64,000 bases of DNA, from positions 1 to 64,000 of the forward strand of contig NZ_FMAD01000018.1 of NCBI RefSeq assembly GCF_900094595.1. Direction: 5' to 3'. This stretch comes from Cupriavidus alkaliphilus. GTDB taxonomy: Bacteria > Pseudomonadota > Gammaproteobacteria > Burkholderiales > Burkholderiaceae. Positions 1-64,000 of the stretch are shown one piece after another. A program made the translations under genes and the position numbers. Within the stretch, counting starts at the first letter, position 1, and every line of letters begins with the position of its first letter. The notes under the pieces were generated by a model. That model was not told the origin of the DNA and ran no database searches. It worked only from the letters and a program-made list of their open reading frames with translations.

Positions 1-275
1 GCGAGATCGTCGTGGTGCTGGTCCAGCAGTTCCTTGAACTTGAACAGGATGCGCGCGCGGCGCAGCGGCGGGGTGTCGGCCCACGCCGGGAAGGCAGCCT
101 TGGCGGCGGCGACGGCATCGGCCACGTCCTGCGCGGTGCCCAGCGCGACGCGCGCCGAGACTTCGCCGGTGGCGGGATTGAACACATCCGCCTGGCGCTG
201 GCCGCCGGCGCGGCGCACGGTGCCGCCGATGAAATGATGGACTTCGGCCAGTTGCCGGTTTTCTGCGATGCTCAC
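1..275 (-). CDS. mmsA: methylmalonate-semialdehyde dehydrogenase, N-terminal part (cut by window edge)
   Basis: The first 91 codons of a CoA-acylating aldehyde dehydrogenase; the rest lies off the left edge. The protein opens with residues reading VHHFIGGTV, then DVFNPATGEV and an AAFPAWADTPPLRRARIL segment, which is the standard N-terminus of MmsA-type enzymes. The family oxidises methylmalonate or malonate semialdehyde to propionyl- or acetyl-CoA in valine and beta-alanine breakdown. The start is a GTG, with AAGGAAA 9-10 bases upstream. It follows the omega-aminotransferase in the same direction with about 120 bp between them. That enzyme makes malonate semialdehyde, the substrate of this one, so the two probably form one catabolic operon. 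The catalytic Cys is outside the window. Confidence 0.88.
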   Translation of the reverse strand, partial: MSIAENRQLAEVHHFIGGTVRRAGGQRQADVFNPATGEVSARVALGTAQDVADAVAAAKAAFPAWADTPPLRRARILFKFKELLDQHHDDL

Positions 276-396
276 TTGGGGTTTCCTTCGATGGCCGCGG
301 CGCGCAACACGGCGCGCCCCGGTGTGCAATCAGGGAGGCCGGGCCCGCGGGCCCGGCGGCAATGGGATGCGGCGCGGGCCGCTTGCTCGATGTCCC

Positions 397-1728
397 TTAC
401 TTGATGTCCTGCAGCGCCTTCTTCACCGTATCGAACAGCTCGCCGATCTGCGCTTCCGAGATGATCAGCGGCGGCGAGAACGCCAGGATGTCGCCGGTGT
501 AGCGCACCAGCACGCCCAGCTCCAGGCACTTGAGGAAGGCCTCGTAGGCGCGCGCGCCCGGCTGGCCCGGACGCGATTCCAGCTCGATGCCGGCCACCAG
601 CCCGTAATTGCGGATGTCCTTCACGTGCGGCGCGCCGCGCACGCCGTGCGCCGCGGCTTCAAATACCGGCGCCAGTTCGGCGGCGCGGCCGAAGAGGTTC
701 TCGCGCTGGTACAGGTCGAGCGTGGCGATCGTCGCCGCCGCGGCAACCGGATGGCCCGAGTAGGTATAGCCGTGCAGCAGCTCGATCGTGCCCGGCGCGG
801 CCGAATTGACCACGGCGTCATGCACTTCGCGGCGCACGGCGACGGCGCCCATCGGCACCGCGGCGTTGTTGATCGCCTTGGCCATGGTGATCAGGTCCGG
901 CGTCACGTTGAAACGCTCGGCCGCGGTGGCCGCGCCAAGGCGGCCGAAGGCGGTGATGACCTCGTCGAAGATCAGCAGGATGCCGTGGCGGCTGGTGATC
1001 TCGCGCAGCTTTTCCAGGTAGCCGACCGGCGGCACCAGCACGCCGGCTGAGCCCGCCAGCGGCTCGACGATCACCGCGGCGACGTTGGCCGGGTCATGCA
1101 GCGCCAGGATGCGCTCGAGCTCGTCGGCCAGGTGCGCGCCCCATTGCGGCTGGCCCTTGGAGAAAGCGGCCTCGGCGAGGTTGAACGTGGCCGGCAGGTG
1201 GTCGGTGCCCGGCATCAGGTTGGCCGAGAAGGCCTTGCGGTTCGGGCCGATGCCGCCCACCGCCATGCCGCCGAAGCCGACGCCGTGGTAGCCGCGCTCG
1301 CGGCCGATAAAGCGCGTGCGCTGGCCTTCGCCGCGCGCGCGGTGGTAGGCCAGCGCGATCTTCAGCGCGGTGTCGACCGACTCCGAGCCCGAGTTGGTGA
1401 AGAAGATGCGGTCCAGCCCCTGCGGCATGATCGCCGCCACCTTGGTGGCGGCCTCGAACGACAACGGATGGCCCATCTGGAACGGCGGCGCATAGTCCAG
1501 CGTGGCCGCCTGGCGCGCCACCGCCTCGGCGATTTCCTTGCGGCAGTGGCCGGCCGCCACGCACCACAGGCCGGCGCAACCGTCCAGGATCTGGCGGCCA
1601 TCGTGGGTGGTGTAGTACATGCCGCTGGCCGACGCCAGCAGGCGCGGCGCCGCCTTGTACTGGCGGTTGGCGGTGAAGGGCATCCACAGCGCATCGAGAT
1701 CGGGAATCACGGTCTTGGCGGCGTCCAT
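397..1728 (-). CDS. bauA: beta-alanine--pyruvate (omega-amino acid) transaminase
   Basis: A 443-residue class III PLP aminotransferase, the usual length for omega-amino acid:pyruvate transaminases. It moves the amino group of beta-alanine (or related omega-amines) to pyruvate, giving malonate semialdehyde and alanine. Visible signs are LWMPFTANRQ near the N-terminus, the glycine-rich NSGSESVDTALK segment that binds the PLP phosphate, LIFDEVITAFGR with the PLP-ring Asp, and the Schiff-base Lys at residue 284 in the context MAKAINN. The start at 1728 was chosen because CAGGAGAA lies just upstream; the open frame continues further without family similarity. Downstream mmsA would use the product. 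The MocR gene divergent from it is the likely regulator. Confidence 0.9.
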   Translation of the reverse strand: MDAAKTVIPDLDALWMPFTANRQYKAAPRLLASASGMYYTTHDGRQILDGCAGLWCVAAGHCRKEIAEAVARQAATLDYAPPFQMGHPLSFEAATKVAAIMPQGLDRIFFTNSGSESVDTALKIALAYHRARGEGQRTRFIGRERGYHGVGFGGMAVGGIGPNRKAFSANLMPGTDHLPATFNLAEAAFSKGQPQWGAHLADELERILALHDPANVAAVIVEPLAGSAGVLVPPVGYLEKLREITSRHGILLIFDEVITAFGRLGAATAAERFNVTPDLITMAKAINNAAVPMGAVAVRREVHDAVVNSAAPGTIELLHGYTYSGHPVAAAATIATLDLYQRENLFGRAAELAPVFEAAAHGVRGAPHVKDIRNYGLVAGIELESRPGQPGARAYEAFLKCLELGVLVRYTGDILAFSPPLIISEAQIGELFDTVKKALQDIK

Positions 1729-1824
1729 ACGTTCTCCTGGGGGAATCGGGTCGGTGGGCGGCGCCGCGCTGGGGGCAGCGGCGGCGATGAAGGCCACTCT
1801 ACCGGCGGCGGCTGGCCGACAAAA

Positions 1825-2028
1825 TATACAGTCCGGACAACCGCGCCTTACCGTACAGTTTGACCACACCAAACCGTACAGGCAAGCGGCCCGTTGGTGT
1901 TGCTCCGGGGCGCTTGGCCGCGCCCCGCCCCCTGCCGCCGCAGGGCATGCCACGCTGCACTGCGGCAATTTTCGCGGGACGGGACGCCATCGGCCGCGAG
2001 CGTGCCGCCAGCCGCTAAACTGTACAGG
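1825..2028. promoter_or_regulatory. cluster of ACAG-containing operator-like motifs between aminotransferase and MocR genes
   Basis: The 320-bp divergent region carries four copies of a GTACAG-like word: ATACAG ending at 1831, GTACAG ending at 1858, GTACAG ending at 1881, and the perfect 8-bp palindrome CTGTACAG at 2020-2027. The second copy read on the minus strand and the fourth read on the plus strand share AAACTGTAC. Repeated words of this kind in front of a MocR gene are typical binding sites of the adjacent GntR/MocR regulator. The first three lie 100-150 bp upstream of the aminotransferase start and the fourth about 25 bp upstream of the regulator start, which suggests control of both, including autoregulation. 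This assignment is inference. Confidence 0.55.
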
Positions 2029-2050
2029 TCCACGCCCGTCCGAGTGCCCG

Positions 2051-3511
2051 ATGCTGACCCTGAACCTGACCCGCAGCCGCCGCGACGGCGACACCCTGAC
2101 CGAGCAGATCGTCGCCGGCATCGCCGCGCTGGTGGAGCAGCGCGCGCTGCGCGCCGGGGCGGCGCTGCCGTCGGTGCGGCGCTTCGCCCAGCACCACCAT
2201 GTCAGCACCTTCACCGTGGCCGAGGCCTACGGGCGGCTGACCGCGCTCGGCTACCTGGCCGCGCGGCCCGGCTCGGGCTACACCGTGGCGCACCGCCACG
2301 CCCCGGCCGGCAATGCGCGCGCGCCGCAATGGGAGGCGCCGGGACTGAACGCGGCCTGGCTGCTGCAGGACGTCTTTGCCGACCATTCGGTGCCGATCAA
2401 GGCCGGCGCCGGCTGGCTGCCGGGCGACTGGCTCAACGAGGAAGGCCTGCACCAGGCCATGCGCGCCTCGGCCCGCGTGCCGGCGGCGCAGCTGTCGGGC
2501 TACGGCCATCCGTACGGTTTTGCGCCGCTGCGCGAGCACATTGCCGCGGGCCTGGGCCAGTACGGCATCCCGCTGCAGGCGCAGCAGGTGGTGCTGACCC
2601 AGGGCGCGACGCAGGCGCTCGACCTGGTGGTGCGCACGCTGCTGCGCGCCGGCGATACCGTGCTGGTGGAATCGCCCTGCTACTGCAACCTGCTGCAGAT
2701 CCTGCGGCTGGCCGGGCTGCGCGTGGTCGGCGTGCCGCGCACGGCGGCGGGGCTGGACACCGACGCGCTCGAGGATGCGCTGCGTGCCCACGCCCCGCGC
2801 GCGCTGTTCATCAACACGGTGCTGCAGAACCCGACCGGCGCCAGCCTGACCAGCATGAACGCCTTCCGCGTGCTGCAGCTGGCCGAGCAGCACCGGCTGC
2901 TGGTGGTCGAGGACGATATCTACCGCGAGCTGGCCCCGGCCGGCTCGCCGATGCTGGCGGCCATGGACGGGCTGTCGCAGGTGGTCTATGTCAACGGCTT
3001 TTCCAAGACCATCACGCCGTCGCTGCGGGTCGGCTACCTGGCCGCCAGCCCGGACCTGGCCAAGGCCTTCGCGCGCACCAAGATGGCGGTCGGCCTGACC
3101 TCATCGGAGGTGACGGAGCGGCTGGTCTATTCGGTGCTGACCAGCGGCCACTACGGCCGCCATGTGGCGGCATTGTCCGAGCGGCTGCGCGCGCAGCAGG
3201 ACCGCGTCACGGAAAAGATGGAAGCGCACGGGCTCGAGGTGCTGCTGCGCCCGGAAGGAGGGATGTTCGCATGGGCGCGCCTGAACGAGGCGGTGCAGGC
3301 GCGCTGGCTGGCCAGCCGGCGCGGCGGCCCGCTGCTCGGCAACCGGCTTGCCACGATGGCGCTGGAGCATGGCATCTGGCTGGCGCCCGGATCGTATTTC
3401 GAGCCGGACGAAACCGACTCGCCCTGGATCCGCTTCAACGTGGCCACCGGCGATGCGCCGCAGTTGTGGCAGTTCTTTGACAGCCTGGCGCAGGCGCGGC
3501 AGGCGGCTTGA
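2051..3511 (+). CDS. MocR-type PLP-dependent transcriptional regulator (GntR family)
   Basis: A 486-residue regulator with an N-terminal winged helix of the GntR type (residues about 10-75, including LPSVRRFAQHHHVSTFTVAEA) joined to a fold-type I aminotransferase domain. The PLP-binding Lys is residue 319 in the context NGFSKTITPSLRVGY, so cofactor binding is probably retained. MocR proteins sense amino acids, amines or PLP and usually regulate the neighbouring aminotransferase. It is divergent from the beta-alanine transaminase and mmsA and is the obvious candidate to control them in response to beta-alanine or a related amine. The start at 2051 puts the helix-turn-helix at the usual distance from the N-terminus; upstream codons in the frame look non-coding. 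Confidence 0.85.
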   Translation: MLTLNLTRSRRDGDTLTEQIVAGIAALVEQRALRAGAALPSVRRFAQHHHVSTFTVAEAYGRLTALGYLAARPGSGYTVAHRHAPAGNARAPQWEAPGLNAAWLLQDVFADHSVPIKAGAGWLPGDWLNEEGLHQAMRASARVPAAQLSGYGHPYGFAPLREHIAAGLGQYGIPLQAQQVVLTQGATQALDLVVRTLLRAGDTVLVESPCYCNLLQILRLAGLRVVGVPRTAAGLDTDALEDALRAHAPRALFINTVLQNPTGASLTSMNAFRVLQLAEQHRLLVVEDDIYRELAPAGSPMLAAMDGLSQVVYVNGFSKTITPSLRVGYLAASPDLAKAFARTKMAVGLTSSEVTERLVYSVLTSGHYGRHVAALSERLRAQQDRVTEKMEAHGLEVLLRPEGGMFAWARLNEAVQARWLASRRGGPLLGNRLATMALEHGIWLAPGSYFEPDETDSPWIRFNVATGDAPQLWQFFDSLAQARQAA

Positions 3512-3538
3512 GGCAGAGGGAGGCGGCCTGGCCGGCGC

Positions 3539-3628
3539 TCAGCTCCAGAGACGCTCGACCAGCCAGCCCGCGGTGGCGCAAACGCCTACCCAGGCGGCAA
3601 GACAGGTGGCAATAAAGCGATAGCTCAT
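3539..3628 (-). CDS. possible 29-residue single-helix membrane microprotein
   Basis: A 29-codon frame begins MSYRFIATCLAAWVG and ends LVERLWS. It has one hydrophobic helix flanked by charged residues, the shape of small inner-membrane proteins. There is no strong Shine-Dalgarno sequence in front of the ATG (ACCGAG only), and the frame continues upstream to an ATG at 3760 through sequence that does not look protein-like. It sits in an otherwise empty 411-bp gap between the MocR gene and dmeF, downstream of an imperfect inverted repeat on the same strand. I do not recognise a family, and this may be a chance frame. Confidence 0.25.
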   Translation of the reverse strand: MSYRFIATCLAAWVGVCATAGWLVERLWS

Positions 3629-3667
3629 CTCGGTACGGTCAACAAAGATATGACGGGGACGTGAATT

Positions 3668-3711
3668 TTTCGCTGCATCATACATCCATTCACGAATGTA
3701 TGTAAGCGAAA
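3668..3711. repeat. imperfect inverted repeat (operator- or hairpin-like) upstream of dmeF
   Basis: Inner arms 3681-3691 (TACATCCATTC) and 3694-3704 (GAATGTATGTA) pair with one mismatch around a 2-base centre. Outer arms TTTCGCT (3668-3674) and AGCGAAA (3705-3711) also pair, with six unpaired bases on the left side. The segment is AT-rich against a very GC-rich background. It could be a binding site for a dimeric regulator or the stem of an RNA hairpin on the minus strand. The rest of the gap 3512-3922 holds only the possible microprotein and the dmeF leader. Confidence 0.5.
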
Positions 3712-3922
3712 GAAAAGATTCCTTACGACTCTCGCGGCAATCTTGTTGTGTATAAGGCACACACTCGCAATACCTGCGCGCCCGTTCCTGACCGCACCCA
3801 AACCCGCCCCTGATGGCGTCGGGGATGCCGCGGCACGCGCACGGGTCTCTGCTACCCTTGGGCCTGCCCGGCTCCGTGCCCGACGATTCACCAAGTCTTC
3901 AAGCGCAACGCACGTATTTCCC

Positions 3923-4888
3923 ATGCACACCCAAGACCTTTCCGCCTGGACCCACAGCCACGCCTTCGACGCCGGCAACCGCGCCGCCGAGCGCGGCACG
4001 CGCCTGGTCATGGTGATCACCGCCATCACCATGGTGGCCGAGATCGCCGCCGGGCTCTGGTTCAACTCGATGGCACTGCTGGCCGATGGCTGGCACATGA
4101 GCTCGCACGCGCTGGCGATCGGCCTGTCCGCCTTCGCCTATGCCGCCGCGCGGCGCTACGCCGGCGACTGGCGCTTTGCCTTCGGCACCTGGAAGATCGA
4201 AGTGCTGGCGGGCTTTGCCAGCGCGGTGTTCCTGCTGGGCATTGCCGCGCTGATGGCGGCGGGATCGGTCGAGCGGCTGTTCACGCCGCAGGCCATCCAC
4301 TATCGCGAGGCGATGGGCGTGACCGCGCTGGGGCTGCTGGTCAACCTCGGCTGCGCGCTGATCCTGGGCGGCCATGCGCATGGCCACGACCACGGCCATG
4401 ACCATGGTCACCATCACGGCCACGACCACGGCCACCACCACCATGACCTCAACCTGCGCGCCGCCTATGTGCACGTGCTGGCCGATGCCGCCACCTCAGT
4501 GCTGGCGATCGTCGCGCTCGCCGGTGGCTGGTGGCTGGGCTGGAACTGGCTGGACCCGGTAATGGGACTGGTGGGCGCGGTGCTGGTCGGCCGCTGGGCC
4601 ATCGGCCTGCTGCGCCAGAGCGGTACGGTGCTGCTGGACCGCGAGATGGACCATCCGGTGGTCGACGAGGTGCGCGAGGTGCTGGCCGGGCTGGATCACG
4701 GCGACGAAAGCACCCGCGTGTCCGACCTGCATGTGTGGCGCGTGGGCCGGCAGCACTTTGCCTGCATCGTCTGCCTGGTTACGCATGATGCCGCACTGAC
4801 GCCGCAGCGCGTGCGCGAGGCGCTGTCGGTGCACGAGGAACTGGTGCACGTGACGGTGGAGATCAGCCGCTGCGACGGCGATCACTGA
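3923..4888 (+). CDS. dmeF: cation diffusion facilitator metal exporter, DmeF type
   Basis: A 321-residue inner-membrane metal/proton antiporter of the CDF family. The N-terminus MHTQDLSAWTHSHAF is characteristic of DmeF, the Co/Ni/Zn exporter described in Cupriavidus metallidurans. Six membrane helices are visible. The metal-site pattern includes LLADGWHMSSHALAI in helix 2 and HVLADAATSVLAI in helix 5 (HxxxD). A strongly histidine-rich loop at about residues 150-174 (repeats of HGHDHG) lies between helices 4 and 5, and a cytoplasmic ferredoxin-like domain follows. The start is the ATG giving the conserved MHTQDLS end; upstream codons in the frame look non-coding. It ends 60 bp from, and faces, an arsenical/toxin acetyltransferase-like gene. 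Confidence 0.88.
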   Translation: MHTQDLSAWTHSHAFDAGNRAAERGTRLVMVITAITMVAEIAAGLWFNSMALLADGWHMSSHALAIGLSAFAYAAARRYAGDWRFAFGTWKIEVLAGFASAVFLLGIAALMAAGSVERLFTPQAIHYREAMGVTALGLLVNLGCALILGGHAHGHDHGHDHGHHHGHDHGHHHHDLNLRAAYVHVLADAATSVLAIVALAGGWWLGWNWLDPVMGLVGAVLVGRWAIGLLRQSGTVLLDREMDHPVVDEVREVLAGLDHGDESTRVSDLHVWRVGRQHFACIVCLVTHDAALTPQRVREALSVHEELVHVTVEISRCDGDH

Positions 4889-4948
4889 GACGACCACTGG
4901 GACGACCACCGAGGCGAGCGCAGCGGCCCGCCATCGGCTTGCGCGCGA

Positions 4949-5392
4949 TCAGCTCAGCTCGCACCACATGCATAGCGGCGGCGTCTCCGCGGCGCGGTGG
5001 AATTCGCTCGATGCCATGACCTCGGGCGGCAGCTTCGCCGCCGGCACCAGCGTAAAGCCATAGCGCGCGAAGTAGCTGGGACAGCTGGAGGCCAGCAGCA
5101 CCGCCCGTTGCGCGCCGTTGGCGCGGGCACGCATCAGCGCGGCACGCACCACGTGGGTGGCTACGCCCTGGTCGCGGTGTTCGGGCAGCACGGCCACGGA
5201 ACGGATCACCACGGTGTCGCCGCAGCGCTCGCCGGCGGCGCAGCCGATGATCTGCGCGCCCAGGATGGCAACGTGGAAATGCTCGAGCAGGCGCGGCACG
5301 CCGTCCACCGACAGCCCGCACCGTTCCAGCACCTCTCCCACGGCGGGAGCGTCCGTCGGCACGGCCACGCGGATGCGCAGGTCTTTCATCAT
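4949..5392 (-). CDS. GNAT acetyltransferase, ArsN2-like
   Basis: A 147-residue single-domain N-acetyltransferase. The acetyl-CoA loop appears as SVAVLPEHRDQGVATHVV (Q/RxxGxxA type), followed by a VLLASSCPSYFARYGF segment. The order GCAAGE...VIRSVAVLPEHRDQG...YFARYGF...PPEVMASSEF resembles proteins annotated ArsN2, an arsenic-operon acetyltransferase, and more distantly the ArgA GNAT domain. No arsenic genes are adjacent, so the true substrate is open. Start: two ATG codons in tandem at 5392 and 5389, with GAGG about 8 bases upstream. It converges on dmeF, another metal-stress gene, which may be coincidence. Confidence 0.65.
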   Translation of the reverse strand: MMKDLRIRVAVPTDAPAVGEVLERCGLSVDGVPRLLEHFHVAILGAQIIGCAAGERCGDTVVIRSVAVLPEHRDQGVATHVVRAALMRARANGAQRAVLLASSCPSYFARYGFTLVPAAKLPPEVMASSEFHRAAETPPLCMWCELS

Positions 5393-5708
5393 CTGGAGCC
5401 TCTGATTGTCACACTGCCTCGCGAAGGGAAACGCCATGGAAGCCCGTACATGGCGGTGCCGCCAACTGGCGGCACGGGTTGCATGCAGGCCGGCGGGCCT
5501 GTCGGGCAACATTACCTGATTCGCTGCTGTTGATCCATTGGGGATAAACGGGTGTCCGGAACCGATGCGGCATACCGGTCAGGGCGCGCGCGGCACAGCA
5601 CGCCGCAGTCATGGCGCACGTCGATGACAGGCGCGTAACAAAAGGAAAGCGGAGAGCTCGCGCGCGAAGGCGCAGGCGCGCCGGGCGCAATGCGCCCGAG
5701 CAGGAAGA
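5393..5708. other. gene-free gap between the acetyltransferase and tRNA-Cys, with two short hairpins
   Basis: No convincing coding frame is present in these 316 bases. A perfect 8-bp inverted repeat with a 4-base loop lies at 5456-5475 (GTGCCGCC / GGCGGCAC). A second one, at 5682-5698 (CGGGCGCA / TGCGCCCG), lies 11 bases past the 3' end of the tRNA on the minus strand and may help end its transcript, although no T-run follows directly. The upstream control region of the acetyltransferase must also lie here. Confidence 0.5.
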
Positions 5709-5783
5709 TGGAGGCGGGGATCCGGAATCGAACCGTCGTACACGGCTTTGCAGGCCGTTGCATAACCACTCTGCCACCCCGCC
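5709..5783 (-). tRNA. tRNA-Cys (anticodon GCA)
   Basis: Read on the minus strand, the gene starts with GGCGGGG (5783-5777), pairing with CCCCGCC (5719-5713), followed by discriminator T and an encoded CCA end (5711-5709). The anticodon stem ACGGC/GCCGT encloses a CTGCAAA loop with anticodon GCA. The T-arm contains GGTTCGATTCC. The length of 75 nt including CCA is normal for tRNA-Cys. It is transcribed alone, with bfr behind it in the same direction. Confidence 0.97.
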
Positions 5784-5824
5784 GCTGACATCGCGCCGGA
5801 ACGGCGCGACGTGCTGCGGGCCGC

Positions 5825-5853
5825 AGTGTAGCGGGAAATGGAAATCTTTGCAG
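5825..5853 (-). promoter_or_regulatory. candidate sigma-70 promoter of tRNA-Cys
   Basis: On the minus strand CTGCAA (5853-5848) and TACACT (5830-5825) are separated by 17 bases and lie about 40 bases upstream of the mature tRNA 5' end. The hexamers match the consensus moderately, so the call rests mainly on spacing and position. Confidence 0.4.
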
Positions 5854-5874
5854 GAGACCGCGCGGTGCGCCGGC

Positions 5875-6354
5875 TCAGCCCTCGATCTCGCCCATGGCGG
5901 ACTGGATGTAGTTCTGCAAGCCGACCTTGCGCACCAGCTCCAGCTGCGCTTCGAGCCAGTCGATATGTTCCTCGGTGTCCTCGAGGATATCGACCACCAG
6001 CTGGCGCGAGACATAATCGCCGACCGACTCGAAATACTTGATCGCGTCCTTGCAGCTGGCCTGCGACACCTGCTCCAGCTTCAGGTCGCAGCCGAGCATC
6101 TCTTCGGTGTTCTCGCCGACCAGCAGCTTGTCGAGGTCCTGCAGGTTGGGCAAGCCGTCGAGCAGCAGGATGCGCTCGATCAGCTTGTCGGCGTGCTTCA
6201 TTTCCTCGATCGATTCCTCGTACTCATGCTTGCCCAGCGCGCGCAGCCCCCAGTGCCGGTACATGCGGGCATGCAGGAAGTACTGGTTGATGGCGGTCAG
6301 CTCATGCCGCAGCTGTGCGTTCAGCAACTGGATTACCTTCTTGTCGGTCTTCAT
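5875..6354 (-). CDS. bfr: bacterioferritin
   Basis: A 159-residue bacterioferritin, full length for the family, forming a 24-subunit iron-storage shell. Ferroxidase ligands are in the usual places (E18, E51, H54), and the haem ligand Met is residue 52 in IEEMKHADKLIERIL, so this is a haem-binding Bfr and not a plain ferritin. A second metal-site segment is EDTEEHIDWLE. The start at 6354 is preceded by a purine-rich GGGGGAA. It lies upstream of tRNA-Cys in the same direction; no bacterioferritin-associated ferredoxin gene is adjacent. Confidence 0.95.
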   Translation of the reverse strand: MKTDKKVIQLLNAQLRHELTAINQYFLHARMYRHWGLRALGKHEYEESIEEMKHADKLIERILLLDGLPNLQDLDKLLVGENTEEMLGCDLKLEQVSQASCKDAIKYFESVGDYVSRQLVVDILEDTEEHIDWLEAQLELVRKVGLQNYIQSAMGEIEG

Positions 6355-6597
6355 GGCATTCCCCCAATGCCCCCTGCAACGGGGACACACGATGTCGCGA
6401 TGGCACGACCACAGCAACGCCACGGCGAATCAGCCGCCGTGACTTCATGGTAGTCCCGCACAAGCGGACATCAAGCAATGCGGGCCCGCGCAGCGGCGTT
6501 CTTGCCGCACGGATTCTTTATTTTCCCGCCTGCTTGCGGATGCGAATGCCAATGGTTTTTATTCGGTTTTCATAAGCGCCCTGCACGACATCGTCAC

Positions 6598-6637
6598 AAA
6601 AAAAAGCGGGCGCCGCGGTGTTTGCCGCGGCGCCCGC
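6598..6637 (-). terminator. rho-independent terminator of the Bug protein gene
   Basis: A perfect 13-bp inverted repeat (6606-6618 with 6625-6637, GC-rich, 6-base loop) is followed on the minus strand by eight T residues (6605-6598). It starts about 25 bases past the stop codon of the solute-binding protein gene. The bases between it and bfr (6355-6597) show no gene. Confidence 0.88.
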
Positions 6638-6661
6638 CATGGGCGTTGCCATCGTTGAATT

Positions 6662-7654
6662 TCAGTCCAGCTTCGCGCCCGAATCCGCCACCAGCGTCTT
6701 CAGCACCGGCCAGTCGCGCGCATAGAGCGCCTGCGCCTCGGCCGGCGAGCTGCCGACGGTGCGCAGCCCCAGCGTGACCATGCGCTCCTGCATCTCGGGA
6801 GTCTGCAGGATGGCGCGCACCTCGCTCTCGAGCCGGGCCAGGATCGGTGCCGGCACGCCTACCGGCGCCACCAGGCCGATCCAGCCGACGGTCTTGAAGG
6901 CGCTGTCCTGCATGCCGGCCTCGGCGAAGGTGGGCATGTCGGGTAGCGCGCTGCTGCGCTGCGTGCCGGTCACCGCCAGCGCCTTGAGCTTGCCGCTCTG
7001 GATGTAGGGCTTGGCGGTGAGGATGCTGGCGAAGCCAAACTGCACCTGCCCGCCGAGCAGGTCCTGCAGCATCGGCGCCTCGCCCTTGTAGGGCACGTGC
7101 GTGGCCTCGCCGTGCACCAGCTTGCTGTAGTAGGCGCCGCTCAGGTGCGACAGCGAGCCCACGCCCCACGAGGCATAGCTCAGCTTGCCCGGCCGGCTGC
7201 GCGCGTATTCGCCCAGCTCGCGCACGGTGCGCGCCGGCACCGAGGGGTGGGTCACCAGCACCAGTTGCGCATCGGCCAGCACGCTGATCATGCTCAGGTC
7301 CTTGCGCGGATCGTAGGGCAGTTTCTGGAACAGGAACTGGTTGGTCAGCACTGACTGCGTCAGCGTCATCAGCAGCGTGTAGCCATCGGGCGTGGCCTTG
7401 GCCACGGCGTCGGTGCCGATGATGCCGGAAGCGCCGGCCTTGTTGTCGACGACCACCGGCTGCCCCAGCCGCTTGCTCAGCTTTTCGCCCATGGCGCGGG
7501 CAATGGTGTCGGTACCGCCGCCGGCCACATAGGGCACGACGATGCGGATCGGCTTGGCGGGATAGGCCTGGGCCGCGGCCGGCAGGGCCACGCCGAGCGA
7601 AAGCCCGGCGACCAGGCCGCCAGTGGCCAGCGTCAGCCATGCGCGTCGGTTCAT
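6662..7654 (-). CDS. Bug-family tripartite tricarboxylate transporter substrate-binding protein
   Basis: A 330-residue periplasmic solute-binding protein of the TctC/Bug family, which is greatly expanded in Cupriavidus and Bordetella. A signal peptide is clear (MNRR, a hydrophobic stretch, then LPAAAQAYPAKP with AxA-type cleavage near residue 29). The mature part has the family marks IRIVVPYVAGGGTD, VVVDNKAGASGIIG and HVPYKGEAPMLQDLLGGQV. Such proteins bind carboxylates or aromatic acids; some work with TctAB membrane proteins and many are orphans, as here. The ligand cannot be deduced. The LysR gene 104 bp away and divergent is the likely regulator. Confidence 0.9.
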   Translation of the reverse strand: MNRRAWLTLATGGLVAGLSLGVALPAAAQAYPAKPIRIVVPYVAGGGTDTIARAMGEKLSKRLGQPVVVDNKAGASGIIGTDAVAKATPDGYTLLMTLTQSVLTNQFLFQKLPYDPRKDLSMISVLADAQLVLVTHPSVPARTVRELGEYARSRPGKLSYASWGVGSLSHLSGAYYSKLVHGEATHVPYKGEAPMLQDLLGGQVQFGFASILTAKPYIQSGKLKALAVTGTQRSSALPDMPTFAEAGMQDSAFKTVGWIGLVAPVGVPAPILARLESEVRAILQTPEMQERMVTLGLRTVGSSPAEAQALYARDWPVLKTLVADSGAKLD

Positions 7655-7758
7655 GTTGTCTCCAGATCGGTTTTGATTTTGGAGAACAACCTTAGTGGGC
7701 TTGAGAACTTACGTCCAATGCAATATTTTTCAGTTTTTGATGCGTTAATGGTTAATTC

Positions 7759-8688
7759 ATGGGCTTGAGGCAGCTGCATCACTTCGTCACCCTGGTCGAG
7801 CAAGGCAGCTTCGCGCGCGCCGCCGCCGCGCTGCATCTGTCGCAGCCGGCGCTGACGCGCAGCATCCAGGCGCTCGAATCTGATCTGGGCACGCTGATCG
7901 ACCGCAGCTACGGCAAGGTGCGGCCCACCGCCGCGGGCATGCTGGCGCTGGCGCGCGCGCGCCGCATGCTGCGCGAGCAGCGCGAACTGCGGCGCGACCT
8001 GCAACTGCTCGAGGACGTGGAAGTCGGCTCAATCCGCGCCGGCTTCGGGCCGTTTGCGGCCTCGTTCCTGCTGGACCCGGTGCTGGAGGCGCTGGTGCGC
8101 CGCTATCCGCGGCTGCGCATCGACCTCGAGACCGCCGACACGCCCGCGATGCGGCGCTCGCTCGAAGCCGAGCAGCTCGATGTCTTTGTCGGCGAAAGCC
8201 GCAGCCTGGCGGAACTGGCACACCTGCAGATCGACCGGCTGCCGGCACTGGAAACGGCATTCTTCGTGCGCAGCGGCCATCCGCTGACCCGGCAGCGCCA
8301 GGTCACCCTGGCCGATCTGCGCGCCTATCCAGTGGCCGGTACCCGGTTGCCGCCGCATATCGTGCGCTATTTCCGCCAGGCCTTGCACGAGGCCAGCGGC
8401 GCCAGCGGCCCGCTGCCGGAGGATGAGCCCGGGCTGATGAGCGTCACCTGCAACGACATGCATGCGTTGCGCGCGCTACTGCTGGCGGTCGATGCCGTGG
8501 CGCTGGTGCCGGTGGCGATGATGGCCGAGGCGTGCGCGCAGCGCCTGGCCGTGGCCCTGCCGATGCACCCGCCCACCGCGTTGAAGGCGCAGTACGGCAT
8601 CGTCACGCTGGCCGGGCGCACCCCGTCGCCGGCCATGCGCGTGTTCGCGGCGCTGGTGCATGAAGCGGTGGCGCAGACCGGCGCCTAG
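7759..8688 (+). CDS. LysR-family transcriptional regulator
   Basis: A 309-residue LysR regulator. The N-terminal helix-turn-helix is plain (GLRQLHHFVTLVEQGSFARAA then LHLSQPALTRSIQALE). The remaining part is the two-lobed effector domain, beginning around VGSIRAGFGPFAASF. It is divergent from the Bug protein gene; the 104-bp AT-rich intergenic region (7655-7758) must hold both promoters. By family habit it activates the Bug gene in response to a small acid. The effector is unknown. Confidence 0.85.
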   Translation: MGLRQLHHFVTLVEQGSFARAAAALHLSQPALTRSIQALESDLGTLIDRSYGKVRPTAAGMLALARARRMLREQRELRRDLQLLEDVEVGSIRAGFGPFAASFLLDPVLEALVRRYPRLRIDLETADTPAMRRSLEAEQLDVFVGESRSLAELAHLQIDRLPALETAFFVRSGHPLTRQRQVTLADLRAYPVAGTRLPPHIVRYFRQALHEASGASGPLPEDEPGLMSVTCNDMHALRALLLAVDAVALVPVAMMAEACAQRLAVALPMHPPTALKAQYGIVTLAGRTPSPAMRVFAALVHEAVAQTGA

Positions 8689-8690
8689 AT

Positions 8691-8730
8691 CGGGCCGGTG
8701 CGGGCCGGTGCGGGCCGGTGCGGGCCGGAG
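8691..8730. repeat. 10-bp tandem repeat, four copies
   Basis: CGGGCCGGTG is repeated head to tail from 8691: three perfect copies and a fourth with one change (ending in CCGGAG). It begins a few bases after the LysR stop codon. It could be slippage-prone, but being outside genes it has no obvious role. The remaining bases to 8874 show no gene. Confidence 0.8.
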
Positions 8731-8874
8731 AGGCCGGCGCCATAGGCCCGGCGTGATGCGGCTCAGCCCGCAGCCACCGCGGGCAGGCGCGCGGTCAGGC
8801 GCTGGCGCGAGCTTTGCCTGGTGTGGTGGCCTGTTACAGGCGGGGGCCAGCGGAGACGGCCCTTCAGATGCCGA

Positions 8875-9924
8875 TCATTCCGCTTGCGCCAGGGCTGCCG
8901 CGACAGCGTGCTTCAAGTACGCAAGCAAACGCGGATGGAGCCAGGTACCGACACGCAGTTCCGCTTCGTAATCTTCCGCCTGCCGCATTGCCGCCATCGC
9001 GGCATCGCTCCCCGCCAGTTCCCTTCGCATCGACAGCCAGGCTTGCGCCAGGCCTTGTACCGCACTGTGCCCGGGCGCATTGCCGGCGGCGAGATGCGAC
9101 TCGAGTTCGCCGAGCAGCGCCGGCCAGCGTCGCATGACCCGCGCATAGCGGCGACGCAGGTGCCGATAGTCACTGGGTGCCAGGTACTTCCGGTAGATCG
9201 ACAACCGGTATTCGGAAAACGCCTGCAGGATGTACTCGCCCAGCGCCGGCGTGACGCCGGTGTGGGGCAATGCAGGGCCTTGTTCCGCAAACAGGTGGTC
9301 CAGGCGCACGAACATCGCAGCGCGCGAGCGCGTGTCCTTTTCCACCTGCGCGAACCAGTGGCGCGCCGCGGTGCGAGCCCTGGCGCCATGCGCGGGCTGG
9401 TTCTGCTCGAACAGCGCGCGCATGGTATCGATACGAAGCTGCCAGCTTGCGGCCAGCTTGCCGCCGCTGCCCAGCAAAGGCAGCGCCCGCGCTTCGTCGC
9501 CCAGGTATCTCCGATAGACCGAGATGGCTTCGAGCGTGCGCAGGCATGCGGCTTCGGACGGCTCGCCGTCCAGAGCCAGCGCCTCCTGGATCCGCAACAG
9601 CTCGCCGCGCAGCTGCATCTGCCGGCTGATCTCCGCGTCCACGCGGGTCAGTTGCGCGGCAAGCAGGGAAGCCGTGGTCAATGTTCCCGCATCCAGAACC
9701 TGTCGGATTTCCTCGAGCGGGATATCGAGTTGCCTGAGCGACAGGATCTGCTGCAGGCGATGGAGGTCGTTCTGGCCGTAAAGCCGGTATCCCGATTCCG
9801 AGCGAACCGAAGGCTTGAGCAAGCCAAGCCGGTCGTAGTGGTGCAAGGTGCGTACGGTGAGCCCCGCACGCTTTGCGAGTTCGCCAACTTTTAGCCGCAC
9901 AACGGTCTGTCCTGAAGAAATCAA
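8875..9924 (-). CDS. MerR-family transcriptional regulator with long C-terminal helical domain
   Basis: A 349-residue protein, much longer than simple MerR regulators. The N-terminal winged helix is clear: LKVGELAKRAGLTVRTLHHYDRLGLL then SGYRLYGQNDLHRLQQI and the IPLEEI segment. The dimerisation coiled coil follows at about residues 80-110. The last 230 residues look all-helical, and only a TipA-like antibiotic-binding or similar helical sensor domain is a reasonable guess. No metal-binding Cys cluster is visible. The start could also lie a few codons inside, at the GTG before RLKVGEL. It begins 13 bp after the methyltransferase stop codon, so the two genes are probably co-transcribed. Confidence 0.8.
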   Translation of the reverse strand: MISSGQTVVRLKVGELAKRAGLTVRTLHHYDRLGLLKPSVRSESGYRLYGQNDLHRLQQILSLRQLDIPLEEIRQVLDAGTLTTASLLAAQLTRVDAEISRQMQLRGELLRIQEALALDGEPSEAACLRTLEAISVYRRYLGDEARALPLLGSGGKLAASWQLRIDTMRALFEQNQPAHGARARTAARHWFAQVEKDTRSRAAMFVRLDHLFAEQGPALPHTGVTPALGEYILQAFSEYRLSIYRKYLAPSDYRHLRRRYARVMRRWPALLGELESHLAAGNAPGHSAVQGLAQAWLSMRRELAGSDAAMAAMRQAEDYEAELRVGTWLHPRLLAYLKHAVAAALAQAE

Positions 9925-9937
9925 TCGATGCGGGGCA

Positions 9938-10831
9938 TCATCCTACCGTAGCGCGGTACAGGCGCAACCCGCCGCCCACGGTCTGCAAGCCGTCGCGCCG
10001 GCGCGCAAAGTAGCGGACATTGAGTGCGTCGGCGGACAGGCATTCCACTTCGCTAAACCCGCGCTCGCTCAGCGTCGTCCGCAGCGTGTCGGGATCGAAA
10101 TCGCTCAGCCATGGTTCTCCGGAAGCGGCGAACGACTGCGCTGCGATCTCGTCCATCCACCGTTCGACCGGCGACAGCGAAGCGCGCGGCACGCGCGCAT
10201 CGAACACGATTTCACTGCCCGACGCATGCGCTGCGACCGCTTCGATGACGCGCATGGCCGCGGCTGCGTCCAGATAAGGCAACACCCCCAGGCAGCTGAA
10301 GAAGGTCGCTGCGTCGGGGCGGATGCCGTGGCATGCCAGCAACTCGGGCAGGCGGGTGGCGGCCAGGTCGGCCGCGACGAACGCGACATGGGACGGCAGC
10401 GCAATGCCGCTTTCGCGGAGGCGGTCCAGCTTCCAGCGCTGGGCTTCGCCGCGGTCGATTTCCACGCATTGCGTGTCAGTCGGAATCCGCAGCGACAAGG
10501 TGTCCAGCCCCGCGCCAAGGATCACCACTTGGCGCACCCCTGCGCTCAGGCCAGCCCTCAGGCGATCCTCCGCAAAGCGGCTGCGGGCGACAACCGCTGC
10601 GCGCAGCGTGCGCATCATGGGCGCGTTGCAGGGAAAGGGGTCGGCAATGGTCTGGCGGGCCAAGCTACTGCCAAGCACATCGAAGACGAACGGGTCTTCC
10701 AGCAAGGTTGGCGTATCGAGCAGCTGGTGTGCCGCACGGGCCAGGGCCATGGTCAGCGCGGACCGGCTGGGCGGCGTGCCGCCGGGGGCGGGATGGTCGA
10801 GCATGTTGGCTTCCGGTTGTGGAGAAAGCAT
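9938..10831 (-). CDS. class I SAM-dependent methyltransferase, LCM/TIGR00027-like
   Basis: A 297-residue methyltransferase. The SAM-binding motif I reads VVILGAGLDTLSLRI, followed by the acidic strand end CVEIDRGEAQRWK. This pair and the early SRFAEDRLRAGL segment are typical of the leucine-carboxyl-methyltransferase-like family (Pfam LCM, TIGR00027). Bacterial members are common in actinomycetes and often lie in natural-product loci; their substrates are mostly unknown. An alternative start is the second Met (MLDHPAP). It is the first gene of a likely two-gene unit with the MerR regulator, which may respond to the compound that is methylated. Confidence 0.75.
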   Translation of the reverse strand: MLSPQPEANMLDHPAPGGTPPSRSALTMALARAAHQLLDTPTLLEDPFVFDVLGSSLARQTIADPFPCNAPMMRTLRAAVVARSRFAEDRLRAGLSAGVRQVVILGAGLDTLSLRIPTDTQCVEIDRGEAQRWKLDRLRESGIALPSHVAFVAADLAATRLPELLACHGIRPDAATFFSCLGVLPYLDAAAAMRVIEAVAAHASGSEIVFDARVPRASLSPVERWMDEIAAQSFAASGEPWLSDFDPDTLRTTLSERGFSEVECLSADALNVRYFARRRDGLQTVGGGLRLYRATVG

Positions 10832-10913
10832 TGATGCTCGACCCTGCCGCTACGTCAGGGTCAAACGATTTTTGCCAGCGGCACGGACGGGTTCCTGAGG
10901 GAGCCGACGGGCA

Positions 10914-10939
10914 AAAGAAAAGCGCCTGAATGGCGCTTT
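10914..10939 (-). terminator. rho-independent terminator of glmS
   Basis: On the minus strand AAAGCGCC (10939-10932), a 5-base loop and GGCGCTTT (10926-10919) form a hairpin that runs into TTTTCTTTT. It lies about 75 bases after the glmS stop codon. Confidence 0.8.
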
Positions 10940-11014
10940 CCCTGTTGTTCCGGCATGGCAATGTCCGGCGCGGAACACCGTCCGCAGCCAGTCCCTTGCC
11001 CAGCGTCGGCTGCC

Positions 11015-12853
<1,839 letters not shown>

Positions 12854-12943
12854 GCTGAACCCCCGTTTGCTGGCGCCTGCCCTCTGGCCACTGGCGCCGG
12901 TATGAATCCTGTGGCGCCGCCTGGTGCAAGCGGCCCCTGGTGC

Positions 12944-14308
12944 TTACTGCTTCGGCTGCTTGACCGGACGCTGCCAGGCGTCGATGGTCAGCTGCTTGGC
13001 CCGCGACAGCGTCAGCTTGTCGGCCGGGGCCTCCTTGGTGAGCGTGGTGCCGGCGCCCAGCGTGGCGCCGCGGCGCACCGTCACCGGCGCCACCAGCTGC
13101 GTGTCGGAGCCGATGAAGACATCGTCCTCGATCACGGTGCGGTGCTTGTTCACCCCGTCATAGTTGCAGGTGATGGTACCCGCGCCAATATTGACGCGCG
13201 ACCCCACCGTGGCGTCGCCCACATAGGCCAGGTGGTTGGCCTTGCTGTGTGCAGCCACCTGTGCATTCTTGACCTCGACGAAGTTGCCGATATGCACGTC
13301 CTCGCCCAGCTCGGTGCCGGGACGCAGGCGCGCGTACGGCCCGATGCGGCCCGCGGGCCCGACCTTGGCCTCGTCGACATGGCAGAACGGGTGCAGCTGC
13401 GCGCCGGCGCCGACGGTGCTGTTGCGGACCACGCAATGCGCGCCGATGCGCACGCCGTCCTCGAGGTGCACGCGGCCCTCGAACACGCAGCCGACGTCGA
13501 TGGTGACATCGCGCCCGCAGGTGAGCTCGCCGCGCACGTCGATGCGGGCCGGGTCCAGCAGCGTCACGCCGGCTTCGAGCAGGCGCCGGGCCAGGTTGCC
13601 CTGGTGGATGCGCTCGACCTCGGCCAGTTGCAGCTTGCTGTTGACGCCCAGCGTCTCCCAGACCGCGGCAGGCTGTGCCGAAACGGTTTCGACGCCGTCG
13701 GCGACGGCGCGCTCGACGGTGTCGGTCAGGTAGTACTCGCCCTGGGCATTGTCGTTGCGCAGCGTCGACAGCCACTTGCGCAGGTGGCCGGTCGGGCACA
13801 CGATGATGCCGGTGTTGATTTCGCGGATGGCCTTCTCGGCTTCGGTCGCGTCCTTTTGCTCGACAATGCGGACGATGCTGCCCGCCGCGTCGCGCACGAT
13901 GCGGCCGTAGCCGGTCGGGTCGGGCATTTCCACGGTGAGCACGCCAAAGCGCTGCGCGCCGGCCTCGGCCACCAGTGCCTGCAGCGTCGCCGCGCTGGTG
14001 AGCGGCACGTCACCGTAGAGAACCAACGTAGGCTGGTTGTCGTCCAACAAGGGAAGTGCCTGCATCACCGCATGGCCCGTGCCCAGTTGCTGGGACTGCT
14101 CGGCGAAGGCGACATCGTCAGCGGCCACCGCCTCGCGCACGCGCGCGGCGCCGTGGCCGACCACGACCACCAGCCGCGACGGCGACAGCGCACGGGCCGT
14201 ATCCAGGACATGCGCGAGCATGGGCCGCCCGGCTACCGGGTGCAGCACCTTGGGCAAATCGGAATACATCCGCTTGCCCATGCCCGCGGCGAGAATGACG
14301 ATATTCAC
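12944..14308 (-). CDS. glmU: bifunctional glucosamine-1-P acetyltransferase / GlcNAc-1-P uridylyltransferase
   Basis: A 454-residue GlmU, close to the E. coli length. The uridylyltransferase domain opens with [22 protein letters not shown] (LxxGxGxRM nucleotide loop). The C-terminal half is a left-handed beta-helix made of hexapeptide repeats, ending with the acetyltransferase loop around [17 protein letters not shown]. The start is GTG at 14308, with AGGGG about 10 bases upstream. The frame stays open further upstream, but only from 14308 does the sequence match the family. It supplies UDP-GlcNAc with GlmS. Confidence 0.95.
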
Positions 14309-14505
14309 AAGGAGACCCCTAAGTGAGTGTGTCCGAAAATATTCTGGAAAACGCCGGCCGGATATTGGGCCCGGTGTTTGGCAAGGGGCGCCGCCGGGGC
14401 TGGCAAAAGCTTGCCGCCAGGCCTGCGCCTCTTCCCGCAAACCCTTGCCAGGACTCGGCTGGCGGGCAGCGAGCGAGCCCGGTTCCAATGCGCGGCGATT
14501 TTAAC

Positions 14506-15438
14506 ATGGCGCTTTCTGCCCAACCGGCCGAGGTTTCGGAATTTCACAATTGCTGGGCCCGGCGCATTTTGGTGATTCTGGGCGCCGCGGCCCTGTGCGC
14601 GTGCAGCGCCATGAAGCTCGGTTACCAACAGGGCGACCGCCTGGCGTACTGGTGGATCGACAATTATGTCGACGTCACCGCGGCCCAGGAGCCGCTGACG
14701 CGCGAGGCGATCGCGCGCTTCTTTGCCTGGCACCGCAAGGCGCAGCTACCGGAAATCGCCAACCTGCTGCAGGAGGCCAAGGCCGACGTGCGCCAGCCGG
14801 TCACGCCGGCGATGGTCGCGCACTTCCAGGACGCCTCGCAGGAACTGGCGCGCCGCTCCTTCGAGCAGGCCATGCCCGACATGGCCGACCTGCTGCTGAC
14901 GCTGACGCCCGACCAGATCGCGCGCATGGAAAAGAAGTTTGCCGAGGGCAACGCCAAGTACCGCAAGAAATTCCTCAACGCGGACCCGGCCGAGCGCGAG
15001 GAAGCGCGCTTCGACAAGGTGATGGAGTACGCCCGCCTGGTCTACGGCGGCTTCTCTCCCGAGCAGGAGAAGGCGATCCGCGTCAAGGTCGGTCCGGTGG
15101 TGCAGAATGCCGAGGCACGCTATGCCGAGCGCGTCGCGCGCCAGCAGGAATGGATCAAGATGGTGCGCTTCGTGCAGGCCACGCAGCCGCCCAAGGCGCA
15201 GGTGATCGACCTGCTGCGCCGCTTCCGCGAATACTGGCAGAACCCGCCCGCCCGGCACGCCGCCAGCCACGAAGCCGGCAACAACGCCGGCATCGCGCTC
15301 ACGGTGGCGATCGCCAACCTGACCACGCCGCAACAGAAGGCACACGCGCAGGATCGCTTCCAGAAGTGGATCGACGATACCCATGCGCTGATGCGCGAGA
15401 AGGCAAGTCCGCCGGTGCAGTCGGCGGCAACGAACTGA
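14506..15438 (+). CDS. DUF6279-type lipoprotein
   Basis: A 310-residue predicted lipoprotein. A hydrophobic segment RILVILGAAALCACSAM ends in an LCAC lipobox, placing the lipidated Cys about 33 residues in. The mature part is helical and charged, starting with LGYQQGDRLAYWWIDNYVDVT, a pattern seen in the DUF6279 family of proteobacterial lipoproteins. The function is unknown. An ATG at 14489 is in frame and could be the start instead. It is divergent from glmU (about 200 bp apart) and ends at a strong terminator. Confidence 0.75.
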   Translation: MALSAQPAEVSEFHNCWARRILVILGAAALCACSAMKLGYQQGDRLAYWWIDNYVDVTAAQEPLTREAIARFFAWHRKAQLPEIANLLQEAKADVRQPVTPAMVAHFQDASQELARRSFEQAMPDMADLLLTLTPDQIARMEKKFAEGNAKYRKKFLNADPAEREEARFDKVMEYARLVYGGFSPEQEKAIRVKVGPVVQNAEARYAERVARQQEWIKMVRFVQATQPPKAQVIDLLRRFREYWQNPPARHAASHEAGNNAGIALTVAIANLTTPQQKAHAQDRFQKWIDDTHALMREKASPPVQSAATN

Positions 15439-15460
15439 CGCCGCCCCGTCCCGGCGCAAA

Positions 15461-15486
15461 AAAACGCCCGCGCAAGCGGGCGTTTT
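15461..15486. terminator. bidirectional rho-independent terminator
   Basis: AAAACGCCCGC (15461-15471), a GCAA loop and GCGGGCGTTTT (15476-15486) form a perfect hairpin with A-rich and T-rich flanks. It sits between the convergent lipoprotein gene and ttcA and can serve both. Confidence 0.9.
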
Positions 15487-15507
15487 GCCGTCCGGGTGCC
15501 GCGGGAC

Positions 15508-16434
15508 TTACTGCGTGCCGGCCGGCTCCGCCGCGGGCGCGCGCTCGAAGCGCACGAACTCCATGCGGTTTTCGTCCAGGCTGCCGGCAAACGTCAGCGG
15601 CTGCTGCTGGAACGTGGTTTCACCGAACAGCGAGGCCTCGTCGACCTTGGCCAGGCCGGTCGCCAGGCCGGTGAACGGGAACAGCTCGGTATCCGCCAGG
15701 TGCGACGGCACCACGTTGCGCAGCGCCGCGAAGATATTGTCGATGCGGCCCGGGTTCTGCCGCTCCCACTCCTGCAGCATCTCGCTGACCTTCTTGCGCT
15801 GCAGGTTTTCCTGCGAGCCGCACAGGTTGCACGGGATGATCGGGAATTCCATCGCGCGCGCGTACGACGCGATGTCCTTCTCCGAGCAGTACGCCAGCGG
15901 GCGGATCACGATGTGCGCGCCGTCGTCGGTGGCCAGCTTGGGCGGCATCGCCTTCATCTTGCCGCCGAAGAACATGTTCAGGAAGAAGGTGTTGACGATG
16001 TCGTCGCGGTGGTGGCCCAGCGCGATCTTGTTGGCGCCCAGCTCCTTGGCGGTGCGGTAGATCACCCCGCGGCGCAGGCGCGAGCACAGCGAGCAGGTGG
16101 TCTTGCCCTCGGGCACCTTCTCCTTGACGATCGAGTAGGTGTCAGCCTCGACGATCACATATTCGACGCCGACCGACTTCAGGTACTCGGGCAGGATGTG
16201 TTCCGGGAAGCCGGGCTGCTTCTGGTCCAGGTTCATCGCAATCAGCTTGAACCGGATCGGCGCGCGCTTCTGCAGCGCCATCAGGACCGACAGCATGGTG
16301 TACGAGTCCTTGCCGCCACTCATGCAGACCAGCACGGTATCGCCGTCCTCGATCATGCCGAAGTCGCCGATGGCCTTGCCGGTTTGCGATTGCAGCCTCG
16401 TCTCGAGGCGATAGAAGTTGTTTGAGTGGCTCAT
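15508..16434 (-). CDS. ttcA: tRNA 2-thiocytidine(32) synthetase
   Basis: A 308-residue TtcA, which thiolates cytidine 32 in certain tRNAs using an iron-sulfur cluster and ATP. The PP-loop SGGKDS is at residues 39-44. The paired cluster-binding motifs are CSLC (Cys114 and Cys117) and a later CNLCGS. The start at 16434 begins [11 protein letters not shown], with AGGATG upstream. It is the last gene of a likely unit with the SDR and folB genes (110 bp after folB) and ends at a bidirectional terminator. Confidence 0.95.
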
Positions 16435-16543
16435 GGAGCATCCTGTTGCGTGGCGCCCGCCGGATGGAATGGCCGGCGCGGCGCGAAGGGGCAACATTTT
16501 ACTTTAGGCGCCCGCGCGCTGCAGCGGGCGCCGGCAGGACCGC

Positions 16544-16945
16544 TCAGGCCTGCTTGATATGGAAGACCTCGACCCCGACCGAATCGCAATCCGGGTACAC
16601 ATCGGGCTTCTCGGTCGATACGCGCACCGCGCGCACCTTGGGATGCTTCAGCATGGCGCGCGCGACGTCGTCGCACAGCGTTTCCTGCAGGTGCACGTGG
16701 CCCTGCGCCATGCGCGCCGCGACGGTGTTGCGCATGAAGTCGTAGTCGACCACTTCGTCGAGCTTGTCGGCCTGCGGCGTGCATTCCTCCAGCGGCACGA
16801 ACAGGTCGATATTGATCAGCACGCGCTGCTCGCCCTTCTTCTCGAATTCGTGCACGCCGATATTGATCTGCACTTCGTAATTGCGCAGGAACATGCGTCG
16901 GCAGTCCTGCAGGCTGGGGTGGGAAAGGGCGGCGAGCATGGTCAT
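16544..16945 (-). CDS. folB: dihydroneopterin aldolase
   Basis: A 133-residue FolB that splits dihydroneopterin to 6-hydroxymethyl-dihydropterin in folate synthesis. Family signs are INIGVHEFEKKGEQRVLINIDL, VDYDFMRNTV and the LQETLCDDVA helix with its catalytic region, ending near VSTEKPDVYPDCDSVGVEV. The first 17 or so residues before MFLRNYEVQI are less typical; the start could be the second Met or slightly later. It follows a pteridine reductase-like gene and precedes ttcA. Confidence 0.92.
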   Translation of the reverse strand: MTMLAALSHPSLQDCRRMFLRNYEVQINIGVHEFEKKGEQRVLINIDLFVPLEECTPQADKLDEVVDYDFMRNTVAARMAQGHVHLQETLCDDVARAMLKHPKVRAVRVSTEKPDVYPDCDSVGVEVFHIKQA

Positions 16946-17014
16946 GGGCGGAAAACGAAAGGGGCAGTGTAAGACAGGGTTGCCGCGCCGGTCAGGCGCG
17001 GCCGATGATGCAGG

Positions 17015-17854
17015 TCATTCGGTCAGGAACATCACGTCGCGCGCCAGCGGCATCAGGTGCTGGCCGCCGTCGACGTACAGCGTGGTGCCGGTCACGGCGC
17101 GCGCGCGCGCCAGGTAGGCCACCGCCTGGGCGATGTCCTCGGGCGTGGAAGACTGGCCCAGCGGCGTCACGCGATGCGCGCGGCGGAAGCTCTGCTCCGA
17201 CTGCTCGCCCGACACCAGCGTGATGCCGGGGGCCACGCCCACCACGCGCAGGCGCGGCGCCAGCGCCTGCGCCAGCTGCACCGTGGCGGTCTGCAGCGCA
17301 GCCTTGGAGAGCGTGTACGACAGGAAATCCGGGTTCAGGTTGTCGAGCTTCTGGTCGAGCAGGTTGATCACCACGCCGCGCGGCTCGGCGGCCTTGTTCG
17401 CGCCCTCCGCGCCCGCGGCCGCGGCCAGCGCCTTGTGCAGTTCCCGCGCCAGCAGCAGCGGCGCGGCCACGTTGGTGCGCATATGCGTATCCAGCGACGC
17501 ATACGAGAAGCTGGTCGCCACGTCGTACTGGAACAGCGAGGCATTGTTGACCAGGCAGGTCGGCACGCCCAGCGCGGCGGTGCAGTCGGCCACCAGCCGG
17601 CTGGTGGCGGCCTCGTCGGCCAGGTCGGCGCGCAGCACCGCGGCGCGGCGGCCGAGCGCGCGGAGCTGCGTGGCGAGGGCTTCGGCCTCGTCGACCGAGC
17701 GATGGCAGTGCACGGCCACGTCCCAGCCCTGCGCCGCGAGTTCCAGCGCGATGGCGCGGCCCAGGCGGCGCGCGCCGCCGGTCACGAGGGCCACGCCGCG
17801 GGCCACGGCAGGCTGGGCACCGGTCTCGCCGGCGGGGATCTTGGATGCGGGCAT
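17015..17854 (-). CDS. SDR oxidoreductase, pteridine reductase / FolM-like
   Basis: A 279-residue short-chain dehydrogenase. The NADPH loop reads VTGGARRLGRAIALEL, the TGxxxRxG form typical of pteridine reductases (PTR1/FolM) and unlike the common TGxxxGxG. NNAS is present, and the catalytic set looks like D...Y...K in DQKLDNLNPDFLSYTLSKAAL. With folB only 69 bp downstream, reduction of dihydromonapterin or dihydrofolate is a reasonable role. The first 18 residues before VARGVALVTGG are variable. Its start is 15 bp from the divergent midA start, so the promoters overlap coding sequence. Confidence 0.75.
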   Translation of the reverse strand: MPASKIPAGETGAQPAVARGVALVTGGARRLGRAIALELAAQGWDVAVHCHRSVDEAEALATQLRALGRRAAVLRADLADEAATSRLVADCTAALGVPTCLVNNASLFQYDVATSFSYASLDTHMRTNVAAPLLLARELHKALAAAAGAEGANKAAEPRGVVINLLDQKLDNLNPDFLSYTLSKAALQTATVQLAQALAPRLRVVGVAPGITLVSGEQSEQSFRRAHRVTPLGQSSTPEDIAQAVAYLARARAVTGTTLYVDGGQHLMPLARDVMFLTE

Positions 17855-17869
17855 TGCTACAATCGCAGG

Positions 17870-19069
17870 ATGCAGAAAGCCGCTAGTTTACCCCTTCCCC
17901 CCGCCGACGCGCAGGCCGCTTCCGATACCCTTACGGCCCGTATTGGCGAATCGATCGATGCCGCCGGCGGCTGGATCGGCTTCGACCGCTACATGGCGCT
18001 GGCGCTGTACGCGCCCGGCCTGGGCTATTACAGCGGCGGCTCGGCCAAGTTCGGGCGCGATGCCCGCGACGGCAGCGACTTCATCACCGCCCCCGAGCTC
18101 AGCCCGTTCTTCGCCCGCACGCTGGCGCGCCAGTTCGCGCCGTTGCTGGCGCAGGGAATGCCGCGCCTGCTGGAATTCGGCGCCGGCACCGGCCGGCTGG
18201 CGGCGGACCTGCTGCTGGGGCTGGAACAGGAAGGCCAGTTGCCCGACACCTACGCCATCGTCGAACTGTCGGGCGAGCTGCGCGCGCGCCAGCAGGACAC
18301 GCTGGCCCGGCGCGCGCCGCACCTGGCGGAGCGCGTCACCTGGCTCGATACGCTGCCGGCCGCCTTCGACGGCGTGATCGTCGGCAATGAAGTGCTGGAT
18401 GCGATGCCGGTGCAGCTGTATGCGCGCCGCGACGGCGGCTGGCACGAGCGCGGCGTGGCGCGGGCCGCGCCGCAGGCCGATGGCGGCGCGCACGCGTTCC
18501 GCTTCGAGGACCGCCCGCTGGCCGATGCCGACGTGCCCGCGGCGCTGCGCACCATCCCCGGCGACCACGACCTCGTCACCGAAACCCATGCCGAGGCCGA
18601 GGGCTTCACGCGCGCGGTCGGCGCCATGCTGGCGCGCGGCGCGGCCTTCTTCATCGACTACGGCTTCCCCGGCAGCGAGTACTACCACCCGCAGCGCGCC
18701 GGCGGCACGCTGATGTGCCACTACCGCCATCATGCGCACCCGGACCCGTTCCTGTATCCCGGGCTGCAGGACATCACCGCGCATGTGAACTTCAGCGGCA
18801 TCGCGCACGCCGCGGCCGATTCGGGGCTGACCGTGGCGGGCTTTGCCTCGCAGGCGCGCTTCCTGATGAACGCCGGCATCACCGACCTGCTGATGGCGCT
18901 GGACCCGTCCGACGCGCGCGCCTTCCTGCCGCAGGCCAACGCGGTGCAGAAGCTGCTGTCCGAGGCCGAGATGGGCGAACTGTTCAAGGTGATCGCGCTC
19001 ACGCGCGGGCTCGACGACACCGAGCCGCTGGCCGGTTTTGCCCGCGGCGACCGCTGCCACGCCTTGTAA
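17870..19069 (+). CDS. SAM-dependent methyltransferase, MidA/NDUFAF7 family
   Basis: A 399-residue protein of the MidA family. Typical signs are GWIGFDRYMALALYAPGLGYY, the GSDFITAPELSPFFARTLARQ segment, the SAM-binding loop LLEFGAGTGRLAADLL and VGNEVLDAMPV. The mitochondrial homologue NDUFAF7 dimethylates an arginine of a complex I subunit; the bacterial substrate is not settled. The ATG at 17870 follows GCAGG closely. It is divergent from the FolM-like gene and followed at 16 bp by a small membrane protein gene. Confidence 0.87.
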   Translation: MQKAASLPLPPADAQAASDTLTARIGESIDAAGGWIGFDRYMALALYAPGLGYYSGGSAKFGRDARDGSDFITAPELSPFFARTLARQFAPLLAQGMPRLLEFGAGTGRLAADLLLGLEQEGQLPDTYAIVELSGELRARQQDTLARRAPHLAERVTWLDTLPAAFDGVIVGNEVLDAMPVQLYARRDGGWHERGVARAAPQADGGAHAFRFEDRPLADADVPAALRTIPGDHDLVTETHAEAEGFTRAVGAMLARGAAFFIDYGFPGSEYYHPQRAGGTLMCHYRHHAHPDPFLYPGLQDITAHVNFSGIAHAAADSGLTVAGFASQARFLMNAGITDLLMALDPSDARAFLPQANAVQKLLSEAEMGELFKVIALTRGLDDTEPLAGFARGDRCHAL

Positions 19070-19085
19070 CGGCACCGGAGCCGCC

Positions 19086-19280
19086 ATGCTGCGCTGGACC
19101 CTGACCATCTTCCTGAGCGTGATCATCCTGTCCGCTGCACTGCCGTGGCTGCAGAAGGTCGGGCTGGGCCGGCTGCCCGGCGACGTGCGCTTCCGCGTGT
19201 TCGGGCGCGAGTTCGTGCTGCCGTTCGCGTCGACGATCCTGATCTCGCTGATTGCGCTGGTGATCGGCAAGCTGCTGTAG
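19086..19280 (+). CDS. small DUF2905 membrane protein
   Basis: A 64-residue protein with two hydrophobic helices around a short basic loop (GRLPGDVRFRVFGREFVLPF). The LPGD motif and layout are those of DUF2905. The function is unknown. The start is the ATG with GGAGCCGCC just upstream, 16 bp after midA, so it is likely co-transcribed with that gene. Confidence 0.82.
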   Translation: MLRWTLTIFLSVIILSAALPWLQKVGLGRLPGDVRFRVFGREFVLPFASTILISLIALVIGKLL

Positions 19281-19307
19281 GACCTTCGGCCGCCTGCCAG
19301 GACCGGC

Positions 19308-20555
19308 TCACTCGCCCGGCTGCGCCCCGAGCCGCTGCGCCACCGCGGCGACCCGCGCGGCATGGACCCGGTCCTTGATCTGCGCCACGTCATCCGCGCA
19401 GGCGCGCGCGATCGCCCCCGCATCGACCGACGCCGCGGCCTCGCGCGCCGCCAGCAGGCGCGCGGCCTGCGGGTAGGCGTTGTGCTCCAAACCCTTGCGC
19501 CCGCGCTTGTCGGCCTCGCAGGCCTGCAGCGCCTGGGCGAAGCGCGCGGGCTTGCGCAGCGCGTCGCAGCGCTCCAGCAGCCGCACTACGGCGGCGGCGC
19601 TGAACTCCAGCGAGCGGTGGATGTTGCCGTGCTCGCGCGCCACCACTACCGCCAGGTCGCGGCACTCGTTGGGCACGCGCAAGCGCGCGCAGACCTCTTC
19701 CAGCAGCCTGACGCTGCGCAGCTCGTGGCCAATATGGCGCGGCAGCACGTCCGCGGGCGTGGTGCCCTTGCCCAGGTCATGCACCAGCGCGGCAAAGCGC
19801 ACCGGCAGCGGCGCGTCCAGCGCGGCGGCGCAGTCGATCACCATCATCACGTGCACGCCGGTATCGACCTCGGGGTGGAAGTCGGCGCGCTGCGGCACGC
19901 CCCACAGCCGCTCCAGCTCGGGCAGCAGCCGCGCCAGCGCACCGCATTCGCGCAGCACCTCGAACATGCGCGACGGCCGTGCCTCCATCAGCCCGCGCGC
20001 CAGCTCCTGCCACACGCGCTCGGGCACCAGCGCGTCGACCTCGCCCGCGGCGACCATCTCGCGCATCAGGCGCATGGTTTCGGCGGCGACGTTGAAGTCG
20101 TGGAAGCGCGCGGCGAAGCGCGCCAGCCGCAGGATGCGCACCGGGTCTTCGGCAAAGGCGTCGGAGACATGGCGGAACAGGCGCGCGGCCAGGTCGCGCT
20201 GGCCGCCGTGCGGATCGATCACGGGCCCGGTCAGGTTGCCGTCGGCATCCACCGCGCGCGCCATCGCGTTGATGGTCAGGTCGCGCCGGACCAGGTCGTC
20301 TTCCAGCGTGACGTCGGGCTCGCAGTAGAAGGCAAAGCCCTTGTAGCCCATCGCGGTCTTGCGCTCGGTACGCGCCAGCGCGTACTCCTCCTGCGTGCGC
20401 GGATGCAGGAACACCGGGAAATCCTTGCCGACCGGGCGGTAGCCGGCGGCTTCCATCTCGGCCGGGGTCGCGCCGACGACCACGTAGTCGCGGTCCTGGC
20501 TGGGCTTGCCCAGCAGTTCGTCGCGGATCGCGCCGCCCACGGCATACACCTGCAT
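19308..20555 (-). CDS. cca: multifunctional CCA tRNA nucleotidyltransferase with HD domain
   Basis: A 415-residue class II CCA-adding enzyme. The nucleotidyltransferase head has VYAVGGAIRDELLG, DRDYVVVGATP (catalytic DxD), RRDLTINAMA and the EDPVRILRLARFAARF segment. The C-terminal HD phosphohydrolase domain shows LVHDLGKGTTP. This layout matches the E. coli-type enzyme that repairs tRNA 3' ends and also carries phosphatase/phosphodiesterase activity. The start at 20555 was chosen because MQVYAVGGA is the conserved N-terminus; AAAAGG lies upstream. The GST gene ends 57 bp upstream in the same direction. Confidence 0.93.
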   Translation of the reverse strand: MQVYAVGGAIRDELLGKPSQDRDYVVVGATPAEMEAAGYRPVGKDFPVFLHPRTQEEYALARTERKTAMGYKGFAFYCEPDVTLEDDLVRRDLTINAMARAVDADGNLTGPVIDPHGGQRDLAARLFRHVSDAFAEDPVRILRLARFAARFHDFNVAAETMRLMREMVAAGEVDALVPERVWQELARGLMEARPSRMFEVLRECGALARLLPELERLWGVPQRADFHPEVDTGVHVMMVIDCAAALDAPLPVRFAALVHDLGKGTTPADVLPRHIGHELRSVRLLEEVCARLRVPNECRDLAVVVAREHGNIHRSLEFSAAAVVRLLERCDALRKPARFAQALQACEADKRGRKGLEHNAYPQAARLLAAREAAASVDAGAIARACADDVAQIKDRVHAARVAAVAQRLGAQPGE

Positions 20556-20611
20556 GGTTATGGCCTTTTCATGCGCCGGCACGGGGCAGCCGCCCGGTGC
20601 CGGCGTTCTGG

Positions 20612-21310
20612 CTAGTGGTTGACGATGATCGCATCGGCCCGGTCCGGGGCCAGGCGGTACGGCTCGTCGTCGGCCAGGAAGTCGCGTTCCTCGCGCGCGC
20701 CGGCAATCCATTGCTGCATCGCCGGCAGCCCCAGCACGAAATCGGCATAGGCCTTGGCGTCTTCGCGGTCGTCCGGCAGGTGGATGCCGTAGGTGGCGAA
20801 GCGGCTTACCACCGGCGCAAAGAACGCGTCGGCGACGGTGAAGGTGCCGAACAGGAACGGCCCGCGCGCCGCATGTTGCTTGCGCAGCCCGTCCCAGATC
20901 GCGGCGATGCGCTCGACCTCGCGCTGCACCGCGACGTTCCAGCCGCGCCCGGGCAGCACCGCGGTCACGTTCATCGGCAACTGGCTGCGGACGTTGCCGA
21001 AGCCCGAGTGCATCTCGGCGCAGACCGCGCGCGCAACCGCGCGCTCGGCGGGGTCGGCCGGCCACAGCTGCTTGTCGGGGAAGCGCTCGGCCACGTATTC
21101 GGAGATCGCCAGCGAATCCCACACGGTGACATCGCCGTCGACCAGCACCGGCACCTTGCCCGCGGGCGAGTAGCGGGCGATCTCGGCGGCGAAGCTGCCG
21201 GTGAACAGGCGCACCTGCACTTCCTCGAAATCAATGCCGGCCTGGCGCAGCAGCAGCCAGGGGCGCAGCGACCAGGAGGAATAGTTCTTGTTGCCGATGA
21301 CGAGCTTCAT
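20612..21310 (-). CDS. glutathione S-transferase family protein
   Basis: A 232-residue soluble GST. The N-terminal thioredoxin-like domain opens LVIGNKNYSSWSLRPWLLL, with the likely catalytic Ser in the NYSSWSLRPW motif, and the glutathione-binding turn GKVPVLVDGDVTVWDSLAI (cis-Pro and the DS pair) follows. The C-terminal helical domain includes FTVADAFFAPVVSRF. The NKNYSSWSLRPW start is typical of a proteobacterial GST subgroup of unknown substrate. It precedes cca in the same direction. The 199-bp region upstream shows no gene. Confidence 0.88.
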   Translation of the reverse strand: MKLVIGNKNYSSWSLRPWLLLRQAGIDFEEVQVRLFTGSFAAEIARYSPAGKVPVLVDGDVTVWDSLAISEYVAERFPDKQLWPADPAERAVARAVCAEMHSGFGNVRSQLPMNVTAVLPGRGWNVAVQREVERIAAIWDGLRKQHAARGPFLFGTFTVADAFFAPVVSRFATYGIHLPDDREDAKAYADFVLGLPAMQQWIAGAREERDFLADDEPYRLAPDRADAIIVNH

Positions 21311-21509
21311 CGTGAGGTCCTTGGGGGAGGAAACGGAGGGAGAGACGGCACGGACGCGGGCCGCGATCCATGCGCCGCGGCCCGCGGCACGGCGAGGCCG
21401 CAGAGCGCCGGACCAGTCATTTTGCCAGCCTGGCCGCCCGCGTCAAAGTGAATTGCGCTCGCAACCGATATGAAATCCGGTCACATAGGCCGCGCCGCCC
21501 GGTGGCGCC

Positions 21510-22532
21510 TCAGCGGTGCACGCTGGCGCGCATGTGGGTCAGCGCGGCATCGCGGTTGCGTCCCGACAGCGCGTCGGTCATGACGGCCTCCAGGTGCACG
21601 GGATGCAGGTTCAGCTCCGGCGCCAGCGGGCGCTCCAGCACATTGTCGAGCTGCATCGAATCCAGGTTGTCGCGCGACAGCAGCGGTTCGCCCGGCATAT
21701 GCTCCATGACCGCGGCCTGCACCCGCGCCAGCGCATCGGGCAGCGCGATCACCGGGCGCGGATGGCCCGAGGCGCGCCCGGCAAAGCGCACCAGTTCCTC
21801 CAGCGTATAGACCTGCGGCCCGCCCAGCTCATAGCCGTGGCCGATGGTGGCCGGGTTCACCATGGCGTTCAGGTAGGCCTGCACCACGTCCTGCACGAAT
21901 ACCGGCTGGAAGCGCGCATGCGCGCACGCCAGCGGCACCACCGGCGCCAGCTGTTGCATATGGGCGAACAGGTTGAGGAAATGGTCATCGGGGCCGAACA
22001 CCACCGAAGGCCGGAAGATGGTCCAGTCGAGCCCGCTGGCGCGCACGATGCGCTCGCCGTCGCCCTTGCTGCGCAGGTACATCGACGGCCCCTTGCTGTC
22101 GGCGCCGAGCGCGCTCATATGCAACAGCCGGCGCACGCCGGTGGACAGGCATGACGCCACGATCTGCCGCACCAGCTCCACATGCGCGCTGGCAAAGGCT
22201 TCGCCGTAGGGCTCGGCACGCTCGCCGTGCAGTACACCTACCAGGTTGACGACGATGCCGTCGACGCCCAGCGAGCCGATCGCGTCGTCGAGCGCGGCAT
22301 TGTCGGCCAGGCCCAGTTCCACCACCTCGACGCGCGGCAGCAGCAGCAGGTGCTGCGCATGCTCGACATTGCGCGTGCCGACCACGATGCGCTCAGGGGC
22401 GATGGGGGAATCGGGATTGGCGCCGGGTTCCAGCGGCGCGCCCGAGGCCGAGGCGGCGCCGGCCAGGCGCGAGACGAGATGGCTGCCGATAAAGCCGGCG
22501 CCACCGATGACGAGGACGTTGCTGGTCTGCAT
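21510..22532 (-). CDS. NAD(P)-binding protein, complex I NDUFA9-like SDR
   Basis: A 340-residue atypical extended SDR. The nucleotide-binding loop is VLVIGGAGFIGSHLVSRL, followed by LVGVLHGE, VRRLLHMSALGADSKGPSMYLRSKGDGE and WTIFRPSVVFGPDDHFLN. This series is shared with the NDUFA9 subunit of complex I and bacterial relatives that probably act in quinone or respiratory-chain biogenesis. The start at 22532 is fixed by a strong GGAGG. Between residues about 25-45 there is a Pro/Ala-rich insert. The lytic transglycosylase gene begins over 2 kb upstream in the same direction and ends 121 bp before this gene. Confidence 0.8.
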   Translation of the reverse strand: MQTSNVLVIGGAGFIGSHLVSRLAGAASASGAPLEPGANPDSPIAPERIVVGTRNVEHAQHLLLLPRVEVVELGLADNAALDDAIGSLGVDGIVVNLVGVLHGERAEPYGEAFASAHVELVRQIVASCLSTGVRRLLHMSALGADSKGPSMYLRSKGDGERIVRASGLDWTIFRPSVVFGPDDHFLNLFAHMQQLAPVVPLACAHARFQPVFVQDVVQAYLNAMVNPATIGHGYELGGPQVYTLEELVRFAGRASGHPRPVIALPDALARVQAAVMEHMPGEPLLSRDNLDSMQLDNVLERPLAPELNLHPVHLEAVMTDALSGRNRDAALTHMRASVHR

Positions 22533-22653
22533 GTTGCCTCCGTGCCAGGAAAGAAGCACGCCGCGGCACCCGCCAGCCCGGGCCCGCGGCACTATGCCGG
22601 CAGGCCCGTCTTGCCCGCCCCATGCCGGAGCAGGCGGACCAGAACAGACGACT

Positions 22654-24618
22654 TCAGGGCAGGCTGGTGGTGGTCACCGCCGACGGCGCGACCGTGCCCA
22701 GGCGCGACTTCAGCGACTGCGGCCGGCCACTCATCAATGCAGCATAGTACGTAGCGTTGGAAAGCACATTCTTCACATAGCCGCGCGTTTCATTGAACGG
22801 GATGGTCTCTGCAAAGATCGCGCCTTCCACCGGCCGCGCCAGCGTGCTGCGCCAGGCCTTGGGCCGGCCCGGGCCGGCGTTGTACGCGGCCGAGGCGAGC
22901 GTCCACGAGCTGTCCAGGTCGGTCAGCACCATGTTCAGGTAATTGGTGCCGAGCTGGATGTTGATGGTGGGATCGCCCATCATCGACGGCGAAAAGTCGC
23001 TCATGCCGATCTTGCGCGCCACGTATTTTGCTGTCGCGGGCATCACCTGCATCAGCCCATGCGCCCCCGCCGACGAGCGCGCATTCATGATGAAGCGCGA
23101 CTCCTGGCGGATCAGGCCGTACACCCATGCCATGTCGAGGCCGACCTCGTCGGTGGCGCGCTGCATGATGTCGCGGTACGGCATCAGGAAGCGCAACGCG
23201 AAGTCATGCTCGTTGCGGGTGCGGTCGGCCGAGTTGACGGTGCGGTCGAGCAGCTCGAGGCGGCGCGCATATTCGGCCGCGGCCAGCAGCTCGCGGTCGC
23301 TCATGTTGCGCAGCTCCCAGTTCCACTCGCGGTTGCCCTCGAAGCGCAGGTTCATGGCGTAGAACTTCTGCGCGCGCTGAAAACCGGGGCGCGCGCGCAT
23401 TGCCATGGCCTCGGCGTCGCTGACGGTGGTGCGCGGCGGCAGCGTGATGCGGTTGCCCAGTTCCTCGCTGGCCAGCTGGCCGTAGAAATTGAACTGGCCG
23501 GCAATCTGCTGGAAGTTCTGCTGGGCCTCGGTGTCGCGGCCGTCGACCTTGAGCGCGCGGCCGTACCAGTAGGTCCAGGCCGGGTCCTTGGCGCGCAGCT
23601 CCGGGCGCATCAGCTCGACCGCCTGGCGCACCTGCTTCCAGTCGCCCTGGCGCAGCGCGGCGCGCACGCGCCATTCCTGGGTGTCGTCGGACAGCCACTG
23701 GTTGCCGCCCAGGTCCATCTGGCGGCGGTAGTAGCCGGCCGCCTCGGGCAGCAGCTTCTTGGCGGCGAACTGGCCGACCACACCCCACGCCGCGCCCTGC
23801 TCGTCGCGCGACAGCGTGCCCTGGGCCGTGGCCAGGTAGGCCGCCGCCTGCGACGGGTCGGAGCGCGCCATCTTGACGATGGTGGCCAGGGTGTCGCCGT
23901 CGGCGCGCGCCTCAGGTCGCGCATCAGGCAACAGCGCGGCGATCTTGCCGGCCAGCGTGACGTAGTTCTGCTCCAGCGCCAGGCGCGCCTGGAAGGCCAC
24001 GTCGCTGCGCTGGATCTGCTGGCTCTGGACCAGGTAGCCGATCAGGTCGACGCAGCCTTCGCCGTAGTACCTGGGATCGCTCAGCACGGCGCGCGCGTCG
24101 GCCGCGACGTTCTGGCCCTTGAGCGCGCGCGACAGCAACGCATAGCACTCGACCTGGGTATCGTCCTTGAGCGCGAACTGCGGGTATTCGACATCGAAGT
24201 TGGCCCAGTCGCGCTTCTTGCCCAGCACCAGCAGCCAGTCATTGCGCATGCGGTCGGCAATCGCGTCGCCCTTGTAGCGCTGCAGGAACACGCGCACCTG
24301 GTCGTCCGGCGCATCGATACGGGCCAGGCCGCTGGCGTCGAACAACTGCGGCTTGATGCGGAAGTACTCGACATAGGACGGCACCGGGTAGTCCACCAGC
24401 GTGGCCGAGATCGCGTAAGCGCGTTCCACGTCGTTCTTGCGCGCGGCTTCGCGCAGCGCGGTGAAGGCCTCGTCGGGATCGCTGGGGATCACCGTCGACG
24501 GCGCGCGCGTGACCGCCTGCGGGCGCTTCTGCGCGTGGACGGGCGTGACAAGCAATGCACATGCGAGCGCGATCCAGGCGGCCCGCCCTGCACGCTGCAG
24601 ATATACTCCCTTCAGCAT
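22654..24618 (-). CDS. slt: soluble lytic murein transglycosylase
   Basis: A 654-residue periplasmic enzyme that cleaves peptidoglycan to 1,6-anhydro-muropeptides. A signal peptide is present (hydrophobic stretch, then TPVHAQKRPQ). The long middle part is the helical superhelix of the Slt70 U-domain. The catalytic goose-lysozyme-like domain has the Glu in YGLIRQESRFIMNARSSAGA, then GLMQVMPATAKYVA and AYNAGPGRPKAW. AAGGAAGAAG precedes the start. The window also encodes an AmpG-like permease (57391-58650), which takes up this kind of product. Confidence 0.93.
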   Translation of the reverse strand: MLKGVYLQRAGRAAWIALACALLVTPVHAQKRPQAVTRAPSTVIPSDPDEAFTALREAARKNDVERAYAISATLVDYPVPSYVEYFRIKPQLFDASGLARIDAPDDQVRVFLQRYKGDAIADRMRNDWLLVLGKKRDWANFDVEYPQFALKDDTQVECYALLSRALKGQNVAADARAVLSDPRYYGEGCVDLIGYLVQSQQIQRSDVAFQARLALEQNYVTLAGKIAALLPDARPEARADGDTLATIVKMARSDPSQAAAYLATAQGTLSRDEQGAAWGVVGQFAAKKLLPEAAGYYRRQMDLGGNQWLSDDTQEWRVRAALRQGDWKQVRQAVELMRPELRAKDPAWTYWYGRALKVDGRDTEAQQNFQQIAGQFNFYGQLASEELGNRITLPPRTTVSDAEAMAMRARPGFQRAQKFYAMNLRFEGNREWNWELRNMSDRELLAAAEYARRLELLDRTVNSADRTRNEHDFALRFLMPYRDIMQRATDEVGLDMAWVYGLIRQESRFIMNARSSAGAHGLMQVMPATAKYVARKIGMSDFSPSMMGDPTINIQLGTNYLNMVLTDLDSSWTLASAAYNAGPGRPKAWRSTLARPVEGAIFAETIPFNETRGYVKNVLSNATYYAALMSGRPQSLKSRLGTVAPSAVTTTSLP

Positions 24619-24721
24619 TCTTCTTCCTTGTCGATGACGGCGGCGCCCGCGCCTGCACCGTGTGCCGAAAACCGCGGCGCCGCCGTCCGTGTTGGTTCGG
24701 ACGAGGGCATTATCCCACGCC

Positions 24722-25300
24722 ATGTCTTCCACTCCTGCGACTAGCTCCATCCCTGCCGGCGACCGCCGCGCGCTGCGCGCGCAGCTGCTGGCGCAGCGCG
24801 CCGCGCTGCCCGCGCGCACCGCCGCCGATGCCCGCATCGCCGCCGCGCTGTCCGAACTGCTGGCGGGCCTGGCGGTGCGCTGCCTGGGCTTCTACTGGCC
24901 GATCCAGCAAGAGTTCGACGCGCGCGCCGCGGTGGCGCAGTGGCTCGCCGCCGTGCCCGGCCGCCATGCCGCGCTGCCCTCGGTCAGCCGGCCCGGCACG
25001 CCGCTGGATTTCCACCTGTGGACGCCGGATACGCCCATGGCCACCGGCCACTACGGCATCCCGGTGCCCGACGGCACCGAGGCCGCCATGCCGGATGCGC
25101 TGATCATTCCCTGTGTCGGTTTCAGCCCGGACAAGTTCCGCCTGGGCTACGGCGGTGGCTTCTACGACCGCACCCTGGCGGCGATGGCGCAGCGGCCGGT
25201 GGCCATCGGCGTCGGCTACGATGCCTGCCGCATTTCTCTGCAGGCGCAGCCGCACGACATCGCCATGGACTGGATCGTGACGGAGTCGGGCGCGTTCTAG
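24722..25300 (+). CDS. 5-formyltetrahydrofolate cyclo-ligase
   Basis: A 192-residue enzyme that converts 5-formyl-THF to 5,10-methenyl-THF with ATP. Family signs are the early RRALRAQLLAQRAAL, FYWPIQQEFDAR and the C-terminal signature PCVGFSPDKFRLGYGGGFYDRTL. It is divergent from slt, 103 bp apart, and its stop codon overlaps that of the convergent Mut7-C gene by 4 bp. It feeds the same folate pool that MetF draws on. Confidence 0.92.
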   Translation: MSSTPATSSIPAGDRRALRAQLLAQRAALPARTAADARIAAALSELLAGLAVRCLGFYWPIQQEFDARAAVAQWLAAVPGRHAALPSVSRPGTPLDFHLWTPDTPMATGHYGIPVPDGTEAAMPDALIIPCVGFSPDKFRLGYGGGFYDRTLAAMAQRPVAIGVGYDACRISLQAQPHDIAMDWIVTESGAF

Positions 25301-26055
25301 CCCGGAGCGGTCCCGGCGCCCTGCACCAGCTCATCGACCAGCGCGCGCATGCAGCGCCAGTGCGAGCCCTCCCAGAACACCCGCCGGCAGCGGTCACAGG
25401 TGACGAAGCTGCGATGCCGCGCGAGCACGCCGTCCGGCACGCGCCCGGCCGCGCCGGCGGGATCCAGCGCGTGCAACGGCGCATTGCAGTCCAGGCACAA
25501 CGAAAACGGCCGGGCGCTGCGCGCCAGGTCCAGCCGCGCAAAGATCTCGCGCACCTGCTGGCGCGACTTGAGCGCGCGCACATAGCAGCCGTGCGTGATG
25601 CCGCGCCGCTTGAGCAGCTCGCGGTCGCGCGTCAGCACGATGCGGCCCTCGTCGACCGCGATGCGCTCGATCTCGCTGTCTTCGAAATGGTTGTCGTAGA
25701 GCGTGTCGAAGCCGGTCATGCGCAGCAGATGCGCCAGCCCGCCCAGGTGGGCGTCGGCAACAAAGCGCATCACGCGCAGCGGCTGCTCGCGTACCCGCAG
25801 CAGTGGGGACACGTCGATGCGTTCGAACTTGGGATAGACCGAGACCCGGTCGCCCTCGCACAGCTGCCGGTCGAATCCGCATGACTCGCCGTTGACCAGG
25901 ATCAGCTCGACCTCGGTATGCGGCACGCCCAGCGCCTCGATCATGTGCTTGACGGTCGCGGCGCGCGCGCACGCGCAGGACAGGTCGCGCCGGCGCTGGT
26001 CCGGCGCGAGGAAGTCGTTCAGTTCCTCGTAGAAGCGGAAGGTGGCGGTGACCAT
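25297..26055 (-). CDS. Mut7-C RNase-domain protein with N-terminal ubiquitin-like domain
   Basis: A 252-residue two-domain protein. Residues about 1-85 look like a ThiS/MoaD-type beta-grasp domain (TATFRFYEELNDFL ... LILVNGESCGFDRQLCEGDRVSVYP). From about residue 95 a Mut7-C domain begins (RFVADAHLGGLAHLLRMTGFDTLYDN, ILTRDRELLKRRG), a PIN-like fold, ending with a zinc ribbon of two CxxC pairs (CLDCNAPL, CDRCRRVFWEGSHW). Such proteins are annotated only by domain; an RNase role is inferred from the PIN-like acidic residues. It overlaps the convergent cyclo-ligase gene by 4 bp. Confidence 0.85.
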   Translation of the reverse strand: MVTATFRFYEELNDFLAPDQRRRDLSCACARAATVKHMIEALGVPHTEVELILVNGESCGFDRQLCEGDRVSVYPKFERIDVSPLLRVREQPLRVMRFVADAHLGGLAHLLRMTGFDTLYDNHFEDSEIERIAVDEGRIVLTRDRELLKRRGITHGCYVRALKSRQQVREIFARLDLARSARPFSLCLDCNAPLHALDPAGAAGRVPDGVLARHRSFVTCDRCRRVFWEGSHWRCMRALVDELVQGAGTAPG

Positions 26056-26104
26056 GGGGCGAGTATGGCACCGATTCGGCGTGGCTTGCGCGCTGGCACA
26101 GCGC

Positions 26105-26464
26105 TCAGCCCGCATTCCCCAGCCGCAGCGCCGCCTCCACCGCGAGCTTTGCCCACGGCGTCATCGCCGCTGGCGATTCCAGTGCGGCGGGCGGCAGGCT
26201 GAGGTAGTGGCGCATGGTGACCTCGCGCCTGGCGGACTGGTAGCGGAAGGGCTCGCTGCCCTCGGCGTCGAACTTGCAGCGCGTGGTGTCATCCGCTTTC
26301 AGGTAGCAGGTACCGCCCGACACCAGCGCGAACATCAGCCCGTCATAGAAGAGGCCGTGGCCACCAAACATCCGCCTGGCCGTCACCGGCCCGATGCGCG
26401 CCGCCAGCGGCCCCATCAGCTCGAGCAAATGTTCGATGAAGGGATCGGGGCGGCGTGTGGCCAT
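26105..26464 (-). CDS. TfoX N-terminal domain protein
   Basis: A 119-residue protein consisting of the TfoX/Sxy N-terminal domain only: RIGPVTARRMFGGHGLFYDGLMFALVSGGTCYLKAD. In gamma-proteobacteria full-length TfoX controls competence; isolated N-terminal domains like this one are widespread and of unknown function. It begins 17 bp after the metF stop codon and so is probably the last gene of the ahcY-metF transcript. Confidence 0.8.
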   Translation of the reverse strand: MATRRPDPFIEHLLELMGPLAARIGPVTARRMFGGHGLFYDGLMFALVSGGTCYLKADDTTRCKFDAEGSEPFRYQSARREVTMRHYLSLPPAALESPAAMTPWAKLAVEAALRLGNAG

Positions 26465-26481
26465 CAGCGCGGTCCCGGCGC

Positions 26482-27312
26482 TTACAGCTTCAGCCGTTGC
26501 CAGATCGCCTTGGTCGCGCCGGCCGCGTTGAGCGTATAGAAATGCAGCCCCGGCACGCCCGCGGCCAGCAGCCGCTCGCACAGCGCCGTGACCACGTCCA
26601 GGCCGAAGGCGCGGATCGATTCGCGGTCGTCGCCGAAGCTCTCCAGGCGCTTGGCCACCCAGCGCGGCACTTCGGCGCCGCACATCTCGGAGAAGCGCAT
26701 CAGCTGCGAGTAGTTGGTGATCGGCATGATGCCCGGCACGATCGGCACCTCGACGCCGAGCGCGCGCACATCGTCGACAAAGCGGAAGTACGCGTCGGCG
26801 TTGTAGAAGTACTGCGTGATCGCCGAGTCGGCCCCGGCCCTGACCTTGCGCACGAAGTTGTCGAGGTCATGGCGCGGCGACTTCGCCTGCGGGTGGTACT
26901 CCGGGTATGCCGCGACTTCGATATTGAACCAGTCGCCGGTCTCGGCGCGGATGAACTCGACCAGTTCGTTGGCGTAGCGGAACTCGCCGATCTCGCCCAT
27001 GCCCGACGGCATGTCGCCGCGCAGCGCGACGATATGGCGGATGCCACCTTCGCGGTACTGCTGCAGGATCGCGCGGATGCTCTCGCGCGACGAACCCACG
27101 CATGACAGGTGCGGCGCGGCCTCGATGCCTTCGCGCTGGATTTCCAGCACGGCGTCGAGCGTGCCCTGCTGCGTGGTGCCACCGGCGCCGAACGTCACCG
27201 AGATGTACTTGGGCTTGAGCGGTGCCAGCTGCGCACGCGTGTTGCGCAGCTTCTCCGTGCCCTCCGCCGTCTTGGGCGGGAAGAATTCAAAGCTGAAGTA
27301 GCGGTCTTGCAT
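26482..27312 (-). CDS. metF: 5,10-methylenetetrahydrofolate reductase
   Basis: A 276-residue FAD enzyme that makes 5-methyl-THF for methionine synthesis. Family signs are FSFEFFPPKT, SVTFGAGGTTQ, PHLSCVGSSRE and RAGADSAITQYFYNADAYFRFVDD. The start at 27312 gives the conserved short N-terminus; an in-frame GTG at 27336 would add eight residues, and neither start has a clear Shine-Dalgarno sequence. It is in line with ahcY and a small membrane protein gene. Expression may therefore depend on the SAH riboswitch upstream of ahcY, linking removal of S-adenosylhomocysteine to homocysteine remethylation. Confidence 0.95.
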   Translation of the reverse strand: MQDRYFSFEFFPPKTAEGTEKLRNTRAQLAPLKPKYISVTFGAGGTTQQGTLDAVLEIQREGIEAAPHLSCVGSSRESIRAILQQYREGGIRHIVALRGDMPSGMGEIGEFRYANELVEFIRAETGDWFNIEVAAYPEYHPQAKSPRHDLDNFVRKVRAGADSAITQYFYNADAYFRFVDDVRALGVEVPIVPGIMPITNYSQLMRFSEMCGAEVPRWVAKRLESFGDDRESIRAFGLDVVTALCERLLAAGVPGLHFYTLNAAGATKAIWQRLKL

Positions 27313-27351
27313 GATGGTGGCGCGCCGCGTTGTCACGGCGCGCGAATAGGG

Positions 27352-27702
27352 TCAGTCGTCGCGGTTGCCCAGCAGCAGGCTGGCCAGCAGCCACGAGATC
27401 ACGCTGTACAGGATGGAGCCCAGCAAGGCCGCCCAGAAGCCGCCGACGGTAAAGCCCGACAGCAGGTTGCCGACGAACAGGAACAGCAGCGCGTTGATGA
27501 CGAAGATAAACAGCCCCAGCGTCAGCAGCGTAACCGGCAGCGTCAGGATCACCAGGAGCGGACGGATCAGCGTATTGACCAGGCCCAGCACCAGCGCCGC
27601 CAGCATCGCCGAGCCGAAGCTCTTGATGTGGATCGACGGGATGATGTACGGCAAGACGAACAGCGCGACGGCGTTGATGATCCAGACGACCAGTAATCTC
27701 AT
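27352..27702 (-). CDS. phage holin family (YvlD-like) small membrane protein
   Basis: A 116-residue integral membrane protein with four hydrophobic helices and short loops, containing LVLGLVNTLIRPLLVILTLP and ending SLLLGNRDD. It matches the four-TM YvlD/phage-holin-4 family, which is chromosomal and despite its name not tied to phage. The function is unknown. It lies between ahcY and metF on the same strand, 82 bp after ahcY and 39 bp before metF. This neighbourhood is recurrent in the Burkholderiales. Confidence 0.82.
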   Translation of the reverse strand: MRLLVVWIINAVALFVLPYIIPSIHIKSFGSAMLAALVLGLVNTLIRPLLVILTLPVTLLTLGLFIFVINALLFLFVGNLLSGFTVGGFWAALLGSILYSVISWLLASLLLGNRDD

Positions 27703-27738
27703 GACGGTTCCTTGGTTGGCTTCCCTGCGGGATGGCTC

Positions 27739-27762
27739 CCCTCCCCCGCAAGCGGGAGAGGG
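27739..27762. repeat. short hairpin of the CCCTCNCCCGC / GCGGGAGAGGG type
   Basis: CCCTCCCCCGC (27739-27749) and GCGGGAGAGGG (27752-27762) pair with one mismatch around two bases. Hairpins of this sequence type are dispersed in many GC-rich proteobacterial genomes. It lies between ahcY and the YvlD-like gene, where it may act as an attenuator or a processing site. Confidence 0.6.
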
Positions 27763-27784
27763 CGTGGCTACCTCACTGCGCGCA

Positions 27785-29203
<1,419 letters not shown>

Positions 29204-29329
29204 GTTTCACTCCCGGTGAAGAGTGGCACGCAGGTGACGAGTACGGGAATCTGGCGGCCGTGCATGGCGCTCGGGCTCATGCGAAGCACGCGGATAGGTC
29301 GACTCGCCTCCGTGCGAAACCACGGATCA

Positions 29330-29436
29330 GCGAGCGCCGTTGAAGACAGTCCGAGCCTGGCGGATGGCAGGGGCGACTGTGCCGCCGGCCGCGCGATGTG
29401 CCTCGCGGGGCCTCCATCCGTTGCAACGCTCCTCGG
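29330..29436 (-). promoter_or_regulatory. SAH (S-adenosylhomocysteine) riboswitch
   Basis: On the minus strand the leader of ahcY begins CCGAGGAGCGTTGCAACGG (29436-29418), continues through a GC-rich variable stem, and then shows CCAGGCTCGGACTG and CAACGGCGCTCG (ending near 29330). CCGAG of the first block pairs with CTCGG of the second, and GAGCG with CGCTC of the third. These are the conserved blocks of the SAH riboswitch class, known to lie before ahcY in Ralstonia and relatives. When SAH binds, expression is turned on, raising AhcY (and probably MetF) when SAH builds up. Confidence 0.9.
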
Positions 29437-29445
29437 AGTGGCGGT

Positions 29446-29451
29446 ATTGTA
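29446..29451 (-). promoter_or_regulatory. -10 box of the ahcY promoter
   Basis: TACAAT on the minus strand ends at 29446. Transcription would start about seven bases on, near 29439, directly at the 5' end of the SAH riboswitch, which supports the call. No good -35 hexamer is seen at 17 bp. Confidence 0.55.
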
Positions 29452-29498
29452 GCGTGCCCGGACGCCTTGCGCACCGGCACCCTCCGATTCCTGCACAG

Positions 29499-30335
<837 letters not shown>

Positions 30336-30393
30336 GCGGCGCGCGCGCCGCCCGGGCTGCCCGGTTGGCGCTCAACTGCCGCTCAATTGGTGC

Positions 30394-30843
30394 TCAGTTG
30401 CCGCCGCTGGACAACGGCACCAGCTTGAACGCGGCGCGCGCCACGCACACCACGTTGCCGTCGGCATCCTTCACTTCGCCCTCGCAGAACGCAATGCGCG
30501 CGCCGCGGCGCAGGCAGCGCGCTTCCAGCATCAGTTCGCCGCGCGCGGCGGCGAGGAAATGGGTCGACATGTCGATGGTGATCACGCCGGTTTCCGTCGG
30601 CGCGTGCGAGCGCGCGGCGCCGCTCAGCGTGAAGTCCAGCGTCGCCATCAGCGTGCCGCCATGCACGTCGCCGCGGCTGTTCACCAGCTGTGGATGCGCC
30701 GGCAGGCGCGTGCGGCAGTAGCCCTCTTCGATCAGCTCCGGCTGCAGCCCGAAATAACGCATCAGCGGCACGTCGATGCCGAAATAGGGCTTTTCAGGCG
30801 TGCCGGGGGCGGCGGGGATGATTTCGGGGAGCTGGGTCGACAT
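30394..30843 (-). CDS. PaaI-family hotdog thioesterase
   Basis: A 149-residue single-hotdog acyl-CoA thioesterase. The active-site pattern SRGDVHGGTLMATLDFTLSGAAR (HGG with downstream Asp) is that of the PaaI/YdiI group. The substrate is unknown; members act on aromatic and medium-chain acyl-CoA. No strong ribosome site precedes the ATG at 30843. It lies downstream of the thi operon's GNAT gene with 123 bp between them, so it may have its own promoter. Confidence 0.85.
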   Translation of the reverse strand: MSTQLPEIIPAAPGTPEKPYFGIDVPLMRYFGLQPELIEEGYCRTRLPAHPQLVNSRGDVHGGTLMATLDFTLSGAARSHAPTETGVITIDMSTHFLAAARGELMLEARCLRRGARIAFCEGEVKDADGNVVCVARAAFKLVPLSSGGN

Positions 30844-30966
30844 GGTGGGCGCGGCTGGGTGGAATGGCGGGGACTGCTGCCCGACATCATAGCGGCGGGG
30901 CCCGGTCCGCTTCCCGCGGCTGGGCGAATGTCGCACAAATCTTGGCGCGGGCGTGCGGCCCGCCAC

Positions 30967-31473
30967 TCACAGCGTTTGCCGCATGGCCACGCGCTGCCGC
31001 AATCCTGCGGCGCGCTGTGCCGCCAGCGCCTCCGACAGCAACGGGCAAAGCTCGCTGTCCTCCAGCCGCCGGAACCCCATTGAGGCATAGAACGGCGCAT
31101 TCCAGGGCAAATGCGCGAAGGTGGTCAGGCTCAGCGTTCGCAGTCCGCCCGCCCGCGCCCAGCCCTGCACGGTCCCGACCAGCGCGCGCCCGATCCCGCG
31201 CCGGCCATGGTCCGGATGCACGTCCATCTCGTCGAGATAGCCGCATGCGCCTTTGCGGCTGGCCAGCGCGAATCCCGCGACTTCACCGCCGTGTTCGGCC
31301 ACCCACAGGCGCCCTTCGCGCTGCGCCGCGGCCAGTGCCGCCTCCGGCGTGCTGACCAGGCGCAGCAGCGCCGGCAGGTCGCCTTCCGGAAACAGCGCGG
31401 CGGCGGCCAGCTCGATGTCGGGCAGACGCGGCAGGTCGTCCGCGGCCGCCAGGCGAATGCGCGGGGCGGCCAC
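30967..31473 (-). CDS. GNAT acetyltransferase at the end of the thiamine operon
   Basis: A 168-residue GNAT enzyme. The acetyl-CoA loop is MDVHPDHGRRGIGRALVGTVQGWA, followed by LTTFAHLPWNAPFYASMGFR, typical of the RimI-like superfamily. The GTG at 31473 gives MAAPRIRLAAADD (a usual GNAT opening) and lies only 7 bp after the thiE stop codon with GAGGG just upstream, so the gene is probably translated with the thi operon. The substrate is unknown and no link to thiamine chemistry can be shown. Confidence 0.78.
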   Translation of the reverse strand: MAAPRIRLAAADDLPRLPDIELAAAALFPEGDLPALLRLVSTPEAALAAAQREGRLWVAEHGGEVAGFALASRKGACGYLDEMDVHPDHGRRGIGRALVGTVQGWARAGGLRTLSLTTFAHLPWNAPFYASMGFRRLEDSELCPLLSEALAAQRAAGLRQRVAMRQTL

Positions 31474-31480
31474 GGCGCCC

Positions 31481-32614
31481 TCAGCCGGCCGGGAACAGGC
31501 TGACCAGGCGGGCCACCGCGGCCGGCACGTCGTCGGCCTCGGTGACAGCGCGCACCACGGCGGCGCTGCCGACGCCCACGGCGAGCACTTCGCGCATATT
31601 CGACGCATTGACGCCGCCGATGCCGACCAGCGACGGGATCACCGGCTGCATCAGCTTCGCATACGCACGGAAGCGGCCCATGCCTTGCGGCTGGGTCGGC
31701 ATCACCTTGGTGGTGGTCGGGAAGATCGCGCCCAGCGCCAGGTAGCTGGGGCGGATCGCGGCCACGCGCAGCATCTCGGCGTAGCCGTGCGTGGACACGC
31801 CCAGCCGCAGCCCCGATGCGCGGATCGCGTCGAGGTCGGCATCGTCCAGGTCTTCCTGGCCCAGGTGGATGCCGTAGATGCCGCTGTGCGCGCCATGGGC
31901 GGCGTGATGGTCGAGCGCCGCCCGCCAGTGGTCGTTGATGAACAGGCGCGACGACGAGCCCTGCATGGCCCTGGCCGCGCGCGCAATCTCGGCGCGCACC
32001 GCGGCAGCGTCGCCGGACTTGAAGCGCAGCTGCAGCGTCGGCACGTTCAGCGGCGCCAGGCGTTCGATCCACTCGGCGCTCGGCACCACCACGTACAGGC
32101 CCAGCGCGGGGCACGGCGCGAACGGCGCCGCGGTGTGCTCGGGCGCCACCAGCGCGGCGTGGCGCACGTGCGGGAAGCGCGCGAAGTCGGACGGCCAGTC
32201 GGCCGAACCCGGCGCCCAGGCGCGCGCCAGGCACAGCGCATCGTGAGCCGGGAAATGCAGCGACAGGCAGGCCAGCAGCACCGCGACGAAGGCGGGAGAA
32301 TGCGGCTGCCCGGTATCCGCGGCGACCGAGAACACCCAGGTGCCCATCGGCGAGCGCACGGTGTCGATCCACTGGCCGCCCTCCCGGTCGGTCTCGATCA
32401 GCGTGGCACCGGCGGCGGCAACGCGCGCGATGGTGTCGGCATCGGCTTCACCGTCGGACAGCAGCACGTCGTGGGCGCCTGGCTGCGCCGGGCCGTCTTG
32501 CAGGCGCCAGGCCTGCCACGGCTTGTCGTCGATGCCGAAGGTGTCGCCATAGTGTTCCAGCACCGCCTGGCGCAGCGGGCCGTCGCTGGGGGCGTGCACG
32601 GCGCGGCGGGTCAT
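31481..32614 (-). CDS. thiE: thiamine-phosphate synthase with N-terminal extension
   Basis: A 377-residue protein; ordinary ThiE has about 210. The C-terminal 200 residues are the TIM-barrel synthase that joins HMP-PP and thiazole phosphate: TLQLRFKSGD, RLFINDHWRAAL, GIHLGQEDLDDADL, LGAIFPTTTK and IGGVNASNM. The first 170 residues lack this similarity. They include HDVLLSDGEADAD and GTWVFSVAAD...AVLLACLSLHFPAHDALCLARAWA, which resemble in order a degenerate C-terminal half of ThiD (inference). It starts with an ATGA overlap on thiG, so translation is coupled. Confidence 0.9.
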   Translation of the reverse strand: MTRRAVHAPSDGPLRQAVLEHYGDTFGIDDKPWQAWRLQDGPAQPGAHDVLLSDGEADADTIARVAAAGATLIETDREGGQWIDTVRSPMGTWVFSVAADTGQPHSPAFVAVLLACLSLHFPAHDALCLARAWAPGSADWPSDFARFPHVRHAALVAPEHTAAPFAPCPALGLYVVVPSAEWIERLAPLNVPTLQLRFKSGDAAAVRAEIARAARAMQGSSSRLFINDHWRAALDHHAAHGAHSGIYGIHLGQEDLDDADLDAIRASGLRLGVSTHGYAEMLRVAAIRPSYLALGAIFPTTTKVMPTQPQGMGRFRAYAKLMQPVIPSLVGIGGVNASNMREVLAVGVGSAAVVRAVTEADDVPAAVARLVSLFPAG

Positions 32615-33447
32615 GCGCGCTGCTCCGTGTCGTCGGCGTGCCAGAACGGCATGCCCACCACCGGGGTGCTGGCCTGCGCGACCTCGCGCTCGGGCATCGG
32701 CCCGGCCAGGTAAGCGGTGCGGCCCGCGGCCACGGCCTGGGCGAAGGCGCGCGCCATGTCGACCGGGTAGGCGGCCTGCGCCACCGCGGTGTTGAGCAGC
32801 ACGCCGTCGTAGCCCCACTCCAGCACCTGCGCCGCATGCGACGGCAGGCCCAGGCCGGCATCGACGATCAGCGGCGTGTCGGGCAGGCGCTCGCGCAGCA
32901 CGCGCATCGCGTGCGGGTTGACCGCGCCGCGGCCGGTGCCGATCGGCGCGGCCCATGGCATCAGCGCCTGGCAGCCGACGTCGAGCAGGCGGCGGCACAG
33001 CACCAGGTCCTCGGTGCAGTACGGCAGCACCTTGAAGCCCTCCTTGATCAGGGTCTCGGCCACGGCCGGCAGGTTCAGCGTGTCGGGCTGCAGGGTGTAG
33101 TCGTCGCCGATCAGTTCGAGCTTGATCCACGGCGTCTCGAACACCTCGCGCGCCATCATCGCGGTGGTGATGACTTCCTGCGCAGTGAAGCAGCCGGCGG
33201 TGTTGGGCAGCACCGGCACGTTCAGCGCCTTGAGCATCTGCCAGAACGCCTGGCCGCCCTCGCCATCGCCGACCGCGCCCTGGCGGCGCAGCGCAACGGT
33301 GATCATGGCCGGCGCGGAGGCCTGCACGGCCGCTTCCAGCGTGGCCGGCGAGGGATAGCGCGCGGTGCCCAGCAGCAGGCGCGAGCCGAACGACTCGCCA
33401 TACAGCACGAACGGGTCGCGCAGGGTTGCGGAAGGTTCGAAGGTCAT
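32611..33447 (-). CDS. thiG: thiazole synthase
   Basis: A 278-residue ThiG that builds the thiazole phosphate ring from deoxyxylulose phosphate, dehydroglycine and the ThiS thiocarboxylate. Signs are GSRLLLGTARYPSPATLEAAV, KLELIGDDYTLQPDT, EGFKVLPYCTEDLVLCRRL (Schiff-base Lys region), PIGTGRGAVN and DAGLGLPSHAAQVLEWGYDGVLLNTAVA. It overlaps thiE by four bases and lies 3 bp after thiS. Confidence 0.96.
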   Translation of the reverse strand: MTFEPSATLRDPFVLYGESFGSRLLLGTARYPSPATLEAAVQASAPAMITVALRRQGAVGDGEGGQAFWQMLKALNVPVLPNTAGCFTAQEVITTAMMAREVFETPWIKLELIGDDYTLQPDTLNLPAVAETLIKEGFKVLPYCTEDLVLCRRLLDVGCQALMPWAAPIGTGRGAVNPHAMRVLRERLPDTPLIVDAGLGLPSHAAQVLEWGYDGVLLNTAVAQAAYPVDMARAFAQAVAAGRTAYLAGPMPEREVAQASTPVVGMPFWHADDTEQRA

Positions 33448-33450
33448 GGG

Positions 33451-33648
33451 TCAGCCTCCCGTCACGGGTTGCACGAGGTCGATGCGGTCGCCGGCCGCAA
33501 GAGGGGTGTTGGCGTGCGCGGCGCGCGGCACGAACTGGCCGTTGACCGCCGCGGCAAAGGGGGGCGCGATCTGCGCCGCGCTCACCGCGTCCGCCAGCGT
33601 GGCGGATTCGGCAAGGGCAAGCGGTCGGCCGTTGAGCAGGATATCCAT
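33451..33648 (-). CDS. thiS: sulfur carrier protein ThiS
   Basis: A 65-residue beta-grasp sulfur carrier. It begins MDILLNGRPLALAESATLAD, carries the usual VNGQFVPRAAHANTPLAAGDRI segment, and ends in the di-glycine tail TGG that is thiocarboxylated. It sits between thiO and thiG with gaps of 12 and 3 bp. Confidence 0.96.
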   Translation of the reverse strand: MDILLNGRPLALAESATLADAVSAAQIAPPFAAAVNGQFVPRAAHANTPLAAGDRIDLVQPVTGG

Positions 33649-33660
33649 GTCAGTCTTGCA

Positions 33661-34851
33661 TTAATGCAGCGTTCCGGAGCGCGGCCCGATGGTGGGCGCC
33701 GGCGCTTCCGTCACCGCCTCGATCATACCGGGCCAGCGCAGCGCGGCCGGCACGGCATGCGCGGCGGGATCGCCCTTGAGCAGCGCGCCCACCACCGCGC
33801 ACGCGGCCTCGGTCACCGCCGGGGCGATCAGGAAGCCGTGGCGGTACAGGCCGTTCACGCGCACCACGCGCGCGCGCTGGTCCACGCGGATCGCCGGCAG
33901 GTGGTCGGGGCGGGTCGGGCGGCGCTGCACGTTCAGCTCCAGCACGCGCGCCTCGCCGAAGGAAGGGTGCAGCGAATGCGCGGCCGACAGCAGCTCCAGC
34001 GCGGAACGCACGCTCATCGGCGAATCGTCCTCGCTTTCCAGCTCGGTCGCGCCGATCACATACAGGTCGTTGGGCTTGGGCGCGATATAGATCGGGTAGC
34101 GCGGATGCAGCAGGCGCACCGGACGGTGCAGCCTGACGTCGGGCGCATGCACGCGCACCACTTCGCCGCGCAGGCCACGCAGGCCGGGCTGGCTGCCGCC
34201 GGGCTGCGCCGGCCACGCGTTGCGCGCACCGAGGCCGCGGCAGTCCAGCACCACGTCGGCGTGGATGCCAAGCTGGGGCAGCGAGCCGGCATCGACCTCG
34301 CCCGCCTCCCACACGCAATGCACGCCTTCGCTGACCGCGCACGACAGCAGCGCACGCAGCGCGCCGCGGTTGTCGAGCTGGCCTTCGCCGGCCAGCAGCA
34401 GTCCCTGCGGAAAGCGGCCCGCCAGCGCCGGCTCGACCTCGCCCACGCCCTTGCCGTCGAGCGCGCGCAGCCGCTGCGCCACCAGTTCCGGCGGCGCCAC
34501 CGCGCGCACGCGGCTGGTGAACAGCGACATCTCGGCGCGGTCGCGCGCATGCCAGACCACCAGCGTGCCGTCCTCCTGGAAGAAGACCGGTTCCGCCAGC
34601 TCGGCCAGCCAGGCGCGCCACAGGTCGACGCTGGCGATGCCGAGGTCGACGATGCGGCGCTCGGCGATGGCCGACTCGGCCAGCGGCGCCAGCATGGCCG
34701 CGGCCACGTAGGCGGCCGAGCCCGCGCCGTCCGGGCCGGCCCGCTCCACCAGCGCCACGCGGGCGCCGCTGCGGACCAGCAACCAGGCGGCCAGGCGGCC
34801 GGCAAGGCCGGCCCCGAGGATGGCGACGTCAAACGACTGCACTGCTGTCAT
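33661..34851 (-). CDS. thiO: glycine oxidase
   Basis: A 396-residue FAD enzyme of the DAO family that oxidises glycine to the imine used by ThiG; aerobic beta-proteobacteria use it in place of ThiH. The dinucleotide loop is FDVAILGAGLAGRLAAWLLV, followed by a DCRGLGARN segment, LRGEVVRV, HPRYPIYIAPKPNDLYVIGATE and a C-terminal NGLYRHGFLIAPAVTE. The product order thiC-thiO-thiS-thiG-thiE is the standard one for the group. Confidence 0.93.
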   Translation of the reverse strand: MTAVQSFDVAILGAGLAGRLAAWLLVRSGARVALVERAGPDGAGSAAYVAAAMLAPLAESAIAERRIVDLGIASVDLWRAWLAELAEPVFFQEDGTLVVWHARDRAEMSLFTSRVRAVAPPELVAQRLRALDGKGVGEVEPALAGRFPQGLLLAGEGQLDNRGALRALLSCAVSEGVHCVWEAGEVDAGSLPQLGIHADVVLDCRGLGARNAWPAQPGGSQPGLRGLRGEVVRVHAPDVRLHRPVRLLHPRYPIYIAPKPNDLYVIGATELESEDDSPMSVRSALELLSAAHSLHPSFGEARVLELNVQRRPTRPDHLPAIRVDQRARVVRVNGLYRHGFLIAPAVTEAACAVVGALLKGDPAAHAVPAALRWPGMIEAVTEAPAPTIGPRSGTLH

Positions 34852-34945
34852 GAGGGTGTTGTGCCGGGCGCGCCGTGCGGCCGCGTCCGGCCTCCTTGTT
34901 ATCGGTGCCGCCGCGCGGGGCGCTGCGCGGCGGCGGATCTTGCGC

Positions 34946-34992
34946 GGGCATGGCTTGCGAGGCCATGCCCGTCCTGCCGTGACTTCGGCAGG
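34946..34992. repeat. two hairpins between thiC and thiO
   Basis: GGGCATGGC (34946-34954) pairs with GCCATGCCC (34962-34970), and CCTGCCG (34973-34979) pairs with CGGCAGG (34986-34992). They lie in the 156-bp thiC-thiO gap. There is no T-run on the minus strand, so full termination is unlikely; an attenuator or an RNA-processing site that sets a higher level of thiC is possible. Confidence 0.5.
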
Positions 34993-35007
34993 TTTTCAGC
35001 TACTGCC

Positions 35008-37083
<2,076 letters not shown>

Positions 37084-37292
37084 TTCATCCAACGGGTTGA
37101 ATTTAAGCACAGAGCCCCGGTGGGCGCCAGTGCCAGTTCGCCACCACGAGTGGTGCCACAGCTGTGCAAAAAGGTATCGAATCGCGCATGCTGCATCGCA
37201 AAAACCCGCCGCAAGCGGACGAACAGGCACTCCTACGCGCGCGGCGTGATCTACCATGCAAGCAAACGGCAAGTCCCGACCCAGGAGACACC

Positions 37293-38963
37293 ATGACCGA
37301 CGCCGCCACCCACCGCGTCTTCAACCAGGTGCCGGATCTCGCGCACTACAACCTGTTCGACAGCGATCCCACGGTGCGGGCCGCGCTGGAGCGCCTCGGC
37401 GGCGGCTGGCATGCCGACGCGCTGCGGCAGTTCGGCGCGCGGCTGGGCGAGCCGGAGGTGCAGCAATGGGCAGCGGATGCCAATCGCCATGCGCCGGAGC
37501 TGCACACCCACAGCCGCACTGGCGAACGCATCGACATGGTCGAGTTCCACCCCGGCTGGCACGCGCTGCTGGGGCTGTTGCGCAGCCAGCAGCTGCAGGC
37601 CCTGCCCTTCGCGCAACCGCGTGCCGGCGCCTGGGCGGCGCGCACGGCGGGGTACTTCCTGCAGGCGCAGGTGGAATCGGGCTCGCTGTGCCCGCCCACC
37701 ATGACCTTCGCCAGCATCCCGGTGCTGCGCAAGGAAGCCACGCTGTTCCCCGAGCTGGAACCGCGCCTGTATGCAACCGAGCATGACGCGCGCGACCTGC
37801 CATGGCGCGACAAGACCGCGATCATGATCGGCATGGGCATGACCGAGAAGCAAGGGGGCTCAGACGTGCGCGCCAACACCACCGTGGCGCGCCCCGTGCG
37901 CGGCGAGGGCCGCGGCGCGGAATACGCGCTGACCGGCCATAAGTGGTTCTTCTCCGCGCCGATGTGCGATGCGCACCTGGTGGTGGCGCGCATGGGCGCC
38001 GAAGACGGTCCGCTGTCGTGCTTCTTCGTGCCGCGCTTTCGCGACGATGGCAGCCGCAACGCGGTGCAGATCCAGCGGCTCAAGGACAAGCTCGGCAACC
38101 GCTCCAATGCCAGCAGCGAAGTCGAGTTCCGCGACGCCACCGGCATCCTGATCGGCGAGGAAGGACGCGGCATCCCGACCATCATCGAGATGGCCACCAG
38201 CACGCGGCTGGACTGCGTGATCGGCAGCGCCGCGATCCTGCGCGCGGCCTTCGTGCAGGCGCTGCACCACACGCGCCACCGCAGCGCCTTCGGCCGCCTG
38301 CTGGCCGACCAGCCGCTGATGCGCAACGTGCTGGCGGACCTGGCGCTGGAATCCGAAGCCGCCACGCTGCTGATGATGGAACTGGGCCACGCCTTCGCGC
38401 AGGCCGAGGGCGACAACCCCGACCCGCTCGCCGCCGCATGGAAACGCGTGGTCACGCCCGCGGCCAAGTTCTGGGTGTGCAAGCGCACGCTCGAGGCCAC
38501 CGGCGAAGCGATGGAAGTCTGGGGCGGCAACGGCTATGTCGAGGAGGGCCCGATGGCGCGGCTGTACCGCGAGGCGCCGGTCAATTCGATCTGGGAAGGC
38601 TCGGGCAACATCATGTGCCTGGACGTGCTGCGCGCGCTCCAGCGCAATCCGGACGATGCCGCACGGCTGCTGCAGGACCTGTCGCGCCGCGCCGGCGGCC
38701 ACCCGGCGGTGCGCGCCGAACTGGCCTCGCTGCAGGCCATGCTGCGCGAGAACGCCGACCAGCTCGAAGCCAGTGCGCGCCGCTTTGCCCAGGGCCTGGT
38801 GCTGACCGCGCAGGCGGCACTGATGCTGGCGCATGCCGACCCCGCGCACGCGGAGCTGTTCGTCGCCAGCCGGCTCGGGCGCCAGCACGGGCGTGTATTC
38901 GGCACGCTCGACGCGGATGCCGGCGCGCTCGGGCGGGTGGCGTCGCGCGGCTTCGAGGGCTAG
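37293..38963 (+). CDS. aidB: AidB-like acyl-CoA dehydrogenase family protein
   Basis: A 556-residue flavoprotein of the AidB branch. The N-terminus (THRVFNQVPDLAHYNLFDSDP) and EFHPGWHALLGLL are AidB-specific. Flavin-binding segments are GMGMTEKQGGSDVRANTT and GHKWFFSAPMCDAHLVVAR. C-terminal parts include EAMEVWGGNGYVEEGPMARLYREAPVNSIWEGSGN. In E. coli AidB belongs to the Ada adaptive response and binds DNA; here no ada or alkB is adjacent and no Ada box was recognised, so its regulation may differ. The start at 37293 has CAGGAGAC upstream. Its last four bases overlap the convergent GMC gene. Confidence 0.92.
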   Translation: MTDAATHRVFNQVPDLAHYNLFDSDPTVRAALERLGGGWHADALRQFGARLGEPEVQQWAADANRHAPELHTHSRTGERIDMVEFHPGWHALLGLLRSQQLQALPFAQPRAGAWAARTAGYFLQAQVESGSLCPPTMTFASIPVLRKEATLFPELEPRLYATEHDARDLPWRDKTAIMIGMGMTEKQGGSDVRANTTVARPVRGEGRGAEYALTGHKWFFSAPMCDAHLVVARMGAEDGPLSCFFVPRFRDDGSRNAVQIQRLKDKLGNRSNASSEVEFRDATGILIGEEGRGIPTIIEMATSTRLDCVIGSAAILRAAFVQALHHTRHRSAFGRLLADQPLMRNVLADLALESEAATLLMMELGHAFAQAEGDNPDPLAAAWKRVVTPAAKFWVCKRTLEATGEAMEVWGGNGYVEEGPMARLYREAPVNSIWEGSGNIMCLDVLRALQRNPDDAARLLQDLSRRAGGHPAVRAELASLQAMLRENADQLEASARRFAQGLVLTAQAALMLAHADPAHAELFVASRLGRQHGRVFGTLDADAGALGRVASRGFEG

Positions 38964-40639
38964 GCCTCCATCGACTCCAGCACCCGCAGCATCACCCGCG
39001 GCGCATAGCGGATCAGGTCATGCGCGCGCTCGCCGATCATGATCGCGGGCGCATTGATGTTGCCACCGACCAGCGTCGGCATTACCGACGCATCGACCAC
39101 GCGCAGGCCTTCCACGCCGCGCACGCGCAGTTGCGGATCGACCACCGCCATCGCATCCATGCCCATGCGGCAGGTGCCGACCGGTTGGTAGATGGTGTCG
39201 GCGCGCTCGCGGACCAGCTCGCGCACGGCGGCATCGTCGCTGCCATCGGCGCGCAGGCCGGCCGTATAAAGTTCGCGCCCGCCGAAGCAGGCCAGCTGCG
39301 GCTGCGCCAGGATGCCGCGCACGATGCGCACCCCGGCCACCATGTCGTCGAGGTCGCGCGTGTCGCTGAGGTACTTCGGGTCGATCAGCGGGGCGCGCCG
39401 GATATCGGCCGCGGCCAGGCGGACCTCGCCGCGGCTGCGCGGGCGCAGCAGGCAGACGTGGCAGGAATAGCCATGGCCGAGATTCAGCCTGCGCATATGG
39501 TCATCGGCCAGGCCGACCACGAAATGCAGCTGCAGGTCGGGCTCGGGCAGCGCCGGGTGGCTGCGCAGAAAGCCACCGGCCTCGGCGAAGTTGCTCGACA
39601 TCATGCCGGCGCGCTCGCGCCGGTAGCGCAGCATTTCGGACAGCAGCCGCACAAGGCCGCCGAACGATACGCCGAACAGTTCGGGCACGGCGGTGCGCTT
39701 GTGCAGCACCACGTCGAGATGGTCCTGCAGGTTGGCGCCCACGCCCGGCAAGTCATGGACCACGTCGATGCCGTGCTCGCGCAGGTGCGCGGCGGGTCCG
39801 ACCCCCGAAACCATCAGCAGCTGCGGCGAGCCGAACGTGCCCGCGCACACGATCACGTCGCGACGCGCGCGCAGCAGCTGCTGGCGGCCGTCACGCTGCA
39901 CCAGCACCCCGGCAGCGTGGCGGCCTTCGAAGACGATGCGCAGGGCCTGCGTGTCGGTCAGCACGCGCAGCCGCGCCCGGCCGCCGTTGCAGGCGCGGTC
40001 GCGCGCGTTGCCGCCGTGCAGGTAGGCACGCGCGGCATTCCAGCGCTCGCCCGCGTGCTGCGTGACCTGGTACCAGCCGATGCCCTCCTGTTCTTCGCCG
40101 TTGAAATCGTCGTTGCGCGGATAGCCGGCCTGCTGCGCGGCCTCGATAAAGCGCTCGGCGAACGGATTGGGCGTGCGCAGGTCGCTGACATGCAGCGGTC
40201 CGTTGCCGCCGTGCAGCGGATCGTCGTCACTGCCGGCCAGGCGCTCGTTGCATTCGGCGCGGCGGAAGTACGGCAGCACGTCGTCCCAGGACCAGCCATC
40301 GCAGCCGGCATCGGCCCAGGCATCGTAGTCGGCGGGCCGCCCGCGCGTATAGATCATGGCATTGATCGACGAGCAGCCGCCCAGCCCGCGCCCGCGCGGC
40401 TGGTAGCCGCGGCGGCCGTTCAGGCCCGGCTGCGGCACGGTGTGGAAGCCGTAGTTGCGCGCCCCGGCGCGCGGCAGCAGCGCGGCCAGCCCGGCGGGTG
40501 TGCGCACCAGCACATGGTGGTCGTGGTGCCCGGCCTCGACCAGCGCGATGGTGTCGTCGCCGCTGTCGGCCAGGCGCCCCGCCAGCGCACAGCCCGCCGA
40601 GCCCGCGCCGACGATGACGTAGTCATAGGTGGTTTCCAT
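38960..40639 (-). CDS. GMC-family FAD oxidoreductase (choline/alcohol dehydrogenase-like)
   Basis: A 559-residue flavoprotein. FAD loop YDYVIVGAGSAGCALAGRL at the N-terminus; the GMC signature segments RGRGLGGCSSINAMIYTRG and GTFGSPQLLMVSGVGP are present; the C-terminal PVGTCRMGMDAMAVVDPQLRV and NINAPAIMIGERAHDLI complete the family pattern. The substrate cannot be set: relatives oxidise choline, polyethylene glycol, long-chain or aromatic alcohols. The aldehyde dehydrogenase gene divergent from it, 270 bp away, could use an aldehyde product. GGGGAG precedes the start. Confidence 0.88.
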   Translation of the reverse strand: METTYDYVIVGAGSAGCALAGRLADSGDDTIALVEAGHHDHHVLVRTPAGLAALLPRAGARNYGFHTVPQPGLNGRRGYQPRGRGLGGCSSINAMIYTRGRPADYDAWADAGCDGWSWDDVLPYFRRAECNERLAGSDDDPLHGGNGPLHVSDLRTPNPFAERFIEAAQQAGYPRNDDFNGEEQEGIGWYQVTQHAGERWNAARAYLHGGNARDRACNGGRARLRVLTDTQALRIVFEGRHAAGVLVQRDGRQQLLRARRDVIVCAGTFGSPQLLMVSGVGPAAHLREHGIDVVHDLPGVGANLQDHLDVVLHKRTAVPELFGVSFGGLVRLLSEMLRYRRERAGMMSSNFAEAGGFLRSHPALPEPDLQLHFVVGLADDHMRRLNLGHGYSCHVCLLRPRSRGEVRLAAADIRRAPLIDPKYLSDTRDLDDMVAGVRIVRGILAQPQLACFGGRELYTAGLRADGSDDAAVRELVRERADTIYQPVGTCRMGMDAMAVVDPQLRVRGVEGLRVVDASVMPTLVGGNINAPAIMIGERAHDLIRYAPRVMLRVLESMEA

Positions 40640-40908
40640 CTGTCTCCCCGCGGTTCCGCAGGCGGCGCGCATGCGTGAGCCGGGCCGCGCCGGCGCGCGC
40701 CCTGTCCGTCCAGCGGATGGCAAGCCGTGAGATTCAGTGTAGGCGCTGGCTCAGCGGTTGAAAAAGGGAGGCGGCGACGAAACGCGCGGCGCGCCGGACG
40801 GGCGTTTGAATTGGCCTTTTGGTAAGAGGCTTCGATTGTGTTGGCTGGCGCGCTGCCTTATCGTGCGCGATGGTGCGCCAATGTGCGCGGAAATCCAGGA
40901 GCGCAGCC

Positions 40909-42312
40909 ATGCGAGAAGTCCCCGACCTGTCGTCCGTCTTCGGTGCGATGCATGCCGCCTCGCGGCGCGACCAGTTGCCCGCCTGGACCGTGCGCGCCGA
41001 TCGCCTGCAGCGCCTGCGGCGCCTGGTGACCGAAAACCAGGCCGAAATTGCTGCGGCGATCCATGCGGATTTCACCAACCGTGCGCGCCAGGAAACCGCG
41101 CTGCTTGAGGTGTTCCCCAGCCTCGCCGGCATCGACGATGCGCTGCGCCACGGCAGGCGCTGGATGCGCGTGCGGCGCGCCCCCACCGGGTTCTGGTTCC
41201 GCCCGGGACGCTCGCGCCTGGTTCCGCAGCCGCTCGGCGTGGTGGGCATCGTGGTGCCCTGGAACTACCCGCTATACCTGACCATCGGGCCGCTCGCCGG
41301 CGCGCTGGCGGCAGGCAATCGCGCCATGGTCAAGCTGTCGGAATACACGCCGCGCTTTGCGGCATTGTTCGCGCAACTGGTGCCGCAGCACTTCGCCCCG
41401 GACGAGATCGTGGTGATCAACGGCGATGCCGAAGTGGCCAGCGCCTTTACCGCGCTGCCGTTCGACCACCTGCTGTTCACGGGTTCGACCGCGGTCGGCC
41501 ACCATGTGATGCGCGCGGCGGCTGCCAACCTGACCCCGGTGACGCTGGAGCTGGGCGGCAAGTCGCCGGCCATCGTCGGTGCCGGGGCCGACCTCGAGCG
41601 CGCGGTGGAGCGCATCCTGGTGGGCAAGCTGATGAACGCGGGGCAGACCTGCATCGCGCCGGATTATGTGCTGGTGCCGGAGGACCTGCGCGGCCAACTG
41701 GTGGACGCGGCGCGCCGCTGCGTGGGCCGGCTCTATCCCGACCTGGCGCGCAACCCCGACTACACCAGCATCATCAGCCCGCGGCATTTCGCGCGGCTGG
41801 CAGGGCTGGTCGACGAGGCCGCCGCGCAAGGTGCAACCGTGGTGCCGCTGTCGGAGGCGCAGCCGGATGCGCAGGCGCGGCGCCTGCCCCCGGTGCTGCT
41901 GCTGGATGTGCCGGCAGGCGTGACCGCGATGCGCGAGGAAATCTTCGGGCCGGTGCTGCCGGTGGTGACCTACCGCACCCTCGACGAGGCGGTGGACTAC
42001 ATCAACGCGCGCCCGCGCCCGCTGGCGCTGTACGTGTTCGAGCGCGACCGCGGCGCCATCAACCATGTGATGAAGCAGACCGTCGCCGGCGGCGTTACCG
42101 TCAACGACACCCTGTTCCATATCGCCCAGGACGGCCTGCCGTTCGGCGGCGTCGGCGCCAGTGGCATGGGCGCGTATCACGGGCAGGCGGGCTTCGATAC
42201 CTTCTCTAAGGTGAAGCCGGTGTTCCACCAGGCCAGCCTGAACGGCGCCGGCCTGCTCAAGCCGCCTTACGGCAAGACCTTCGACACCATGCTGCGCCTG
42301 CTGCTGCGTTGA
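40909..42312 (+). CDS. aldehyde dehydrogenase, coniferyl-aldehyde dehydrogenase type
   Basis: A 467-residue NAD(P)-dependent aldehyde dehydrogenase. Signs are PLGVVGIVVPWNYPLYLTIGP, LLFTGSTAVGHHV, the catalytic Glu in TLELGGKSPAIVG, the nucleophile Cys in NAGQTCIAPDYVLV, and EEIFGPVLPVV. The short N-terminus and PDYVL after the Cys match the CalB / fatty-aldehyde group, which acts on coniferyl or long-chain aldehydes. The start at 40909 was chosen for the CCAGGAG seven bases upstream; an earlier ATG in the frame has no such site. The divergent GMC oxidoreductase is a possible pathway partner. Confidence 0.88.
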   Translation: MREVPDLSSVFGAMHAASRRDQLPAWTVRADRLQRLRRLVTENQAEIAAAIHADFTNRARQETALLEVFPSLAGIDDALRHGRRWMRVRRAPTGFWFRPGRSRLVPQPLGVVGIVVPWNYPLYLTIGPLAGALAAGNRAMVKLSEYTPRFAALFAQLVPQHFAPDEIVVINGDAEVASAFTALPFDHLLFTGSTAVGHHVMRAAAANLTPVTLELGGKSPAIVGAGADLERAVERILVGKLMNAGQTCIAPDYVLVPEDLRGQLVDAARRCVGRLYPDLARNPDYTSIISPRHFARLAGLVDEAAAQGATVVPLSEAQPDAQARRLPPVLLLDVPAGVTAMREEIFGPVLPVVTYRTLDEAVDYINARPRPLALYVFERDRGAINHVMKQTVAGGVTVNDTLFHIAQDGLPFGGVGASGMGAYHGQAGFDTFSKVKPVFHQASLNGAGLLKPPYGKTFDTMLRLLLR

Positions 42313-42333
42313 GCTTCGGCCGGCGCAGGCCGC

Positions 42334-43281
42334 TCACGACACCAGCATCGGCCGCCCGAGCATGCGCGACAGCACTGCCTCGGGCGAATGGGTGTGGTCC
42401 GAAATTGCCTGCGGCGCCAGGTAGATGGTCTGCTCCATCATCGCGCGCCCGCGCATGGCGGCGTGCAGCAGCTGGTCGCTGAAGACGATCCAGGTCGCAC
42501 CGGGCGGGAAGTGGAATTCCTGCTGAGGCACGTTGGCCTGGTAGTCCAGGTCGGCCTTGGCCAGATCATGCAGCTGCAGCATGCGGTGGTCGTATTCCGA
42601 GCGGCGGCGCTTGGTGATATGCAGCAGCTTCATCAACGCGGCCTGCCCCGGCCACATGCCGTGGGTCCTGGGCACGAACTTCTGCGCGAAGTCGCCAAAC
42701 GGCTCGCCCACCCGCCACACGCGCGGCGCAGCCGGGTCGATATTGTGGAACACGCGCAACAGGCGCTTGCCCAGCATCGGGTTGGACGGAAACGAGTCCA
42801 CATGCAGGCGGGTATCGTCCTTGCGCCAGCTGACCGGGCGCCCGGCGATCTCGCTGGGCCGCAGCGAGGTGCCGGCGCGCGTCATGTGGGGGATGTATTC
42901 CGGGAACAGCGTGCGGATCAGCAACTCGCTGCTGTCGGCGTAGCGGCGGATCAGCGTGTAGAGGTCGGACAGGTCCTGCGGGCTGCCTTGCGCGCCGCGC
43001 ACCGCGGTGTCGTCGGCGCGCAGGTTGATGTTCTTGGACTTGCCGTCGGAATAGCGGCTGTCGAGGAAGCGTTCTTCGCCCGGCTGGAAGTGGAATTTCA
43101 GCTTGGGGAAGTAGAGTACCGCGCCCTGCTCCAGCTCGCGGCGCAGCGTGGCGCGTTCCTCGGGGGTGACCTGGGGAGCCCAGTCGGCGTAGGGCTGCGG
43201 GCGGATCAGGTCGAGGGTGCCTTCGGATGCGGAGCGGGTCGGCGTCGGCGTGGCAGTGGCAACGGCTGGTGCAGCGGGCAT
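42334..43281 (-). CDS. kdoO: Kdo 3-hydroxylase family protein
   Basis: A 315-residue Fe(II)/2-oxoglutarate dioxygenase of the Kdo hydroxylase family, which converts Kdo in the LPS inner core to Ko in Burkholderia, Yersinia and relatives. Metal-binding residues are probably HVD in DTRLHVDSFPSNPMLGKRLL and the His in SDQLLHAAMRGRAM. No signal peptide is present, as expected for action at the cytoplasmic face on Kdo2-lipid A precursor. Two LpxL-type acyltransferase genes lie about 2.4 kb away. Upstream there is a gene-free stretch of 980 bp. Confidence 0.87.
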   Translation of the reverse strand: MPAAPAVATATPTPTRSASEGTLDLIRPQPYADWAPQVTPEERATLRRELEQGAVLYFPKLKFHFQPGEERFLDSRYSDGKSKNINLRADDTAVRGAQGSPQDLSDLYTLIRRYADSSELLIRTLFPEYIPHMTRAGTSLRPSEIAGRPVSWRKDDTRLHVDSFPSNPMLGKRLLRVFHNIDPAAPRVWRVGEPFGDFAQKFVPRTHGMWPGQAALMKLLHITKRRRSEYDHRMLQLHDLAKADLDYQANVPQQEFHFPPGATWIVFSDQLLHAAMRGRAMMEQTIYLAPQAISDHTHSPEAVLSRMLGRPMLVS

Positions 43282-43392
43282 GGAGGTCCTCTGGGGATGG
43301 GCCCCGGAAAGGAATTTTTTGTGGTCGGGGGGATTTTACTACTGGGGAATGGGATGGCGTTTGGGGTGCAGTTCTGACTTTCACGCGTGGTC

Positions 43393-43490
43393 GCTGTTGG
43401 TGACATGCTGTCGGCTTTTGAACCGCCTGGTTCCGCCCTCCTGGGCGGGTCACTTTTTGGCCAAGCGCCAAAAAGTAACCAAAAAGCGCG
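43393..43490 (+). repeat. left arm of 98-bp inverted repeat
   Basis: This arm reads GCTGTTGGTGACATGCTGTC at its outer end and ends AACCAAAAAGCGCG. It is the reverse complement of 44057-44154, with about four mismatches in 98 bases. Within the arm two small hairpins can form: CCGCC/GGCGG around 43433-43448, and ACTTTTTGGC with GCCAAAAAGT around 43452-43476. Confidence 0.9.
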
Positions 43491-43712
43491 TCGCCTAAGC
43501 GGCTGGCTAAGGCGGCGTTGGTGGTTGCAACCGTGGTGACTTGCGGTCAGGCGGTTGGTGGTTCCACCCTGCTGACGCTACCTGGAGGTGCCTGGCGTTC
43601 AAGGTCGGATGGACGAACCCGACTTTAGGTCGGTGGCAGCCTGCTAACGGCGTTATTGGTGGGACGCCTTCGGCTGCGCTGCGCGCGCTCCCAATCTCAG
43701 GTCTACGGCACT

Positions 43713-43827
43713 GGCACGGAGTGCGTCGCTGCGCTCGCACGCGCTGTCGCGGCGCGTACACGGAAGCAACGCGAATCGTGCGCACGTACCGAAAGCGCCA
43801 AGCGAGCGCAGCGAAGCGCTCCGTGCC
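43713..43827. repeat. inner 25-bp inverted repeat within the element
   Basis: Bases 43713-43737 (starting GGCACGGAG and ending GCTGCGCTCG) are the reverse complement of 43803-43827 with three mismatches; 65 bases lie between the arms. The pair is nested roughly in the middle of the 98-bp outer repeats, giving the element a two-level dyad symmetry. Confidence 0.8.
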
Positions 43828-44056
43828 AAGACCCACGCCCCGCGATACTGACGGCGCAGCAGCCGTAGGCGTTCCTACGACAAGGCCCGCAGCAGGCGGC
43901 CACCAAGCGCTCTGGGCTCGTTCAAACACCCCTCCAACGCCCCTGCCACCGTCGCGCACCACCGCGGCAGGCAGTCCAGCTATGTGAGGAAGCAAAGCCC
44001 CGTACGAAAACCCCCAGGCACACTACGATAAGACATGCCGCCCGCAGGGCAGTAAA

Positions 44057-44154
44057 CGCGCTTTTTGGTTACTTTTTGGCGCTCGGCCAAAAAGTGACCC
44101 GCCCAGGAGGGCGGAACCACACGGTTCAAAAGCCAACAGCATGTCACCAACAGC
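44057..44154 (-). repeat. right arm of 98-bp inverted repeat
   Basis: This is the partner of 43393-43490 in inverted orientation, about 96% identical, with the same internal hairpins (TTTTTGG...CCAAAAA and CCGCC...GGCGG). It ends about 109 bases from the metK stop codon, so on the minus strand a metK transcript would read into it; it may act as an end structure for that transcript. Confidence 0.9.
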
Positions 44155-44262
44155 AACGGCGACGGCGCCACAAAAAAACAACCCCACCAACCCTCCCGAG
44201 CCAGTGGGGCATACCGAAGCCAAAAGCGCCAAAACCAGCGCCCGAACCCCGGAATTATCCTC

Positions 44263-45426
44263 TTACAACCCCGCCGCAGCCCGCAACGCAGCCGCCTTGT
44301 CCGTCGCTTCCCAAGAGAACTCCGGCTCTTCACGCCCGAAGTGCCCATAAGCAGCCGTCTTCTCATAGATCGGCCGCAGCAGGTCCAGCATCTGCACGAT
44401 GCCCTTCGGCCGCAGGTCGAAATGCTCCTGCACCAGCTCCGCGATCTTGGCGTCCGGAATCTTGCCGGTGCCTTCGGTATAGACCGTCACATTGATCGGC
44501 CGCGCCACGCCGATGGCGTAGCTGACCTGCACCTGGCACTGGCGCGCCAGGCCCGAGGCCACCACGTTCTTGGCCACGTAGCGCGCCGCGTAGGCAGCCG
44601 AGCGGTCGACCTTGGACGGGTCCTTGCCCGAGAACGCGCCGCCGCCGTGCGGCGAGGCGCCGCCGTAGGTGTCGACGATGATCTTGCGCCCGGTCAGGCC
44701 GCAGTCGCCCTGCGGTCCGCCGATCACGAAGCGCCCGGTCGGGTTCACCAGGTACTTGGTTTCCTTGAGCATCTCCGCCGGCAGCACCGGCTTGATGATC
44801 TCCTCGATCACGGCCTCGCGGATCTGCGCCTGGGTGATGTCCGGGGCATGCTGGGTCGACAGCACCACGGTGTCCACGCTGTGCGGCTTGCCGTCGACAT
44901 AGCGCACCGTGACCTGCGACTTGGCGTCAGGGCGCAGCCAGGGCAGGCGGCCGTCGCGGCGCAGCTGCGACTGGCGCTCGACCAGGCGGTGCGCGTAGTA
45001 GATCGGGAACGGCATCAGTTCCGGGGTCTCGTCGCAGGCGTAGCCGAACATCAGGCCCTGGTCGCCGGCACCCTGGTTCAGGTAGTCGTCGGAGGCGCGG
45101 TCGACGCCCTGGGCGATGTCGGGCGACTGCTTGTCATAGGCCACCAGTACCGCGCAGCCCTTGTAGTCGATGCCGTAATCGGTGTTGTCGTACCCGATGC
45201 GCTTGATGGTGTCGCGCGCGATCTGGATGTAGTCGACGTTGGCGGTCGTGGTGATTTCCCCGGCCAGCACCACCAGACCGGTGTTGCAAAGCGTCTCAGC
45301 TGCCACACGCGCATACTTGTCCTGCGCCAGGATGGCGTCGAGGACGGCGTCGGAAATCTGGTCGGCGACCTTGTCGGGATGGCCTTCGGAGACGGATTCC
45401 GAAGTAAAAAGGAAGTCGTTTGCCAC
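44263..45426 (-). CDS. metK: S-adenosylmethionine synthetase
   Basis: A 387-residue MetK making SAM from methionine and ATP. Signs are [40 protein letters not shown], the P-loop-like [23 protein letters not shown] and the C-terminal [16 protein letters not shown]. The start is GTG at 45426, giving VANDFLF, with TGGAGAA upstream; the ATG at 45474 would add 16 residues unlike the family. It is divergent from the lpxL pair. Together with ahcY, metF, metW and metX the window covers most of the methionine/SAM cycle. Confidence 0.95.
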
Positions 45427-45560
45427 GAACTTATTCTCCAGGTTGGCTATTGCGTGCCAGCCTGTTCGGTTCATGGCGGCGACGCTTTAGCGGTATTTCA
45501 GGCAGCCCGGTTAGAGCCGCATCGCCCCGCAAGTTGTCAGTTAACTCGGCGATACACGCT

Positions 45561-45589
45561 ATTATACGCGCCTGCAGGCGTCGTTGCAG
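45561..45589 (-). promoter_or_regulatory. metK promoter
   Basis: On the minus strand a perfect -10 hexamer TATAAT lies at 45566-45561, with CTGCAA 17 bases upstream (45589-45584) as a weak -35. Transcription would start near 45554, about 130 bases before the GTG start. The long leader (45427-45554) shows no riboswitch I recognise. Confidence 0.6.
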
Positions 45590-45704
45590 CGCCACAGGCG
45601 TGCGGTACGACACCTTGCCGGCATGCCGGACCAACGCCTGCCTGCCCGCCTGATCCCGGCACAGACCCGGCGGCGGACTTGCCTGGACCCTTTTTCCGCG
45701 CCTG

Positions 45705-46619
45705 ATGACTTTTTTATTCTGGCTGATCTCCCGTTTTCCGCTGCGGCTGCTGCAGGCCGCGGGCGGCACGCTGGGCCTGCTGATCGCACGTCTGCCAGGC
45801 CGCTATGGCCAGCGCCTGCGGGAGAACTTCCGGCTAGCCTTCCCCGACGCCACCGAAGCGATGATCGACGAGGCCGCCCGTTCGGCCGGGCGCATGATCA
45901 TCGAGATGCCTTATTTCTGGAGCCGCTCCCGGATCGGCGCGAAGCTGTACGGCTTCGATGACTACCTGTGGCCCGAACTCGCCACCCTGCAGGCGCGCGG
46001 CAAAGGCCTCATCATCCTGACCCCGCACCTGGGCTGCTTCGAGGTGCTGCCGCAATCCCACGCGCTGCATCGCCCGGTGACGGCGCTGTTCAAGCCGCCG
46101 CACCAGCCGTGGCTGCGCGACTGGATCGAGAAGATGCGCACCCGCCCCAACATGCACATGGCGCCGGCCACGCCGCGCGGCGTACGCATGCTGGTGAAGG
46201 CGCTCAAGCGCGGCCAGGCGGTGGGCATCCTGCCCGACCAGGTGCCCAGCGGCGGCGAAGGCAACTGGGCGCCGTTCTTCGGCAAGCCCGCCTACACCAT
46301 GGCGCTGGTGCACCGGCTGCAGCAACTGACCGGCGCGCCGGTGGTGGCGATCTTCGCCGAGCGGCTGCCGCGCGGCGCCGGCTACCGTGGCCACCTGCGC
46401 GTGATCGAAGACGGCGGCATGCTGCCGGACGACCCCGCCGCCGCCGCCGCGGTCATCAACCGCACCATCGAAGAACTGGTGGCCCTGTGCCCGACGCAAT
46501 ACCTGTGGGGCTACAACCGCTACAAGCAACCCGCCGGAGCGGGCACCCCTGGCACCCCGGACACGCCGGCTACCGAGGGCACGGATTCCGAGCCGGCGAC
46601 TGATCGATCGACTTCATGA
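45705..46619 (+). CDS. LpxL/HtrB-family lipid A acyltransferase (first copy)
   Basis: A 304-residue inner-membrane acyltransferase that adds a secondary acyl chain to the Kdo-lipid A precursor. An N-terminal hydrophobic anchor (TFLFWLISRFPLRLLQAAGG) is followed by the HX4E catalytic motif in LTPHLGCFEVLPQ, then LPDQVPSGGEGNWAPFFGKPAYT. The last 30 residues are a Pro/Thr/Glu-rich tail not seen in the second copy. It overlaps the next gene by ATGA, so the two are translationally coupled. Confidence 0.9.
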   Translation: MTFLFWLISRFPLRLLQAAGGTLGLLIARLPGRYGQRLRENFRLAFPDATEAMIDEAARSAGRMIIEMPYFWSRSRIGAKLYGFDDYLWPELATLQARGKGLIILTPHLGCFEVLPQSHALHRPVTALFKPPHQPWLRDWIEKMRTRPNMHMAPATPRGVRMLVKALKRGQAVGILPDQVPSGGEGNWAPFFGKPAYTMALVHRLQQLTGAPVVAIFAERLPRGAGYRGHLRVIEDGGMLPDDPAAAAAVINRTIEELVALCPTQYLWGYNRYKQPAGAGTPGTPDTPATEGTDSEPATDRSTS

Positions 46620-47509
46620 GCCGTGTGTTCACGTGGCTCGGCATTGGCCTGCTGACCGTGCTGGGCAAACTGCCCTATCCCTTCGTCGCGCGCTTCGGCG
46701 AGGCGCTGGGCAGCCTGCTGTACCGGATCCCGAGCGAGCGGCGCAAGGTGGTGCAGGCCAACCTGCGCCTGTGCTTTCCGGACCGGACCGAGGCCGAGAT
46801 CGACGCGCTCTCGCGCCAGAGCTTCCGCCTGCTGTTCCGCAGCTTTGCCGAGCGCGGCATCTTCTGGACCGGCAGCGAGGCGCAGATGCGCCGCTGGGTG
46901 CAGATCGACGACCAGGCCGGGCTGGTCGGACTCGACGGCACGCCGCACATCCTCGTGACAATGCACCTGGCGGGCGTGGAAGCCGGCGCGATCCGGCTCA
47001 CCATCCACCTGCGCGAGCATGTCGGCCGCTCCGGCGCATCGCTCTATACCAGGCAGAAGAACGCCCTGTTCGACGGCTTCCTCAAGCAGGCGCGCGGGCG
47101 CTTCGGCGCCAACATGATCTCGCGCAACGACAGCGCGCGCGACATCCTGCGCTGCCTCAAGAAGGGCGAGGCGCTGCAGCTGATCGCCGACATGGACTTC
47201 GGCGAGCGCGATTCCGAGTTCGTGCCGTTCTTCGGCGTGCAGGCGCTGACGCTGACCTCGGTCTCGCGGCTGGCGCGCCTGACCGGCGCCAGGGTGGTGC
47301 CGATCTACACCGAGATGCTGCCCGACTACCAGGGCTACGTGCTGCGCGTGCTGCCGGCGTGGGAGGACTACCCGGGCGCCAGCGTGACCGACGACACGCG
47401 CCGCATGAACGCCTTCTTCGAGGACTGCATCCGCCCGCGCGTGCCTGAGTACTATTGGGTCCACAAGCGCTTCAAGCACCGCCTGCCAGGCGAGCCCGAG
47501 ATCTACTGA
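46616..47509 (+). CDS. LpxL/LpxM-family lipid A acyltransferase (second copy)
   Basis: A 297-residue paralogue of the preceding enzyme. It has the N-terminal anchor (FTWLGIGLLTVLGKLPYPF), the HX4E motif in VTMHLAGVEAGAIRL, and LIADMDFGERDSEFVPFFGV where the family has the DQ..G..VPFFG block. The C-terminus ends YYWVHKRFKHRLPGEPEIY, matching the W.HRRFK pattern. A pair of such genes usually supplies the two secondary acyl chains of hexa-acyl lipid A; which copy does which step is not clear. Confidence 0.9.
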   Translation: MSRVFTWLGIGLLTVLGKLPYPFVARFGEALGSLLYRIPSERRKVVQANLRLCFPDRTEAEIDALSRQSFRLLFRSFAERGIFWTGSEAQMRRWVQIDDQAGLVGLDGTPHILVTMHLAGVEAGAIRLTIHLREHVGRSGASLYTRQKNALFDGFLKQARGRFGANMISRNDSARDILRCLKKGEALQLIADMDFGERDSEFVPFFGVQALTLTSVSRLARLTGARVVPIYTEMLPDYQGYVLRVLPAWEDYPGASVTDDTRRMNAFFEDCIRPRVPEYYWVHKRFKHRLPGEPEIY

Positions 47510-47551
47510 GCGCGCCGGCACGTCCGGCGCCGCGCCGCTACAATCCCCACC

Positions 47552-48418
47552 ATGAAACTCAAGTTCACCAAGATGCATGGCGCGGGCAACGACTTTGTCG
47601 TGCTCGACGGCATCCACCAGCACATCGACCTGACCCCGGCGCAGTGGCGCGCGCTGGCCAGCCGGCATTTCGGCGTGGGCGCGGACCAGATCCTGATCGT
47701 CGAGAAGCCGACGCGCCCGGACGTCGATTTCCGCTACCGCATCGTCAATGCCGATGGCAGCGAGGTCGAGCACTGCGGCAATGGCGCGCGCTGCTTCGTG
47801 CGCTTTGTCACCGAGCAGGGCATGACCGACAAGCGTTCGGTGCGCGTCGAGGTGATGAACGGCGTGATCACGCTGACGCTGCAGGACGATGGCCAGGTCA
47901 CGGTCGACATGGGCGCGCCCGAGCTGGAGCCGGCGCGCGTGCCGTTCCTCGCCCAGGGCCTGCCCACGCATGCCGAGGGCGCCGACACGCTGTACGGCCT
48001 CGAGGTCAACGGCCGCACCGAATGGATCTCGGCGGTGTCGATGGGCAACCCGCACGCGGTGCAGGTGGTGGACGACGTCGAGAACTTCCCGGTACTGCAG
48101 GACGGCCCGGTGATCGAGCACCACCCGGCCTTCCCGAACCGCGTCAACGCCGGCTTCATGCAGGTGGTTGACCGCCACGCCATCCGCCTGCGCGTCTACG
48201 AGCGCGGCGCCGGCGAGACCCTGGCCTGCGGCACCGGCGCCTGCGCGGCGGTGGTGGCCGGGATCCGGCGCGGCCTGCTGGATTCGCCGGTGCGGGTCCA
48301 CACCCATGGCGGCGAGCTGACCATTGCCTGGGGCGGCGGCGCGGAACCGGTGCGCATGACCGGCCCGGCCACCACCGTGTTCGAAGGCAGCATTGACCTG
48401 ACGGCCCTGCCGGCCTGA
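47552..48418 (+). CDS. dapF: diaminopimelate epimerase
   Basis: A 288-residue enzyme converting LL- to meso-diaminopimelate for lysine and peptidoglycan. The two catalytic cysteines are C75 ([10 protein letters not shown]) and C226 ([11 protein letters not shown]). The start [20 protein letters not shown] is the family hallmark. It lies 42 bp after the second acyltransferase gene on the same strand and is probably in the same envelope-related transcript. Confidence 0.97.
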
Positions 48419-48517
48419 CCATAGGGGCTGCGCGCCCCCTTTGCCCATCCCGCGTTGCAGCGCAGTCCCGGGGCGCCCGATTCCCTGATCCCGCAGATCA
48501 TCGCGAATGGAGCGCCC

Positions 48518-49327
48518 ATGCCGCTGGACGATTTCCGCATCACCTCGGGCAAGCAATTCCGCCTTGCCGACTTCGACCCGGGCAGCAAGCCGCTGTCATG
48601 CGGCAAGAAAGAAGAAGACCTGGCCCGCATCATCGAGCTGAGCAACGCGCTCGACGCGCAGCAGGACATCTTCTATGCCGAGCACCGCCGCAAGCTGCTG
48701 GTGGTGCTGCAAGGCATGGATACCAGCGGCAAGGACGGCACCGTGCGGGGCGTGTTCCGCAGCTTCGATCCGCTGGGCATCCGCGTGGTGGGCTTCAAGG
48801 CGCCGTCACCCGAGGAGCTGGCGCGCGATTTCCTGTGGCGCATCCACCTGCAGGTGCCGAAGTCGGGCGAGATCGTGGTGTTCAACCGCAGCCACTACGA
48901 AGACGTGCTGGTCTCGCGCGTGCACCACTGGATCGACGCCGCCGAATGCGAACGGCGCTACCGCCAGATCCGCGAATTCGAGTCGATGCTGACCGAGACC
49001 GGCACCACCATCATCAAGTGCTTCCTGCATATTTCGCGCGACGAGCAGAAGTCACGGCTCGAGGCACGGCTGGCGGACCCGGAGAAGCACTGGAAGTTCG
49101 ATACCCAGGACCTTGCCGAGCGCAAGCACTGGAAGGCCTACATGGACGCCTACGAGGCCGCGATCATGGCCACCAGCACGCCCGAGTGCCCCTGGTACGT
49201 GGTGCCGGCCGATTCCAAGACGCACCGCAACCTGATGGTGGCCGAGATCATGACCAAAGTCTTCGAGGACCTGAAGCCGGCTTATCCGCCGGCGCGTCCG
49301 GAACTGGCCAGCATCAAGGTCGACTGA
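48518..49327 (+). CDS. ppk2: polyphosphate kinase 2
   Basis: A 269-residue PPK2 using polyphosphate to phosphorylate nucleotides. The Walker A-like loop is LLVVLQGMDTSGKDGTVRGVF, the Walker B region is IVVFNRSHYEDVLVSRVH, and a lid module with basic residues follows (DEQKSRLEARLADPEKHWKF). Single-domain PPK2s of this length with GMDTSGKDGT fall in or near the class that can phosphorylate both NMP and NDP; class assignment is inference. The ATG at 48518 has GGAG upstream. Confidence 0.93.
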   Translation: MPLDDFRITSGKQFRLADFDPGSKPLSCGKKEEDLARIIELSNALDAQQDIFYAEHRRKLLVVLQGMDTSGKDGTVRGVFRSFDPLGIRVVGFKAPSPEELARDFLWRIHLQVPKSGEIVVFNRSHYEDVLVSRVHHWIDAAECERRYRQIREFESMLTETGTTIIKCFLHISRDEQKSRLEARLADPEKHWKFDTQDLAERKHWKAYMDAYEAAIMATSTPECPWYVVPADSKTHRNLMVAEIMTKVFEDLKPAYPPARPELASIKVD

Positions 49328-49348
49328 GCCGGCGCGCGCCGGCCGGGC

Positions 49349-50656
49349 TCAGCCGCCGTTGCCGCGATGCACGTCGTGCGTGACGAAGGGCTGCTCGCGG
49401 CTGGGCATGGCCAGCCATTGCGGATGGCGCAGCGTCTGGCGGATATCCTCCAGCCCGCTGGTCCAGTGCTCATGCATGGTCAGCGGGCCGAACTGGTAGT
49501 CCTTGGCCAGGTTCTCGAACGACTTGTCGCGGTAGATCAGCTGGATCACGTTGCGGCGCGCATCGCACGACTGCTCGGCCGCGCGGCGGTACCAGTCGTT
49601 GTCGCGCCTGGATTGCGGCACCAGCGCCATCACCTCGTTGAGCATGCGGCGCAGGTTCTGCTGCTCGCGCATATAGTCGGTGATGGCCCGGGTGCGGCTG
49701 GAATACTGGATGTCCTTCTGGCGCTCGGCCACATCGATCAGGTCGTGCGGCAGCTTGCCGCGCGCGCTCCACAGGTCGACCTGGAAGATCAGCGCGTCGC
49801 GCCGCGGCTGCGCGGTCAGCACCTCGGCCAGCGGCGTATTCGAGACCAGCCCCCCGTCCCAGTAGTATTCGCCATCGATCTCCACCGCCGGAAACCCCGG
49901 CGGCAGCGCCCCCGAGGCCATGAAATGCTCGGGGCAGAGCTTGTCGCGGGTATTGTCGAAGTAGGCGAAGTTGCCGGTGCGCACGTTGACCGCGCCCACC
50001 GAGACCCGCATCAGGTCAGGGCGATGGTTGATCAGGTCGAAGTCGGCAAAGCGCTCCAGCGTGGCCTTCAGCGGCTTGGTGTCGTAGAAGCTGGCATGGG
50101 TCGGGTCCGAGTAGCGCGACATCAGCGCCGGCCAGCTGCGCGGCTGGAAGAAGCCGCGCTGGCCCTCCAGCATGGCGCGCGCCGCGTGCAGGCCGTCGAA
50201 CCAGATCCGCATCGGCTCGGGCCAGCTGGCCGCTTCGTCGGCAAACCAGGTGTAGGACAGGCTGGGCAGCCACGGCTGCGCGCAGATGTGCTCCCAGAAC
50301 GCCCGCAGCTGCTCCACCCGGCGCTGCGGCGGATTGCCGGCGATGATGGCCGCGTTCAACGCACCGATCGAAATGCCGGCGACCCAGTTGGGGAAGATGC
50401 CGCCGTCGGCGAGGCCCTGGTACACGCCGGCCTGGTAGGCACCCAATGCCCCGCCGCCCTGCAGCACGAGCGCGCGCACGGCGTAGGCCTCGTGCGCGGG
50501 CCGGTCGGGGGCCTTGGCGGCCTGGCGCACCGGCTTGCGCGGCCGCACCTGGGCGCCGCGCTCGGCCAGCGATTCGCCGTTGGCGGCGGACTCCGCCGTT
50601 GGGGACGGCGTTGCCGCCTGCCGCACTGCCCGTTCCTGCCGCTCCTTTGCCGCCAC
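49349..50656 (-). CDS. patatin-like phospholipase with DUF3734
   Basis: A 435-residue serine lipid acyl hydrolase. The patatin domain has the oxyanion loop ALVLQGGGALGAYQAGVYQGL, the nucleophile Ser in WVAGISIGALNAAII, and the catalytic Asp in YYWDGGLVSNTPL. The C-terminal part (RDKLC..., the RRMLNEVMALVPQ region and YRDKSFENLAKDYQFG) matches DUF3734, common in PHB-forming beta-proteobacteria. No signal peptide is present. The GTG start at 50656 is preferred because GGGAG lies seven bases upstream; an ATG 48 bases earlier lacks one. Confidence 0.88.
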   Translation of the reverse strand: MAAKERQERAVRQAATPSPTAESAANGESLAERGAQVRPRKPVRQAAKAPDRPAHEAYAVRALVLQGGGALGAYQAGVYQGLADGGIFPNWVAGISIGALNAAIIAGNPPQRRVEQLRAFWEHICAQPWLPSLSYTWFADEAASWPEPMRIWFDGLHAARAMLEGQRGFFQPRSWPALMSRYSDPTHASFYDTKPLKATLERFADFDLINHRPDLMRVSVGAVNVRTGNFAYFDNTRDKLCPEHFMASGALPPGFPAVEIDGEYYWDGGLVSNTPLAEVLTAQPRRDALIFQVDLWSARGKLPHDLIDVAERQKDIQYSSRTRAITDYMREQQNLRRMLNEVMALVPQSRRDNDWYRRAAEQSCDARRNVIQLIYRDKSFENLAKDYQFGPLTMHEHWTSGLEDIRQTLRHPQWLAMPSREQPFVTHDVHRGNGG

Positions 50657-50746
50657 GCCGCGCTCCCTCCCAGTCAGAAAGTCAGCCGTGTGCCTACCGG
50701 CCAAGCCTCGGGCGCTGCCTGCCAGCGCCCGATCTCTACAACGGTT

Positions 50747-51451
50747 TCAGACGCCGTAGCGCTGACGATAGGCCGCCACCGCCTCGCGCGAGGCGCCCAG
50801 GGCCGGGTCCTGCGAGGCATCGAGATAGGCCAGCAGGTCCTTCAGGCTGGCGATGGCGATCACCGGGATGCCGAATTCGCGCTGCACGTCCTGCACCGCC
50901 GAATGGGTGCCGACCTGCTCGGCAGTGCCGCTCTTTTCCATGCGGTCCAGCGCGATCAGCACCGCGGCGGGCTCGGCGCCGGCCGCGCGGATCAGGTTCA
51001 CCGACTCACGTACCGAGGTGCCGGCGGAGATCACGTCGTCGACGATCACCACCTTGCCCTGCAGCTTCGCCCCGACCAGCGTGCCGCCCTCGCCATGGTC
51101 CTTGGCTTCCTTGCGGTTGTAGGCGAAGCCGACATCACGTCCCATGCCGGCCAGCGCCACCGCCGTCGCCGACGCCAGGGTGATGCCCTTGTACGCCGGC
51201 CCGAACAGCACGTCGAACTGCACGCCCGAGGCCAGCAGGGTTTTCGCATAGAATTGCGCCACCTGGCCCAGCATGCCGCCCTGGTTGAACAGGCCGGCAT
51301 TGAAGAAGTAAGGCGACTTGCGCCCGGCCTTGGTGACGAACTCGCCGAACGACAGCACGCCCGCGTCGAGCGCAAAGCGAATAAAGGTCTGGCTGAGGTC
51401 ATTGCCAGCGTTATCTGCACTAAGGGCGGCCGGGTTCTGCTGCGTCATCAT
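50747..51451 (-). CDS. pyrE: orotate phosphoribosyltransferase
   Basis: A 234-residue enzyme of UMP synthesis. Signs are [47 protein letters not shown] and the PRPP loop [17 protein letters not shown]. Two in-tandem ATG codons (51451, 51448) serve as possible starts, with AGAGAGAA upstream. Only 27 bp separate it from the divergent xth start, so promoters of each must reach into the other gene. Confidence 0.95.
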
Positions 51452-51478
51452 TTCTCTCTGAATTCAAAATTTCCCCGA

Positions 51479-52255
51479 ATGTTACGGATTATCAGCGCCA
51501 ACCTCAACGGCATCCGCTCCGCGTCGAAGAAGGGCTTTTTCGACTGGATGGGCAAGCAGGACGCAGACATGGTCTGCGTGCAGGAACTGAAGGCGCAGGC
51601 CGCCGACATGACGGAAGCGTTCCTGGCGCCACATGGCTACCACGGCTTCTTCCATTACGCCGAGAAGAAGGGCTACAGCGGTGTCGGGCTCTACACGCGC
51701 CACAAGCCCGAGCGGGTCCTCACCGGTTTCGGCAATGCCGAATTCGATAGCGAGGGCCGCTATGTGGAAGTGCAGTATCCGCACCTGGCGGTGATTTCGG
51801 TGTACGTGCCTTCCGGCTCGAGCGGCGAGGAACGCCAGCTGGCCAAGTTCCGCTTCATGGAAGCGTTCCTGCCGCATTTGCTGCAGCTGAAGGCGAGCGG
51901 GCGCGAGATCGTGCTGTGCGGCGACGTCAACATCGCGCACAAGGAAATCGACATCAAGAACTGGAAGGGCAACCTGAAGAATTCAGGGTTCCTGCCGGAA
52001 GAGCGCGCCTGGATCGGCGAGCTGTTCGACGTGCACGGCTATGTCGACGTGTTCCGCAAGCTGGATCCGCGTCCGGACCAGTACACATGGTGGAGCAACC
52101 GCGGCCAGGCCTATGCCAAGAACGTGGGGTGGCGCATCGACTACCACCTCGCCACGCCGAAGATCGCCGACACCGCGCAGCTGTGCTCGATCTACAAGGA
52201 CGAGAAGTTCAGCGACCACGCGCCGCTGTCGATCGACTATAACTTTCCGCTCTGA
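51479..52255 (+). CDS. xth: exodeoxyribonuclease III
   Basis: A 258-residue AP endonuclease / 3'-exonuclease. The catalytic series is visible: IISANLNGIRSA, VCVQELKAQ (metal-binding Glu), VISVYVPSGSSGEERQLAKFRFME, LCGDVNIAHKEID (Asp and Asn), YTWWSNRGQAYAKNVGWRIDYHLAT and FSDHAPLSIDY with the catalytic His near the end. The start at 51479 gives the usual MLRIISANLNG. It ends 8 bp before the convergent mqsA gene. Confidence 0.95.
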   Translation: MLRIISANLNGIRSASKKGFFDWMGKQDADMVCVQELKAQAADMTEAFLAPHGYHGFFHYAEKKGYSGVGLYTRHKPERVLTGFGNAEFDSEGRYVEVQYPHLAVISVYVPSGSSGEERQLAKFRFMEAFLPHLLQLKASGREIVLCGDVNIAHKEIDIKNWKGNLKNSGFLPEERAWIGELFDVHGYVDVFRKLDPRPDQYTWWSNRGQAYAKNVGWRIDYHLATPKIADTAQLCSIYKDEKFSDHAPLSIDYNFPL

Positions 52256-52263
52256 CAGCGGGC

Positions 52264-52665
52264 TCAGGCCGCCCGGATTTCCGCGAGGAGCTCCGGGTGA
52301 TGGTCGAGCAGCTTCAGGAGCTTGATGAGGGCCAGCGGAGGTTTGGTCTTGCCGGTTTCGTAGCGGGAGAAGCCGTTGACACCACCGCCAAATATCTCTC
52401 CTGCCTCGCGCTGGTCCAGGCGCAGTTTCTTGCGCACGCTGACGATATAGGCCGGATCGACGAATGCCGCGTTGACCTCTCGGTTGAATGCGTTCATCCG
52501 CTTCATTACGCGGTCACTCTCCTCGAAGTCAGTCAGGTATTCTCCACACGCCGAGCAGAATTCGCCGCGGACCTGCTCAATCACGGTGGTTTCACCGCGA
52601 TAGGTGTGTGGAACATCCCGGACACCAGCCACCAGCTCGGCACCGCCGCAGGTCGGACATCTCAT
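52264..52665 (-). CDS. mqsA: MqsA-family antitoxin
   Basis: A 133-residue antitoxin and DNA-binding repressor. The N-terminal zinc domain has Cys at 3, 6, 37 and 40, the same numbering as E. coli MqsA. The C-terminal HTH-XRE domain keeps N97 and R101 in GGGVNGFSRYETGK, the residues known to read the operator bases. GGAG precedes the ATG, 13 bp after the toxin stop codon. The toxin-first order is the mqsRA order, so the antitoxin is downstream. Base composition is lower in GC than the neighbours, which may point to acquisition. Confidence 0.95.
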   Translation of the reverse strand: MRCPTCGGAELVAGVRDVPHTYRGETTVIEQVRGEFCSACGEYLTDFEESDRVMKRMNAFNREVNAAFVDPAYIVSVRKKLRLDQREAGEIFGGGVNGFSRYETGKTKPPLALIKLLKLLDHHPELLAEIRAA

Positions 52666-52678
52666 TGTGCAACTCCGT

Positions 52679-52975
52679 TCATCGTGCCTTGAACGTCACG
52701 ACCAGCAGGCCTGCGCTCACGGTCAGCTTGAGGTAGACCCAGCCATACCGCGTCAGGGGACGGTACACGTCCTGCCAGACAGTATGGTCTGCATGGGTGG
52801 TCATGCTCTTGTAGAAGTCGGACGGCTTTAACGCCTCGATTGCGTCAAGCAACCCGGCCATGTCGAACCCGAGCGCCGCGGCCCCATCGCGCGCAGATCG
52901 TGTCAGCGTGACTTGTCTGGCCGCCACTAGCTCGCGGACCCGCCACAGCGGGTAATGCGCCGTCCCCTTCTCCAT
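52679..52975 (-). CDS. mqsR: MqsR-family mRNA interferase toxin
   Basis: A 98-residue RelE-fold ribonuclease, exactly the E. coli MqsR length. Residues K56, Q68, Y81 and K96, reported as important for activity or substrate binding, all fall at the same numbers (SDFYKSMTT, VWQDVYRP, GWVYLKL, VTFKAR). MqsR cleaves mRNA at GCU sites. No clear ribosome site precedes the ATG, which starts 7 bp after the operator; weak translation of a toxin would be sensible. It forms a bicistron with mqsA. Confidence 0.95.
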   Translation of the reverse strand: MEKGTAHYPLWRVRELVAARQVTLTRSARDGAAALGFDMAGLLDAIEALKPSDFYKSMTTHADHTVWQDVYRPLTRYGWVYLKLTVSAGLLVVTFKAR

Positions 52976-52982
52976 GTAAACT

Positions 52983-52995
52983 AACCTAGTAGGTT
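52983..52995. promoter_or_regulatory. MqsA operator palindrome
   Basis: AACCTAGTAGGTT: arms AACCT and AGGTT separated by three bases, precisely the palindrome bound by MqsA in E. coli. It lies directly in front of mqsR, between the toxin gene and argC. Only one copy was found; the E. coli locus carries two. Confidence 0.9.
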
Positions 52996-53146
52996 AAATC
53001 CCGCAAGCCGCGAACTGTGCCAAAGCGCGGGACTCCAATCGGTACAAACCCCTGCGACAGGCACCCATCCCCGCTACAATGCGGGTTCGCCCCTGCGCCT
53101 GGCAGGAGAGGTTTCGCATTCCCGCATTTCAAAGAGCGAGTCAGCC

Positions 53147-54094
53147 ATGGTTTTCAAAGTGTTCGTCGATGGTCAGGAAGGCACCACCGGTCTCCGGCTG
53201 CTTGACTATCTTTCCGGTCGTGCCGACGTGGAACTGCTGCGCATTGCCGAAGACAAGCGCAAGGACCCGGCCGAACGAGCACGCTTCCTGAACGCCGCCG
53301 ACGTCGCCTTCCTGTGCCTGCCCGACGTGGCCTCGCGCGAGGCGGTGTCGCTGGTGACCAACCCCAACACCTGCGTGATCGACGCCAGCACGGCGTTCCG
53401 CACCGCCGACAACTGGGCCTACGGCCTGCCCGAACTGGCGCGCGGCCAGCGCGACAAGATCCGCGCCAGCAAGCGCATCGCGGTGCCGGGTTGCCATGCC
53501 AGCGCCTTCGTGCTGGCGGTGCGTCCGCTGGTGGATGCCGGCGTGCTGCCGGCCGACTACCCGCTGTCGGCGTTCTCGCTGACCGGCTACAGCGGCGGCG
53601 GCAAATCGATGATTGCCGAGTTCGAAGCCGGCGGTAACCCGAAGCTGGATAGCCCGCGCCCGTACGCACTGGGCCTGGAGCACAAGCACCTGCCGGAAAT
53701 GCGCGTGCAGGCTGGCCTCACGCAGGCGCCGATCTTCAACCCCATCGTCGGCAATTTCCTGAAGGGCCTGGCGGTGACGGTGCCCGTGTTCGCCGAGCGC
53801 CTGGCGCGCAAGGTCAGCCCCGAGCAGATCGTCGAGATCTATCGCCAGCACTACGAAGGCGAGCAGTTCGTGCGCGTGATGCCGTACAACAGCGCCGACA
53901 ATCTCGACGGCGGTTTCTTCGATGTGCAGGCCAACAACGATACCAACCGCGTCGACCTGTTCGTGTTCGGCAACGCCGAGCGCCTGAACCTGGTGGCGCG
54001 CCTGGACAACCTGGGCAAGGGCGCGGCCGGCGCGGCGGTGCAATGCATGAACGTGCATGTGGGCGCCGACGAGGCCAGCGGACTGCGCGCCTGA
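53147..54094 (+). CDS. argC: N-acetyl-gamma-glutamyl-phosphate reductase (short type)
   Basis: A 315-residue NADPH enzyme of arginine synthesis, of the shorter type 2 form. The nucleotide loop is [18 protein letters not shown], the nucleophile Cys is residue 116 in [15 protein letters not shown], and [14 protein letters not shown] lies in the catalytic domain. It is divergent from mqsRA, with 171 bp between starts, and ends at a strong terminator. No other arginine genes are nearby. Confidence 0.95.
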
Positions 54095-54115
54095 AGCCTG
54101 CCGTTCCCGCACGTC

Positions 54116-54142
54116 AAAAAAGCCGGCACTGCCGGCTTTTTT
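54116..54142. terminator. bidirectional rho-independent terminator
   Basis: An A-run, AGCCGGC (54121-54127), a three-base loop, GCCGGCT (54131-54137) and T6 form a perfect hairpin between the convergent argC and subtilase genes; T-runs are present for both strands. Confidence 0.92.
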
Positions 54143-54163
54143 GTTGGACCTCGCGGCCGCCGC

Positions 54164-56230
54164 TTACACGCGCTGCAGCGCGCGCAGCGCGTCGACCAGC
54201 CCGGCCCCCTGGAAGGCGCGCTCGCGCCCCAGGTCGGTGGCGGCGGCGCACAGGATGGTCTTGACGGTCTCGGGCTGGCCCATCAGTTCATTGTTGCGCG
54301 ACAGCAGCAGTGCCGCGACGCCGGACACATGGGGCGCCGCCATGCTGGTGCCGTCCATCGATGCCAGCGTGCCGCCGGGCACGGTCGAGGTGATCTTCTC
54401 CCCCGGCGCGACCAGGTCGGGCTTGATGCGGCCATCGCCGGTAGGGCCGTGGCTGGAAAAGTAGGAGATGCCGAAGCGGTAGGGATCGGTGCGGTGGGTC
54501 GCGCCCACCGTGATCACGGCGCGCGCATTGCCGGGATCGGTGATGGTCTGGCCACGGAAGCCGGCGCCCATGTGTTCGGCGGCGAAGGCCTCGTCGTAGC
54601 CGTAGTTGCCCGCCGCCGCCACCACGATCACGCCGCTGGCCACCAGGCGGTCGCACTCGACGCACACCGGCGTGCTGCCGCAGGCGTAGCTGCGTACGTC
54701 GTGGCGCAGCGCCACGCTCAGGTTGATGCCGTGCACCGACTGCCGGTCGCGGCTCTGGTTGAGCCAGCGCACGTACTGCAGCGCGCCCAGGATGCCGAAC
54801 TCGTCGCCCCTGCCCTGCGCGTCGAAAATGCGCAGGTCGAGCAGTTCGATGCGCGGGCAGATGCCGCTGACCTCGCCGGCCTCCGCCAGCTCGGGCGGCA
54901 GCGGCATCGGGTCCGGCCGCACCAGGTAGGCCGACGACGGCCAGCCGGCGCCGATGATGCCGGCCACATGCGTGCCGTGGCTGCCGCCGGGCGCCACATA
55001 CTGCGCCGGGTCATCGTGGCTGATTTCGAGCAGGGGCTCGATCACCGACCAGTCGATGATGCGGCCATGGGCCAGGTCCTCGGCAATCGCGGCGACACGC
55101 TGCCGCAGCTCGGCCTCGCCGGGGCCGCGCTTGCCCTTGGGCATGGGTGGCAGGCGGCCACTGGTGATCGCCGACAGGCGCGTGAAGTCCAGGGTCCTGA
55201 CCACGCGCGACAGGCGCGGCGCGATCAGCCCGTCGCGCACCGGCAGCGGCCCGTCCAGCTTTAGCGGATCGAAGAAGGCCGGATGGCGCGCATCGATGCC
55301 GGAATCGATCACCGCCCAGCGCACGCCCTGCCCGCCGGTATCGAACACGCGGATGGCCGCATCGGCCTTCACGGTCTTGCGCGAGGCGAACACCGCATGC
55401 TCGGCCGGCCGGTTGACTGAGATGCGCCATAGCGGGGCGATGGCGGCGGCATCGGCGACATCTCCGGCAGCCATTCCTGCAGCTGGCGTGGCGGCCTCCG
55501 CATGATCCTGCCGCAGGCAGTCCCACAGCGTCTCCAGGACCTGGCGGCTGGCCTGCGTGACGCGCCGCGTCAGGCCCCCGGGCGGGAAGCTGTCGTCGCG
55601 CAGGCCCAGCAGCGTCAGCGCGACGTACTGCGCGGCGACATTGACCAGCCGTCCCAGCGCCTGCCCGGCCGGCGCGGCGAGGCCGCCGAAGCGGGTACGC
55701 GCCGCGGTGTAGCCGATGTCCTTGAAGCGCGCCAGCGCCGCCTCGCTGCCGACATGGGCCAGCACCGACTCGCCCAGCCAGCGCACCAGCGCATCGCCGG
55801 TCAGGCTCAGCGCCAGCGCGCTGCGCGCGGCCGGTGTCCACCTGATGGCGGCCATCGGCACGCGCACCTCGCGCTGCCACCAGGCGGTGAGCGGCAGCAG
55901 GCGCAGCATGTCGAAGAAATCGATCTGTGCCAGCAGGTGGGATTCATTGGCGGCAAGGAAGCGCGCACCGGCTTCGTCCGCTGCCGGATCGGCCAGCGCG
56001 GGCAGGCGCCGCAGCACCGCGGCGCGCAGCGCGGCAATGCCGGCGCCGTGGTGCGGGGTCAGCAGCAGGCCGCGCGGCACCTCGAACGATTCGCCGGACG
56101 CATACAGCAGCCAGACTTCGGAGCTGACCGGCAGGTCGCTGGTAAAGCGGTCCGGCTCGGCCTCGCAGCCGGCGAAGATCAGCATATACGCGGCCCGCTG
56201 CTCCGACGGGCTCATGCGGTTCAGGCTCAT
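54164..56230 (-). CDS. subtilisin-like S8 serine peptidase with long N-terminal domain
   Basis: A 688-residue protein. The S8 triad is intact: Asp309 (WAVIDSGIDARHP), His418 (GSHGTHVAGIIGAGW) and Ser629 (DGTSMAAPHVSGVAALL). The oxyanion Asn is probably that in VVVAAAGNYGYDE. There is no signal peptide, so an intracellular role is likely. The 300 residues before the protease core have no family I recognise; they are Ala/Leu-rich and helical. Start: the ATG at 56230 has GGGGAC upstream; the frame has another ATG 24 bases earlier. The downstream argC is convergent; the M48 gene precedes it in the same direction at 93 bp. Confidence 0.85.
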   Translation of the reverse strand: MSLNRMSPSEQRAAYMLIFAGCEAEPDRFTSDLPVSSEVWLLYASGESFEVPRGLLLTPHHGAGIAALRAAVLRRLPALADPAADEAGARFLAANESHLLAQIDFFDMLRLLPLTAWWQREVRVPMAAIRWTPAARSALALSLTGDALVRWLGESVLAHVGSEAALARFKDIGYTAARTRFGGLAAPAGQALGRLVNVAAQYVALTLLGLRDDSFPPGGLTRRVTQASRQVLETLWDCLRQDHAEAATPAAGMAAGDVADAAAIAPLWRISVNRPAEHAVFASRKTVKADAAIRVFDTGGQGVRWAVIDSGIDARHPAFFDPLKLDGPLPVRDGLIAPRLSRVVRTLDFTRLSAITSGRLPPMPKGKRGPGEAELRQRVAAIAEDLAHGRIIDWSVIEPLLEISHDDPAQYVAPGGSHGTHVAGIIGAGWPSSAYLVRPDPMPLPPELAEAGEVSGICPRIELLDLRIFDAQGRGDEFGILGALQYVRWLNQSRDRQSVHGINLSVALRHDVRSYACGSTPVCVECDRLVASGVIVVAAAGNYGYDEAFAAEHMGAGFRGQTITDPGNARAVITVGATHRTDPYRFGISYFSSHGPTGDGRIKPDLVAPGEKITSTVPGGTLASMDGTSMAAPHVSGVAALLLSRNNELMGQPETVKTILCAAATDLGRERAFQGAGLVDALRALQRV

Positions 56231-56323
56231 GCGGGTCCCCTGAGGTTGTCGCATTGTCCCGGCGCCGGTTTCAAGCCATCAGGGCGATGCCCCCGAAGGC
56301 GGCGCGGGGTGCCAAAACGCCGT

Positions 56324-57292
56324 TCAGCGCTTCAGCGGCTTTTGCCGGTCCTCGTCGCCGGCATCCACTGGCGCATCGCCCAGCCCCGCCATATTGGGGC
56401 GGTAAGGCGGCAGCTTGTCGACCGTGGTATGGATCGCGCGCGCGTACAGCGGCAGCACCTCGGGCAGATGCTTCTCCAGGTCGGCGATGCGGCTGCGCCC
56501 GGACGGATGGGTCGACAGGAACTCGGCCCCGGACTGCGAGACCTTGCCCATCTTCTGCCACAGCGACACCGCCGCGCGCGGGTCGTAGCCGGCGCGCGCG
56601 GCCACGTCCATGCCGATCAGGTCCGCCTCGGACTCGTCCGAGCGTGAGAAGCGCAGCGTGAGCAGGTGCGCGCCCGTGCCCAACGCCATATTGCCGAGGT
56701 TGCCGAAGCCGAACAGCTGCGAGATCACGTTGGCGCCCAGGTTGGTGATCTCGGACTTGGCGGCGCGCTCGCGCGCATGCTCCTGCAGCGCGTGGGCGAT
56801 CTCGTGCCCCATCACCATGGCGACTTCGTCGTCGGTCAGCTTGAGCTGGTCGAGCAGCCCGGTATAGACGGCGATCTTGCCGCCCGGCATGCAGAAGGCG
56901 TTGACCTGCTTCGAGCCGATCAGGTTGATCTCCCACTGCCATTGGCGCGCTCGCTCATTCCACCGTGCGGTCTGCGGCAGCAGCCGCTTGCCGATGGCGC
57001 GCAGGCGCACCAGCTGCGGGTGGTTGTCGGGCGCGAGGGCGCGCTTGGCGATGGCCTCCTGCTTGAGCTGATCGTACTCCTGCAGCGCCTGCTGCTCGAT
57101 CACCTCGGCCGGCACGATGTTGCGCACCGCCGAGCCGCCGGGGTTCAGCCGGATACCGCCGGCACTGCCGTCCTGCGGCTGCGCCGGCGCCGGCGCGCTC
57201 CAGCCGAGCGGCAGCACGACCGCGGCCAGCGCCAGCGCACGGGCCAGCCGCAGTCGGGAGGGACCTTGAACACCTTGCAGGCGGCGACGCAT
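56324..57292 (-). CDS. M48-family periplasmic zinc metalloprotease
   Basis: A 322-residue secreted M48 peptidase. A signal peptide ends near WSAPAPAQPQD. The zinc motif is MVMGHEIAHALQEHARE (HExxH), with the third ligand in SDESEADLIGMDVAARAGYD. TPSG-like STHPSGRSRIADLEKHLP near the C-terminus is typical of the BepA/LoiP-like group that acts on outer-membrane proteins. The start at 57292 has AAGGAA upstream. It is divergent from the AmpG-like gene, 98 bp apart. Confidence 0.9.
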   Translation of the reverse strand: MRRRLQGVQGPSRLRLARALALAAVVLPLGWSAPAPAQPQDGSAGGIRLNPGGSAVRNIVPAEVIEQQALQEYDQLKQEAIAKRALAPDNHPQLVRLRAIGKRLLPQTARWNERARQWQWEINLIGSKQVNAFCMPGGKIAVYTGLLDQLKLTDDEVAMVMGHEIAHALQEHARERAAKSEITNLGANVISQLFGFGNLGNMALGTGAHLLTLRFSRSDESEADLIGMDVAARAGYDPRAAVSLWQKMGKVSQSGAEFLSTHPSGRSRIADLEKHLPEVLPLYARAIHTTVDKLPPYRPNMAGLGDAPVDAGDEDRQKPLKR

Positions 57293-57390
57293 GGACGATT
57301 CCTTGGGCGCAATCGGAGAGTGGCAAACAGGTGGTGCAATAATACACGGCGCCCGCGCAGCCGCGCGGGCGGCACACGGCCGCCCCATCC

Positions 57391-58650
57391 ATGAATTTCC
57401 AGACCTATCTCGATATCTTCCGCAACCGCCGCATCGGCGCCATGCTGATGCTGGGCTTCGCCTCCGGCCTGCCGCTGGCGCTGACCTCCGGCACCCTGCA
57501 GGCGTGGATGACGGTCGAAGGGCTGGATATCAAGACCATCGGCTTTTTCTCGCTGGTGGGCCAGGCCTATATCTTCAAGTTCCTGTGGGCGCCGCTGATG
57601 GACCGCTACACGCCGCCGCTGATGGGGCGCCGGCGCGGCTGGCTGCTGGTGACGCAGGTGGGGCTGGTGCTGGGCATCGCCGGCATGGCGTTCTGCCCGC
57701 CGCAGCAGGCGCTGTGGATGCTGGCGGCGCTGGCCACGCTGGTGGCGTTCCTGTCGGCCTCGCAGGACATCGTCTTCGACGCCTACAGTACCGACGTGCT
57801 GCGCCCGGCCGAGCGCGGCGCCGGCGCCGCGGTCAAGGTGCTGGGCTACCGGCTGGCGATGCTGGTCTCGGGCGGCCTGGCGCTGTGGCTGGCGGACCGC
57901 GTGCTGGGCTGGCAGCAGACCTACCTGCTGATGGCGGCGCTGATGGGCGTGGGCATCCTGACGCTGCTGTGGGCGCCGGAACCCGATGTGCCCGCGCGCG
58001 CGCCGCGCTCGCTGGAAGAGGCGGTGGTGGGCCCGCTGCGCGACTTCTTCGCGCGCCCGGGCGCGTGGTGGCTATTGCTGCTGATCGTGCTGTACAAGCT
58101 TGGCGACGCCTTCGCCGGCAGCTTGTCGACCACCTTCCTGATCCGCGGCGCGGGCTTCTCGGCGGGCGAGGTCGGCATCGTCAACAAGACCCTGGGGCTG
58201 GCCGCCACCATCCTAGGCGCGCTGTTCGGCGGCACGCTGATGGTGCGGCTGGGCCTGTACCGCTCGCTGATGCTGTTCGGCGTGCTGCAGGCCGTGTCCA
58301 ACCTGGGCTACTGGATCCTGGCGGTAACCCCGCCGCACCTGTGGACCATGGGCGCGACCATCGCGGTCGAGAACCTGTGCGGCGGCATGGGCACGGCGGC
58401 CTTCGTCGCGCTGCTGATGACGCTGTGCAACCGCTCGTTCTCGGCCACGCAGTACGCGCTGCTGTCGGCGCTGGCGTCGGTGGGCCGGGTCTACGTGGGG
58501 CCCACGTCGGGCTATATGGTCGAGGCCTGGGGCTGGGCGCCGTTCTATCTCGGCACCGTGGCGGTGGCGCTGCCCGGCGTGATGCTGCTCTGGGCGATGC
58601 GCCACACCGTGCACCGCTACGAGGCCCAGGCGCGCGAAGCGGTGGCCTGA
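57391..58650 (+). CDS. ampG: AmpG-family muropeptide permease (MFS)
   Basis: A 419-residue major-facilitator protein with about 12 membrane helices. The opening ALMLMGFASGLPLALTSGTLQAW form (here MLMLGFASGLPLALTSGTLQ) and FFSLVGQAYIFKFLWAPLMDRY are AmpG signatures, along with ASQDIVFDAYSTDVLRP and VGPTSGYMVEAWGWAPFYL. AmpG brings anhydro-muropeptides from the periplasm into the cytoplasm for recycling and for induction of beta-lactamase in some species. The lytic transglycosylase gene at 22654-24618 would make its substrates. Confidence 0.85.
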   Translation: MNFQTYLDIFRNRRIGAMLMLGFASGLPLALTSGTLQAWMTVEGLDIKTIGFFSLVGQAYIFKFLWAPLMDRYTPPLMGRRRGWLLVTQVGLVLGIAGMAFCPPQQALWMLAALATLVAFLSASQDIVFDAYSTDVLRPAERGAGAAVKVLGYRLAMLVSGGLALWLADRVLGWQQTYLLMAALMGVGILTLLWAPEPDVPARAPRSLEEAVVGPLRDFFARPGAWWLLLLIVLYKLGDAFAGSLSTTFLIRGAGFSAGEVGIVNKTLGLAATILGALFGGTLMVRLGLYRSLMLFGVLQAVSNLGYWILAVTPPHLWTMGATIAVENLCGGMGTAAFVALLMTLCNRSFSATQYALLSALASVGRVYVGPTSGYMVEAWGWAPFYLGTVAVALPGVMLLWAMRHTVHRYEAQAREAVA

Positions 58651-58660
58651 GCGGCCTGAC

Positions 58661-59509
58661 TTATTCCTTGTAGTAGACGATCTGGTGCGAGCTGGCGATC
58701 AGCTCGCCCGCGGCGCTCCACAGCTGCGCGCGCTGGTCGAAGAAGCCCTGCCGGAACACCTGCGCCTGCGCGCTGGCCAGCACATGGCTGTGGCCCAGCG
58801 CGGCCAGCGTGGCCGCATCGGCATGGAAGTACGTGGTCATCGACACCGTGCCGGCCGGCACGAAGCCCGCGCGCTTGAGGAAGATGCGCGGGTAGAAGCT
58901 GTCGGCCCACGCCGCCACCGCGGCGAAGTCCGGCGTGCGCGCCGGCGCGTCGCGCAGCCAGAACTGGGTCAGGCTGTCCGGGTGTTCGGTGCCGGCCTCG
59001 GCGATGGGCTTGGCGCCGCGCACCGGCCGCATGTCGTAGGCCTTGAGCCAGCGCACCGGCGCAAACCCGCCCATGGCCGGCAGCGCGTCGGCGGCCGGCA
59101 CCTCCGGCATCACCGCTTCGCCGCAGGCCCAGGTGTCGCGCCGCACCGCGAACATCGCGGTGGCGGTGGTGGCCACGGCATCGCCCTGGCGCAGTTCCAG
59201 GGTCCAGTGCTGGGTCGAGCGGTTGGTGCGGACCGGACGCGCCTCGATCTCGAACGGCCCCTCGGCAATGGGGCCGGCAAAGTTGACGGTCAGCGAGACC
59301 GGTTCGCCCAGGCGCTGCGGGTGGTCCATCGCCGCCTGCAGCAGCGTGGCGGCCGTGATGCCGCCAAACGGGCCGATCATGTTCCAGTACGCCGGCGTGG
59401 TGCGGCCCTGGAAACGGTGCTCGCCGGCCGGCACCAGCGCCAGCGCGTCGTCGAAGGGATGGAGCTGGCTGGCGGCAGCGGCGGCGTGGATCTGGGGCGC
59501 AGTGGACAT
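58661..59509 (-). CDS. TesB-like acyl-CoA thioesterase
   Basis: A 282-residue double-hotdog protein. The first half holds FQGRTTPAYWNMIGPFGGITAATLLQAAMDHPQR, typical of the N-terminal TesB-like half; the second half includes AAWADSFYPRIFLKRAGFVPAGTVSMTTYFHAD and ends in ASSHQIVYYKE. It probably hydrolyses medium- or long-chain acyl-CoA; the substrate is unknown. A perfect 12-bp palindrome lies 31 bp in front of its start. It converges on ampG, ending 10 bp away. Confidence 0.85.
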   Translation of the reverse strand: MSTAPQIHAAAAASQLHPFDDALALVPAGEHRFQGRTTPAYWNMIGPFGGITAATLLQAAMDHPQRLGEPVSLTVNFAGPIAEGPFEIEARPVRTNRSTQHWTLELRQGDAVATTATAMFAVRRDTWACGEAVMPEVPAADALPAMGGFAPVRWLKAYDMRPVRGAKPIAEAGTEHPDSLTQFWLRDAPARTPDFAAVAAWADSFYPRIFLKRAGFVPAGTVSMTTYFHADAATLAALGHSHVLASAQAQVFRQGFFDQRAQLWSAAGELIASSHQIVYYKE

Positions 59510-59539
59510 GGCGGAAGCAGGCTGGGTCTCGTTGGAATA

Positions 59540-59551
59540 GAACGATCGTTC
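59540..59551. promoter_or_regulatory. GAACGATCGTTC palindrome, TetR-type operator candidate
   Basis: A perfect 12-bp palindrome 31 bp upstream of the thioesterase ATG. Sites with AACG...CGTT arms are common targets of TetR-family regulators of fatty-acid and acyl-CoA genes. The only TetR gene in the window, at 61570-62136, is associated with a different palindrome, so the cognate regulator is probably elsewhere. Confidence 0.45.
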
Positions 59552-59632
59552 GCTAGCTGCCTACACTAACCGTAGTCAGCATTCCGGTCAAGCGCAGCCG
59601 TGTGCCCGGCCGCGCCCGACCACACCCTCGCG

Positions 59633-60520
59633 TCATCCCGGCGCCCGCCGCCGCAACGGCACCGTCCAGCCGAGCTGGTTGGCAACCACGCCCAGCAGCA
59701 CCAGCGCCATGCCGGCCACCTGCAGCGGCCCCAGCACCACCCCGAACACCATCACGTCGATGACGATCGCCACCAGCGGGTAGATAAACGACAGCGTGGC
59801 GATCGACACCACTGACAGCCGCTGGAAGGCGCCATACAGCAGCGTGTACATCACGCCGGTATGCACCAGCCCGAGCGCCAGCAGCGCGGCCCAGGTGGCG
59901 CCGCCATAGCTGCCCGCCGCCGGATGCGCCAGCGGCGCCAGCATCAGCACGCCCAGCACCATCTGCAGCCCGGCGATCTGTCCCGGCGGGATCGCCTGCA
60001 GCCGCCGCGTGGCCAGCGTCGTCACGGCGTACAGCAGTGCCGCCAGCAGGCCCAGGCCGATGCCGGCCAGCATCGACGCGCCGCCGGCGCCGGGCTCCAG
60101 CCCGGTGATCAGCATGACGCCGGCAAAGGCCAGCAACAGCCATGGCAGCCGCGCGAACGGGAACGGCTCGCGCTGCAGCACCGATGTCAGCAGCAGCAGG
60201 AAGAACGGCTGGGTGTGGTAGACCACCGTGGCGATGGCAATGCCGCTGTACGCGTACGCCGAGAACAGCGCCAGCCAGTTGAGCACCAGCGTGACGCCGC
60301 CCAGCACCAGCCAGCCGGCCTGGGCGCGGGACATCCGCACCCAGCCGCGCTGCAAGGTCAGCACGCCCAGCAGCGCGGCGCCGCCGAACAGGCAGCGGAA
60401 GAACACCACATCCAGCGGCGGCTGGCCGCTGGTCACCACGAACCAGCCGATGGTGCCCGACAGCACCATGGCGGCGGCCATGCGCCAGGTGCCACCCGGC
60501 CGGGATTGTTGCGAAGGCAT
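59633..60520 (-). CDS. EamA-family (DMT) transporter
   Basis: A 295-residue membrane protein with ten helices in two EamA repeats of about 140 residues each (first: MAAAMVLSGTIGWFVV...; second begins near LAGIGLGLLAALLYAVTTLATRRL). The drug/metabolite transporter superfamily exports amino acids, metabolites or drugs; the substrate is unknown. GGAG stands ten bases before the ATG at 60520. The LysR gene 111 bp away and divergent is the likely regulator. Confidence 0.88.
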   Translation of the reverse strand: MPSQQSRPGGTWRMAAAMVLSGTIGWFVVTSGQPPLDVVFFRCLFGGAALLGVLTLQRGWVRMSRAQAGWLVLGGVTLVLNWLALFSAYAYSGIAIATVVYHTQPFFLLLLTSVLQREPFPFARLPWLLLAFAGVMLITGLEPGAGGASMLAGIGLGLLAALLYAVTTLATRRLQAIPPGQIAGLQMVLGVLMLAPLAHPAAGSYGGATWAALLALGLVHTGVMYTLLYGAFQRLSVVSIATLSFIYPLVAIVIDVMVFGVVLGPLQVAGMALVLLGVVANQLGWTVPLRRRAPG

Positions 60521-60547
60521 GAGGAACTCCGGTTTAACCAATGGCCG

Positions 60548-60579
60548 CATTGTTCCACTCGTCACGGAAGTCAACAATG
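60548..60579. promoter_or_regulatory. interrupted dyad in the DMT-LysR intergenic region
   Basis: CATTGTT (60548-60554) and AACAATG (60573-60579) are inverted; nested within are TTCC and GGAA. The site lies between the two divergent starts and could be the LysR binding site, but its spacing is longer than the usual T-N11-A box. Confidence 0.4.
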
Positions 60580-60631
60580 TGGCGGTAACTCAATTAGTAT
60601 TTGACGACAGGTCAAAGACAGGAGATACGGC

Positions 60632-61546
60632 ATGCTGGATGCGCCACTCAATGCGATGGCGGTGTTTGCGCGCGTGGTCGAGTGCGGCAGCTTCTCGGCT
60701 GCCGCTCAGGATCTTGGCATGACGCCGTCGGCGGTCAGCCGCCATGTCTCCCGGCTCGAGGCCCGGCTTGGCGCGAGCCTGCTGCAGCGGACCACGCGCG
60801 CGTTCGCGCTGACCGAGCTGGGCCAGTCGGTCTACGCCGCCTGCGCGCGCATGAGCGCCGCCGCGCGCGAGGTCACCGCGCTCGCCGGCGAACACGGCTG
60901 CGCGCCGCACGGCGTGCTGCGCGTGAGCGCGCCGGTGTCGTTCGGGCAAGCCTGGCTGGCGCCGCGGCTGCCGCCGTTGCTGGCGAAATACCCGGGGCTG
61001 GACCTGCAGCTGACGCTGGCCGACCGCATGGTCGACCTGGTCGAAGAGGGCCTCGACGTGGCCGTGCGCATCGCGCGCGAACTGGCCCCCGGCCTGGCGG
61101 CGCGCCCGCTGCGCGAGGTGCGCTACCGGCTGGTGGCCTCGCCCGGCTATCTGGCGCGCCATGGCGCGCCGCCCACACCGGCCGAGCTGCCGGCCGCGCG
61201 CTGCCTGTACCTCGGCTACGGCAACTTCGGCGAGCGCTGGACGCTGCGCCACCACGCCGGCGGCGACAGGGTGGAGGTCCGCATCCCGCCGCGCCTGACC
61301 CTGAACAACAGCCTGGCGATCATGAGCATGGTGGAGCGCGATGCCGGCATCGGGCTGGTGCCGGATTTCTCGCTGGGCGACGCGCTGGAGCGGGGCCGGG
61401 TCGTCACCGTGCTGGGCGACTGGGACATCCTCGAACCCTACATCGGCACGGCGTACGCGGTGTACACGCCGACGCGGCACGTGCCGCCCAAGGTGCGGGC
61501 CTTTGTCGACCACCTGGCTGCCAGCGCCGGCGACGCGCCGCGTTGA
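60632..61546 (+). CDS. LysR-family transcriptional regulator
   Basis: A 304-residue LysR regulator of the CrgA/AphR-like group: the HTH is LNAMAVFARVVECGSFSAAAQDLGMTPSAVSRHVSRLE, and the effector domain includes GVLRVSAPVSFGQAWLAPRLP and LVEEGLDVAVRIARE. Members of this branch often regulate a divergent transporter or dehydrogenase; here that is the DMT exporter. AGGAGA precedes the start. Confidence 0.87.
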   Translation: MLDAPLNAMAVFARVVECGSFSAAAQDLGMTPSAVSRHVSRLEARLGASLLQRTTRAFALTELGQSVYAACARMSAAAREVTALAGEHGCAPHGVLRVSAPVSFGQAWLAPRLPPLLAKYPGLDLQLTLADRMVDLVEEGLDVAVRIARELAPGLAARPLREVRYRLVASPGYLARHGAPPTPAELPAARCLYLGYGNFGERWTLRHHAGGDRVEVRIPPRLTLNNSLAIMSMVERDAGIGLVPDFSLGDALERGRVVTVLGDWDILEPYIGTAYAVYTPTRHVPPKVRAFVDHLAASAGDAPR

Positions 61547-61569
61547 GGATTCGTTGGGGGTGGCCGGGC

Positions 61570-62136
61570 TTAGCGCCCGCCCTGGCCGAGTACCCGCTGC
61601 AGCAGCCACAGCATCGCGTCGCGCACGCGGCCGGCATCGGCGCCGGCCTCGATCTCCAGCGCGGCGCGGTCGAAGGCCGCCGACAGCAGCGGCGCCACGC
61701 CGCCGGCCGCCACGCCCGCCGCCTCCAGCCCCTCGCGCAAGGTGCGGGCCGCGTTGGCCTCGTCGAGGGCCAGCATCTCGCGCAATCCCAGCACCGCCGG
61801 CCCCTCCACCAGCAGCAGGCGGGTACGTCCGGGCACCGTCATCGCCTGCAGATAGGCTTGCGCCCCGCCGAGCAGCGCCTCGGCAGGATCCCGCCCCGGC
61901 GGCGTGGCGGCTTCGATATCGGCGGCGACAGCCGCGGCTTCCGCGGCCAGCACGTGGCGGAACAGGTCGCGCTTGTCGGCGAAATGGTGGTACAGCGCGC
62001 CGCGCGTGATGCCGGCGGCGGCGCAGACGTCAGGCGTCGAGGTCTCGGCGTAGCCGCGGCTGACGAACAGGGCGCGGGCGGCATCCGCCAGGGCCTGGCG
62101 CGTGGCTTCGGTACGTTCACGGTTGGTGCGGGCCAC
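61570..62136 (-). CDS. TetR-family transcriptional repressor
   Basis: A 188-residue TetR protein. The HTH is TRQALADAARALFVSRGYAETSTPDVCAAAGITRGALYHHFADKRDLF. The helical ligand domain follows and has no recognisable specificity. The start is taken as the GTG at 62136 (VARTNRERTEATRQ), with AAGGAA nine bases upstream. The longer ATG at 62157 would lie inside the first operator palindrome and adds seven atypical residues. It is divergent from a VOC protein gene, which it probably represses along with itself. Confidence 0.87.
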   Translation of the reverse strand: MARTNRERTEATRQALADAARALFVSRGYAETSTPDVCAAAGITRGALYHHFADKRDLFRHVLAAEAAAVAADIEAATPPGRDPAEALLGGAQAYLQAMTVPGRTRLLLVEGPAVLGLREMLALDEANAARTLREGLEAAGVAAGGVAPLLSAAFDRAALEIEAGADAGRVRDAMLWLLQRVLGQGGR

Positions 62137-62153
62137 GTTCGGGTTCCTTGCAA

Positions 62154-62199
62154 ACATACAGCCTGTATCTTAATATCGATTTACATACAGTCTGCATGT
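62154..62199. promoter_or_regulatory. twin palindromes, likely TetR operators
   Basis: ATACAGCCTGTAT at 62156-62168 is a perfect 13-bp palindrome around one base. A second copy, ATACAGTCTGCAT at 62185-62197, has one mismatch and extends to ACATACAG...CTGCATGT. The copies are 29 bp apart and fill the region between the TetR and VOC starts, an AT-rich stretch that must hold both promoters. Confidence 0.75.
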
Positions 62200-62221
62200 A
62201 TTTTTTGACCAGGAGCCCCGC

Positions 62222-62650
62222 ATGAAAGTCACCAGCTATTACCCGGTCATCATGACCGCCGACGTGGCCGGGACGGCCGCGTTCTACCAGCAGCATTTCG
62301 GTTTCACGGCCTTGTTCGCCAGCGACTGGTACGTCCACCTGCAGCTGGCGGGCGAACCGTCGGTCAACCTCGCCGTGCTCGACGGCAGCCACCAGACCAT
62401 ACCCGCGCCGGCCCGCGGCCAGCGCGCGCAGGGACTGCTGCTGAATTTCGAGGTGGAGGACCCGGATGCCGTCCATGAGCGCCTGCGCGCGGCCGGGCTG
62501 CCGATCCTGCAGCCGCTGCGCGACGAGGCCTTCGGCCAGCGGCATTTCATCACCGCCGATCCCAACGGCGTGCTGATCGACATCATCAAGCCGATCCCGC
62601 CGTCGGCGGAGTTCGCGGCGCAATACCAGGCCGGCGCGCTGCCGGGCTAG
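62222..62650 (+). CDS. VOC-superfamily (glyoxalase-like) protein
   Basis: A 142-residue glyoxalase/bleomycin-resistance/dioxygenase-fold protein with two beta-alpha-beta-beta-beta modules: [24 protein letters not shown] starts the first, and [22 protein letters not shown] the second. [12 protein letters not shown] near the end carries a probable metal-binding acidic residue. The reaction is unknown. AGGAG precedes the ATG. It is divergent from a TetR repressor with paired operators, which suggests induction by a small molecule. Confidence 0.88.
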
Positions 62651-62681
62651 GCGCTCGCCCCGCTCACTCCGCTCACCCGGC

Positions 62682-63293
62682 TCAGGCGGCGCAGACCCGG
62701 TACACCGCCAGGCTGCCGCGCCAGTTGACGCCCCAGTTGACGGTCACGCCTTCGTGCATCACGACGCGGTCGATCACGCGCAGGCCAACCTTGGGGGCAA
62801 GCGCTTCGAAGTCGCTGATGGTCAGCACGCGCACGTTGGGGGTGTTGTACCACTGGTAAGGCAGCGATTCCGACACCGGCATGCGGCCGCGGAACACCGA
62901 CAGCCGGTGCGGCCAGTAGCCGAAGTTCGGGAACGAGACGATGCACTCGCGCCCCACCCGCAGCGTGTCGCGCAGCACCTGCGCGGTGTTGTGGATGGTC
63001 TGCAGCGTCTGCGACAGGATCACCGTGTCGAAGCTCTTGTCCTCGAACAGCGCCAGCCCGCCTTCCAGGTTCTGCTGGATGACATGCACGCCCTTCTGCG
63101 CGCAGGCCAGCACGCCTTCGTCGCGGATCTCGATGCCGTAGGCCTGCACCTCGAGCTCGTCCTGCAGCACGCGCAGCAGGCTGCCGTCGCCGCAGCCGAG
63201 GTCGAGCACGGTGGAATTGGGTTCGACCCAGCGCGCAATGGCGCGGAAGTCGGGGCGCAGCGCCAGGATATTGGGATTGGCCAGGGCATTCAT
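62682..63293 (-). CDS. metW: MetW methionine biosynthesis protein (SAM methyltransferase fold)
   Basis: A 203-residue protein with a Rossmann SAM-binding fold: [15 protein letters not shown], then [25 protein letters not shown] and [15 protein letters not shown]. MetW is found next to metX in many alpha- and beta-proteobacteria and supports the homoserine acetyltransferase step of methionine synthesis. It overlaps the metX stop by ATGA (63290-63293), so translation is coupled. Confidence 0.94.
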
Positions 63294-64000
63294 GCGCCGA
63301 TCTCCTGCGCGATGCGGTCGTAGTAGGCGCGCATCAGGTTGTGATAGCGCGGGTCGTCGAGCAGGAAGGCGTCGTGGCCGTGCGGCGCATCGATCTCGGC
63401 GTACGAGACCGGGCGCTTGTTGTCCAGCAGCGCCTTGACCAGCTCGCGGCTGCGGCTGGGCGCGAAACGCCAGTCGGTGCCGAAGCTGGCCACCAGGAAG
63501 CTGGCCTTGGTCTGCGCCATCGCCCGCGTCAGGTCGCCGCCGTGGGCCAGCGCGGGATCGAAGTAGTCGAGCGCACGCGTGATCAGCAGGTAGGTGTTGG
63601 CGTCGAAGTACTCGGCGAACTTGTCGCCCTGGTAGCGCAGGTAGCTTTCCACCTGGAACTCGACGTCGAACGAGAAGCGGATGTCCTCGCTCTTGAGCTC
63701 GCGGCCGAATTTCTCGGCCATGTCCTCGTCCGACAGGTAGGTGATATGGCCGATCATGCGCGCCACGCGCAGGCCGCGCTTGGGCTTGACCCCGTGCGCG
63801 TAGTAGTTGCCGCCGTGGAAGTCCGGGTCCGACAGGATCGCGCTGCGCGCCACTTCGTTGAAGGCGATGTTCTGCGCCGACAGCTTGGGCGTGGAGGCGA
63901 TCACGATGCAGTGGCGCAGGCGCTCCGGGTACATCAGGCTCCATGCCACCGCCTGCATGCCGCCCAGGCTGCCGCCCATCACCGCGGCAAACTGCGTGAT
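63290..64000 (-). CDS. metX: homoserine O-acetyltransferase, C-terminal part (cut by window edge)
   Basis: The last 236 codons of MetX; the start is past the right edge. The alpha/beta-hydrolase triad is visible: the nucleophile Ser in [14 protein letters not shown], the Asp in [16 protein letters not shown] and the His in [14 protein letters not shown]. MetX acetylates (or succinylates, in some members) L-homoserine; choice of acyl-CoA cannot be set from this part alone. metW follows with a 4-bp overlap. Confidence 0.95.

Follow-up and report, generated by a model that had tools for sequence, protein, structure and literature searches.

REPINs are doublets of REP sequences that form hairpins, with motifs of 16–25 bp and ~70 bp between the ends, and their movement is tied to a linked RAYT (Bertels and Rainey 2011, PMC3116915). 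BIMEs of enterobacteria are mosaic arrays in which REPs are joined by other modules, and prokaryotic MITEs are IS-derived elements of 50–500 bp with TIRs and duplications (PMC10969869). In E. coli, SbcCD cuts long interrupted palindromes once they have folded on the lagging-strand template, and recombination mends the resulting breaks (PMC3315005). Most of what is known about bacterial palindromic repeats concerns short REPs mobilised by RAYTs; the repeats described here are a much larger, modular form outside the RAYT rule, with one hairpin frame common to many genera.

The element was analysed in a 64,000-nucleotide stretch of Cupriavidus alkaliphilus DNA (the window; contig NZ_FMAD01000018.1). 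It is ~770 bp long (771 bp) and lies beside metK, between the 5′ end of a Kdo hydroxylase gene (42334–43281, minus strand) and the metK 3′ end (44263–45474, minus strand). Its features, in window coordinates, are as follows.

43327–43386, plus strand: left flank, rich in keto bases (G+T 0.70 on the strand that runs towards the element)
43387–44157, no strand: whole element, a mosaic inverted dimer (L unit plus inverted R unit), with the same extent in copies L044, L047 and L048
43390–43491, plus strand: left arm, repeated in all full copies
43398–43413, plus strand: outer-end motif TGGTGACATGCTGTCG, with a right-hand copy at 44134–44149 (minus strand)
43420–43433, plus strand: h1, small hairpin GAACC-GGTTC, weakly conserved
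43434–43447, plus strand: h2, GC hairpin CGCCC-TCCT-GGGCG, then TCACTTTTTG, terminator-like
43448–43480, plus strand: h3, hairpin GGTCACTTTTTGGC-caagc-GCCAAAAAGTAACC, the conserved signature, then AAAAA (43481–43485)
43492–43752, plus strand: type L core, also in solo copies L051, L052 and L054–L056
43712–43738, plus strand: inner dyad, left half
43794–44055, minus strand: type R core, also in R+R elements L047 and L048 and solo halves L049 and L050
43802–43828, minus strand: inner dyad, right half
44056–44157, minus strand: right arm, an inverted copy (95%)
44067–44099, minus strand: h3 hairpin of the right arm
44100–44113, minus strand: h2 hairpin of the right arm
44158–44217, minus strand: right flank, likewise rich in keto bases (G+T 0.72 on the strand that runs towards the element)
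44181–44210, minus strand: metK's own terminator-like hairpin, outside the element

The arms are 102 nt long and 95% complementary with 564 nt between them, within a few bases of the 98-bp arms (~96%) and 566 bp enclosed that the first-pass annotation had given. The 25-bp inner inverted repeat it described is real; measured in full it spans 56 nt at 71% (43683–43738 and 43802–43857), with its tight part at ~43712–43738 and 43802–43828. The whole element folds strongly (z −20 against 20 dinucleotide shuffles), and each arm folds into small hairpins as had been noted (z −4.6 and −3.2; −4.0 for the part with h2 and h3 alone). Matches to the MIR918 and mir-H4 Rfam families in the window lie far below the gathering score and merely reflect the inner dyad. 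A coding interior is ruled out, and the element is non-coding, because its inner ORFs match no Pfam family and homologous copies differ by indels of −5, +4, −1 and +1, which are not multiples of three, in agreement with the earlier view that no credible gene lies inside.

In its organization the element appears to work most like REPINs and BIMEs on a larger scale. As in REPINs, inverted pairs of a short hairpin motif surround a less conserved spacer, the whole unit can fold into one long hairpin with compensatory changes, and dispersal is extragenic, with singlets that resemble remnants; dispersed extragenic inverted hairpin pairs are thus present as in REPs and REPINs. However, the Cupriavidus arms are ~100 bp with interiors of 360–900 bp, no RAYT is linked to the element or flanked by the repeat, and the h3 base (GGGTCACTTTT) has no GTAG or GGAG head in the arm alignment, the tetranucleotide by which REPs are defined (PMC2817692). 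The element resembles BIMEs in being mosaic, modular, palindromic, extragenic and located at the 3′ sides of genes, but its units are much longer, carry other motifs and form inverted dimers rather than arrays. No description of the element, and no report of its motif as a bacterial sequence, was found in the literature searched (which includes Cupriavidus genome papers and leaves most subscription journals outside), and Rfam does not contain the palindromic element as a unit. With moderate confidence, the feature as a whole is read as one copy of a clade-specific, non-autonomous palindromic family whose behaviour is governed by breakage and REPIN-like spread.

A search of the same genome with the element returns 60 matching places that resolve to ~20 loci, and copies are also found in other Cupriavidus genomes, so that the dispersed structured element envisaged by the first-pass annotation is borne out; it had named arms occurring nowhere else and an interior conserved as a protein family as evidence to the contrary, and instead the arms are repeated and the interior belongs to no family. 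Comparison of copies shows ~365-bp units, each an arm joined to a core, which is of either the L or the R type. Four copies in this genome, the window copy among them, are L plus inverted R, two are R plus inverted R, and the remainder are either solo halves or mosaics that include further modules; both halves are L-like in the elements of C. lacunae. In type-2 arms h2 is replaced at the same place by an unrelated but still perfect hairpin, TCGCCGGC-GTA-GCCGGCGA. Some elements have non-complementary outer arms or discordant hairpin alleles. The outer modules of type-1 arms, type-2 arms and C. lacunae differ, and within this genome the outer-end motif is shared: all 17 of the 17 places that match TGGTGACATGCTGTCG with 0–1 mismatches are element ends. 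Dispersal, mosaicism and exchange of cores among copies are seen directly, and the family consists of dispersed, non-coding palindromic repeats in Cupriavidus. A 41-bp stretch with the outer-end motif is tripled in tandem at one end of L044 (G000:C15:377988, 378029 and 378070). A manganese riboswitch is located near one copy (L044:3126–3362) and a C4 antisense RNA near another (L058:3597–3691).

The exact hairpin is carried by 18 of 60 Cupriavidus genomes and by none of 259 genomes from other genera of the family, and among 84,980 GTDB 220 species genomes it occurs in 74 stretches, all titled Cupriavidus. Carriers cluster on the metK tree (5 changes versus 10.1 with shuffled labels), which argues that the Cupriavidus family is mostly inherited within a clade. 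The hairpin has no match among 72,556 plasmids and is in no IMG/VR contig; a relaxed pattern is found in 20 of 2.9 million IMG/VR contigs, many of these being chance matches that lack an inner stem or sit close to the end of a contig. Contigs often begin or end inside the element in Cupriavidus (loci L145, L192, L200, L209, L210 and others), so draft assemblies under-count it, and the element accounts for recurrent spurious short 'hypothetical proteins' as well as contig breaks in Cupriavidus assemblies.

The part of the arm that is maintained is the local, covarying hairpin h3 (GGTcACTTTTTGGC..GCCAAAAAGTaACC). In 58 distinct arms, 99.1% of its cells are paired, three pairs have changed on both sides and one pair is seen as GC, TA and CG; its covariation score is reached by 0 of 500 shuffles and is above that of all slid versions too. 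In the same arms h2 is 99% paired yet nearly invariant, and h1 was rejected as a conserved hairpin, being merely 84% paired. The high similarity of the two arms had been attributed to recent origin or to selection for pairing, and neither is upheld, as arms are equally alike between elements of one genome: likeness within and between elements is 0.913 versus 0.911 in C. lacunae (p 0.20) and 0.974 versus 0.969 in this genome (p 0.32, from four pairs only). A shuffle across genomes seemed significant, but this is a species effect, and the within-genome shuffles reject pairing between arms as a selected trait. Since arms are no more alike within than between elements and the local hairpin stays paired, constraint falls on the local hairpin, and arm similarity is explained by local hairpins together with genome-wide homogenisation rather than by arm-to-arm pairing.

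Genomic sites were classified with a home-made, codon-usage gene finder trained on the window, not with curated annotation. All 84 copies with both neighbours present (several species) are intergenic: 44 are in convergent, 38 in tandem and two in divergent gaps, compared with 42, 328 and 70 of the other gaps in those loci (Fisher p 1e-12, convergent versus divergent), with counts that are not fully independent, orthologous sites being common to several species. The copies in this genome alone are distributed as 9 convergent, 10 tandem and 1 divergent. Copies therefore favour the 3′ sides of genes and are almost never between divergent promoters, an arrangement expected if each arm (a GC hairpin, then T5) stopped transcripts from either neighbour and the element were kept by selection as a two-sided terminator or insulator. 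The combination of h2 and TCACTTTTTG does score as terminator-like on both arms, and the swap of h2 for an unrelated perfect hairpin in type-2 arms also fits. This explanation is nonetheless unlikely: the T run begins ~4 nt past the stem, an unfavourable spacing for intrinsic termination; neighbours such as metK keep their own terminators; sites are empty in close relatives; an interior of 564 bp, exchange of cores and mutated flanks are not called for by a terminator function; and the same 3′ bias is also expected from purging out of promoters.

Occupancy of orthologous sites differs by species: a site may hold a full, an exchanged or a collapsed copy, or be empty. Next to metK, other species show an element that is full, of the R+R form or type-2-ended, or have a collapsed palindrome of 60 bp, or lack any copy; the 60-bp palindrome (G070) consists of the two element ends only. 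Turnover of this kind is also seen at 12 further sites compared with five relatives, where another collapsed palindrome was found (L317). No excision intermediate was seen at the sites compared. A short palindrome, CTCTCCCGC..GCGGGAGAG, occupies relatives' orthologous sites (L323, L329 and L315) where this genome has the element, and these sites look like general repeat landing zones.

Such presence and absence between species, together with repetition in intergenic positions, inverted AT-hairpin ends and a conserved outer-end motif, is shared with a classic MITE, that is, a deletion derivative of an IS with TIRs and target duplication, moved by the IS transposase. The MITE-like relic proposed earlier stands in so far as the element is dispersed and non-coding; its ends, however, are fuzzy, modular and variable (the outer modules differ among type-1, type-2 and C. 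lacunae elements), and the 100-bp arms exceed the length of the conserved hairpin. No target duplication is visible at the filled and empty site pairs compared, where flanks have diverged, in keeping with the first-pass annotation, and no parent IS with such ends was met in any locus read. The sole transposase met inside the copies read is an inserted 419-aa transposase-like ORF, which we take by eye to be IS256-like, found in opposite orientations in the exopolysaccharide locus of two species (L081:2444–3703 and L083:2197–3456). These two loci have ~1.3–1.5 kb of extra sequence; seemingly autonomous copies with 1–1.5 kb interiors (exo locus of G014, G008 and G015) are explained by this nested insertion or by other nested repeats. 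The element cannot be assigned as a MITE on present evidence, and we regard a MITE origin as improbable.

Relatives of the arms are found more widely. Of 369 Gammaproteobacteria genomes, 25, belonging to 23 genera, contain a relaxed pattern, GTNACTTTT-N(8–30)-AAAAGTNACCAAAA, whose reversed control is found in none of the 369. The part of the stem left free by the pattern is also complementary, at a mean of 3.6 bp compared with 0.6 (maximum 1.5) for shuffled sequences. A partner arm is present on the opposite strand in about ten genera, mostly 300–600 bp away, and on the same strand in none of the genera with matches. The signature is often preceded by a GC hairpin and often followed by a short hairpin and a CCCTGCG-like stretch. 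These matches place hairpin arms in at least 22 bacterial genera besides Cupriavidus. A common origin with the Cupriavidus arms is likely; homology of the arms across genera would rest on ~21 constrained bases and the architecture, for which convergence may be an alternative.

All ten of the G420 elements fetched (L351–L360) match the TwoAYGGAY RNA family (RF01731), for which CsrA binding has been proposed (PMC4333381), and the RNA makes up their inner core. In paired copies the match occurs once per inverted half, on the minus strand at the left and the plus strand at the right, and ANGGA loops exceed the shuffled expectation in G420 and G458 elements. Both observations fit an outward-facing pair of regulatory RNA genes, such as CsrA-binding sponges, and TwoAYGGAY may often be part of dispersed palindromic repeats, although Rfam covers the inner RNA only and not the hairpin-armed palindrome. 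For the Cupriavidus element such RNA genes are very improbable: neither the window element nor nine other Cupriavidus loci match the TwoAYGGAY clan above the gathering score, no promoter-like site was found in the window element, and no Cupriavidus element has an ANGGA loop on a stem of at least 4 bp, on which ground a CsrA sponge was rejected there. That the element, 105 bp past the metK stop, is the 3′ structure of metK, as once suggested, can be dismissed, since metK's own terminator at 44181–44210 separates the gene from the element and persists in species that have no copy, and copies adjoin many unrelated genes.

The sequences on either side of the element have a mirror-image composition. 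In 156 flanks from several species, G+T on the strand reading inwards starts at 0.72 over the first 20 bp and declines to 0.64 at 60–90 bp, 0.56 at 130–200 bp and 0.50 at 500–1000 bp, a gradient that spans ~200–300 bp; in the direction of the element, the share of C drops from 0.34 to 0.16 and that of T climbs from 0.16 to 0.30. G+T exceeds 0.5 in 34 of 36 flanks in this genome and 44 of 46 in C. lacunae, and 23 of 27 flanks in other genera have the same sign, with a weak effect in G420. Transcription is excluded as the cause, as the keto skew has the same sign with ++, +− and −− neighbours; other gaps have values of 0.43–0.56. There is no difference in flank G+T where the relative also has the element, whereas flanks in this genome are higher where the relative is without it (0.618 versus 0.582, paired p 9e-6). 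Against empty orthologous sites, the differences within 200 bp comprise 134 C>T and 62 T>C, and at 200–400 bp neither direction prevails; these substitutions, which are unpolarised, were drawn from 12 sites, each compared with up to five relatives, and they share a direction on only 11 of 17 site-sides. Alternatively to mutation, insertion may in part have favoured sites whose composition was skewed beforehand.

From this composition and these unpolarised substitutions we infer breakage and resection at the element, and the mirror-image mutation signature suggests that palindromic repeats act as break and recombination hotspots. Cytosine deamination produces C>T changes in exposed single strands. 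The T-enriched strand on each side would be the 3′-ending strand after a two-ended break at the element, so that exposed single strands would acquire C>T on the 3′-ending strand of both flanks. The palindrome would often break, be resected and then be repaired from other copies, leading to arm homogenisation, core swaps and sometimes loss of the body to give collapsed palindromes. The element resembles the interrupted palindrome cut by SbcCD in being a long, fold-back inverted repeat, and two-ended breaks with recombination would match the two-sided flank signature; that palindrome is an engineered one of 246 bp in E. coli (PMC3315005), whereas cutting of the Cupriavidus element is suggested by its flanks. 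The flank composition would then be a readable record of the fate of DNA around such repeats, and it predicts breakage and resection. A broader proposal, put forward tentatively and with more doubt than belief, is that a class-wide superfamily of hairpin-armed palindromes forms self-perpetuating hotspots of breakage and recombination, which are cut, have both 3′ ends resected and mutated (C>T on the 3′-ending strand) and swap interiors in repair, spreading without a dedicated transposase; if so, hotspot palindromes would directionally mutate the 3′ regions of neighbouring genes.

In the break and REPIN-like reading, the element would spread and persist as an oversized, non-autonomous REPIN or BIME, for the most part a selfish or neutral sequence whose presence at the 3′ ends of genes is tolerated. 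Its arm hairpins would be recognised by an enzyme acting in trans, more probably as single-stranded DNA than as RNA, and new sites are likely colonised in this way; spread by break repair only would be the alternative. No mobilising enzyme or transposase for the element was identified among the candidates considered. Of 60 Cupriavidus genomes, 59 have a single RAYT-like gene, carriers and non-carriers of the element alike; that of this genome, a Y1 transposase gene at G000:C29:51293–51556 (L254), has neither the arm nor recognisable REP-type repeats of the element family beside it. No arms were found beside Y1_Tnp genes in loci fetched from 17 arm-bearing genomes, and seven of 24 arm-bearing genomes have no Y1_Tnp match. 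A RAYT was consequently rejected as the mobiliser, the gene being independent of carriage and not arm-flanked, with the same result in other genera.

At least eleven near-identical Y1_Tnp copies, all with one in-frame TGA, are present in G050 (e.g. C3:267665–267997), a set that has the appearance of a multiplied IS200-like element with a shared stop. Elsewhere in the window, a TPP riboswitch (RF00059, 69.8 bits) is located at 36990–37091 and an SAH riboswitch (RF01057, 62.7 bits) at 29325–29440, both on the minus strand.
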